29,212 nt of DNA from positions 1 through 29,212 of IMG/VR virus record IMGVR_UViG_3300040856_000413; one strand, written 5' to 3'. This DNA is from a virus. Shown one piece after another: positions 1 to 29,212 of the stretch. Each line of letters begins with the position of its first letter. Within the stretch, counting starts at the first letter, position 1. Below the pieces are notes generated by a model. That model was not told the origin of the DNA and ran no database searches. It saw nothing but the letters and a program-made list of their open reading frames with translations. The position numbers were made by a program, and so were the translations under genes.

Positions 1-1
1 T

Positions 2-82
2 TTTTTTTTCGAAAGCCTTTATATGACTCTTTTTGTTATCCTTGTGATCTTGACCTATGTAGTATTTGGCAGAGTCAAGTAA
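2..82 (+). CDS. Possible 3' end of a small membrane peptide gene (partial)
   Basis: This frame is open from the left edge to a TAA at 80-82. From an ATG at 23 it would encode a 19-residue hydrophobic peptide (MTLFVILVILTYVVFGRVK) able to form one transmembrane helix with a basic C-terminus. The frame has no stop before the ATG, so it may be the tail of a longer gene that starts outside the window. Several other one-helix peptides are encoded elsewhere here, which makes it plausible, but there is no clear ribosome binding site before the ATG. No function is assigned. Confidence 0.25.
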   Translation, partial: FFFESLYMTLFVILVILTYVVFGRVK

Positions 83-95
83 GAAGAGTTATACT
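66..95 (+). promoter_or_regulatory. Sigma70-type host promoter candidate upstream of RNA polymerase gene
   Basis: A -35-like TTGGCA (66-71) and a -10-like TATACT (90-95) are separated by 18 bases. Each hexamer matches the bacterial consensus at five of six positions. It lies 55 bases before the RNA polymerase start codon, and no copy of the phage promoter motif lies between. This suits an early gene that host RNA polymerase must read first, as in T7. It is a pattern match only. Confidence 0.45.
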
Positions 96-149
96 GTCCT
101 AAATAACGGAGAGCCATTTGCTCCCAGTCCGTAAAAGAAGGAATAACGA

Positions 150-2345
150 ATGAATCCAATGGAACTTCTAATAGAGCAAGTCAGTGCACAACAAAAGTTC
201 TTAATGAATATAAAAGGAGATAAACCTGATACAAGAAAGAAAGCTTGGAAACTACATGACAAAGAACCTAGAGAAATAATTGAGTGTACCTATGGTCAAA
301 TACTTTCTCACATTGAAATAAAAAGTGAGCTAGCTAACATGATTGCTAGCATAGGCGGCTCTTTAAATCGCCGATTCCGACTAAGGGTTGACGAGATTGA
401 GGAAGCCCATCTTGGCTGGGAAGTTTTCAAAGCCTACCTAGATATAGGAATCCTAGCAATACAAAAGAAGAGAGGTATGTCTAATGGACGCCGAAAGAAA
501 CACTCTTCATATCACATCACAGTAAAAGACTCAGAGGCTCTAAACTCTATCATGGACTTGGTAGATACAGAGTCTGTTGAGTTATTTCCAACCGCCCATA
601 AACCTGCGGAGTGGGTCTCTGGAGAATACTATCATGAAACAGGGTTTCCTCTAATTAAAAAGAGGCCCCATGAAGACGCAATATCGGCTGTAAAAGAAGG
701 TAATATGGATTATCTGCTAGATGTCCTAAACAAACTATCTTCTACAGGGTGGCGCATAAACAAGTTTGTCTTTGAGACATTCCAAGCTGCCAAGTACAGT
801 AAAGACAAAACACCCTTCAAAGCAATGAAAGAAGTTGACCCTATTAAAAGGGCTTCTTTGGAAGTTGAAATGAGAGCTATCGAGAGACTAGCAGAAAGGA
901 ATATTGACAATGCTTTCTACCATCTGTATAATGTTGATTTTCGTGGTCGCATATACCCTAACACTGCGTTTCTACATGAGCAATCCTCTGACAATGCCAA
1001 GGGGCTTCTATTGCTCGACACCCCCGTACCTCTAGGTAAAATGGGGTTCTATTGGTTATCTGTACACACAGCTAATATGTGGGGCAATGATAAGGTCTCT
1101 TTAGATGATCGTGCCCAGTGGGTCCAAGATAACTTCTTTGATATCTGCTCTTATGTAGGAGATCCTATGAAAAACACAGGGTGGATGGACGCTGACAAGC
1201 CATTCTGTTTTCTTGCCTGTTGTAAGGAGTTAAATGACTTAGCGGAGTGGGGTGTTCACAGAGATCCTGAAGACTTCCCTTCTTGCCTTCCTATCTATAT
1301 TGATGGCTCAAATAACGGTGTTCAGCACTTAACCGCCATGTCTAAAGATGAAACTGTTGCTCCACTAGTAAATCTTGTCCCTCAAGAAGTCCCTGGGGAT
1401 GTATATATGTTTATCGCAGAGCATAGCCAAGAACAAGTTCGCAAAGACTTCTTAGCTGCAGGTGATGAAGTAAATAACCGCTTTGTTGAGGTATTTACTA
1501 AAATCAAAGACTTCAAAGCGGATATTAATAAGTATAGCAAAAACCCTAAGAGCCAACTATATAAGGATGCAATGGCTCGATTTAACGAAGGCCGAAACCA
1601 TCTATGGGAAATCAAGGGTAAACTTGGTCCTGCTTTCTGGAACGCCATCGAGGATAAAAAGATATGGCGCAAGACAGTAAAACGCCCAGTTATGGTATTA
1701 GGCTACGGCGGCACTAAGCAGGGCATGAAGACTATGGTAGAGGAAGATACTTATGATCTTTCTGAGTATCTTCGTGACAAAGACAAAGCTTGGTCGTCCT
1801 ACCTAGGCGGTCTAATCTACGATACTTGCTATGCTAAACTAAGAGGACCAGCTAATTTGCTTCTTATGTTTGAAACGTTGGGCGCTCAGGAAAACGAAAA
1901 GAATAGGCATGTTGCCTATGACCAGATTGTTACTGGATTTAAAGTTGTTCAACCCTACACTGCAACTAAACTAAAACAAATAGAGTTACAGCACGGGGAA
2001 GATATGTATCGTATTAGCATCCACATCCGAAAAGAAAAGGAGCTTAACAACAAAAAACAGAAACAATCATTAGCGCCCAACATCGTACATAGTGTAGACG
2101 CTGTTCATGTGGCTATGTATGTTAAAGAAACAGAGTACCCTGTAACTGTAGTTCATGACTCCTTCGGGTGTCACGCAGGTAATATGGATAAAGCCTTCCT
2201 CGATGTAAGAAGCCTGTTTATTGACCTGTATGAAAGAGAACCTCTTGAGCATATCTTTGCTCAGATGGATGCACTAAACTTAATTCCTAAAAAGGGAAAC
2301 CTTAAAATTTCATCAATAATGGAGTCTGACTATGCATTTGCCTAA
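150..2345 (+). CDS. T7-like single-subunit DNA-directed RNA polymerase
   Basis: This is a phage RNA polymerase that would transcribe middle and late phage genes from its own promoters. The palm and fingers motifs of the T7 family are all visible: DFRGRIYP (263-270), motif A with Asp385 (IYIDGSNNGVQHLTAM), motif B with Lys511 and Tyr519 eight residues apart as in T7 (K631/Y639), and motif C with His669-Asp670 (VVHDSFG). The end, SDYAFA, resembles the T7 C-terminal foot (DFAFA). At 731 residues it is about 150 shorter than T7 RNA polymerase (883). The missing part is in the N-terminal domain, which in T7 helps promoter melting and RNA exit. ATG 150 follows AGAAGGAATAACGA, a reasonable ribosome binding site. 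It is the first complete gene, downstream of a host-type promoter. Identity is secure. Confidence 0.97.
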   Translation: MNPMELLIEQVSAQQKFLMNIKGDKPDTRKKAWKLHDKEPREIIECTYGQILSHIEIKSELANMIASIGGSLNRRFRLRVDEIEEAHLGWEVFKAYLDIGILAIQKKRGMSNGRRKKHSSYHITVKDSEALNSIMDLVDTESVELFPTAHKPAEWVSGEYYHETGFPLIKKRPHEDAISAVKEGNMDYLLDVLNKLSSTGWRINKFVFETFQAAKYSKDKTPFKAMKEVDPIKRASLEVEMRAIERLAERNIDNAFYHLYNVDFRGRIYPNTAFLHEQSSDNAKGLLLLDTPVPLGKMGFYWLSVHTANMWGNDKVSLDDRAQWVQDNFFDICSYVGDPMKNTGWMDADKPFCFLACCKELNDLAEWGVHRDPEDFPSCLPIYIDGSNNGVQHLTAMSKDETVAPLVNLVPQEVPGDVYMFIAEHSQEQVRKDFLAAGDEVNNRFVEVFTKIKDFKADINKYSKNPKSQLYKDAMARFNEGRNHLWEIKGKLGPAFWNAIEDKKIWRKTVKRPVMVLGYGGTKQGMKTMVEEDTYDLSEYLRDKDKAWSSYLGGLIYDTCYAKLRGPANLLLMFETLGAQENEKNRHVAYDQIVTGFKVVQPYTATKLKQIELQHGEDMYRISIHIRKEKELNNKKQKQSLAPNIVHSVDAVHVAMYVKETEYPVTVVHDSFGCHAGNMDKAFLDVRSLFIDLYEREPLEHIFAQMDALNLIPKKGNLKISSIMESDYAFA

Positions 2346-2529
2346 AATCGGAGACAACCTAGAAGTATACTTTGAAGGTGAAGTAAATGAAGTTCTTATA
2401 GACGGTATTGGCTTTTCTGAAGGGTGTCACGTTGTCGAATATTACCAAGTTACTGTAGACCCCGAAGGAGACCCTTTCTACGCAGAACTTTATGTAGAAG
2501 ATATGGACAAGTTCTGGAACTTCTGCTAA
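2332..2529 (+). CDS. Small acidic protein of unknown function
   Basis: A 65-residue acidic protein (begins MHLPKIGDNLEVYFEG) that overlaps the end of the RNA polymerase gene by 14 bases, so it is probably translationally coupled to it. GGAG lies upstream of the ATG at normal spacing. Alternating hydrophobic and charged residues suggest a small beta-rich fold. No known family was recognised. It sits before the first phage-type promoter, so it belongs to the early RNA polymerase unit and could be an early host-takeover protein, but nothing in the sequence shows this. Confidence 0.7.
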   Translation: MHLPKIGDNLEVYFEGEVNEVLIDGIGFSEGCHVVEYYQVTVDPEGDPFYAELYVEDMDKFWNFC

Positions 2530-2543
2530 TAAAACATGGGTAA

Positions 2544-2562
2544 AAATACCCGCAAATAATGA
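2544..2562 (+). promoter_or_regulatory. Phage RNA polymerase promoter candidate P1
   Basis: AAATACCCGCAAATAATGA, the first of three identical 19-base copies in the window, all in the same direction and upstream of gene blocks. Aligned to the T7 consensus TAATACGACTCACTATAGGG it shares AATAC at -16 to -12, an A/T-rich unwinding stretch, and G at +1 (position 2561). It lies between the early unit and the SSB gene, giving a leader of about 53 bases. Promoter function is inferred from repetition, placement and the co-encoded T7-like polymerase. Confidence 0.8.
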
Positions 2563-2613
2563 CTAATAAGTCTAATGACAAATATCCCGGATATATCAGA
2601 TAAGGAAATCCAA

Positions 2614-3150
2614 ATGGCTAATCAAACACAAATTATCCCTAATGCTGAACTCTTCTTTGCTAAGTTGGACCCAGCACGCCCTAACGCTTCTTTCAACAAG
2701 GAAAACCCAACATGGGAAGTTCAAATTCGTACCCGTGACAAAAAAGTTGCTAAAAGCTGGAAAGACATGAACCTGCGTGTTCAACCCAAAGAAGACGATG
2801 AGGGCCTATACTATGCTGCTAACCTAAAGAAGAAATCTATGAAGCGTGACGGCTCCCCTATGGCACCGGTTAATGTTGTTGCTGGTGACTTATCCCCTGT
2901 TGATCCCAAGACAATTGGTAATGGTTCTGTAGGTAACTTGAGCGTCTATCAGTACGACTATAACGTCAACGGCTCAACAGGCATTGCATCTATGTTGATG
3001 GGGGTACAGATTACAACCCTTAATGAATACACCCCTCGGCCTAATCAAGGTGGCTTTGAGATTACAGACTTTAAAGTTAACAAAGTTTCAGATAATCAAG
3101 AAGTAGACGATGATATGCTGACAAGTGTTGAAGACGATCTTGACTTCTAA
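2614..3150 (+). CDS. gp2.5-like single-stranded DNA-binding protein
   Basis: The protein of 178 residues would coat single-stranded DNA and coordinate polymerase and primase-helicase at the fork. The body is beta-rich with many basic and aromatic residues (AKLDPARPNASFNKENPTWE near the start). It ends in an acidic tail closing with Phe (DDDMLTSVEDDLDF), the hallmark of T7 gp2.5, whose acidic tail and terminal Phe contact replisome partners. ATG 2614 was chosen over ATG 2575 because AAGGAAA lies just before it and the family starts with a MANQ-like sequence. It lies between promoter P1 and a terminator, so it can be transcribed as a one-gene unit. It is somewhat shorter than T7 gp2.5 (232). 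Confidence 0.85.
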   Translation: MANQTQIIPNAELFFAKLDPARPNASFNKENPTWEVQIRTRDKKVAKSWKDMNLRVQPKEDDEGLYYAANLKKKSMKRDGSPMAPVNVVAGDLSPVDPKTIGNGSVGNLSVYQYDYNVNGSTGIASMLMGVQITTLNEYTPRPNQGGFEITDFKVNKVSDNQEVDDDMLTSVEDDLDF

Positions 3151-3170
3151 AAATAAGAATCGAAATAATC

Positions 3171-3198
3171 GGTCATCCCTACGGGGGTGGCCTTTTTT
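3171..3198 (+). terminator. Rho-independent terminator after SSB gene
   Basis: GGTCATCCC (3171-3179) can pair with GGGGTGGCC (3184-3192) in a 9-bp stem with two G-U pairs and a four-base loop, followed at once by six T (3193-3198). It sits 20 bases after the SSB stop codon and just before the next gene. Read-through would be needed for downstream genes, so it may set a high SSB to downstream ratio. Confidence 0.85.
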
Positions 3199-3216
3199 AC
3201 CAAATGGAGAACTATT

Positions 3217-3417
3217 ATGAGACTTTCTAAGAGAAGCATAATATCAGGTAAAATTAATGAGATGGATCTCGACATAACAGAAGAACAGTACTTTAGCTGG
3301 AAAAACGGAGACTTAGTACAAAGGGCATTCCCTCAATTAAGCTCTGGGGAAAGAGAGTTTATAGTCTCAGGAATAACACCTAAAGAATGGAAAGAAGTAT
3401 TTGGAGAAGAAGCATGA
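3217..3417 (+). CDS. Conserved small phage protein of unknown function
   Basis: A 66-residue protein beginning MRLSKRSIISGKINEMDLDI. ATG 3217 was chosen because the longer GTG frame from 3187 would start inside the terminator hairpin, and GGAG precedes the ATG. The pattern of a basic N-terminus, then ITEEQ, an RAFPQLSSGEREFI segment and a GITPKEWKEVFGEE end resembles a small protein common in lytic phages and never assigned a role, to my knowledge. The next gene starts inside its stop region (ATGA overlap). Confidence 0.8.
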   Translation: MRLSKRSIISGKINEMDLDITEEQYFSWKNGDLVQRAFPQLSSGEREFIVSGITPKEWKEVFGEEA

Positions 3418-3551
3418 ATCGTAAAGATTTCTTTAACTGGCTTGACACTATCATTGACAATGGAAACTCCGACTGGGAGGTTATAGAAGACTTTGGAGAT
3501 GGGAATATCTGGATTAGGTTTACTAACATTAGTGAAGAGGAAGAAATATGA
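3414..3551 (+). CDS. 45-residue acidic protein, unknown function
   Basis: A short frame (MNRKDFFNWLDTIIDNGNSD...) sits exactly between two genes. It overlaps the previous stop by four bases (ATGA) and its own TGA overlaps the next ATG at 3548. This perfect coupling on both sides is the main reason to call it a gene. It is acidic, with a Glu-rich end and several Trp. No family was recognised. Confidence 0.65.
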   Translation: MNRKDFFNWLDTIIDNGNSDWEVIEDFGDGNIWIRFTNISEEEEI

Positions 3552-3988
3552 AACTACTTAAAGGTGTGTACCTAGCTGGCCCTATGGCTGGTTTCTCAGG
3601 TAAAGAAATGAAAGAATGGAGAAAATATGCAGGAACAGTTCTAGAAGATCATGGTATTGAGTTTCTAGATCCTTCTCGTAGGATTTCTTTCCACGAACAA
3701 CTCTTAGATGACAGAGGTTTAGAAAGCAATATCGCCAAGCGTATATTTAAACAAGATCTTCGAGATATCGCACGATGTGAGATCTTATTAGTTGATATGC
3801 GTAATCATCCAAAGGCCAAGGGTCAAGGTACAGCTTGTGAGGTTATGTTTAGCCACATGAAGAACAAGACAATTATTATGTTTAAAAATAAGCATGATCG
3901 TATCAACCCCTTCATGACAGCTATGGCAACAGAAGTTCACAACAGTTTAGATGAAGCTCTTGAAGCTTGCATTGATTATTCGGAGTAA
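3548..3988 (+). CDS. Nucleoside 2-deoxyribosyltransferase-like protein
   Basis: The protein of 146 residues has the Rossmann-like layout of the deoxyribosyltransferase family: VYLAGPM (7-13) at the first strand, DLRDIARCEILLVDM (70-84), and a GTACEVMFSH helix whose Glu98 occupies the place of the catalytic nucleophile. Such enzymes exchange or hydrolyse the base of deoxynucleosides or their monophosphates, so a nucleotide salvage or base-editing role is likely. The exact substrate cannot be read from the sequence. It is coupled by ATGA to the preceding gene and followed by a nucleotidyltransferase-like gene. Confidence 0.75.
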   Translation: MKLLKGVYLAGPMAGFSGKEMKEWRKYAGTVLEDHGIEFLDPSRRISFHEQLLDDRGLESNIAKRIFKQDLRDIARCEILLVDMRNHPKAKGQGTACEVMFSHMKNKTIIMFKNKHDRINPFMTAMATEVHNSLDEALEACIDYSE

Positions 3989-3993
3989 TAAAT

Positions 3994-4434
3994 ATGACCA
4001 GAAAAACACTCGGGGATATTCTCTTAGAAAGCCTTAACAATAACAAGCGCACCTATTCCTATGAGGAAGAGGGCGATATGTTCTTTCCTGAATCTATCTT
4101 CCTCCATACTGTTCGGTTTGGTAGTGCTACTGTTATGGGGCGAGGTAAGGACTTAGATTATCTTACTCTCACATCAGACTTAGGAAAAGCATTCCCTTAT
4201 CTATTAACACGAGACTGGGAATACACAGGAACGGAAGAACAGTATTTAGCCAACCCACAACAGGTGGAGTTTCAGACTTTCCGCTTAGGCTGTTATAACC
4301 TTGTTGTCGTATCAAACGCTAAACATTTCCGTATGATGGTAAAAGCTAACGATCTCTGCGTTAAGCTTAAACTAGCCAACAGAAGTGATCGTATTGCGGT
4401 ATTTGATTCGATCTGTGCAAAAGGAGAAATCTAA
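3994..4434 (+). CDS. Nucleotidyltransferase-fold protein (putative)
   Basis: This 146-residue protein has a GS...G...DLD motif (Gly43-Ser44, Gly49, Asp53 and Asp55), the pattern of the minimal nucleotidyltransferase fold, in which GS binds the nucleotide phosphates and the Asp pair binds metal. The C-terminal half (NLVVVSNAKHFRMM, then a Leu/Val/Ala-rich helix and RIAVFDSI) resembles phage nucleotidyltransferase-like proteins that I recall only loosely. It could transfer a nucleotide to a small molecule, RNA or protein. The target is unknown, and a non-catalytic role is possible. It lies five bases after the deoxyribosyltransferase-like gene. Confidence 0.5.
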   Translation: MTRKTLGDILLESLNNNKRTYSYEEEGDMFFPESIFLHTVRFGSATVMGRGKDLDYLTLTSDLGKAFPYLLTRDWEYTGTEEQYLANPQQVEFQTFRLGCYNLVVVSNAKHFRMMVKANDLCVKLKLANRSDRIAVFDSICAKGEI

Positions 4435-4637
4435 TGGGATTTAGTCCAAGGATGTATGAAATACACGTTTTCCTTGAAGGAGAAAACGGAGTATGGTGGT
4501 GGGAGCATATTGATACTCTTGCTGACTTAACAGAAGCATCCGAATGGTATAATAGGTACAAAGATACAAACATGAGTGTTCGTATTATCGAAACTAAAAT
4601 AGTAAAGGCTTTTGAAGATGGAAAGGAATACACATAA
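4434..4637 (+). CDS. Trp-rich small protein, unknown function
   Basis: The protein of 67 residues starts by TAATG coupling to the previous gene with AAGGAG upstream. An in-frame ATG at 4452 (MYEIHVFLEG) is an alternative start, but its ribosome binding site is weaker. It contains a VWWWEHIDTLADL segment and is likely a small alpha/beta fold. No family was recognised. The next gene begins at its stop codon. Confidence 0.65.
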   Translation: MGFSPRMYEIHVFLEGENGVWWWEHIDTLADLTEASEWYNRYKDTNMSVRIIETKIVKAFEDGKEYT

Positions 4638-4816
4638 TGAATGTAGTATGGATATTGATTTGGTTTGTTGTTGTACCAGAAAACGGGGTTAGATACTATC
4701 ACCTTGGTACATACGACAATGAAACATTATGCAATGTTGGCCTAAGAGATGCTTCAGTGATGGTCAACGATAAAAATGAAACAATAGAATGTATCGGAGT
4801 AAAAATTGATGGCTAA
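4637..4816 (+). CDS. Small protein with N-terminal membrane or signal segment
   Basis: A 59-residue frame coupled by TAATG at 4637. The N-terminus [17 protein letters not shown] is a hydrophobic helix. The rest is polar, with two Cys (CNVGL and ECIGV) that could form a disulfide if the domain lies in the periplasm. No Lys or Arg precedes the hydrophobic stretch, so it is not a typical signal peptide. No family was recognised. Exact coupling on both sides supports it being real. Confidence 0.6.
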
Positions 4817-5027
4817 ACTGTATGACTTAGAACCAATGATACTGGACTGCTGGCATGTATGCAATGACCTACAGGTAGTGTTCAGACAGATAGGTGACGG
4901 TGAACGTGAGCCTACCCATGATGAGATGATGAACACCTTAATGGGTATGCAACAACTATACGAGTGGAAGTTTGAGCAGTTGTTTAACAAGTATGAAGAT
5001 GTATTTAAAGCGCAGAGAGAGGAATAG
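4809..5027 (+). CDS. Small helical protein, unknown function
   Basis: A 72-residue, mostly helical protein ([20 protein letters not shown]...). ATG 4809 with upstream GGAG was chosen over the TTG one codon earlier. It overlaps the end of the preceding gene by eight bases. Acidic, with a Met-rich helix [20 protein letters not shown]. No family was recognised. Confidence 0.7.
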
Positions 5028-5031
5028 TATA

Positions 5032-5196
5032 ATGACTATTGAAGTTCGTGAAGAGTATTATCAAGTTTATTTGGATGGTCAACTCTACCACGAAGGCCGT
5101 TTTGAAGACTGTAAAGAATACGTACTACGCTCTTTAGATGACGACTGCGCAGAGTTATACAAAGTAACTGTAACAGAGGAGAAGATAATTGTTTGA
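5032..5196 (+). CDS. 54-residue acidic protein, unknown function
   Basis: Begins MTIEVREEYYQVYLDG at ATG 5032, four bases after the previous stop, with AGAGAGG upstream. The frame extends further upstream, but that extension lies inside the previous gene and lacks a ribosome binding site. Predicted as a small beta-alpha-beta unit with a YHEGRFEDCKEYV segment. No family was recognised. Confidence 0.65.
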   Translation: MTIEVREEYYQVYLDGQLYHEGRFEDCKEYVLRSLDDDCAELYKVTVTEEKIIV

Positions 5197-5371
5197 ACAT
5201 CAACAAGTCTTAATACCGATTAATAGCGCAGAAGAACTCTCTATTGTATCTATCAATGGGAAGCCTGAAATAGCTATATGTGGCCCGGAAGGGGTATATC
5301 ATAATACTGTAACCCCTTTGGGCAATGAGAAAGACTTACGCAACTTCATGAAGAAATGGTTTGGAGAATAA
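5189..5371 (+). CDS. 60-residue protein with TTG start, unknown function
   Basis: The likely start is TTG at 5189. GAGGAG (5176-5181) lies seven bases upstream, and no ATG is available before the middle of the frame. It overlaps the previous gene by eight bases. The sequence (VLIPINSAEELSIVSINGKP, later FMKKWFGE) suggests a small mixed fold. The TTG start may keep expression low. No family was recognised. Confidence 0.6.
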   Translation: MFEHQQVLIPINSAEELSIVSINGKPEIAICGPEGVYHNTVTPLGNEKDLRNFMKKWFGE

Positions 5372-5372
5372 T

Positions 5373-5768
5373 ATGCTTGACTCAATGACAACCAATATGA
5401 ATAAAGTTTACACCAAATATCTATCAAAACCAGTTGGAAAAGACAAAGGAGTTTATACAGTGTACCATATATTTGTAGAAGGAAAACATAGAGGAATCCA
5501 TCAAGGTTACGTGGGCCGTTCAAAGCTTAATATCACGGGAATAAAGTTTCGCTACTGGTATGAAGTAAAGGAGGCAATGTCTGAGAAATACTCTAGAAAG
5601 AAACGTCCTGTACTTACCAATATAAATAATCACATGAAGGATATAAAGATTGTTTCATTAGCCTCTGGCTTAACCTTGGAGGAAGCAAAAGAGATGGAAA
5701 AGGCTTTGCGTCCAAATACGGGGGTATGGAAAAATAAGTTTACTTGGAACGTAAAAAAAGGAGGCTAA
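5373..5768 (+). CDS. GIY-YIG family endonuclease (putative)
   Basis: The 131-residue protein has the family landmarks in order: GVYTVYHI (Gly26-Tyr28) standing for GIY, GYVGRS (45-50) standing for YIG, Arg60 after it, a Glu in the LEEAKEMEKALRP helix (Glu107 or Glu109) and a C-terminal NVKKGG. The domain cuts DNA using a Tyr, an Arg and a metal-binding Glu. No extra DNA-recognition module is attached. It could be a free-standing homing enzyme or a host-DNA nuclease. ATG 5373 was preferred to TTG 5361 because GGAG sits at the right distance. It is followed after one base by an HhH-GPD gene. Confidence 0.65.
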   Translation: MLDSMTTNMNKVYTKYLSKPVGKDKGVYTVYHIFVEGKHRGIHQGYVGRSKLNITGIKFRYWYEVKEAMSEKYSRKKRPVLTNINNHMKDIKIVSLASGLTLEEAKEMEKALRPNTGVWKNKFTWNVKKGG

Positions 5769-5769
5769 A

Positions 5770-6333
5770 ATGTATACCCGTGATGTAAAGCTAATTAAAG
5801 ACTACGTATTAAACAGAGGGCCAGAGGGGGTGGTAGATGTGTTTAGCACAGTTATTGCTTCTATTCGTACAGGGTTCAAAGATCTAACTAATCTGTCAAA
5901 TGACATCCGGATTAATAAACATCAATCAAAGGCTCTTTGGGGCCATAAAATTGATAGTTACTCAGGAGTTGTAGAGCTTAAAGACGAGCTTTATTCAATG
6001 TTTGAAGAGAGCGCTTCACAACAAAAAATGCTTAATACAGTACTGAGTATAAAAGGGCTAGGGCTAGCAAAGGCTAGTTTTGGATTACAAATGCTAGGTT
6101 ATAATCTGGCTTGCCTCGACACTCATAACTTAAAACGACTTGGGTATTCTAGCTCTTATTTTAATAACAAAAAGAGAGTGGAAGAATATGTAAGTGTTGT
6201 ACAACAAAAAGGAACAGAATACTGGTGGAATACTTGGTGTGAGTTAATCCCACAAACAACTGTTAACAAGAAACACTTCAAAACAGCAGAGGAAGTTTCT
6301 TATGAACACGTAATAGCAGTAAGAGGGGATTAA
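5770..6333 (+). CDS. HhH-GPD-like protein related to base-excision DNA glycosylases
   Basis: A protein of 187 residues with a helix-hairpin-helix at IKGLGLAKASFGLQMLG (94-110), then ACLDTHNLKRLG. In HhH-GPD glycosylases such as EndoIII, an Asp at this place (here Asp117) activates catalysis. The segment resembles phage proteins labelled as base-excision repair enzymes. No Cys cluster for an iron-sulfur centre is present. It is shorter than full glycosylases (about 210 or more), so it may be a reduced enzyme or only a DNA-binding relative. It starts one base after the GIY-YIG gene, and the pair may act together on DNA. Confidence 0.6.
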   Translation: MYTRDVKLIKDYVLNRGPEGVVDVFSTVIASIRTGFKDLTNLSNDIRINKHQSKALWGHKIDSYSGVVELKDELYSMFEESASQQKMLNTVLSIKGLGLAKASFGLQMLGYNLACLDTHNLKRLGYSSSYFNNKKRVEEYVSVVQQKGTEYWWNTWCELIPQTTVNKKHFKTAEEVSYEHVIAVRGD

Positions 6334-6334
6334 C

Positions 6335-6721
6335 ATGAAAGTAGCAGCCTACTATAATCTCCATAAAAATACATTCTCTTTACAGTCACGTAACAAAGAG
6401 GACTACGGTAAAGTGATTAAACACACTGACCATGTAATCTTGAAGAACGCAAAGTTTACAGTAAGAAGTGCTGGTAGACAAAAAGTTCTAAATGAGAATA
6501 AGAAGAACGTTCATGCTTTTGTTGTGGGCGAAGTCGTAGAAGGACTAGGTCCACAGAGGGCCACAGAGAAACACGTAAGGTACAACCCATATCGTGGCGA
6601 TCGATTTACACGAACAGATACAGGAGAGGCTGTCTCTGTGGCAGACTATGTCATTCTCCGTAAAGGGGCCGACGATAAACCAATTATAGGAGCTTACTTA
6701 GAATGGGACGAGAAAGACTGA
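6335..6721 (+). CDS. Conserved phage protein of unknown function
   Basis: 128 residues, starting MKVAAYYNLHKNTFSLQSRN. The combination of an N-terminal YYNLHKNTFS, a middle AGRQKVLNENKKNVHAFVVGE and a later YNPYRGDRF is one I recognise from many lytic phage proteins annotated only as hypothetical. Its basic and aromatic residues fit a small nucleic-acid or nucleotide binding fold, but there is no direct evidence. It starts one base after the HhH-GPD stop. Confidence 0.75.
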   Translation: MKVAAYYNLHKNTFSLQSRNKEDYGKVIKHTDHVILKNAKFTVRSAGRQKVLNENKKNVHAFVVGEVVEGLGPQRATEKHVRYNPYRGDRFTRTDTGEAVSVADYVILRKGADDKPIIGAYLEWDEKD

Positions 6722-6897
6722 ACGATTGGAAACTAATAGAAGACTTGTTTGAGGAGAGGGCTGCGATATTAGAGTATGATGCAGGTTATACTCGTTATGC
6801 CGCAGAACAATCCGCAGCTCAACAGATGGGCTATGCAAACAAAGCTGACTTAAAAATACATATCCAAAAAATAAAGGCAGAAATAGTCAATGGGTAA
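6703..6897 (+). CDS. Small helical protein, unknown function
   Basis: A 64-residue helical protein overlapping the previous gene by 19 bases (start ATG 6703, GGAG about ten bases before). Charged helices (ERAAILEYDAGYTRYAAEQS) and a basic C-terminal helix suggest a coiled-coil or small DNA-associated protein. No family was recognised. Confidence 0.6.
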   Translation: MGRERLNDWKLIEDLFEERAAILEYDAGYTRYAAEQSAAQQMGYANKADLKIHIQKIKAEIVNG

Positions 6898-7609
6898 ATT
6901 CATCTATAGAGTATACAAATCACCATCTTCAACTATTCTAGAATACGAGGTTGATAGCTGGCAACAAGCAATAGATATCTGGTCAAACTTAAAACAATCA
7001 GGTAATTCACCGTACATAAGCTGTATAGGTGAGGAACGCAGCATGATTGTAAATAGTCAATCAGGTATACGGGAGTGGAGTGATTATCTACTAGTGAACA
7101 ATTACAATCGAGTGGAGCGGAGAATTATGTTGGATATGCAAGATCAGGAGATGAACGGTATGAAAGTAGTAGAAGTAAAAGAAACAGGTAATTTCGGGTA
7201 TAGCGCTTATCTAGAGCGGGAAGCCGAGGCCGAGTATCAGGCTTTAGTTAAAGAATCAAATTACACAGTAGCAGAAGAGTGTGAAAAGAAAAAAGCAATA
7301 GACTTTCACGGCAACTTCAGTAGGATGGATCAATCATCTCAAGATGAAATTATTAATCCGAAGCACTATAAGATGATTCCAAAAGAAGCTTATGATCGAT
7401 TCCCCGAGGGGCTAGAATATATGGATCTTATGGAGTATATCTTAGATAGCCATAGCGGTGTTAACTCACATCTATTGGGTCAAATCTTTAAGTATTCTTG
7501 CCGACTAGGTAAGAAGGATGCTGACCTTCAAGACGCCCGTAAGATCGAGTGGTATGCCTCTCGTCTTGTTAAATCCCTAGAGCATCAACTCATTGGCGGA
7601 GAGTTTTAA
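6890..7609 (+). CDS. DUF3310 domain protein (T7 gp1.7-related C-terminus)
   Basis: The 239-residue protein has two parts. Residues 1-150 are unrecognised and may be phage-specific. Residues 153-230 match the DUF3310 pattern: INPKHYKMIP, then YMDLMEYIL, a QIFKYSCRLGKKD core and a QDARKIEWYASRLVK helix. I recall that this family includes T7 gp1.7, reported as a nucleotide kinase. Whether that activity applies to this longer protein is unknown. It overlaps the genes on both sides by a few bases, and its neighbours include other nucleotide-related genes. Confidence 0.7.
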   Translation: MGKFIYRVYKSPSSTILEYEVDSWQQAIDIWSNLKQSGNSPYISCIGEERSMIVNSQSGIREWSDYLLVNNYNRVERRIMLDMQDQEMNGMKVVEVKETGNFGYSAYLEREAEAEYQALVKESNYTVAEECEKKKAIDFHGNFSRMDQSSQDEIINPKHYKMIPKEAYDRFPEGLEYMDLMEYILDSHSGVNSHLLGQIFKYSCRLGKKDADLQDARKIEWYASRLVKSLEHQLIGGEF

Positions 7610-7854
7610 TGAGTGTGTCTGGCTGGTATGAAGGGGAATACAACATTATTAACTTCCATTACGATAATGTAAAAGACCCAACACATCTTGCACAGCTATT
7701 GCTAAATCAGTTTGGTAAAGATTGCGTAGGTGTTGATCTAGAGGTTTCAGGTGAATATTCAGATGGATCCGATGCAGAAGACAACTTAGAAAAGTTGTTT
7801 GATGTATTAGATCCGCCTGAGTGGCCTGACTTTGTAGAAGGAGAATTAGTATGA
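7609..7854 (+). CDS. Acidic 81-residue protein, unknown function
   Basis: Begins MSVSGWYEGEYNIINFHYDN at a TAATG junction. Strongly acidic C-terminus (LDPPEWPDFVEGELV). It could be a small DNA-mimic or regulator, but no family was recognised and no motif points to a function. It overlaps the next gene by four bases (ATGA). Confidence 0.65.
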   Translation: MSVSGWYEGEYNIINFHYDNVKDPTHLAQLLLNQFGKDCVGVDLEVSGEYSDGSDAEDNLEKLFDVLDPPEWPDFVEGELV

Positions 7855-8066
7855 TAACCCAAGAAGATATTGATGCTATGGGCTATACCCCAAGCGATTT
7901 TGAAGCAGTAAGGAAAGATGTTGAACGGGCTTTGCATGAAGTTCAATCAGCTAAACATTGGCTAGACGAGACCGGAGACTATAATTCTGAACGGTTAAAC
8001 GATGCTTATGACAATATAAAGATGGCTGAACGACAACTATTAAGAGTATTATCGGAGGTAAACTAA
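7851..8066 (+). CDS. Helical 71-residue protein, unknown function
   Basis: Begins MITQEDIDAMGYTPSDFE and continues as two long amphipathic helices (ERALHEVQSAKHWLDETG and AYDNIKMAERQLLRVLSE), so a helical hairpin or coiled coil is likely. ATGA overlap upstream and TAATG junction downstream. No family was recognised. Confidence 0.65.
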   Translation: MITQEDIDAMGYTPSDFEAVRKDVERALHEVQSAKHWLDETGDYNSERLNDAYDNIKMAERQLLRVLSEVN

Positions 8067-8233
8067 TGAAACTGTCACCTGATTCCCGTGTTATTCGTAA
8101 ACTTGCTGAGTCTCTTCGAGAAAGAGACTTAGAATTAAACATTCATCGTGCCATCCACCAAGCCGCTATGGCACTGGATTTAGTACGTGATGCAGAATAC
8201 CGAGTACAAGACGAATACTTAGATCAACAATAA
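8066..8233 (+). CDS. 55-residue helical protein, unknown function
   Basis: A small frame starting at the TAATG junction with the previous gene (GGAGG upstream). The protein (MKLSPDSRVIRKLAESLRER...) is Arg-rich in the first half, acidic at the end and almost wholly helical. Exact coupling and a good ribosome binding site support it. No family was recognised. Confidence 0.6.
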   Translation: MKLSPDSRVIRKLAESLRERDLELNIHRAIHQAAMALDLVRDAEYRVQDEYLDQQ

Positions 8234-8248
8234 ATAGGAGAATATACT

Positions 8249-8713
8249 ATGCCAAATTGGTGTATGAATAGCGTACAAATTTCTGGGGACAAAGAAACTC
8301 TAGAGAAAATTAAAACAGCCGCAGATAATGACGAACTGCTTAATTTCTTAGCCCCCTTGGGACAGGATTGGGATTATCGTGCGGCGGTAGACACTTGGGG
8401 GACTAAGTGGGACGTAAGGGAATGTTATTGTGACTGGGATGGTGAGGACACTCTTCAGCTTAGTTTCGATACTGCTTGGGGGCCACCCTTAACAGCTTAT
8501 GACACAGCAGAGTCCACATTAAACTTAGACATCACAGCAAGCTTCTACGAGCCTGGAATGTGTTTTGTAGGTGATCGAGATGATAGCTGGGAGTTTGACT
8601 TTGAGGATGAAGACTGGGCGGATGGTATCCCCCAAGAACTAATTGATGATTGGGCTCTAGACGATGAATATGACAATTGGAAACAGTGGCAAGAAGAAGA
8701 AGAAATGGAGTAA
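8249..8713 (+). CDS. Api92/YubB-like (DUF1281-type) protein
   Basis: A 154-residue protein with the N-terminal signature MPNWCMNSVQISG, followed by NFLAPLGQDWDYRAAVDTWGTKWD and an AWGPPLTAYD segment. This arrangement is that of the Api92-like / DUF1281 family found in phages and plasmids, with a ferredoxin-like fold and unknown function. The C-terminus is extremely acidic (runs of Asp, Glu and Trp), which could mimic DNA charge. It is separated from the DNA polymerase gene by only two bases. Confidence 0.7.
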   Translation: MPNWCMNSVQISGDKETLEKIKTAADNDELLNFLAPLGQDWDYRAAVDTWGTKWDVRECYCDWDGEDTLQLSFDTAWGPPLTAYDTAESTLNLDITASFYEPGMCFVGDRDDSWEFDFEDEDWADGIPQELIDDWALDDEYDNWKQWQEEEEME

Positions 8714-8715
8714 AT

Positions 8716-10557
8716 ATGAAATTAGTATTTGACATTGAAGCAGATAACTTACTACCTAAGTTGACTAAGTTTCATTGTGCAGGTGCTATTGATATTGATA
8801 CCGGGGCGGAATATTGGTTTCGCCCCAATCAACTTCAAGAGTTTATTGACTTGTTAGACAGCGCAGAGGTGATTATCGCCCATAATGCCTTCGGGTATGA
8901 CGTACCTGCGCTAACTAAACTAACGGGTTGGAAGCCTAAAGCAACCGTACAGTGTACTAAAGTAATGTCCCAAGTGCTTAACTATAGGCGCTTTGGATTT
9001 GGACACTCCCTAAAAAAGTGGGGAGAGTTCTTTAATGACCATAAGGGAGACTATGCTGGAGGATTCGAAACTTTTAACGAGGACATGTTTGTATATATGC
9101 AACAAGACGTCCGGCTACTTGTTAAGGTATACAGGCATCTTATACAAGAAACTAAAAACTATATTAATGCCTCAAAATCTAAAGTTATTCTCAAGGCTTT
9201 GCGTTCAGAAATGTCAATGGATGCAATCATGGCTGAACAATGCCAGAACGGTTGGAAGTTTAACTTGGAGGGAGCTAAAGAACTTAGTGAAACAATTGAT
9301 CAAAGGATGCAAGAAATTGAATCTTTTATTAATCCGCTACTCCCAGGAAAGGCAAACGTAGTTGACCCAGACACTATAAAAGAACATGAACCAATAACGG
9401 GGAAGCGTTATGCAATCAAAAAGAAGCCAACCTACACGAAGTCGGGAAAGCTCACAAGCCACATTAGCCGTTGGTTTGAGCTTGACTTGGGCACCACTGT
9501 TGATACTTGTCCCGTTTGGGGTGAATACTGTCGTGTTACTTTTGATACTGGCGATATTGGTAACACTGATACGGTTAAACGTTATCTTGGAACAATCGGG
9601 TGGGAGCCGGACGAATGGAACTGGAAGCGGGTTAACGGAGAGTTTATCAAAGTCTCAGCAAAACTCTCAGATAGTTCCTTGGAAGGACTCGGAGATGTAG
9701 GCCAGGCTCTTATGGAGTATTATACCTTGCGCTCTCGGAAGTCTATTCTAGAGGGTTGGTTTCAATACGTTGATGATAACTCTCGTTTACACGGCGATGT
9801 ATTCAATATCGGCACCCCAACATTTCGTCAGACCCACAAGATTATTGCGAACTTGCCGGGAGCTTACGCTACGCTTGGTAAGGAGTTCCGAAGCTTGTTT
9901 GTGTCAGAACCGGGTTATACCTTGGTTTCAGCCGACTCCGCAGCCTGTCAGTTAAGATTGTTAGCTCACTATATGGGAGACGATAAGTTTACCGATACCG
10001 TACTTAACGGAGATGTTCATCAAATGAATGCCGATATTCTAGAATGTACCCGACCTCAAGCTAAACGATTTATCTTTGCTTATCTTTACGGCGCTGGTGC
10101 TCAAAAACTTAGCGGTTATATCGGAAAGACTGTACCTCAAGCTAAAAAGGCAATGGCCAAATATAAGAAAGAACTCCCCGCTCTAGCTAGGCTCATAAAC
10201 AATGTAAGTAACTTAATTGAGTCTCAGGGGTTTATCCCCGGTCTAGATGATCGTAGGATTATGCTAGATAAGTCTGAGCGGCACAAGTCTTTAAATTATC
10301 TCATTCAAGGTGCAGAGGCAGTTGTTATGAAGGCAACTGTTGTTATGATTGACGAGGAGCTTAAGAAGGCTAATATTGACTTTAAACATGTGTTGTTTTA
10401 CCACGATGAACACACTGTTGAAGTTCGTGAAGATCAAGCAGAACAGACACGAGAGATAATAATGCGCTGCTTTGAAGAGGCTCCAAGGGCTTTGGGCATT
10501 GATATTATGACTTGTGGTGATTGTAACATTGGAGACAACTACTATGACGTCCATTAA
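8716..10557 (+). CDS. Family A DNA polymerase with 3'-5' exonuclease (T7 gp5-like)
   Basis: The replicative polymerase, 613 residues. Exonuclease: DIEAD (Asp6, Glu8), HNAFGYD (Asn57, Asp62) and YMQQD (Tyr127, Asp131). Polymerase: motif A SADSAACQLR (Asp407), motif B with Arg446, Lys450, Phe454 and Tyr458, and motif C YHDEH (Asp564). Two residues differ from T7: the motif A Glu (T7 E480) is Gln412, and the T7 Tyr526 position is Phe454, as in E. coli Pol I. Residues 225-300 align loosely with the T7 stretch holding the thioredoxin-binding loop, so use of a host processivity factor is possible. No 5'-3' nuclease domain is attached; that activity is a separate gene. ATG 8716 follows GGAGTAAAT; a longer frame from 8677 lies inside the preceding gene. 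Confidence 0.96.
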   Translation: MKLVFDIEADNLLPKLTKFHCAGAIDIDTGAEYWFRPNQLQEFIDLLDSAEVIIAHNAFGYDVPALTKLTGWKPKATVQCTKVMSQVLNYRRFGFGHSLKKWGEFFNDHKGDYAGGFETFNEDMFVYMQQDVRLLVKVYRHLIQETKNYINASKSKVILKALRSEMSMDAIMAEQCQNGWKFNLEGAKELSETIDQRMQEIESFINPLLPGKANVVDPDTIKEHEPITGKRYAIKKKPTYTKSGKLTSHISRWFELDLGTTVDTCPVWGEYCRVTFDTGDIGNTDTVKRYLGTIGWEPDEWNWKRVNGEFIKVSAKLSDSSLEGLGDVGQALMEYYTLRSRKSILEGWFQYVDDNSRLHGDVFNIGTPTFRQTHKIIANLPGAYATLGKEFRSLFVSEPGYTLVSADSAACQLRLLAHYMGDDKFTDTVLNGDVHQMNADILECTRPQAKRFIFAYLYGAGAQKLSGYIGKTVPQAKKAMAKYKKELPALARLINNVSNLIESQGFIPGLDDRRIMLDKSERHKSLNYLIQGAEAVVMKATVVMIDEELKKANIDFKHVLFYHDEHTVEVREDQAEQTREIIMRCFEEAPRALGIDIMTCGDCNIGDNYYDVH

Positions 10558-10705
10558 ACCAATAGTGCCTGTTATTCGTTCTATGACAAAAGAAGAGCAA
10601 CAGGCTTCAAAAGATCGTGATAAGAAGAATGGTTGGCGCAAATGTGTTAGCTGCGGCAATGCAAGTAAAGGAACTTGGTGTGGATTCTGTCTCGAAGAAG
10701 AGTGA
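10544..10705 (+). CDS. Small zinc-ribbon protein
   Basis: The 53-residue protein ends in CVSCGNASKGTWCGFC, two CxxC pairs expected to bind one zinc. GGAG sits nine bases before ATG 10544, inside the end of the polymerase gene, which it overlaps by 14 bases. The N-terminus is polar and helical. Such small zinc ribbons often bind nucleic acid or protein partners. Coupling to the polymerase gene suggests a replication-time role, but that is inference. Confidence 0.65.
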   Translation: MTSIKPIVPVIRSMTKEEQQASKDRDKKNGWRKCVSCGNASKGTWCGFCLEEE

Positions 10706-10955
10706 AGAGATTAGACTTAGGATTAGGCTTAGTGTAGCTGCCTATTCTTATGAGTACAAGAATAAAAGCATTATGTCTGACGCAGAGTTTGATCGTTTAT
10801 CTTACTTGGTAGATACTAACATTACTACTGGTAATCGTAAGCTGGATAACTTCTTTAAAAAACATTTCGAACCTGCTACTGGCATGTGGGTTCGAAAACA
10901 CCCCGATAAAGCAGGACTAGAAAATATCTACCATAGGATCTGGAAGGATTATTAA
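10680..10955 (+). CDS. Small protein resembling the N-terminal helices of NAD-dependent ligases
   Basis: About 91 residues from a GTG at 10680, chosen because AAGGA lies seven bases upstream. The frame extends further upstream within the zinc-ribbon gene but has no good start there. The segment AAYSYEYKNKSIMSDAEFDRL resembles the Ia domain of bacterial ligases (a Tyr-rich helix then ISDAEYD), which binds nicotinamide mononucleotide. The rest (LDNFFKKHFEPATGMWVRKH) differs and no adenylation domain follows. It may be a stand-alone relative or chance similarity. It overlaps the zinc-ribbon gene by 26 bases. Confidence 0.55.
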   Translation: MDSVSKKSEEIRLRIRLSVAAYSYEYKNKSIMSDAEFDRLSYLVDTNITTGNRKLDNFFKKHFEPATGMWVRKHPDKAGLENIYHRIWKDY

Positions 10956-10956
10956 T

Positions 10957-11268
10957 ATGTATATCAGCGTACAAGAAAACATCCGTATTGAGTTTGATCG
11001 CTTTTATGAGGCGATAAAATTCCACGGGCATAATATAGACAGTGATGTGAGTGATCTCTTAAATATATTAGAGGAAAATATTATTCAAGAATATAACGGG
11101 AAAACTGACGAAATATATCAAGATGGCTGGGATGAAGGCTATTACATTGGGCGTGACGAGGGTCATTCTGAGGGCTATTCTGAAGGTAGAGAAATAGGCC
11201 AGGATGAGGGCTTCTCAGAAGGTTTAGCAGAAGCCCTTGAAAATTGTAACTGTAAAGAGGAAGATTAA
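10957..11268 (+). CDS. Acidic protein with Gly/Glu repeat helix
   Basis: 103 residues. After a helical N-terminal half, residues 56-92 form an acidic repeat with Gly every three or four residues (DEGYYIGRDEGHSEGYSEG, REIGQDEGFSEG), close to a degenerate EG repeat, and then NCNCKEED. Such small-residue repeats favour close helix packing or self-association. No family was recognised. It begins one base after the previous gene and joins the next at TAATG. Confidence 0.65.
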   Translation: MYISVQENIRIEFDRFYEAIKFHGHNIDSDVSDLLNILEENIIQEYNGKTDEIYQDGWDEGYYIGRDEGHSEGYSEGREIGQDEGFSEGLAEALENCNCKEED

Positions 11269-11489
11269 TGTTTACTGTCGAACACGAAGACGCCTATACA
11301 ATTGTAACCACCTTAGATCAGACAGGGTTGTATTCAGATGTTGAGGTCATTTTAGACGAGACTGATGTTGTTCTACGACAATTCAACGAGGATACAAAGT
11401 GTTATGATCTAATTAATCTTTCCCATCAACAATTCAGAGACATAATTGCGTCTCTATCAAAAGCTGAAGGAGCATACTATGCAAGCTAA
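11268..11489 (+). CDS. 73-residue protein, unknown function
   Basis: Begins MFTVEHEDAYTIVTTLDQTG at a TAATG junction. The alternation of hydrophobic and polar residues suggests a small beta sheet with a C-terminal helix. It overlaps the MazG-like gene by 11 bases. No family was recognised. Confidence 0.65.
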   Translation: MFTVEHEDAYTIVTTLDQTGLYSDVEVILDETDVVLRQFNEDTKCYDLINLSHQQFRDIIASLSKAEGAYYAS

Positions 11490-11754
11490 CTTATATGAAA
11501 CTATCGCTTTACAATTTTTTAAACCCGAGCATCGGCATCATAATGACTTAGCCACGGGTCTTCGTGAAGAAGCCGAAGAAGTAGAAGATGCAACCCAAAT
11601 GGGAACACGATCTCAAATCTTGGATGAGCTAGGTGATGTTCTTTGGTATGTTACTATTATGGCAAGTAATGAGGGTAGTAGCCTGTCTGAGATTATGAAG
11701 ATCAATTATGAAAAACTTGAAGCACGAGCAATTAACGGAAAGGTCAAGCCATGA
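11479..11754 (+). CDS. MazG-like nucleotide pyrophosphohydrolase
   Basis: The 91-residue protein has the metal-binding pattern of the MazG/dUTPase-like all-alpha superfamily: REEAEEVEDA (an EExxE helix) and ILDELGDVLWYV (an ExxD helix). Such enzymes convert NTPs or dNTPs to monophosphates. Phage versions are thought to remove unwanted nucleotides or to alter the alarmone-linked starvation state of the host; either is possible here. AAGGAG precedes ATG 11479. It lies at the end of the second block next to a membrane protein gene. Confidence 0.75.
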   Translation: MQANLYETIALQFFKPEHRHHNDLATGLREEAEEVEDATQMGTRSQILDELGDVLWYVTIMASNEGSSLSEIMKINYEKLEARAINGKVKP

Positions 11755-11984
11755 ATGAAGATATCCAAAAGTTAATCCAAGTATTTAAAGAAACACCAAA
11801 GCAGCCTCTCCGGGAAAATTTACTAGTTAGCATAGAAATGTTAGCCTCTTCATTTATCCTGTTAATTGTTGGGCTAGTTATCTTTACTTACAGTTTAGCG
11901 TATTCCCTGTACAAGACTACTAAAACCTTAATAACAGCAGTAGTAGTATTTATTCGAGCTATGATTATGAAAAGAAAGGAGTAA
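11751..11984 (+). CDS. Small membrane protein with a long hydrophobic segment
   Basis: 77 residues: a polar N-terminus (about 1-25), a long hydrophobic stretch (about 28-55, SSFILLIVGLVIFTYSLAYS) and a second short one (about 60-70), then a basic end (MIMKRKE). One or two transmembrane helices with the basic end on the cytoplasmic side are likely. It overlaps the MazG-like gene by four bases and its stop runs into promoter P2. No family was recognised. A holin role cannot be excluded, but its position in the metabolic block argues against it. Confidence 0.65.
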   Translation: MNEDIQKLIQVFKETPKQPLRENLLVSIEMLASSFILLIVGLVIFTYSLAYSLYKTTKTLITAVVVFIRAMIMKRKE

Positions 11985-12002
11985 AATACCCGCAAATAAT
12001 GA
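11984..12002 (+). promoter_or_regulatory. Phage RNA polymerase promoter candidate P2
   Basis: Second exact copy of AAATACCCGCAAATAATGA, with predicted +1 at G12001. It starts at the last base of the preceding stop codon and lies 51 bases before the exonuclease ATG. Identity with P1 extends to GACTA downstream of the core. The leader carries a small hairpin (ATTCCC 12012-12017 with GGGAAT 12023-12028). Confidence 0.8.
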
Positions 12003-12052
12003 CTATCAGGCATTCCCATTAGGGGAATTCTTAATTAATAAAAGGAGCTATT

Positions 12053-12775
12053 ATGACTATAGCTATTATCGATGGTGATGTCCTTGTATATATGTCAATA
12101 TGGAAGAGCGATACACTAGAAGAAGGAAAGAAGAAATTCTTAGAACATTTTAATGACGTCTTAAACAACCTTTTTACAAAAGACTACGTTATGGCCATTG
12201 GTGGTCCTGACAACTTTCGTGCAGAGCTGTATACCGAGTATAAAGGTAACAGAAAGAAAGCCAAAGACAATAGACCAGACTGGTTTCTTGACTTGAAGTC
12301 TTGGGTTGAATCCTTAGAGGGGGTTGTAGTGTCCGACAACTGCGAAGCAGATGACCTTGTTAGAATATGGGCGTTAGAGTGCGATAAAGCAGAAATTAAT
12401 CGTGTTGTAGTCACAGTTGATAAAGACTTAGATTGCATACCGGGAAATCACTACAATCCACGTACTAAGTCTCTTTATCAAGTTTCTGAAGATTATGCAG
12501 AAAGGTTCTATTGGAAACAAATTTTAACTGGAGATAGTGTCGATAATATCCCCGGGTTGCCTAAAGTTGGCCCTGTAAAAGCAGAAAAGATTCTAGGCAC
12601 TGAAAGAACTCATGATGGACTACAGAAGTTAGTGTGTCGAGCCTACCATAGTATCTACGGTGATCAGGGTTACAAATATCTTATCACAAATGGCCGACTA
12701 ATACATATCTGGAGACATTTAAATGACCACTTTAAAATCAAAAAAGAAGTATACGAAAAAGCTATCAAAGGATGA
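12053..12775 (+). CDS. 5'-3' exonuclease of the FEN/T7 gp6 family
   Basis: A protein of 240 residues with flap-nuclease landmarks: IIDGDV (Asp7), YKGNRKK (63-69), CEADDLVRIWA (Glu99, Asp100, Asp101), VTVDKDLD (Asp123, Asp125) and GDSVDNIPGLPKVGPVKAEKI, the Asp pair followed by a helix-hairpin-helix that grips DNA. It would remove RNA primers and degrade host DNA, as in T7. It is separate from the polymerase, as in T7 and unlike bacterial Pol I. It is the first gene after promoter P2, with AAAGGAG before ATG 12053. Confidence 0.92.
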   Translation: MTIAIIDGDVLVYMSIWKSDTLEEGKKKFLEHFNDVLNNLFTKDYVMAIGGPDNFRAELYTEYKGNRKKAKDNRPDWFLDLKSWVESLEGVVVSDNCEADDLVRIWALECDKAEINRVVVTVDKDLDCIPGNHYNPRTKSLYQVSEDYAERFYWKQILTGDSVDNIPGLPKVGPVKAEKILGTERTHDGLQKLVCRAYHSIYGDQGYKYLITNGRLIHIWRHLNDHFKIKKEVYEKAIKG

Positions 12776-13223
12776 GCTTGGCCACTGGGTGTCTAAAGTT
12801 GATGTAAATCCAAGTGAAAATTTTGGATTTCTTTACTGCATACAGAATAAGGTAACAAACCAATTCTATTGGGGTAAAAAACAATTCTTTCACGGAGGTA
12901 AGCGAAAGTCAGCAACTTATGGTAAGGAAATGACTTGGAGAACTTATACCGGGTCTTCTATTCATCTTAAAGAAGATATCAGCAAGTATGGGCACGATCA
13001 ATTTAAATTTGAGATTGTCGATGTTTATAGGACGAAAGGTGGGTTGTATTACTCCGAGGCGTATTGTCAAATGGTGTCAGAGTCTATGACAGAGTACTTA
13101 GAAGACGGTAAGACTCCCAGGTTCTATAATAGGCAAATTGCCGCTATCCGATTTATACCAAAAGAAAATGTAACTGACGTTACTAAGAAGTATCTTAAGT
13201 CAATTAAGAGGAAATATCGATGA
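12723..13223 (+). CDS. GIY-YIG-like endonuclease (second copy, diverged)
   Basis: The 166-residue protein has FGFLYCIQNKVTNQFYWGKK (34-53), an equivalent of GIY and YIG in which Trp replaces Ile (YWGK), then WRTYTGSS (72-79), an EIVDVY strand, Glu112 in YYSEAY and YNRQIAAIRF. These are the elements seen in free-standing phage GIY-YIG enzymes. It overlaps the exonuclease gene by 53 bases, with its own GGAG inside that gene, which is unusual for a mobile homing gene and suggests a settled resident. The N-terminal 30 residues are very basic, fitting DNA binding. Confidence 0.6.
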   Translation: MTTLKSKKKYTKKLSKDELGHWVSKVDVNPSENFGFLYCIQNKVTNQFYWGKKQFFHGGKRKSATYGKEMTWRTYTGSSIHLKEDISKYGHDQFKFEIVDVYRTKGGLYYSEAYCQMVSESMTEYLEDGKTPRFYNRQIAAIRFIPKENVTDVTKKYLKSIKRKYR

Positions 13224-13393
13224 GACGAGTTTCAATATTTTTATTCATGGCGTCTATAGCCGCCTTGATATCAGGTGTTCTTGGGGTAGCTGAGCTAATC
13301 CAATTTAATACCGTTGGTGCTATTTTACTGTATTTTCTTCTGAAAGAGTCGTCGGAGTTATTAATGGCGTATGCACAATCTCTTGAGGAGTAA
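13220..13393 (+). CDS. Small two-helix membrane protein
   Basis: A 57-residue frame joined to the preceding gene by an ATGA overlap. MRRVSIFLFMASIAALISGVLG is a basic start followed by a hydrophobic helix, and TVGAILLYFLL is a second. The C-terminus is acidic (ELLMAYAQSLEE). The topology resembles small holins, but so do many membrane peptides. It lies directly before the primase-helicase gene. No family was recognised. Confidence 0.6.
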   Translation: MRRVSIFLFMASIAALISGVLGVAELIQFNTVGAILLYFLLKESSELLMAYAQSLEE

Positions 13394-13395
13394 TT

Positions 13396-15057
13396 ATGGG
13401 ACGGATAGTAGAGAAAAACCAACCTTGCAATTCATGTGGAAGCTCAGATGCCAAACAAGTTTATGAAGATGGCTCTAGTTTTTGCTTTTCTTGCCGCAAA
13501 CCAACACAGGCCCCGAGAGAAGGAGTTCAAATTATGATAAATAATGAATTTGAGCCCACGGATTCTTGGGGTCCAAGCCTCCTTGAGATTAGGGAAGAAT
13601 TCCCTGTTCGGGGTTTCAAAGAAAGAAACATCTTTAAACAAGTGTCTGAACACTACGGAGTTAAGGTGTCTTATGATTTAGATGGAAACATCGATAGCCA
13701 CTATTATCCATATCATAAGGATGAAGCGCTAGTTGGCTATAAAATAAGAAAATTGCCTAAAGAATTTACCTCGGTAGGCAAGGTCAGAGGTGGCCTATTC
13801 GGTCAAAATCTGTTTAATGGAGGGAAGCGTCTAGTAATTACTGAGGGTGAGCTTGATGCTTTGGCAGTACAGTCTGCATGGTATAAAAAGTACAAAACCT
13901 TTTACCCTGTTGTATCACTTCGTTCCGCTTCGTCAGTTAAAGACTTAATTGAAGAGCGAGATTGGATTAGAAACTTTGATGAGGTAATCTTATGGCTCGA
14001 TAATGATGATGCTGGTCGAGAAGCTACTAAAGAAGCAGCTAGAATTATCGGATATGATAAGGTAAAGATTTCTAAATCTAATGAAAAAGATGCCTCTGAC
14101 TTGTGGATCAAAGATCCTGATAAGCTACTAAAAGTTATCTATGACGCTACTAATTACACTCCAGCAGGTATTCTTACAAAAGAAGACTTGTGGACACAAT
14201 TAGAGACTTATAACGAGCTTGAGTCAGTCCCTTACCCTGATACTATGACAGGATTAAATGACAAACTTAAAGGTATGCGCTTTGGTGAAATTACTTTATG
14301 GACCTCCGGTACAGGCTCTGGTAAGTCTACTTTATTACGAGAAATTGCTGTACACCTCTTAAATGTAACAGACGATAAGATCGGTATCGTATCCCTTGAG
14401 GAATCGCCAGCTGAAACTGCTCGTAAAATGAGTGGTATGGCCCTAAATAGAAACCCCGCAGCAGAGGAGATACCTCTTGAAGAGCTTAAAGAAGGCTATG
14501 ATAAAATCTTTGGAGACGATAGAGTACTTGTTCTTGATCACCAAGGATCTATCTCAGACGGTTCTATTATGGACTTTTTGGAGTATATGTGTCTTAGTGG
14601 GGCTAAATACCTCTTTGTCGATCACATTACTATTCTTGCGTCTGAAGGTGCAGAGGGCCTTACAGGCAATGAGGCTATAGACAAGATAATGAATGATTTG
14701 TTGAGACTTGTTAAGAAACATAACGTATGGATTGGTCTCATTAGTCACTTGAGAAAAACCGACAACAAAGGTAAATCTTTTGAAGAGGGCAAGTTGCCTA
14801 GTATGGATGACATCCGAGGCTCAGGCTCAATTAAACAAATCAGTATGGATATCATTGCTTTTGCTCGCAACGTAGGAAGTGATAATGACCTTGAAAGAAA
14901 CACGATTAAAACAAAAGTTCTCAAATGTCGTTATACTGGTCTTACAGGTCCGTCAGGAGCATTGCTATATGACTTCCCTACTGGTAGACTTGCTAAAGGG
15001 CCTGACTTCGAAGAACAAGCAGAGTTACAAAGCTCCAGCCAATTTATGAGGGTGTAA
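13396..15057 (+). CDS. Primase-helicase fusion (T7 gp4-like)
   Basis: This 553-residue protein opens the duplex and makes RNA primers. Zinc-binding domain: CNSCGSSDAKQVYEDGSSFC, with FSC next (Cys11, 14, 30, 33). TOPRIM primase core: VITEGELDAL (Glu150) and LWLDNDDAGRE (Asp202, Asp204). RecA-type helicase: Walker A SGTGSGKST (304-312), Glu335 in the SLEE strand, Walker B YLFVDH (Asp409), ISHLRK (His450) and an Arg-containing CRYTG (511-515). The length is close to T7 gp4 (566). Unlike T7, the C-terminus (SSSQFMRV) is not acidic, so the polymerase contact made by the T7 tail may be made differently. It starts two bases after the membrane protein gene. Confidence 0.96.
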   Translation: MGRIVEKNQPCNSCGSSDAKQVYEDGSSFCFSCRKPTQAPREGVQIMINNEFEPTDSWGPSLLEIREEFPVRGFKERNIFKQVSEHYGVKVSYDLDGNIDSHYYPYHKDEALVGYKIRKLPKEFTSVGKVRGGLFGQNLFNGGKRLVITEGELDALAVQSAWYKKYKTFYPVVSLRSASSVKDLIEERDWIRNFDEVILWLDNDDAGREATKEAARIIGYDKVKISKSNEKDASDLWIKDPDKLLKVIYDATNYTPAGILTKEDLWTQLETYNELESVPYPDTMTGLNDKLKGMRFGEITLWTSGTGSGKSTLLREIAVHLLNVTDDKIGIVSLEESPAETARKMSGMALNRNPAAEEIPLEELKEGYDKIFGDDRVLVLDHQGSISDGSIMDFLEYMCLSGAKYLFVDHITILASEGAEGLTGNEAIDKIMNDLLRLVKKHNVWIGLISHLRKTDNKGKSFEEGKLPSMDDIRGSGSIKQISMDIIAFARNVGSDNDLERNTIKTKVLKCRYTGLTGPSGALLYDFPTGRLAKGPDFEEQAELQSSSQFMRV

Positions 15058-15279
15058 ATGGATGAGCAAGTAGTTCTGTTGAGTATAGTATTAAATCTTG
15101 TAGTCGAGGGGCGTTGCGATTTATCCAACGTCTCTCCCTACGTAAAGAATTATATAGAAGGTATCTTGCAAGAGTTTAGAGAGGAGTCAGAGGAAGATGC
15201 AGAGAGATTATATTGGTATGCTCATGCTGCCCTAAAAGAGTTATCAGGAGCCCCTGATAATAAAACTTTATTAAACTAA
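15058..15279 (+). CDS. 73-residue acidic helical protein, unknown function
   Basis: Starts immediately after the primase-helicase stop codon. The protein (MDEQVVLLSIVLNLVVEGRC...) has a hydrophobic first helix, then an acidic helix (EFREESEEDAERLYWYAHAA). The first helix is short and begins with acidic residues, so a membrane location is doubtful. No family was recognised. Confidence 0.6.
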   Translation: MDEQVVLLSIVLNLVVEGRCDLSNVSPYVKNYIEGILQEFREESEEDAERLYWYAHAALKELSGAPDNKTLLN

Positions 15280-15289
15280 GGACAATGGA

Positions 15290-15601
15290 ATGGAAAAATA
15301 TTTTTTAAATTGGCTTCCTGCATTAAAAAGTCGGGAACAGATGTTATTCTTTGTTAAGGATAATCCAAAATTAGATGAAAAACAAAAAGGACTATTTATC
15401 ACTCTTTGGGATACAGCCTCTGGGGCTGATCTTGGAGAGCTATATGAAGAACATCAAGAAAGCCTCCCCGTTGTAGATGGCTGCTTAAATGGTTGTGATT
15501 GCGAATGTGAAGACTGTGATGAGTACACATGCAATTGTGATTGTGACGACGAAGAAGAAACTAAAGAATCTTCTCACTCATTTACAGGCTATGAAGCTTA
15601 A
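15290..15601 (+). CDS. Protein with a dense Cys/Asp cluster (putative metal binder)
   Basis: 103 residues. The first 60 form a helical domain (LNWLPALKSREQMLFFVKDN). Then comes CLNGCDCECEDC (65-76) and CNCDC soon after: eight Cys within 21 residues, surrounded by Asp and Glu, ending in a polar tail. The density and CxC spacing resemble metallothionein-like metal-thiolate sites, though no family was recognised. It lies 17 bases upstream of the B12-dependent ribonucleotide reductase gene, so a metal or redox role connected with it is possible but unproven. Confidence 0.6.
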   Translation: MEKYFLNWLPALKSREQMLFFVKDNPKLDEKQKGLFITLWDTASGADLGELYEEHQESLPVVDGCLNGCDCECEDCDEYTCNCDCDDEEETKESSHSFTGYEA

Positions 15602-15618
15602 TAAAGGAAATAAATAAA

Positions 15619-17490
15619 ATGAACGCTTACGAATCATTCATCCACTTGTCACGCTACTCACGTTATCTAGAGGCCGAAGGTCGTCGTGAAACTTGGGAAG
15701 AGACTGTAGACCGATTGATTGGTTTTTGGAAAAAGCAAGTTAGTAATAATGTTATTACTGATAACGAGTTTCAACAACTGTCAACCGCCGTTTATAACCG
15801 TGAGGTAATGCCTAGCATGAGAGCCATGTGGGCAGCTGGTGACGCTCTTGCACAAAACCCGTTCCGTGGTTATAACTGTAGTTTTGCTGCAGTAGACCAT
15901 ATCCGTGTATTTGACGAAATCCTATATATCCTGATGTCAGGAACTGGTGTCGGCTTTTCTGCCGAGGCCCAATATGTAAACAAACTACCTATCATTAACG
16001 ACACCTTCTCACAAAGTGAACGCACCATTTCGATTGAAGACAGCGCTGAAGGTTGGGCTAAGGCCCTCCGTAAACTTATTGCTGAACTATATCTTGGTAA
16101 CACACATGCTTGGGACTTCTCTAAGATTCGCCCTGAAGGTGCCCGTCTTAAAACTATGGGTGGTCGGGCTTCTGGTCCCGCTCCTTTACAAGACTTAATG
16201 AGCTTTGTCACTGCTACGTTTAAGGCAGCAGCTGGACGTAAGCTTCGTCCAATCGAAGTACATGACATTGTGTGTAAGATTGCTGAAGTAGTTGTAGTTG
16301 GCGGTGTACGCCGCTCTGCTCTTATTTCACTCTCTGATCTTGGTGATCCCGAAGTACGGGATGCTAAGTCCGGTCGTTGGTGGGAAACCGCTGCTCACCG
16401 TGCCTTAGCTAATAACTCTGCAGCCTATGAGCAAAAGCCCTCTATGGCTGTGTTTATGGATGAGTGGATTGCTCTTATGAAGTCAGGCTCTGGTGAGCGT
16501 GGCATATTTAACCGAGCCGGGGCTAAAGCTCTTGCCCCTGAACGCCGTAACTCAGAACCTTTAGTTGGGACTAATCCTTGCGCAGAGATTCAACTACGCT
16601 CTGGACAACTATGCAACCTGTCAGAGGTTGTATGTCGTGTAGAAGATACAGAAGAAGATCTTAAGCGTAAGATTGGTCTAGCAACTATTCTTGGTACGCT
16701 ACAAGCTTCTCTCACTGAATTCAAATATGTCCGTAAAGTATGGCAAAAGAATTGTGAAGAAGAGCGGTTGTTAGGCGTATCTTTGACTGGTATCCAAGAC
16801 TGTAAGATCTTACGTAATCCTGACCCTAAGATGCTAGAAAGGCTCAAGGCACATGCCCAAGAAGTTAATATTGAATACGCCAAAAAGCTCAACATCAACC
16901 CAGCTACCGCTATCACTACAATTAAGCCTTCTGGCACGGTCTCTCAGCTTGTTGACTCTAGCTCTGGTATTCATGGGCGCTTTAGCCCCTATTACATTCG
17001 AACTGTAAGACAGGCTAATAACGATCCCTTAACTTCTTTCCTGAAGGACTCAGGAGTACCTAATGAGGCAGACTTGATGAACCCTGAGAAGACAACTATC
17101 TTTTCTTTCCCGATCAAGTCCCCAGAAGGTGCTACACTAGCTAACGAACAGACAGCTATTGAACAGCTAGAAAATTGGCTTCTATTCCAGAAACACTGGT
17201 CAGAACACTCGGTAAGTGTTACTGTCTATGTTAAGGAACATGAGTGGATGGAAGTAGGTAATTGGTGCTATCAGAACTTTGACTATATTACTGGTGTTAG
17301 CTTCTTGCCTTATGCTGAACATACTTATGCACAGGCACCTTATCAGCCTTGCACTAAGGTTGAATTCCTTGCAGCAATAGCGGCTATGCCAAAGGTTGAC
17401 TTTTCTAAGTTAACTGATTACGAGTCAGAAGACAACACTGAAGGAGCACAGACACTAGCTTGTACAGGCGGTGCTTGTGAAATTTTGTGA
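15619..17490 (+). CDS. nrdJ: Adenosylcobalamin-dependent monomeric ribonucleotide reductase (class II)
   Basis: The 623-residue enzyme reduces ribonucleotides to deoxyribonucleotides, using vitamin B12 to make the radical. Residues match the Lactobacillus leichmannii reductase in order and spacing: Cys87 (GYNCSF), NPCAE with Cys321 and Glu323, Cys332 eleven residues later, and a C-terminal pair Cys615/Cys620 five apart (CTGGAC) that is re-reduced by a thiol protein. It is shorter than the Lactobacillus enzyme (739), partly from a shorter Cys87-Cys321 spacing. The phage needs B12 from the host. The glutaredoxin at 18410 is a likely reductant. It uses ATG 15619 after AAAGGAAA. Confidence 0.95.
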   Translation: MNAYESFIHLSRYSRYLEAEGRRETWEETVDRLIGFWKKQVSNNVITDNEFQQLSTAVYNREVMPSMRAMWAAGDALAQNPFRGYNCSFAAVDHIRVFDEILYILMSGTGVGFSAEAQYVNKLPIINDTFSQSERTISIEDSAEGWAKALRKLIAELYLGNTHAWDFSKIRPEGARLKTMGGRASGPAPLQDLMSFVTATFKAAAGRKLRPIEVHDIVCKIAEVVVVGGVRRSALISLSDLGDPEVRDAKSGRWWETAAHRALANNSAAYEQKPSMAVFMDEWIALMKSGSGERGIFNRAGAKALAPERRNSEPLVGTNPCAEIQLRSGQLCNLSEVVCRVEDTEEDLKRKIGLATILGTLQASLTEFKYVRKVWQKNCEEERLLGVSLTGIQDCKILRNPDPKMLERLKAHAQEVNIEYAKKLNINPATAITTIKPSGTVSQLVDSSSGIHGRFSPYYIRTVRQANNDPLTSFLKDSGVPNEADLMNPEKTTIFSFPIKSPEGATLANEQTAIEQLENWLLFQKHWSEHSVSVTVYVKEHEWMEVGNWCYQNFDYITGVSFLPYAEHTYAQAPYQPCTKVEFLAAIAAMPKVDFSKLTDYESEDNTEGAQTLACTGGACEIL

Positions 17491-17681
17491 GGTCTAAGAA
17501 CTTCTGGAAAGTTAAGATAAGTTCTCCTTGTAAAAAGGAGTGTCATATAAAGGGGGTCTGCTGCACAAGTTGTGGCAGACATCTTGACGATATCCGAATG
17601 TGGTTAACTTATTCAGAAGAAGAGAGGCTTAGTATTATGAAAAAACTAGAGAAAAGTTTTAAAGAAGACAACAAAAGTTAA
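17487..17681 (+). CDS. DUF1289-type Cys-rich small protein
   Basis: 64 residues starting at GTG 17487, whose last bases overlap the reductase stop (GTGA). It contains SPCKKECHIKGVCCTSCGRH then LDDIRMWLTYSEEERLSIMK, the order of the DUF1289 family (a CxxxC...CxxC metal site, a W, an S-EER helix). These proteins occur in many proteobacteria and their role is unknown. Coupling to the reductase suggests a redox or metal-related role. The site likely binds zinc or an iron-sulfur cluster. Confidence 0.75.
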   Translation: MRSKNFWKVKISSPCKKECHIKGVCCTSCGRHLDDIRMWLTYSEEERLSIMKKLEKSFKEDNKS

Positions 17682-17693
17682 AGGAGAGAGTAA

Positions 17694-17813
17694 ATGGCTA
17701 AAATGCTAGGAGTGACAGTGGGATTCGTTGTAGGAATGCTAATTAGGTTCTCATTGTTTACGGGTGCTGTATGGGCATCTATAGTAATATTGAACAGTCT
17801 TGGGCTTTTGTAA
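17694..17813 (+). CDS. 39-residue membrane peptide
   Basis: An exact frame from ATG 17694 with AAGGAGAGAG upstream. The peptide (MAKMLGVTVGFVVGMLIRFS...) is almost wholly hydrophobic, with one Arg in the middle, so one bent or two short transmembrane segments are possible. Its stop overlaps the next ATG (TAATG). No family was recognised. Confidence 0.6.
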   Translation: MAKMLGVTVGFVVGMLIRFSLFTGAVWASIVILNSLGLL

Positions 17814-18064
17814 TGCCAGATAATGTAATAGAGTTCAATAAAGCTATAAAATCTAAAGAGCAATTAAAAGAGACAGACGTAGAAGATGAACTTTTCGATA
17901 TACTAGACTCTCTTTTAGATCATGTAGAAGATGTAGTTGATCATGGGATAGTTATTCTTGTTAAAGATAATAAGCTATTGTCGGGATCTACTCAACTACA
18001 CAACGCACAAATAACAGAAATGCTAGAACTCACTATGAAAGATTTACAAGGAGTAGAAGAATGA
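17813..18064 (+). CDS. 83-residue acidic protein, unknown function
   Basis: ATG 17813 was chosen because it overlaps the previous stop (TAATG); an upstream extension from 17771 lies inside the membrane peptide gene. The protein (MPDNVIEFNKAIKSKEQLKE...) has an acidic helix DVEDELFDILDSLLDHVEDV, a short beta segment and a C-terminal helix. No family was recognised. It overlaps the DUF1127 gene by four bases. Confidence 0.65.
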   Translation: MPDNVIEFNKAIKSKEQLKETDVEDELFDILDSLLDHVEDVVDHGIVILVKDNKLLSGSTQLHNAQITEMLELTMKDLQGVEE

Positions 18065-18240
18065 GTTGGTTTTGGAGATATGTAAACTATTTAGCCACTT
18101 GGCGTGATCACCGAGAGGCCGTAAAGCAACTTAATAAGCTAAGTGATAAACAACTAAAAGACATCGGCATTAATCGTTCAGATATTGATCGCTTAGTTTG
18201 GTTGCCAGAAGATAAGACAATGAGAGGTCGTGGAGAATGA
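18061..18240 (+). CDS. DUF1127 family protein
   Basis: A 59-residue protein whose core WRDHREAVKQLNKLSDKQLK (14-33) followed by DIGINRSDIDRLV is the DUF1127 pattern. The family is small and Arg-rich and is widespread in Alphaproteobacteria, where members are linked to stress responses and RNA maturation or turnover (for example CcaF1 in Rhodobacter, from memory). A phage copy may redirect host RNA metabolism or regulation, and it hints at the host group. ATGA overlaps on both sides show that it is a fixed part of the operon. Confidence 0.8.
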   Translation: MSWFWRYVNYLATWRDHREAVKQLNKLSDKQLKDIGINRSDIDRLVWLPEDKTMRGRGE

Positions 18241-18410
18241 GTGAAGCATTAATTGAAACAGAAGTTGAAGAGCTTGTGGAAGCAGTGTTCGATGAGTTTA
18301 TTGCTGAGTATGAGTTAGATCCAGAAGGTTCTATTAACGATATGTTCTATGAGCTATTCCTCGCTGGGTTCGAAGCAGCTATTAATATGGTGAATGAAGA
18401 GGAAGAGTAA
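18237..18410 (+). CDS. Acidic 57-residue protein, unknown function
   Basis: A very acidic helical peptide (MSEALIETEVEELVEAVFDE..., ending in NEEEE). It overlaps the DUF1127 gene by four bases and meets the glutaredoxin gene at TAATG. With the strongly basic DUF1127 protein before it, a paired acidic partner is possible, but this is inference. No family was recognised. Confidence 0.6.
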   Translation: MSEALIETEVEELVEAVFDEFIAEYELDPEGSINDMFYELFLAGFEAAINMVNEEEE

Positions 18411-18652
18411 TGTATCTTGTTGTTGGAAGAAAGAATTGCTCTTACTGCGACAAGGCTAAGGAGGCTTTAGAAACAAAAGGAACTCCTTACGTTTACGTTG
18501 ATATTACCTCTGGTGATAGTATTACTGATGCTGTATGGAAAAATTTCTTAGTAGAGGACTTAGAGGCTAGAACAGTACCTCAAATATTCCGTCTACTCGG
18601 AGGTTATGATGACTTAAGATTGGAGCTACTTCATGTCCCAAACAAAGAATGA
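18410..18652 (+). CDS. Glutaredoxin
   Basis: The 80-residue protein has the glutaredoxin active site CSYC (10-13), a YVYVDI strand and a TVPQIF cis-Pro loop, all in the normal order. It would pass electrons from glutathione to protein disulfides, most likely to the C-terminal cysteines of the class II ribonucleotide reductase encoded in the same block. Its length is typical. The next gene overlaps its end by 20 bases. Confidence 0.9.
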   Translation: MYLVVGRKNCSYCDKAKEALETKGTPYVYVDITSGDSITDAVWKNFLVEDLEARTVPQIFRLLGGYDDLRLELLHVPNKE

Positions 18653-19085
18653 TAAAGAGCCTAAACGAGGTCGAGGTAGACCTGCTGGTTCTACTGACGC
18701 TCCTAAACGGGTTAAGAAAATTAAACTTAAACCTAGACCTGAGACTGCTAAACAAGATTACAAAAAGAAATACGGTGATCTTGGATTTACAGCCATCTAT
18801 GGGTTTGATGAATTTACAGAAGAGTTGGTAAAGTACTTATGGAAAAATCCCACCCATGAGTTTATTGCTACTGACCCTATTGAACAAAAGTTATCTAACT
18901 TTAATAGAAGCATTGGTAGTTTACCTTGGAGTATCTATCGATGGGAGATAGTCCACCATGTAGGTTTCATTGAAGAGGGGCAGTTTCCTGTTGTTGTAGT
19001 TGCAGAAGAGTATTGGGATAGTGTATCTAAGCTTCCTAATCCTCATAAGGTTAAACTACTATGTCTGAGTCACTGGGAAAAATAA
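18633..19085 (+). CDS. AT-hook-bearing protein, unknown function
   Basis: 150 residues. The N-terminus has an AT-hook-like core KRGRGRPAGS (11-20), followed by a basic linker, consistent with minor-groove binding in A/T-rich DNA. The rest (AIYGFDEFTEELVKYLWKNP, and a SIGSLPWSIYRWEIVHHVGF segment) is a mixed fold I do not recognise. ATG 18633 lies inside the glutaredoxin gene with GGAG upstream. It could be a regulator or structural DNA-binding factor. Confidence 0.6.
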   Translation: MSQTKNDKEPKRGRGRPAGSTDAPKRVKKIKLKPRPETAKQDYKKKYGDLGFTAIYGFDEFTEELVKYLWKNPTHEFIATDPIEQKLSNFNRSIGSLPWSIYRWEIVHHVGFIEEGQFPVVVVAEEYWDSVSKLPNPHKVKLLCLSHWEK

Positions 19086-19124
19086 CTAAATATAAAAATG
19101 TTTACGATATAAAGGAAGCATGAA

Positions 19125-19235
19125 ATGAAAATGAATAACAAAGTTAACGAGCTCTTTACTTATGTGGTAGAGAATAAAAAGTCAATTATTGTCGGTGTGG
19201 TTATTGGACTCGTCCTAGCTACTCTGGCAACTTAA
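19125..19235 (+). CDS. 36-residue membrane peptide
   Basis: A short frame with AAAGGAAG before ATG 19125; a second ATG lies two codons on. MKMNNKVNELFTYVVENKKS is polar and the rest (IIVGVVIGLVLATLAT) is one transmembrane helix. It is the last gene before the strong terminator. A lysis accessory role or pure chance cannot be separated. Confidence 0.55.
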   Translation: MKMNNKVNELFTYVVENKKSIIVGVVIGLVLATLAT

Positions 19236-19243
19236 ATAGTTTT

Positions 19244-19320
19244 CCTCTCAGCATCTCTGCTACTGTCCTTATGGATGGTGGTGGGGGTGCTGGGAGGAAT
19301 CCTTATTTTTTTTTTTTTTT
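19244..19320 (+). terminator. Strong rho-independent terminator with 15-T tract
   Basis: CCTCTCAGCATCTC (19244-19257) pairs with the region ending GGGGTGCTGGGAGG (about 19284-19297), giving a 14-bp stem with three G-U pairs around a loop of about 26 bases. It is followed by AATCCTTA and then 15 T (19306-19320). It would end the replication and metabolism transcripts just before promoter P3. The gap of eight bases between stem and T run is a little longer than ideal. Confidence 0.8.
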
Positions 19321-19340
19321 GATAAAAACATAGACAATAT

Positions 19341-19359
19341 AAATACCCGCAAATAATGA
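19341..19359 (+). promoter_or_regulatory. Phage RNA polymerase promoter candidate P3 (late)
   Basis: Third exact copy of AAATACCCGCAAATAATGA, with predicted +1 at G19358. It sits 21 bases after the T tract of the terminator and upstream of the terminase small-subunit candidate and virion genes, so it is the expected late promoter. The leader to the first ATG is about 355 bases, far longer than at P1 or P2. Confidence 0.8.
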
Positions 19360-19369
19360 TAAGAACTCC

Positions 19370-19414
19370 GGGGGGATTCTTACGAAGGGGGGTTGGGGGG
19401 TAGTCATGTCGGGG
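19370..19414 (+). other. G-quadruplex-prone tract in the late leader
   Basis: Four G runs on the + strand, of 6, 6, 6 and 4 bases (19370-19375, 19387-19392, 19395-19400, 19411-19414), separated by 11, 2 and 10 bases. This is notable in A/T-rich DNA. It begins 12 bases after the predicted P3 start, so the RNA and the non-template strand could both fold into a quadruplex. Loops of 10-11 bases are longer than the most stable type. Confidence 0.6.
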
Positions 19415-19530
19415 TTTCTGTCAGGAGCCTAACAAGCCCTTATGTTTGTGTTTTTGTTTTTGTATATAAATTATTCTCTAATTCTATGTTATCCAGGCAG
19501 GGTAATTATGATAAATAATTATGTTGGACC

Positions 19531-19593
19531 TAATAGGGACAGTTTGGAACTATTTCATAATGATAATAGGGCCAATTTGGTAATACTTTTTTG
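19531..19593 (+). repeat. Imperfect direct repeat, 33-base spacing
   Basis: TAATAGGG at 19531-19538 recurs at 19564-19571, exactly 33 bases on. The flanks are also alike (CAGTTTGGAACTATTT against CAATTTGGTAATACTTTT). Just upstream TAATTATG occurs twice (19503-19510 and 19517-19524). Spacing near three helical turns would place two bound proteins on the same face. It could be a binding site for the terminase small subunit, an origin factor or a repressor; none is shown. Confidence 0.5.
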
Positions 19594-19712
19594 AATAATT
19601 CTAAGGATTTAACTGTTAAATCTTTTGACTTGTTTTGTAGTTAAGTAATATTTTTTGTAATTTTAAATATCTAATAGTAAACAATTTTCCAGAACCTTGA
19701 AAGGAGGTCAGA

Positions 19713-20078
19713 ATGCCAGATAACCGCAAAGATAAAACTGGAGGCCGTAAGCCTGGGAGTGGACGTCCTAAAGGTTCCAAAAACATTAATTCTATGGCTG
19801 CTTATAAGAAGCTTGAGTCCTTGGGGTTTGACCCTATTGAGATGATGGTAGAAAAATATCAGCACATCCAAGACTCTTTAGAGAAGTTAGAAGATATGGG
19901 TAAACATACTTCCGGTGCTTATGCTCAGATGCTTGCTACCCAAGGAACTCTAATCAACAACCTCATGGCCTATGGCTATAAGAAAGTGCCTGAAAAAGTA
20001 GAGCAAGAAGTTACAACTAAAAAGCCTATTGCTGTAAAGTTAAATCTCCCAACTAAGAAGGAGGCAGACGATGCCTAA
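19713..20078 (+). CDS. Candidate terminase small subunit / DNA-binding protein
   Basis: 121 residues. The N-terminus GGRKPGSGRPKGSKN (10-24) is a GRPKGSKN-type AT-hook, followed by AAYKKLESLGFDPIEMMVEK and a helical coil. This resembles small terminase-like proteins of marine lytic phages, which bind the packaging site and activate the large subunit. It is the first gene after late promoter P3 and has a very strong ribosome binding site, AAAGGAGGT (19700-19708). The large subunit is about 3.4 kb downstream rather than adjacent, so the assignment is tentative. Confidence 0.5.
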   Translation: MPDNRKDKTGGRKPGSGRPKGSKNINSMAAYKKLESLGFDPIEMMVEKYQHIQDSLEKLEDMGKHTSGAYAQMLATQGTLINNLMAYGYKKVPEKVEQEVTTKKPIAVKLNLPTKKEADDA

Positions 20079-20346
20079 TCCGCCCGAGTCTTGGCACCTA
20101 TCTAAAAGTGTCCCTATAACCTTTATTCTAGCAGTGGCCTTACAGACCTTTGCTCTGGTCGCTTATATCTCCAATATGGATGCCTCTTTAGACACTAACA
20201 CAAGAGACATTGCAAGGCATGAGATCCGTATTGCTGAGATGGAAAAAACAACACAAGAACTTAGAGTATTAAATGCTCGTATAGATGAAAACATTAAAGC
20301 TATTAGAGAAATGATGGAAACTTCCCGCAAAGATTCGGGGAGGTAA
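20071..20346 (+). CDS. One-helix membrane protein with coiled-coil tail
   Basis: 91 residues: a short N-terminus, one hydrophobic helix (about 14-34, SVPITFILAVALQTFALVAY), then a coiled coil with heptad-like Leu/Ile spacing (IAEMEKTTQELRVLNARIDE). Topology is like small phage inner-membrane proteins of the spanin or holin-partner type, but it has no clear family. AAGGAGG precedes ATG 20071, eight bases inside the preceding gene. The neighbour at 20831 has the same layout. Confidence 0.65.
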   Translation: MPNPPESWHLSKSVPITFILAVALQTFALVAYISNMDASLDTNTRDIARHEIRIAEMEKTTQELRVLNARIDENIKAIREMMETSRKDSGR

Positions 20347-20352
20347 TTTATC

Positions 20353-20829
20353 GTGGACCCTATCAGCTGTGTTACTCTTGCGGCTGGTGCCTTTAAGACT
20401 ATCAAATCCGCTATAGCAGCGGGTAGAGACTTACAAGACATGACCAGCCAACTTTCTACTTGGGGTAAGGCTTTTAGTGACTTTTCTAATTTAGAAGAGA
20501 GACAAAAGAATCCACCTTGGTGGCAAAAGACCTTTAAGGGCAGCGATGAAGAAACTGCCCTTGAAATATTTGCACATAAGAAGAAAATGGAATCCATGCG
20601 TGAAGAAATCCGAGGCCACATTTCGTGGAACTATGGACCTAAGGCATGGGAAGAAGTATTACAGATAGAGGCGTCTATGAGAAAGAGACGTAAAGAAGAG
20701 CTTTATAAAAAGCAAGAAAGAATAGACGCTATAATTAACTGGACTGTTGGGATTATAGCCTTCAGCGCAGCAGCAGCAGTATTTGGCGGCATTATTTGGT
20801 TAATTGGCAGCTATCAAGGGAGATGGTAA
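20353..20829 (+). CDS. Basic protein with C-terminal membrane segment
   Basis: 158 residues from GTG 20353, with GGGAGG before it. An amphipathic N-terminus (CVTLAAGAFKTIKSAIAAGR), a Trp- and charge-rich middle (PPWWQKTFKG, then MRKRRKEELYKKQER) and a C-terminal hydrophobic helix (about 128-150). Similar proteins occur in marine phages, as I recall, with no known role. An internal virion or lysis-associated membrane function is possible. Confidence 0.65.
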   Translation: MDPISCVTLAAGAFKTIKSAIAAGRDLQDMTSQLSTWGKAFSDFSNLEERQKNPPWWQKTFKGSDEETALEIFAHKKKMESMREEIRGHISWNYGPKAWEEVLQIEASMRKRRKEELYKKQERIDAIINWTVGIIAFSAAAAVFGGIIWLIGSYQGRW

Positions 20830-20830
20830 T

Positions 20831-21190
20831 ATGGAAAACTTAAAATTACCCATTGCCTTAGTGATAGCTATGGCAGCACAACTATCAGCAGGTGTATGGT
20901 GGGTGTCCCAACAAGCAGCTACTATAAGTAATTTAGAAGAGACTGTTTCTCAGTTAGGTAGTCGTATAGCTATTGAGGATAATGTTAACCTTAAGAGAGA
21001 TGTTCAGGACAACGCTCTAGAGATAGAATGGGTGAACGAAGAACTAGAAGAACTCTGGGATGAGCTATCAGCAATGACAGCAGCTATTAATGAAATTAAT
21101 AAGATTAAACAACGTGTAGCTATTATAGAAAATGACCTTAAGTATATTGGTCGTGACCATAACACTATGTTTGACATGAAGGGTGAGTAA
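20831..21190 (+). CDS. Membrane-anchored coiled-coil protein
   Basis: The product (119 residues) starts at ATG 20831 with GGGAGA upstream; a longer frame lies inside the previous gene. It has one N-terminal transmembrane helix (about 6-27, PIALVIAMAAQLSAGVWWVS) then a long acidic coiled coil (ISNLEETVSQLGSRI, VNEELEELWDELSAMTAAIN). The layout repeats that of the protein at 20071, so the two could be duplicated and diverged, or form a mixed coil in the envelope. No family was recognised. Confidence 0.65.
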   Translation: MENLKLPIALVIAMAAQLSAGVWWVSQQAATISNLEETVSQLGSRIAIEDNVNLKRDVQDNALEIEWVNEELEELWDELSAMTAAINEINKIKQRVAIIENDLKYIGRDHNTMFDMKGE

Positions 21191-21363
21191 TGCTCTGTGT
21201 GTTAGCATTTGTTGGGTTTGGTCATGCTTGGATCAACGGTAGCAATCAATTTGTTCAATACTGTTATTATGATTGTGGTCTTCCTAAGAACGGTCTTTGG
21301 TATGATAGGGTCTATCAAGTATCCTATAACTATAACTGTCCGATAGAGGTGAAATTCAAATAA
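21190..21363 (+). CDS. Small exported Cys-containing protein (putative)
   Basis: 57 residues from a TAATG junction. MLCVLAFVGFGHAWING looks like a short signal sequence with a possible cleavage after GHA. The mature part is rich in Tyr, Asn and Cys (CYYDC, later NYNCPIEVKFK), suggesting disulfides in the periplasm. Cys3 could be a lipid site only if processing is unusual. I recall similar short proteins in other phages, without a role. The frame after it is discussed separately. Confidence 0.6.
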   Translation: MLCVLAFVGFGHAWINGSNQFVQYCYYDCGLPKNGLWYDRVYQVSYNYNCPIEVKFK

Positions 21364-21491
21364 CCTATGTTAAAAGAAAAAATAAATATGTATTCTATGA
21401 TGACAATGATAGAATAATTATTATAACTAGCAATCGAACTATAGGAGAAAGACAATGCCGCAAGGAAAAGGAACTTACGGAACAAAAGTAG
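21360..21491 (+). other. Protein-like frame with no ATG/GTG/TTG start (possible ATA start)
   Basis: The frame beginning ATA at 21360 reads ITYVKRKNKYVFYDDNDR and then IIIITSNRTIGERQ, with beta-strand patterning typical of a real protein, and ends at TAG 21489-21491 within the next small gene. GAGGTGA lies seven bases before the ATA, at ideal spacing. No standard start is available. It may be a real gene with a rare start, a gene that lost its ATG, or chance. It covers a gap otherwise empty between two genes. Confidence 0.3.
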
Positions 21492-21532
21492 GACGTCCAC
21501 CTAAAAAGCCTAAAGGTGGTAAAAAGAAGTAA
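21455..21532 (+). CDS. 25-residue basic peptide
   Basis: ATG 21455 with AGGAGAAAG upstream. The product (MPQGKGTYGTKVGRPPKKPK, ending in GGKKK) is almost all Lys, Gly and Pro, and GRPPKK resembles an AT-hook. Short peptides of this type occur next to other basic proteins in marine phage genomes, as I recall. It joins the next gene at TAATG. Too short for a family call. Confidence 0.65.
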   Translation: MPQGKGTYGTKVGRPPKKPKGGKKK

Positions 21533-21897
21533 TGGCTAGGTCTAGCCCCCGTATTTGGGAGAGGGCCAAAAAAGATGCTGTCTCTCGTATGGGTGGTAAA
21601 CACTCTGCTAGGGCTATGCAGTTAGCCGCTAAACTCTATAAGGACAGAGGTGGCAAATATACTGGTGGTAAGACAGCAGCACAGAAGTCTATGACTAAGT
21701 GGACTAAGCAGAAGTGGAGGACCAAGTCTGGTAAACCTTCTGTACTCGGACCTAATGCTACAGGTGAGAGATATCTACCGACTAAAGCAATTAATGCTAT
21801 GCCTAAGAAGCGCTATGCTGCTAGTACAGCTAAAAAGCGTAAAGACACTAAAGCGGGTAAACATTACTCAGCTCAACCTAAGAGGCGTAAGTCATGA
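21532..21897 (+). CDS. DUF5872-like basic protein
   Basis: The 121-residue very basic protein begins SSPRIWERAKKDAVSRMGGK, continues with AAKLYKDRGGKY, WTKQKWRTKSGKPS and GERYLPTKAINAMPKKR, and ends in a Lys/Arg tail. This order matches what I recall of DUF5872, found in phages and large viruses. It is probably DNA-associated and possibly packaged with the genome. It is the first of several basic proteins around the terminase gene. Confidence 0.65.
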   Translation: MARSSPRIWERAKKDAVSRMGGKHSARAMQLAAKLYKDRGGKYTGGKTAAQKSMTKWTKQKWRTKSGKPSVLGPNATGERYLPTKAINAMPKKRYAASTAKKRKDTKAGKHYSAQPKRRKS

Positions 21898-22073
21898 GTG
21901 ATATTAATAAGATTAAGTCTGCTGATAGACAATCGCAGATGAATAAAGCATTTAAGTATGGTTCTAAAGAGGGTGAGAACAATAACCCTTATAAGGCATT
22001 GAAGCCAGCCATAGAAGCCTATAATAAGAGCTATAAAAAAAGGAAAATAATCTATGGCACCTCGTTTAAATAA
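21894..22073 (+). CDS. 59-residue basic protein, unknown function
   Basis: A frame coupled by ATGA to the previous gene and overlapping the next by 20 bases. The product (MSDINKIKSADRQSQMNKAF...) is polar and basic, with an AYNKSYKKRK end. No family was recognised. The overlap contains the ribosome binding site of the structural gene. Confidence 0.55.
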   Translation: MSDINKIKSADRQSQMNKAFKYGSKEGENNNPYKALKPAIEAYNKSYKKRKIIYGTSFK

Positions 22074-22779
22074 CGCACAAGAAATGGCTGAAGACTTCTA
22101 CCTTAAAGTTGCTCAAGGTGAAGTAGCTGGTCATTCCTTTATTAATAAGTTCGGAGCTAACTTCGATGTAGATACAGGGACAGACCCAGAAACTATCTGG
22201 AGTCAGGGTGGCCTGTATCCTTGGGCTAGCTTAGCTACAGCCTCCACACTGACAATGGTTTCCACTGAGGCTGCTGATACCTCTAGTGTTGAGATCCAAG
22301 GTCTGGATGCCAACTACAACTTACTCACTGAGACGCTAACCCTGACAGGCGATACTCCTGTTGTTACTGTTAATGCTTTCCTTCGTGTGTTCCGTATTAT
22401 CTACAACCACACTGGAGTTAACGCTGGAGACATTACTGCTAGTGTCGGTGGTGTAGTGGTAGCCAAGGTCGATGAAGGTCTAGGTCAGACACTAATGTGT
22501 GTCTATACTATTCCAGCTGGCTATACGGGTTATCTTGTTCAGCTTAGTGCTACAGCGCAAAAGAATAAAGACGCTCAGATTAGACTTCTACAGAGACCTG
22601 TTAATACCTCTTTTAAGATTGCTCACATGGCAGAAGTCTTTGAGAGTAACTACAAGTATGACCCTAAGATTCCTATTGTACTTGCTGAGAAGACAGATAT
22701 TGACTTTGTGGCAACTGAAGCTGAAACAAGTAACACAAGAATCACAGGTACTTTCGAGATCCTGCTGGTACAAAACTAG
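22054..22779 (+). CDS. Virion structural protein (putative)
   Basis: This 241-residue protein has GGLYPWASLATASTLTM, VEIQGLDANYNLLTETLTLT, a FLRVFRIIYNH segment and a TIPAGYTGYL segment, in a beta-rich, low-charge layout. Proteins with this order are annotated as virion structural proteins in marine phages, as I recall. Which particle part it forms is unknown; it is not a standard capsid protein. AAAAGGAAA precedes ATG 22054. Confidence 0.7.
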   Translation: MAPRLNNAQEMAEDFYLKVAQGEVAGHSFINKFGANFDVDTGTDPETIWSQGGLYPWASLATASTLTMVSTEAADTSSVEIQGLDANYNLLTETLTLTGDTPVVTVNAFLRVFRIIYNHTGVNAGDITASVGGVVVAKVDEGLGQTLMCVYTIPAGYTGYLVQLSATAQKNKDAQIRLLQRPVNTSFKIAHMAEVFESNYKYDPKIPIVLAEKTDIDFVATEAETSNTRITGTFEILLVQN

Positions 22780-22786
22780 GTGTAAA

Positions 22787-22990
22787 ATGAAACTAGAGAA
22801 CATTAAGGGTCTAATCGTATTGATCTTAGCGGTAGGGCTTATGGGTCTACTAGGGCTTATCGTAGTAGATGAGTTTATGGTAGCTGCGGAACATGATGCC
22901 GAGTTAGACCAAAACATTATAGAGCTATTACAGATGTCTATTACAGGCATTATAGGTCTGGTAGCTGGATATGTTGGATCTAGCAAGTAA
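22787..22990 (+). CDS. Holin-like small membrane protein
   Basis: 67 residues from ATG 22787. Two hydrophobic helices (about 8-28, LIVLILAVGLMGLLGLIVV, and 49-64, MSITGIIGLVAGYVG) flank an acidic loop (EHDAELDQNI), with a basic N-terminus and a GSSK end. Length, two helices and charge pattern fit class II holins, which form lesions in the inner membrane at lysis. No endolysin gene was recognised nearby. AGGTG precedes the start. The frame extends far upstream, but only inside the structural gene. Confidence 0.55.
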   Translation: MKLENIKGLIVLILAVGLMGLLGLIVVDEFMVAAEHDAELDQNIIELLQMSITGIIGLVAGYVGSSK

Positions 22991-23011
22991 CACTTATAAA
23001 GGAACACAATT

Positions 23012-23137
23012 ATGCACAAAGGAAAACTTTGCGGGTTTACCGATGGTAAAAAGCCTAACCCGACTCAAAAGAAGCTCCCTACTAAGAGCGCTCCTATGAA
23101 GAACACCAAGTCTAATCTTAAGAAGTATGGGGCCTAG
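23012..23137 (+). CDS. 41-residue basic peptide
   Basis: ATG 23012 with AAAGGAACAC upstream. The peptide (MHKGKLCGFTDGKKPNPTQK...) is rich in Lys and Pro and ends NLKKYGA. It has one Cys. It lies between the holin-like gene and another basic protein gene with only a two-base gap downstream. No family was recognised. Confidence 0.55.
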   Translation: MHKGKLCGFTDGKKPNPTQKKLPTKSAPMKNTKSNLKKYGA

Positions 23138-23139
23138 TT

Positions 23140-23421
23140 ATGGCTAAAGACCCTAGACTAACCCGTGCTGGTGTTTCTGGGTTTAATAAGCCTAAGAGAA
23201 CACCCGGTCATCCCACTAAGTCACACATTGTTGTTGCTAAAGACGGTGATAAAATTAAAACAATACGCTTTGGCGCTCAAGGTGCTAAAGGAAGTCCTCC
23301 AAAGGCTAATGAATCTGAGGCTTATAGAAAGCGCAGACTAGCTTGGAAGGCAAGACATGCCACTAACATTGCCAAAGGTAAAATGAGTGCAGCCTACTGG
23401 GCTAACAAGGCTAAGTGGTAA
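23140..23421 (+). CDS. Basic phage protein (DUF6321-like)
   Basis: 93 residues. KPKRTPGHPTKSHIVVAKDG, then KIKTIRFGAQG, a RKRRLAWKARHATN helix and KGKMSAAYWANKAKW. I recall this pattern from a conserved phage protein family, DUF6321, of unknown function; the family name is from memory. The RHATN/GKMSAAYWANK segment is the distinctive part. It probably binds DNA or is packaged. It starts two bases after the preceding gene and 20 before the terminase. Confidence 0.6.
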   Translation: MAKDPRLTRAGVSGFNKPKRTPGHPTKSHIVVAKDGDKIKTIRFGAQGAKGSPPKANESEAYRKRRLAWKARHATNIAKGKMSAAYWANKAKW

Positions 23422-23441
23422 TTTAGAGAAAGTATTACATT

Positions 23442-24773
23442 ATGACAGAGATATCCTTGCATGAAGGACAGTCAGAGATTATCAATGACCTCTTCGTCGA
23501 GGATGATACCCGCTATGCTGTAGTATGCGCTAGCCGGGGGTTTGGTAAATCGTATTTAGCTGCTACTGCTGCTATGCTGGCTGTACAAGAGTTAATGGAA
23601 CTGCCCGAAGACGTACCTAATAAGAATGTGGCTATTATTGCCCCTACTTATGCCCAAGCAATAGACATTTACTATCCTTTACTAGCATATCAGCTAGGTA
23701 TGGAAGAACATGCCATTAAGGCATCTAGAGTAGCTGGTACCTTCTGGTTCCCTAATAACGTACAGCTAAAGATTTGGTCTTATGAGGCGTCCGAAAGGAT
23801 GCGTGGGACTGGTCAGTATTTTGTTGTAGCTGACGAGGTATGCTCATGGAAAGGCGCTGGCTCAACTCTTAAAGAGTCTTGGGAGTCAGTTATTCAACCA
23901 TGCATTGCTACTCGTTGGTCTAAACAGAATTCAAAAAAGTTTAATGCTAGACCCGGGAAAGCGCTTATCATTAGTACTCCTATGGGCTATGATTACTTCT
24001 ACGAGATGTACAATCGACAGGATTCTGATGCTAACTGGAAGAGTTATCATTACACCTATGAAGACTCTCCTTTTCTTGATGACTCAGAGATTGAGCGAGT
24101 TAAACTAACACTAGACCCTTTAAAATTTGCTAGAGAATATACAGCTAGCTTTGAGGATTCCGGTAATACAGTATTCTATACGTTTAATCGTAAAGAACAC
24201 ATATCGAAAGATTTACCAGAATTCGAGGAAGGTGAAGACGTCCACGTTGCTATTGACTTTAACGTTGGCATCATGGCTAGTGTTATATTTGCTCTCCGGG
24301 GCAATCAAATACACATCCTAGATGAAATGCAGGGGCATCCTGATACTGAGACCCTAGCAAGAAGTTTGGTGGAAAGGTATAAAGGACATCGTATTATTAG
24401 TTATCCTGACCCTAGTGGTAAAGCTCGTAAGAGTTCTGCTGCGGTGGGTCGAACAGACTTTAGCATACTCCAGGCAGAGGGGATACAAACGAGGGCGCAT
24501 AGCAAGGCCCCTCCTATTGTTGACTCCGTAGCCGCTATTAATAAAAAGTTTAAAAATGCTAACGGTGATATCGATATGTATATTCATCCTAAGTGTGTAA
24601 ACACAATTAAATCCTTAGAGCGTACCGCATGGGTAGAGAGTAACCCTGACACAGCTACCATCTGTAAGAAAGAAGGTGTTGAACACTGGACAGATGGTCT
24701 AAGATATGCTGTGGAGTATTTATTCCCTGTGCGAGGCGGTTCTAAAGTAACAACTAGGGGCTTCGGCTTTTAG
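23442..24773 (+). CDS. terL: Terminase large subunit (packaging ATPase and nuclease)
   Basis: 443 residues. ATPase: Walker A CASRGFGKSYLAA (Gly33, Lys36, Ser37), Walker B YFVVADE (Asp131, Glu132) and the coupling motif ISTP (177-180). C-terminal nuclease with metal-binding acids: AIDFN (Asp272), SYPDPSG (Asp323) and HWTDGLRYAVEYL (Asp418). It would drive DNA into the procapsid and cut concatemers. It is on the short side for the family, yet all motifs are present. It is flanked by basic protein genes and lies far from the small-subunit candidate. Confidence 0.95.
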   Translation: MTEISLHEGQSEIINDLFVEDDTRYAVVCASRGFGKSYLAATAAMLAVQELMELPEDVPNKNVAIIAPTYAQAIDIYYPLLAYQLGMEEHAIKASRVAGTFWFPNNVQLKIWSYEASERMRGTGQYFVVADEVCSWKGAGSTLKESWESVIQPCIATRWSKQNSKKFNARPGKALIISTPMGYDYFYEMYNRQDSDANWKSYHYTYEDSPFLDDSEIERVKLTLDPLKFAREYTASFEDSGNTVFYTFNRKEHISKDLPEFEEGEDVHVAIDFNVGIMASVIFALRGNQIHILDEMQGHPDTETLARSLVERYKGHRIISYPDPSGKARKSSAAVGRTDFSILQAEGIQTRAHSKAPPIVDSVAAINKKFKNANGDIDMYIHPKCVNTIKSLERTAWVESNPDTATICKKEGVEHWTDGLRYAVEYLFPVRGGSKVTTRGFGF

Positions 24774-24793
24774 GAAGTATAAGGAATCTTATA

Positions 24794-25180
24794 ATGGCTA
24801 TTATTGGAAAAGTAATAAGAAAGGCAGGGTCCAAGGTAGGTGGAACTGCTTATAAAATGACACCTGCCAGAAAGAGAGCTCTTGAGAAAGCAGCAAAAGC
24901 TTCTGCCTTGGCAAGAAGCAAGGGTACTTCTAAAGTATCGAAAGTAAGGTCTAAGGCATCTCAAATAAAGTCTCGTAAAACAGCCATGAGAAAAGCTAAG
25001 GCTAAAAAGTTAATGGCGAGATCTGAAAAGTACGGGAATAAGGCAGATAGGGTAGAACGGAATGCTCATGCCTCTCTGTTAAGACGAGATAACATTATTA
25101 ACGTAGGTAGGCGAATTAAGCTAGGGCACTATGCCCGAAAGTCTCGTAGACTTGAAAGATCCGCCAATCGCTTAACATAA
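24794..25180 (+). CDS. Lys/Arg-rich histone-like protein
   Basis: 128 residues with Lys, Arg, Ala and Ser dominating (AYKMTPARKRALEKAAKASA, then KVRSKASQIKSRKTAMRKAK). The composition is like that of histone H1 tails or virion DNA-condensing proteins. It has no Cys and few hydrophobic stretches. AGGAATCTT precedes ATG 24794. No family was recognised. A DNA-condensing or scaffold role is inferred from composition only. Confidence 0.6.
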   Translation: MAIIGKVIRKAGSKVGGTAYKMTPARKRALEKAAKASALARSKGTSKVSKVRSKASQIKSRKTAMRKAKAKKLMARSEKYGNKADRVERNAHASLLRRDNIINVGRRIKLGHYARKSRRLERSANRLT

Positions 25181-25200
25181 AATACATAAGGAATAAAACA

Positions 25201-25560
25201 ATGGCAACTCGTAAGGCTAAACCAAAAAAGAATCGTCGTGGTCTTCTGGGGCTAACCCCCGGTATGCTACGTGTTCGGCGCAAACAGTCCATGAGAAAGG
25301 CTACTAAAGCTGGCTACAAAGCCCCTAAGAAACGCACTATGAACTCTGGTGCTAAATCTATGGCTAAAGCCACAGTGGCTGGAAGAGCTCCTGCTATAAA
25401 CCCACTGTCTAAATTTGGTCAGCGTAAACTGGCGGCTAAACAAACATTACTTAACGCTAAAGGCACTGCAAAGAGCTACATCCGAAAAGGTGGTACTATG
25501 TCTGCTAAACACCGCAAGGCTATCTCTGATGGTTTGAAGGCTTGGTGGTCTAGTAAATAA
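25201..25560 (+). CDS. Basic protein with NUMOD3-like end
   Basis: The 119-residue product is strongly basic at its N-terminus (MATRKAKPKKNRRG) and throughout. Its end, GTMSAKHRKAISDGLKAWW, resembles the NUMOD3 helix-turn found as a DNA-binding piece in phage nucleases, in which a Ser-x-x-x-Arg-x-x-Ile-Ser pattern recurs. No nuclease domain is present here. It follows the histone-like gene by 20 bases, completing the basic group around the terminase. Confidence 0.55.
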   Translation: MATRKAKPKKNRRGLLGLTPGMLRVRRKQSMRKATKAGYKAPKKRTMNSGAKSMAKATVAGRAPAINPLSKFGQRKLAAKQTLLNAKGTAKSYIRKGGTMSAKHRKAISDGLKAWWSSK

Positions 25561-25638
25561 AATAAATATAGTATTGAGAACAGTGCTGATAATAACAACA
25601 CTTATTGCCCATCTGAGGATCGGCAGGAAGGAAACAAA

Positions 25639-26091
25639 ATGGCACGAACCAGAATTAATTCTAAATCAAAAGACTTGATTAACGATAACGGCTCTGTGTT
25701 GGTTTCTGTTATTGAGGGTGAACAAATTCATATGAACATCACTCTTAACTGGCTAACTAACTTGAGCGACTACACTATAGTAGCCAAGGTTGTCGAAGCT
25801 AATAGCTCCACCCTTGATTACACAAAGAATGAGTTGCCTACTCAAGAACAAACAGGCGGAGAGATTACTACATTAGAACTTATTGATAGTGATCCTACTG
25901 ATAATAACTTTCAAATTGTTATCCCAGAAAACTTAGTAGCTGCGTGGACTACACAACCCTCTCCTGAAAAACCTGCTTATGGTTGGATTGGTCTTGAGGT
26001 AAGAGACGCAGGTGTTGGAAAGTATGCCCAAGTATGGAAGCCTATGCGGGGACTCGTAGAAGTTCTGTATAGCCCATCGGAGGCAGTCTAA
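25639..26091 (+). CDS. Virion-associated protein (putative, baseplate or tail)
   Basis: A protein of 150 residues, beta-rich with a polar start (MARTRINSKSKDLINDNGSV) and a QVWKPMRGLVEVLYSPSE end. This layout, acidic with EGEQIHMNITLNWLTNLSDY, is seen in tail-associated structural proteins of marine phages, as I recall. Its exact part is not known. AAGGAAAC precedes ATG 25639. It joins the next gene at TAATG, which suggests a shared tail operon. Confidence 0.6.
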   Translation: MARTRINSKSKDLINDNGSVLVSVIEGEQIHMNITLNWLTNLSDYTIVAKVVEANSSTLDYTKNELPTQEQTGGEITTLELIDSDPTDNNFQIVIPENLVAAWTTQPSPEKPAYGWIGLEVRDAGVGKYAQVWKPMRGLVEVLYSPSEAV

Positions 26092-26549
26092 TGTCTTACA
26101 CTACTACCGTTTCTAATAATAACATTACTATCGCTGTTGCAACAACAGATCATAGTATTTCATTATCTAGAACTGGTGGACAAGGTGCTAAGGGTGATTC
26201 CGTAGATCGGATTTATTTTGATAGTGATAAAAATCTTTTAGTTGATATTGTAAATGCAGCAGGTACTCTAATCGAAACAATCAATGCAGGTTCTATGAAA
26301 GAGCGCATTGATTTGATTGATCTCCTTGATGTAGACTACTCATCAATTAGTGATGGTGATTTTATTATTTATGAAGCCGCTAATCAAAAATTCACTACTC
26401 ATACCTTTACCACTACCTCTATTAGTGATATTGACAATACTAATAAAACAGACGGTGCCTTACTTATTTACAATGGAACAACCAATAAGTACACCGCTAC
26501 AACAGAAATAGAAAACCCTAATACGTCTATTATCGGAGGATCCTTCTAA
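26091..26549 (+). CDS. Tail fibre-like protein with Ile/Asp module
   Basis: 152 residues, low in charge and rich in Thr, Asn and Ile (TTTVSNNNITIAVATTDHSI). A GGQGAKGDS segment near 29-37 resembles a short collagen-like element. LIDLLDVDYSSISDGDFIIY (77-96) is the first of four related modules in consecutive genes (see findings). Probably part of an adhesive tail structure. TCGGAGG precedes its start. Confidence 0.6.
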   Translation: MSYTTTVSNNNITIAVATTDHSISLSRTGGQGAKGDSVDRIYFDSDKNLLVDIVNAAGTLIETINAGSMKERIDLIDLLDVDYSSISDGDFIIYEAANQKFTTHTFTTTSISDIDNTNKTDGALLIYNGTTNKYTATTEIENPNTSIIGGSF

Positions 26550-27721
26550 TGGCAACTAAAATTATTCTTAAAAAGTCGAGTACTATCGGCGCAATCCCTC
26601 TCAGTGCAGACCTTGAAATTGGTGAAGTAGCACTGAATCTTGCTGACCGCAAGCTATACACAAAAGACAACTCTAATAATGTCATCCAAGTAGGGCATCC
26701 TTATGTTGGCGCTATTGCCCCTACCAGCCCTGCTGAGGGTGATCTTTGGTATAACACCGCTAATGACGCCCTTATGGCCTTTGATGGTACTGCATGGCAG
26801 TCTGCTGGTTATCAAAACTTATCAGAGCTTGAAGACGTAACTTTAACAACTATTACTTCTGGTGATCATCTCACCTGGAACGGTAGTGCCTTTGTAAACA
26901 GTAACTTTGAATCAGACGTTGAGGGACTCCTTTCCGCTGCTAATACAGGTACTGGCTACGGAGATTTGTCTTACACAGGTGGGGTCTATACCTTTGACCG
27001 TGTAACGGCTGCTGATATTCGTTCAGAAGTTTCTGTAGTAGACGCTGGTGGAGATGGCTCTTTAGCTTACGACTCTGGAACAGGGGTTATCACTTACACT
27101 GGACCAAGCGCAGCTGAGGTACAAGCTCACTTTGCCGCAGGTACAAACACTACTTACTCTTCTGGCACCTTTGACATTACAGACGCCACTATCCGTGGTA
27201 AAGTAAGCGCAACAGATGCTGGCGGTGATGGTTCTTTCAGCTATGACTCTAACACTGGTGTCTTTACCTACACAGGGCCAAGTGCTGCTGAAGTACGTGC
27301 GCACTTCTCCGGTGGTACAGGGGTAGATATTACTTCTGGCGTGGTCTCAATTGGACAACCAGTAGCAACTACAGATACAGTAGCGTTTGCAGAAGTACAG
27401 TCTTCTGTCTTGACCCATACTGGTGGAACAATTACTATTGATCCTACAGATGATGGCGCTAACACTGGTACTGTTGTTATTGCGGGTGACTTGACTGTTA
27501 ACGGCACAACTACTACAGTTAACTCAAATGAAGTTAATATTGGTGACTCAGTTATCGTTCTTAATTCTGATGAAACAGCAGCTCCCTCCCAAGATGGTGG
27601 TATTGAGATTGAACGTGGAACAGAGACCAATGTATCTTTTGTTTGGGATGAAACAAATGACTACTGGTCACTCGGTGGAGAAGAACTTGCTAACGTCACT
27701 ATTGACGGTGGTTCTTACTAA
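26549..27721 (+). CDS. Large repeat-bearing tail fibre protein
   Basis: 390 residues. The N-terminus (MATKIILKKSSTIGAIPLSA, then EIGEVALNLADRKLYTKD) is the fibre N-terminal domain seen in many marine phage tail proteins. It then has the LEDVTLTTITSGDHLTW module and two similar repeats of about 38 residues (AGGDGSLAYDSGTGVITYTG and AGGDGSFSYDSNTGVFTYTG). A later beta-rich part ends NVTIDGGSY. It is likely a trimeric fibre for host contact. GGAGG precedes ATG 26549. The repeat-rich region could change by recombination. Confidence 0.75.
   Translation: MATKIILKKSSTIGAIPLSADLEIGEVALNLADRKLYTKDNSNNVIQVGHPYVGAIAPTSPAEGDLWYNTANDALMAFDGTAWQSAGYQNLSELEDVTLTTITSGDHLTWNGSAFVNSNFESDVEGLLSAANTGTGYGDLSYTGGVYTFDRVTAADIRSEVSVVDAGGDGSLAYDSGTGVITYTGPSAAEVQAHFAAGTNTTYSSGTFDITDATIRGKVSATDAGGDGSFSYDSNTGVFTYTGPSAAEVRAHFSGGTGVDITSGVVSIGQPVATTDTVAFAEVQSSVLTHTGGTITIDPTDDGANTGTVVIAGDLTVNGTTTTVNSNEVNIGDSVIVLNSDETAAPSQDGGIEIERGTETNVSFVWDETNDYWSLGGEELANVTIDGGSY
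27028..27315 (+). repeat. Two imperfect protein repeats within the tail fibre gene
   Basis: Two blocks of about 38 codons, near 27028-27141 and 27202-27315, encode the sequence AGGDG-S-YDS-TGV-TYTGPSAAEV-AHF with few changes. They are spaced 174 bases apart at the start. Codons differ at many third positions, so the duplication is old and kept by protein selection rather than recent. Confidence 0.7.
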
Positions 27722-27730
27722 TAAATTTTT

Positions 27731-27756
27731 AAGGGACAATTCTATAATTGTTCCTT
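27731..27756 (+). terminator. Hairpin between tail fibre genes (terminator or processing site)
   Basis: AAGGGACAATT (27731-27741) and AATTGTTCCTT (27746-27756) form an 11-bp stem with one G-U pair and a four-base loop. The following bases are CCTT rather than a full T run, so it may be a weak terminator or an RNA processing or stabilising hairpin. It separates two related fibre genes. Confidence 0.6.
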
Positions 27757-27779
27757 CCTTATAAAGGAGAACTTGCCCA

Positions 27780-28481
27780 ATGGCAACCAAAATTATTCAT
27801 AAAAAGTCTTCTGTCTCAGGTTCACAACCATCGGCTACTGATTTACAACCCGGAGAGTTAGCGCTAAATCTTGCTGATAAGATTATTTACTCAAAAACTA
27901 CTAATGGTTCTATTATTACAATGGGAGCTACAGAGTTAGAGGCTTTAATAGATGTAGATACTACAACTATTGAACCAATAGAGTCTTATGTTCTTACTTG
28001 GAACAACACAGACAGAACCTGGGAGCCTCGGGCAGTCCCTACCGCAGCCAACATATCTCTTGGTACTTGGACTTTAGGCTCATCTAGTACCTCTGGGTGG
28101 TCCGTGAGCGAGGGTAGCGGTATTTTGACGTTTCGTTACGGTATCCTAACAGTTATGAGCGTTTATGGAGACGGAAGCATAAATCTCCACGGAGATCTGT
28201 ATGCTAACAGTGATGCCATTGGTGGTACAACTTCCTCAGAGATTGGCTTAGGCGAATGGGGCTACCACGATGTTGGTAATAACTTCTACTTCCAATACGA
28301 GTCAACAAACCTGATGCGAATTACTTCAACAGGTGATTTGTATTTAGCTGGAGCCTTGGACGTAAATGCTACTATCGCAGGTAACAACTCCTCAAGTTAT
28401 TACTTCATAAATGGCGGCGCATATAAGTTAGAGATTACTTCAACAGGGAATGTATCGATTAGTGGCGATATTAACGCTTAA
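27780..28481 (+). CDS. Tail fibre protein, paralogue of the preceding one
   Basis: 233 residues with the same N-terminal domain as the fibre at 26549: MATKIIHKKSSVSGSQPSAT, then GELALNLADKIIYSKT. The LEALIDVDTTTIEPIESYVL module follows. The rest differs (TWTLGSSSTSGWSVSEGSGI, then beta segments with two ITSTG repeats, ITSTGDLYLAGALDVNATIA and ITSTGNVSISGDINA). A duplicated anchor with a new adhesive end is likely. ATAAAGGAG precedes the ATG. Confidence 0.75.
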   Translation: MATKIIHKKSSVSGSQPSATDLQPGELALNLADKIIYSKTTNGSIITMGATELEALIDVDTTTIEPIESYVLTWNNTDRTWEPRAVPTAANISLGTWTLGSSSTSGWSVSEGSGILTFRYGILTVMSVYGDGSINLHGDLYANSDAIGGTTSSEIGLGEWGYHDVGNNFYFQYESTNLMRITSTGDLYLAGALDVNATIAGNNSSSYYFINGGAYKLEITSTGNVSISGDINA

Positions 28482-28512
28482 TACCTATTGCTAATAGTAA
28501 AGGAATACGAAG

Positions 28513-29212
28513 ATGGCAATTAAAGTTTCGGGTACTACGGTTATCAATGATAGCCAGAATATAGAAAACATTACAACAATTAACGGGACCGACTGGGCAA
28601 CAGTTGTTTCTAATGCTGCAGAAGGTGCCGAAGTAGATTTAAATGAGTTGACAGATGTAACCATTGGTACTCTTGCCAGTGGAGAAGTATTATATTATGA
28701 CGGATCAGAGTGGATAAACTCTGGATTATCTTTTTCTGACATTTCAGGTGTCTTAGCAGACTCGCAGGTTGCAGAATCAAATGTAACTCAACACGAGGCT
28801 GCACTTTCTATTACAGAATCACAAATTAGTGATCTTGGCACAACTATTCTTGAAAATAGTGATATAGGCGTTAATGTACAAGCCTACAGTGCTAACCTAG
28901 ATAGCATTAACCAAGACCTTTCTACAAGCGATGATGTAACATTTAATAATATTACAGTAACAGGTACAGTAGATGGTCGTGATATTGCTACAGATGGCAC
29001 TAAGTTAGACACAATTGAGACTAATGCTAAAGACGATCAAAACGCTTCTGAGGTTCCTTTTACTAATACAACATCAGGCCTAATTGCTACTGATGTACAA
29101 GATGCGATTGATGAAGTTGAAGGGCGTCTAGATACAGCTGAAACTAAACTTTCGGGTATTGAGACAGGAGCAACTGGAGATCAGACTGCAAGTGAAATTA
29201 AGACAGCATATG
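28513..29212 (+). CDS. Tail fibre-like protein, partial (runs off the right edge)
   Basis: An open frame of at least 233 codons from ATG 28513 (AAAGGAATACG upstream) with no stop before the window ends. MAIKVSGTTVINDSQNIENI, then LNELTDVTIGTLASGEVLYY (another copy of the module), repeated ITESQISDLG-like segments and a SNLDSINQD-like stretch (AYSANLDSINQDLSTSDDVT). It is typical of phage fibres made of many short beta repeats. It is likely to be much longer outside the window. Confidence 0.75.
   Translation, partial: MAIKVSGTTVINDSQNIENITTINGTDWATVVSNAAEGAEVDLNELTDVTIGTLASGEVLYYDGSEWINSGLSFSDISGVLADSQVAESNVTQHEAALSITESQISDLGTTILENSDIGVNVQAYSANLDSINQDLSTSDDVTFNNITVTGTVDGRDIATDGTKLDTIETNAKDDQNASEVPFTNTTSGLIATDVQDAIDEVEGRLDTAETKLSGIETGATGDQTASEIKTAY

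Follow-up and report, generated by a model that had tools for sequence, protein, structure and literature searches.

DUF1127 proteins are widespread and multi-copy, and their activity is disputed, with the family regarded either as RNA binders or as kinase partners. A gene of this family embedded in a phage genome raises three questions: whether it is a genuine member, how it came to lie where it does, and what it might do during infection. The window analyzed here, a marine virus fragment, is the whole of a 29.2-kb linear virus record. Its early module lies entirely on the + strand in the order RNA polymerase, polA, mazG, exonuclease, primase/helicase, class II reductase, DUF1127 and glutaredoxin, in agreement with the original prediction of a replication operon. 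The features that bear on the argument are as follows:

11446-11754, + strand: MazG pyrophosphohydrolase (PF03819, 40 bits)
15619-17490, + strand: class II (adenosylcobalamin-dependent) ribonucleotide reductase (PHROG 367, E 1.7e-171; PF21995 RNR-II insertion domain)
17487-17681, + strand: DUF1289 protein, its start lying within the last bases of the reductase gene (PF06945, 42.8 bits)
17694-17813, + strand: 39-aa ORF, hydrophobic and membrane-protein-like by sequence, with counterparts in L002, L184, L185 and L186
17813-18064, + strand: acidic upstream protein, up97; 4-base overlap of its 3' end with the start of DUF1127
18048-18053, + strand: AAGGAG in the sequence, putative ribosome-binding site of the DUF1127 gene, 7 nt before the ATG
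18061-18240, + strand: DUF1127 gene, 59 aa, from the ATG at 18061 to the TGA ending at 18240 (Pfam match, phage homologs, dN/dS)
18237-18410, + strand: acidic 57-aa protein, dn57, without a Pfam match; 4-base overlap of its 5' end with the end of DUF1127
18410-18652, + strand: glutaredoxin (PF00462, 42.3 bits)
18633-19085, + strand: h150, a 150-aa conserved protein after glutaredoxin (comparison with homologs)

The frame of up97 is open from 17771, and the protein probably starts at ATG 17813 (83 aa) instead; divergent copies are found in L002, L184 and L186, and the gene is replaced in L003. A Pfam search found no family for dn57 (pI about 4, charge about -19), which is kept directly before glutaredoxin in the window lineage with or without DUF1127. 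The DUF1289 protein, with homologs at the equivalent place in L002, L003 and L186, adds to the cassette another small bacterial family that is uncharacterised. In cobaviruses, homologs of h150 are followed by PhoH. The approximately 630 bases at 19086-19712, between the nucleotide cassette and the structural genes, hold no convincing gene and are a possible regulatory region.

The assignment to DUF1127 was borne out by the profile search, in which PF06568 matched residues 11-43 with 45.1 bits (E 8e-12; curated cut-off, 23.3). The translation of ORF 18061-18240 is MSWFWRYVNYLATWRDHREAVKQLNKLSDKQLKDIGINRSDIDRLVWLPEDKTMRGRGE. The family core LSDxxLxDIG(I/L)xRxDI is present as LSDKQLKDIGINRSDI (residues 27-42), and a conserved phage C-terminal tail occupies residues 43-58 (DRLVWLPEDKTMRGRG). 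The arginine content is 11.9% (pI 9.6), compared with 13.6-13.8% in other members of the clade and a family mean of about 14% (PMC12501420). Membership in the family thus rests on the profile, the core motif and the composition. The AlphaFold2 model, with a mean pLDDT of only 64, places helices at residues 3-26, 29-34 and 39-46. The helical moment reaches 0.47 at residues 12-29, the best of 12 windows and a value attained by 2% of shuffles; an N-terminal amphipathic helix has been proposed for YjiS. A search of solved structures returned nothing meaningful, the matches to IcmE/DotG spanning only an 18-residue stretch. The core is also weakly SAM-like in Pfam (SAM_TNK, E 0.046, at 18121-18195 in the window; SAM_1, E 0.0057, in the L186 protein at 4628-4825), which possibly reflects a shared helical motif.

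That the ORF is a real gene follows from its pattern of substitution: the L002 protein is identical to that of the window despite differences at 37% of synonymous sites, and dN/dS has a median of 0.16 (100 unsaturated pairs; 50 distinct gene sequences). Invariant residues (R6, R18, K22, R39, R44, W47, D51 and K52) and nearly invariant ones (R55, G56 and R57) fall in both the core and the tail. We are nearly certain that the protein is a functional DUF1127 of a phage-specific lineage.

This lineage extends well beyond the window. With tblastn, 17 phage records spanned at least 80% of the protein at 66-81% identity, and they belong to Siovirus and Veravirus (Zobellviridae, Cobavirinae), to Autographiviridae and to the unclassified roseophage CRP-6; with the IMG/VR loci included, the identity of phage copies spans 66-100% along almost the full protein. 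No record examined annotates a function for this gene, and in the SIO1 RefSeq record the gene is missing from the annotation altogether. In the literature outside subscription journals and supplements, we found no paper that names DUF1127 in roseophages or describes this phage family. The usual site in these phages is between mazG and the ribonucleotide reductase gene; in CRP-118, CRP-403, CRP-4 and P12053L, the gene is joined to both by ATGA overlaps, and where it is lacking, in ICBM2 and CRP-804, mazG abuts the reductase gene (a hypothetical gene takes the mazG position in CRP-804). In the window, mazG is far from DUF1127, whereas the two are directly adjacent in cobaviruses and Autographiviridae. 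In nearly all of 80 IMG/VR loci, the tailed clade is linked to genes for mazG, reductase, glutaredoxin or phoH, and three or more phage families, as well as an unclassified phage, have clade A next to mazG, nrd, glutaredoxin or phoH. The link persists with a class I reductase (L051) and with thymidylate synthases (L059, L062). It is near certain, in our view, that DUF1127 is an accessory gene of a nucleotide-metabolism module shared and exchanged among several unrelated Roseobacter phage families.

Other DUF1127 genes occur elsewhere in phages. In another phage group (L063, L067 and L079, at about 5900-8400), a different DUF1127 lies close before the terminase genes, the terminase being confirmed in L067 and L079. 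Further distinct genes are carried by roseophages CRP-345, CRP-7, CRP-114, CRP-13 and CRP-235, as well as by Sinorhizobium phage phiM7 and Agrobacterium phage Atu_ph07, which has two copies (L087, L088, L089, L090 and L091; records W15 and W19); where inspected, they lie outside the nucleotide cassette.

As for the phage itself, its terminase (70% identical) and RNA polymerase (45%) are closest to their counterparts in the Naomviridae roseophages DSS3_VP1 and DSS3_PM1. By the sequences of these two proteins it is Naomviridae-like, but it is unlike them in its reductase, and DUF1127 is absent in both isolates. A reductase swap is seen within this one lineage, with class II in the window and class I nrdAB in the isolated relative DSS3_VP1. 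L051 has the same terminase type and keeps nrdAB, yet has DUF1127. All close isolate homologs of the DUF1127 protein come from phages of Rhodobacterales hosts. A Roseobacter-type host is a sound reading of these comparisons, because no isolate-phage homolog of comparable identity was found outside Rhodobacterales phages; the alphaproteobacterial host hinted at by the original prediction is supported, also in view of the terminase identity to DSS3 roseophages. The phage DUF1127 may serve as a marker for virus fragments that infect Rhodobacterales.

How firmly the gene belongs to its place was assessed in a survey anchored on the reductase, not on DUF1127, which drew on the best 80 matches of each scan and is not a random sample. 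To these matches four loci known from other searches were added in counting distinct window-type loci with glutaredoxin. DUF1127 was present in 37 of these 44 loci (about 84%), and 34 of the 44 showed the order DUF1127, acidic 57-aa protein, glutaredoxin. By a different criterion, with near-duplicates counted, it was present in 45/51 window-type loci (best 80 matches per scan). Among cobavirus-type loci with mazG upstream, only 13 of 69 had it (best 80 matches per scan); the gene is optional there and therefore not required for the nucleotide pathway.

As predicted, the gene is joined on both sides by ATGA four-base overlaps (upstream ORF end, 18064; downstream ORF start, 18237). A single overlap of this kind is ordinary, because 8 of the 48 junctions in the window have one (gene list of this analysis). 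Among relatives, ATGA was found at 32/44 scorable upstream junctions and at 18/39 scorable downstream junctions. In L184 (reductase 85% identical) and L187 (56%), which lack DUF1127, the flanking genes meet by the same ATGA overlap. A tail-less type (MTFREVLKKLGMW...) occupies the equivalent place in L185, L357, L364, L393 and L395, and another type (MLRSLFAIVGRW...) lies about 570 bases further upstream in L366, L369 and L390; in the 43-column tree, both types fall outside the tailed clade and closer to bacterial rows, although the support is weak. L186 combines a reductase that matches the window's at 99% identity with a DUF1127 that reaches only 69%, and in L002 a DUF1127 protein identical to that of the window has an upstream neighbor gene with just 51% identity. 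Since the gene can be absent or swapped with ATGA re-formed, the overlap is a modular junction, and long residence needs other evidence.

Clean junctions of this kind, together with the patchy distribution in cobaviruses, are what would be expected if the gene were a passenger or selfish element at an insertion-prone spot, bringing the phage no benefit. However, the low dN/dS, the invariant residues that include the phage-only tail and the high occupancy in the window lineage do not fit such an element, and the replacements are other DUF1127 proteins, not unrelated genes. We disfavor this explanation and regard it as very improbable. That other DUF1127 types occupy the position before the acidic gene and glutaredoxin argues for selection of a DUF1127 function at this slot. 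More speculatively, Roseobacter phages may keep a dedicated, translationally coupled slot in their dNTP-supply operon for the repeated swap-in of DUF1127 types, probably matched to host paralogs, which would rewire host RNA or phosphate regulation. We consider this proposal possible but rather doubtful; if true, it would, as far as we found, describe for the first time how a virus makes use of this family of regulators.

The original prediction had taken the overlaps as a sign of long residence rather than recent pick-up. The conclusion largely stands, but this argument for it does not, given that ATGA is kept without the gene in L184 and L187 and that L185 and L357 hold another type. Long residence is supported instead by the phage-only clade, by the conserved C-terminal tail, by how far the phage proteins stand from host copies and by purifying selection (dN/dS about 0.16). 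We rejected a recent capture of a host gene, as neither a genome-wide pattern scan nor 298 Rhodobacteraceae genomes yielded a close bacterial copy; the closest in those genomes scored 37 bits, with 55% identity over 38 residues, and was missing the tail. The tail motif occurred in none of 143 bacterial DUF1127 ORFs. When placed with bacterial copies in a first tree (43 columns), the tailed clade and its sister group formed a group with a single bacterial row (SH-aLRT 98), but this support was not retained in an enlarged tree. The nearest cellular row in the first tree, a weak placement on only 43 columns, was a chromosomal Amylibacter DUF1127 (L117). This Amylibacter gene adjoins a peptide ABC transporter (L117, 3920-4150).

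What, then, might the protein do? Two activities are documented for cellular DUF1127 proteins: RNA binding and turnover, for CcaF1 (PMC10253847), and PhoR binding with control of phosphate uptake (PMC12501420). CcaF1 of Rhodobacter is an RNA-binding protein that influences RNA turnover, and its overexpression hampers growth (PMC10253847). The recurrence of the phage gene beside enzymes that make DNA building blocks suggests that these viruses retune the host cell with DUF1127, and a role in host RNA metabolism is plausible by extrapolation from CcaF1. We tentatively favor a CcaF1-like RNA model because of the nucleotide-supply neighborhood, the basic charge, the RGRG tail and the growth impeded by CcaF1 overexpression. 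The phage protein would be a short, basic adaptor of helical structure that is produced along with MazG, ribonucleotide reductase and glutaredoxin, and would act in trans on host regulation, as host DUF1127 proteins do. Its arginines and tryptophans may bind host RNA, and RNase E-dependent RNA processing and turnover would be shifted as a result. Host gene expression would thereby be weakened, and the freed ribonucleotides could be turned into phage dNTPs by the neighboring enzymes; RNA binding, the host target and the gain in dNTP supply are what we infer in this model, whereas the family, the lineage, the gene order, the constraint and the replaceability of the slot are shown by the data. 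A CcsR-type partner sRNA was sought in the window, which has no exact CCTCCTCC, fewer near-matches than chance and no Rfam match. If the protein has a role in RNA metabolism, it would therefore be exerted in trans, on RNAs of the host. The missing sRNA partner and the optional status of DUF1127 in cobaviruses (13 of 69 loci) count against the RNA model. In Salmonella, moreover, YjiS was not seen to associate with RNA and tolerated the loss of any single arginine (PMC11707872). Additionally, gene neighborhood in compact phage genomes is weak evidence of a shared mechanism.

The co-occurrence with phoH and the presence of host paralogs bear on a second explanation. Here the phage protein would imitate host DUF1127, or interfere with it in a dominant-negative manner, and by way of the sensor kinase PhoR, or a similar kinase of the host, would readjust the uptake of phosphate in the infected cell. 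PhoR is bound by the DUF1127 proteins of both Agrobacterium and E. coli, and an Agrobacterium mutant can be complemented with DUF1127 proteins from Sinorhizobium, Rhodobacter or E. coli (PMC12501420, 2025). phoH was present in all six complete isolate genomes tested that carry a clade A DUF1127, and all 61 Rhodobacteraceae genomes examined have 1-11 DUF1127 genes of their own, which would be open to mimicry or titration. However, Agrobacterium DUF1127 lowers phosphate uptake, the opposite of the expected phage need unless the phage copy is dominant-negative; phoH also occurs in roseophages without DUF1127 (DSS3_VP1, ICBM2 and CRP-804), and the tail of the phage copies is absent from every bacterial copy examined. 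This explanation is a close and serious rival of the RNA model, although we rate it somewhat unlikely.

The charge of the protein (+2.6, compared with -19.4 and -14.2 for its acidic neighbors) and the recurrent order with the acidic protein and glutaredoxin (34/44 distinct loci; best 80 matches per scan plus four) would also suit a protein that assists the phage's own reductase, glutaredoxin and MazG locally, for example as a scaffold binding either the acidic neighbor or a subunit of the reductase, and in other families the gene overlaps mazG and nrd translationally. Nevertheless, DUF1127 accompanies reductases of either class (I or II) as well as thymidylate synthases, the cassettes of Autographiviridae and cobaviruses have no acidic protein beside it, most cobaviruses do without it, and cellular DUF1127 proteins are not known to serve such enzymes. 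We consider an accessory role of this kind unlikely.

Leaving function aside, what is new here is how widely an unnamed gene is spread among phages, the tail of its product, its position within the dNTP module in different phage families and the finding that DUF1127 types have been exchanged repeatedly at a single slot. A constrained phage copy in a known metabolic module, with close relatives that lack or swap it, offers a natural comparison of the domain's role. It also adds a likely host-takeover gene to the marine roseophages, whose published genome papers leave such a gene among the hypothetical proteins.

Compared with known systems, the phage copy resembles the small Agrobacterium DUF1127 proteins and E. 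coli/Salmonella YjiS (PhoR and SsrA partners; PMC12501420, PMC11707872) in family, size and predicted helices; YjiS is a membrane-associated SsrA partner with no evidence of RNA binding (PMC11707872). Those proteins are chromosomal regulators, unlike the phage copy. CcaF1 of Rhodobacter sphaeroides shares the domain with the phage protein, and both are small, basic and set in an alphaproteobacterial context, but CcaF1 has 71 aa and is co-transcribed with the CcsR sRNAs and their CCUCCU motifs, whereas the phage gene has no such motif nearby and encodes a conserved C-terminal tail. Because the sRNA partner was looked for and not found, the window locus is not a CcaF1-type CIN1 locus. The nearest counterparts are the roseophage genes of SIO1 (between mazG and nrd), P12053L (gp30), CRP-118 (gp43), CRP-403 (gp43), CRP-4 (gp23) and CRP-6 (gp26), which share with the window 66-81% identity, nucleotide-metabolism neighbors and the same kind of C-terminal tail. 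They usually occupy the interval between mazG and the reductase gene, whereas the window copy comes after the reductase, flanked on each side by an acidic gene and ahead of glutaredoxin, and, unlike the SIO1, P12053L and CRP copies, sits in a Naomviridae-like backbone.
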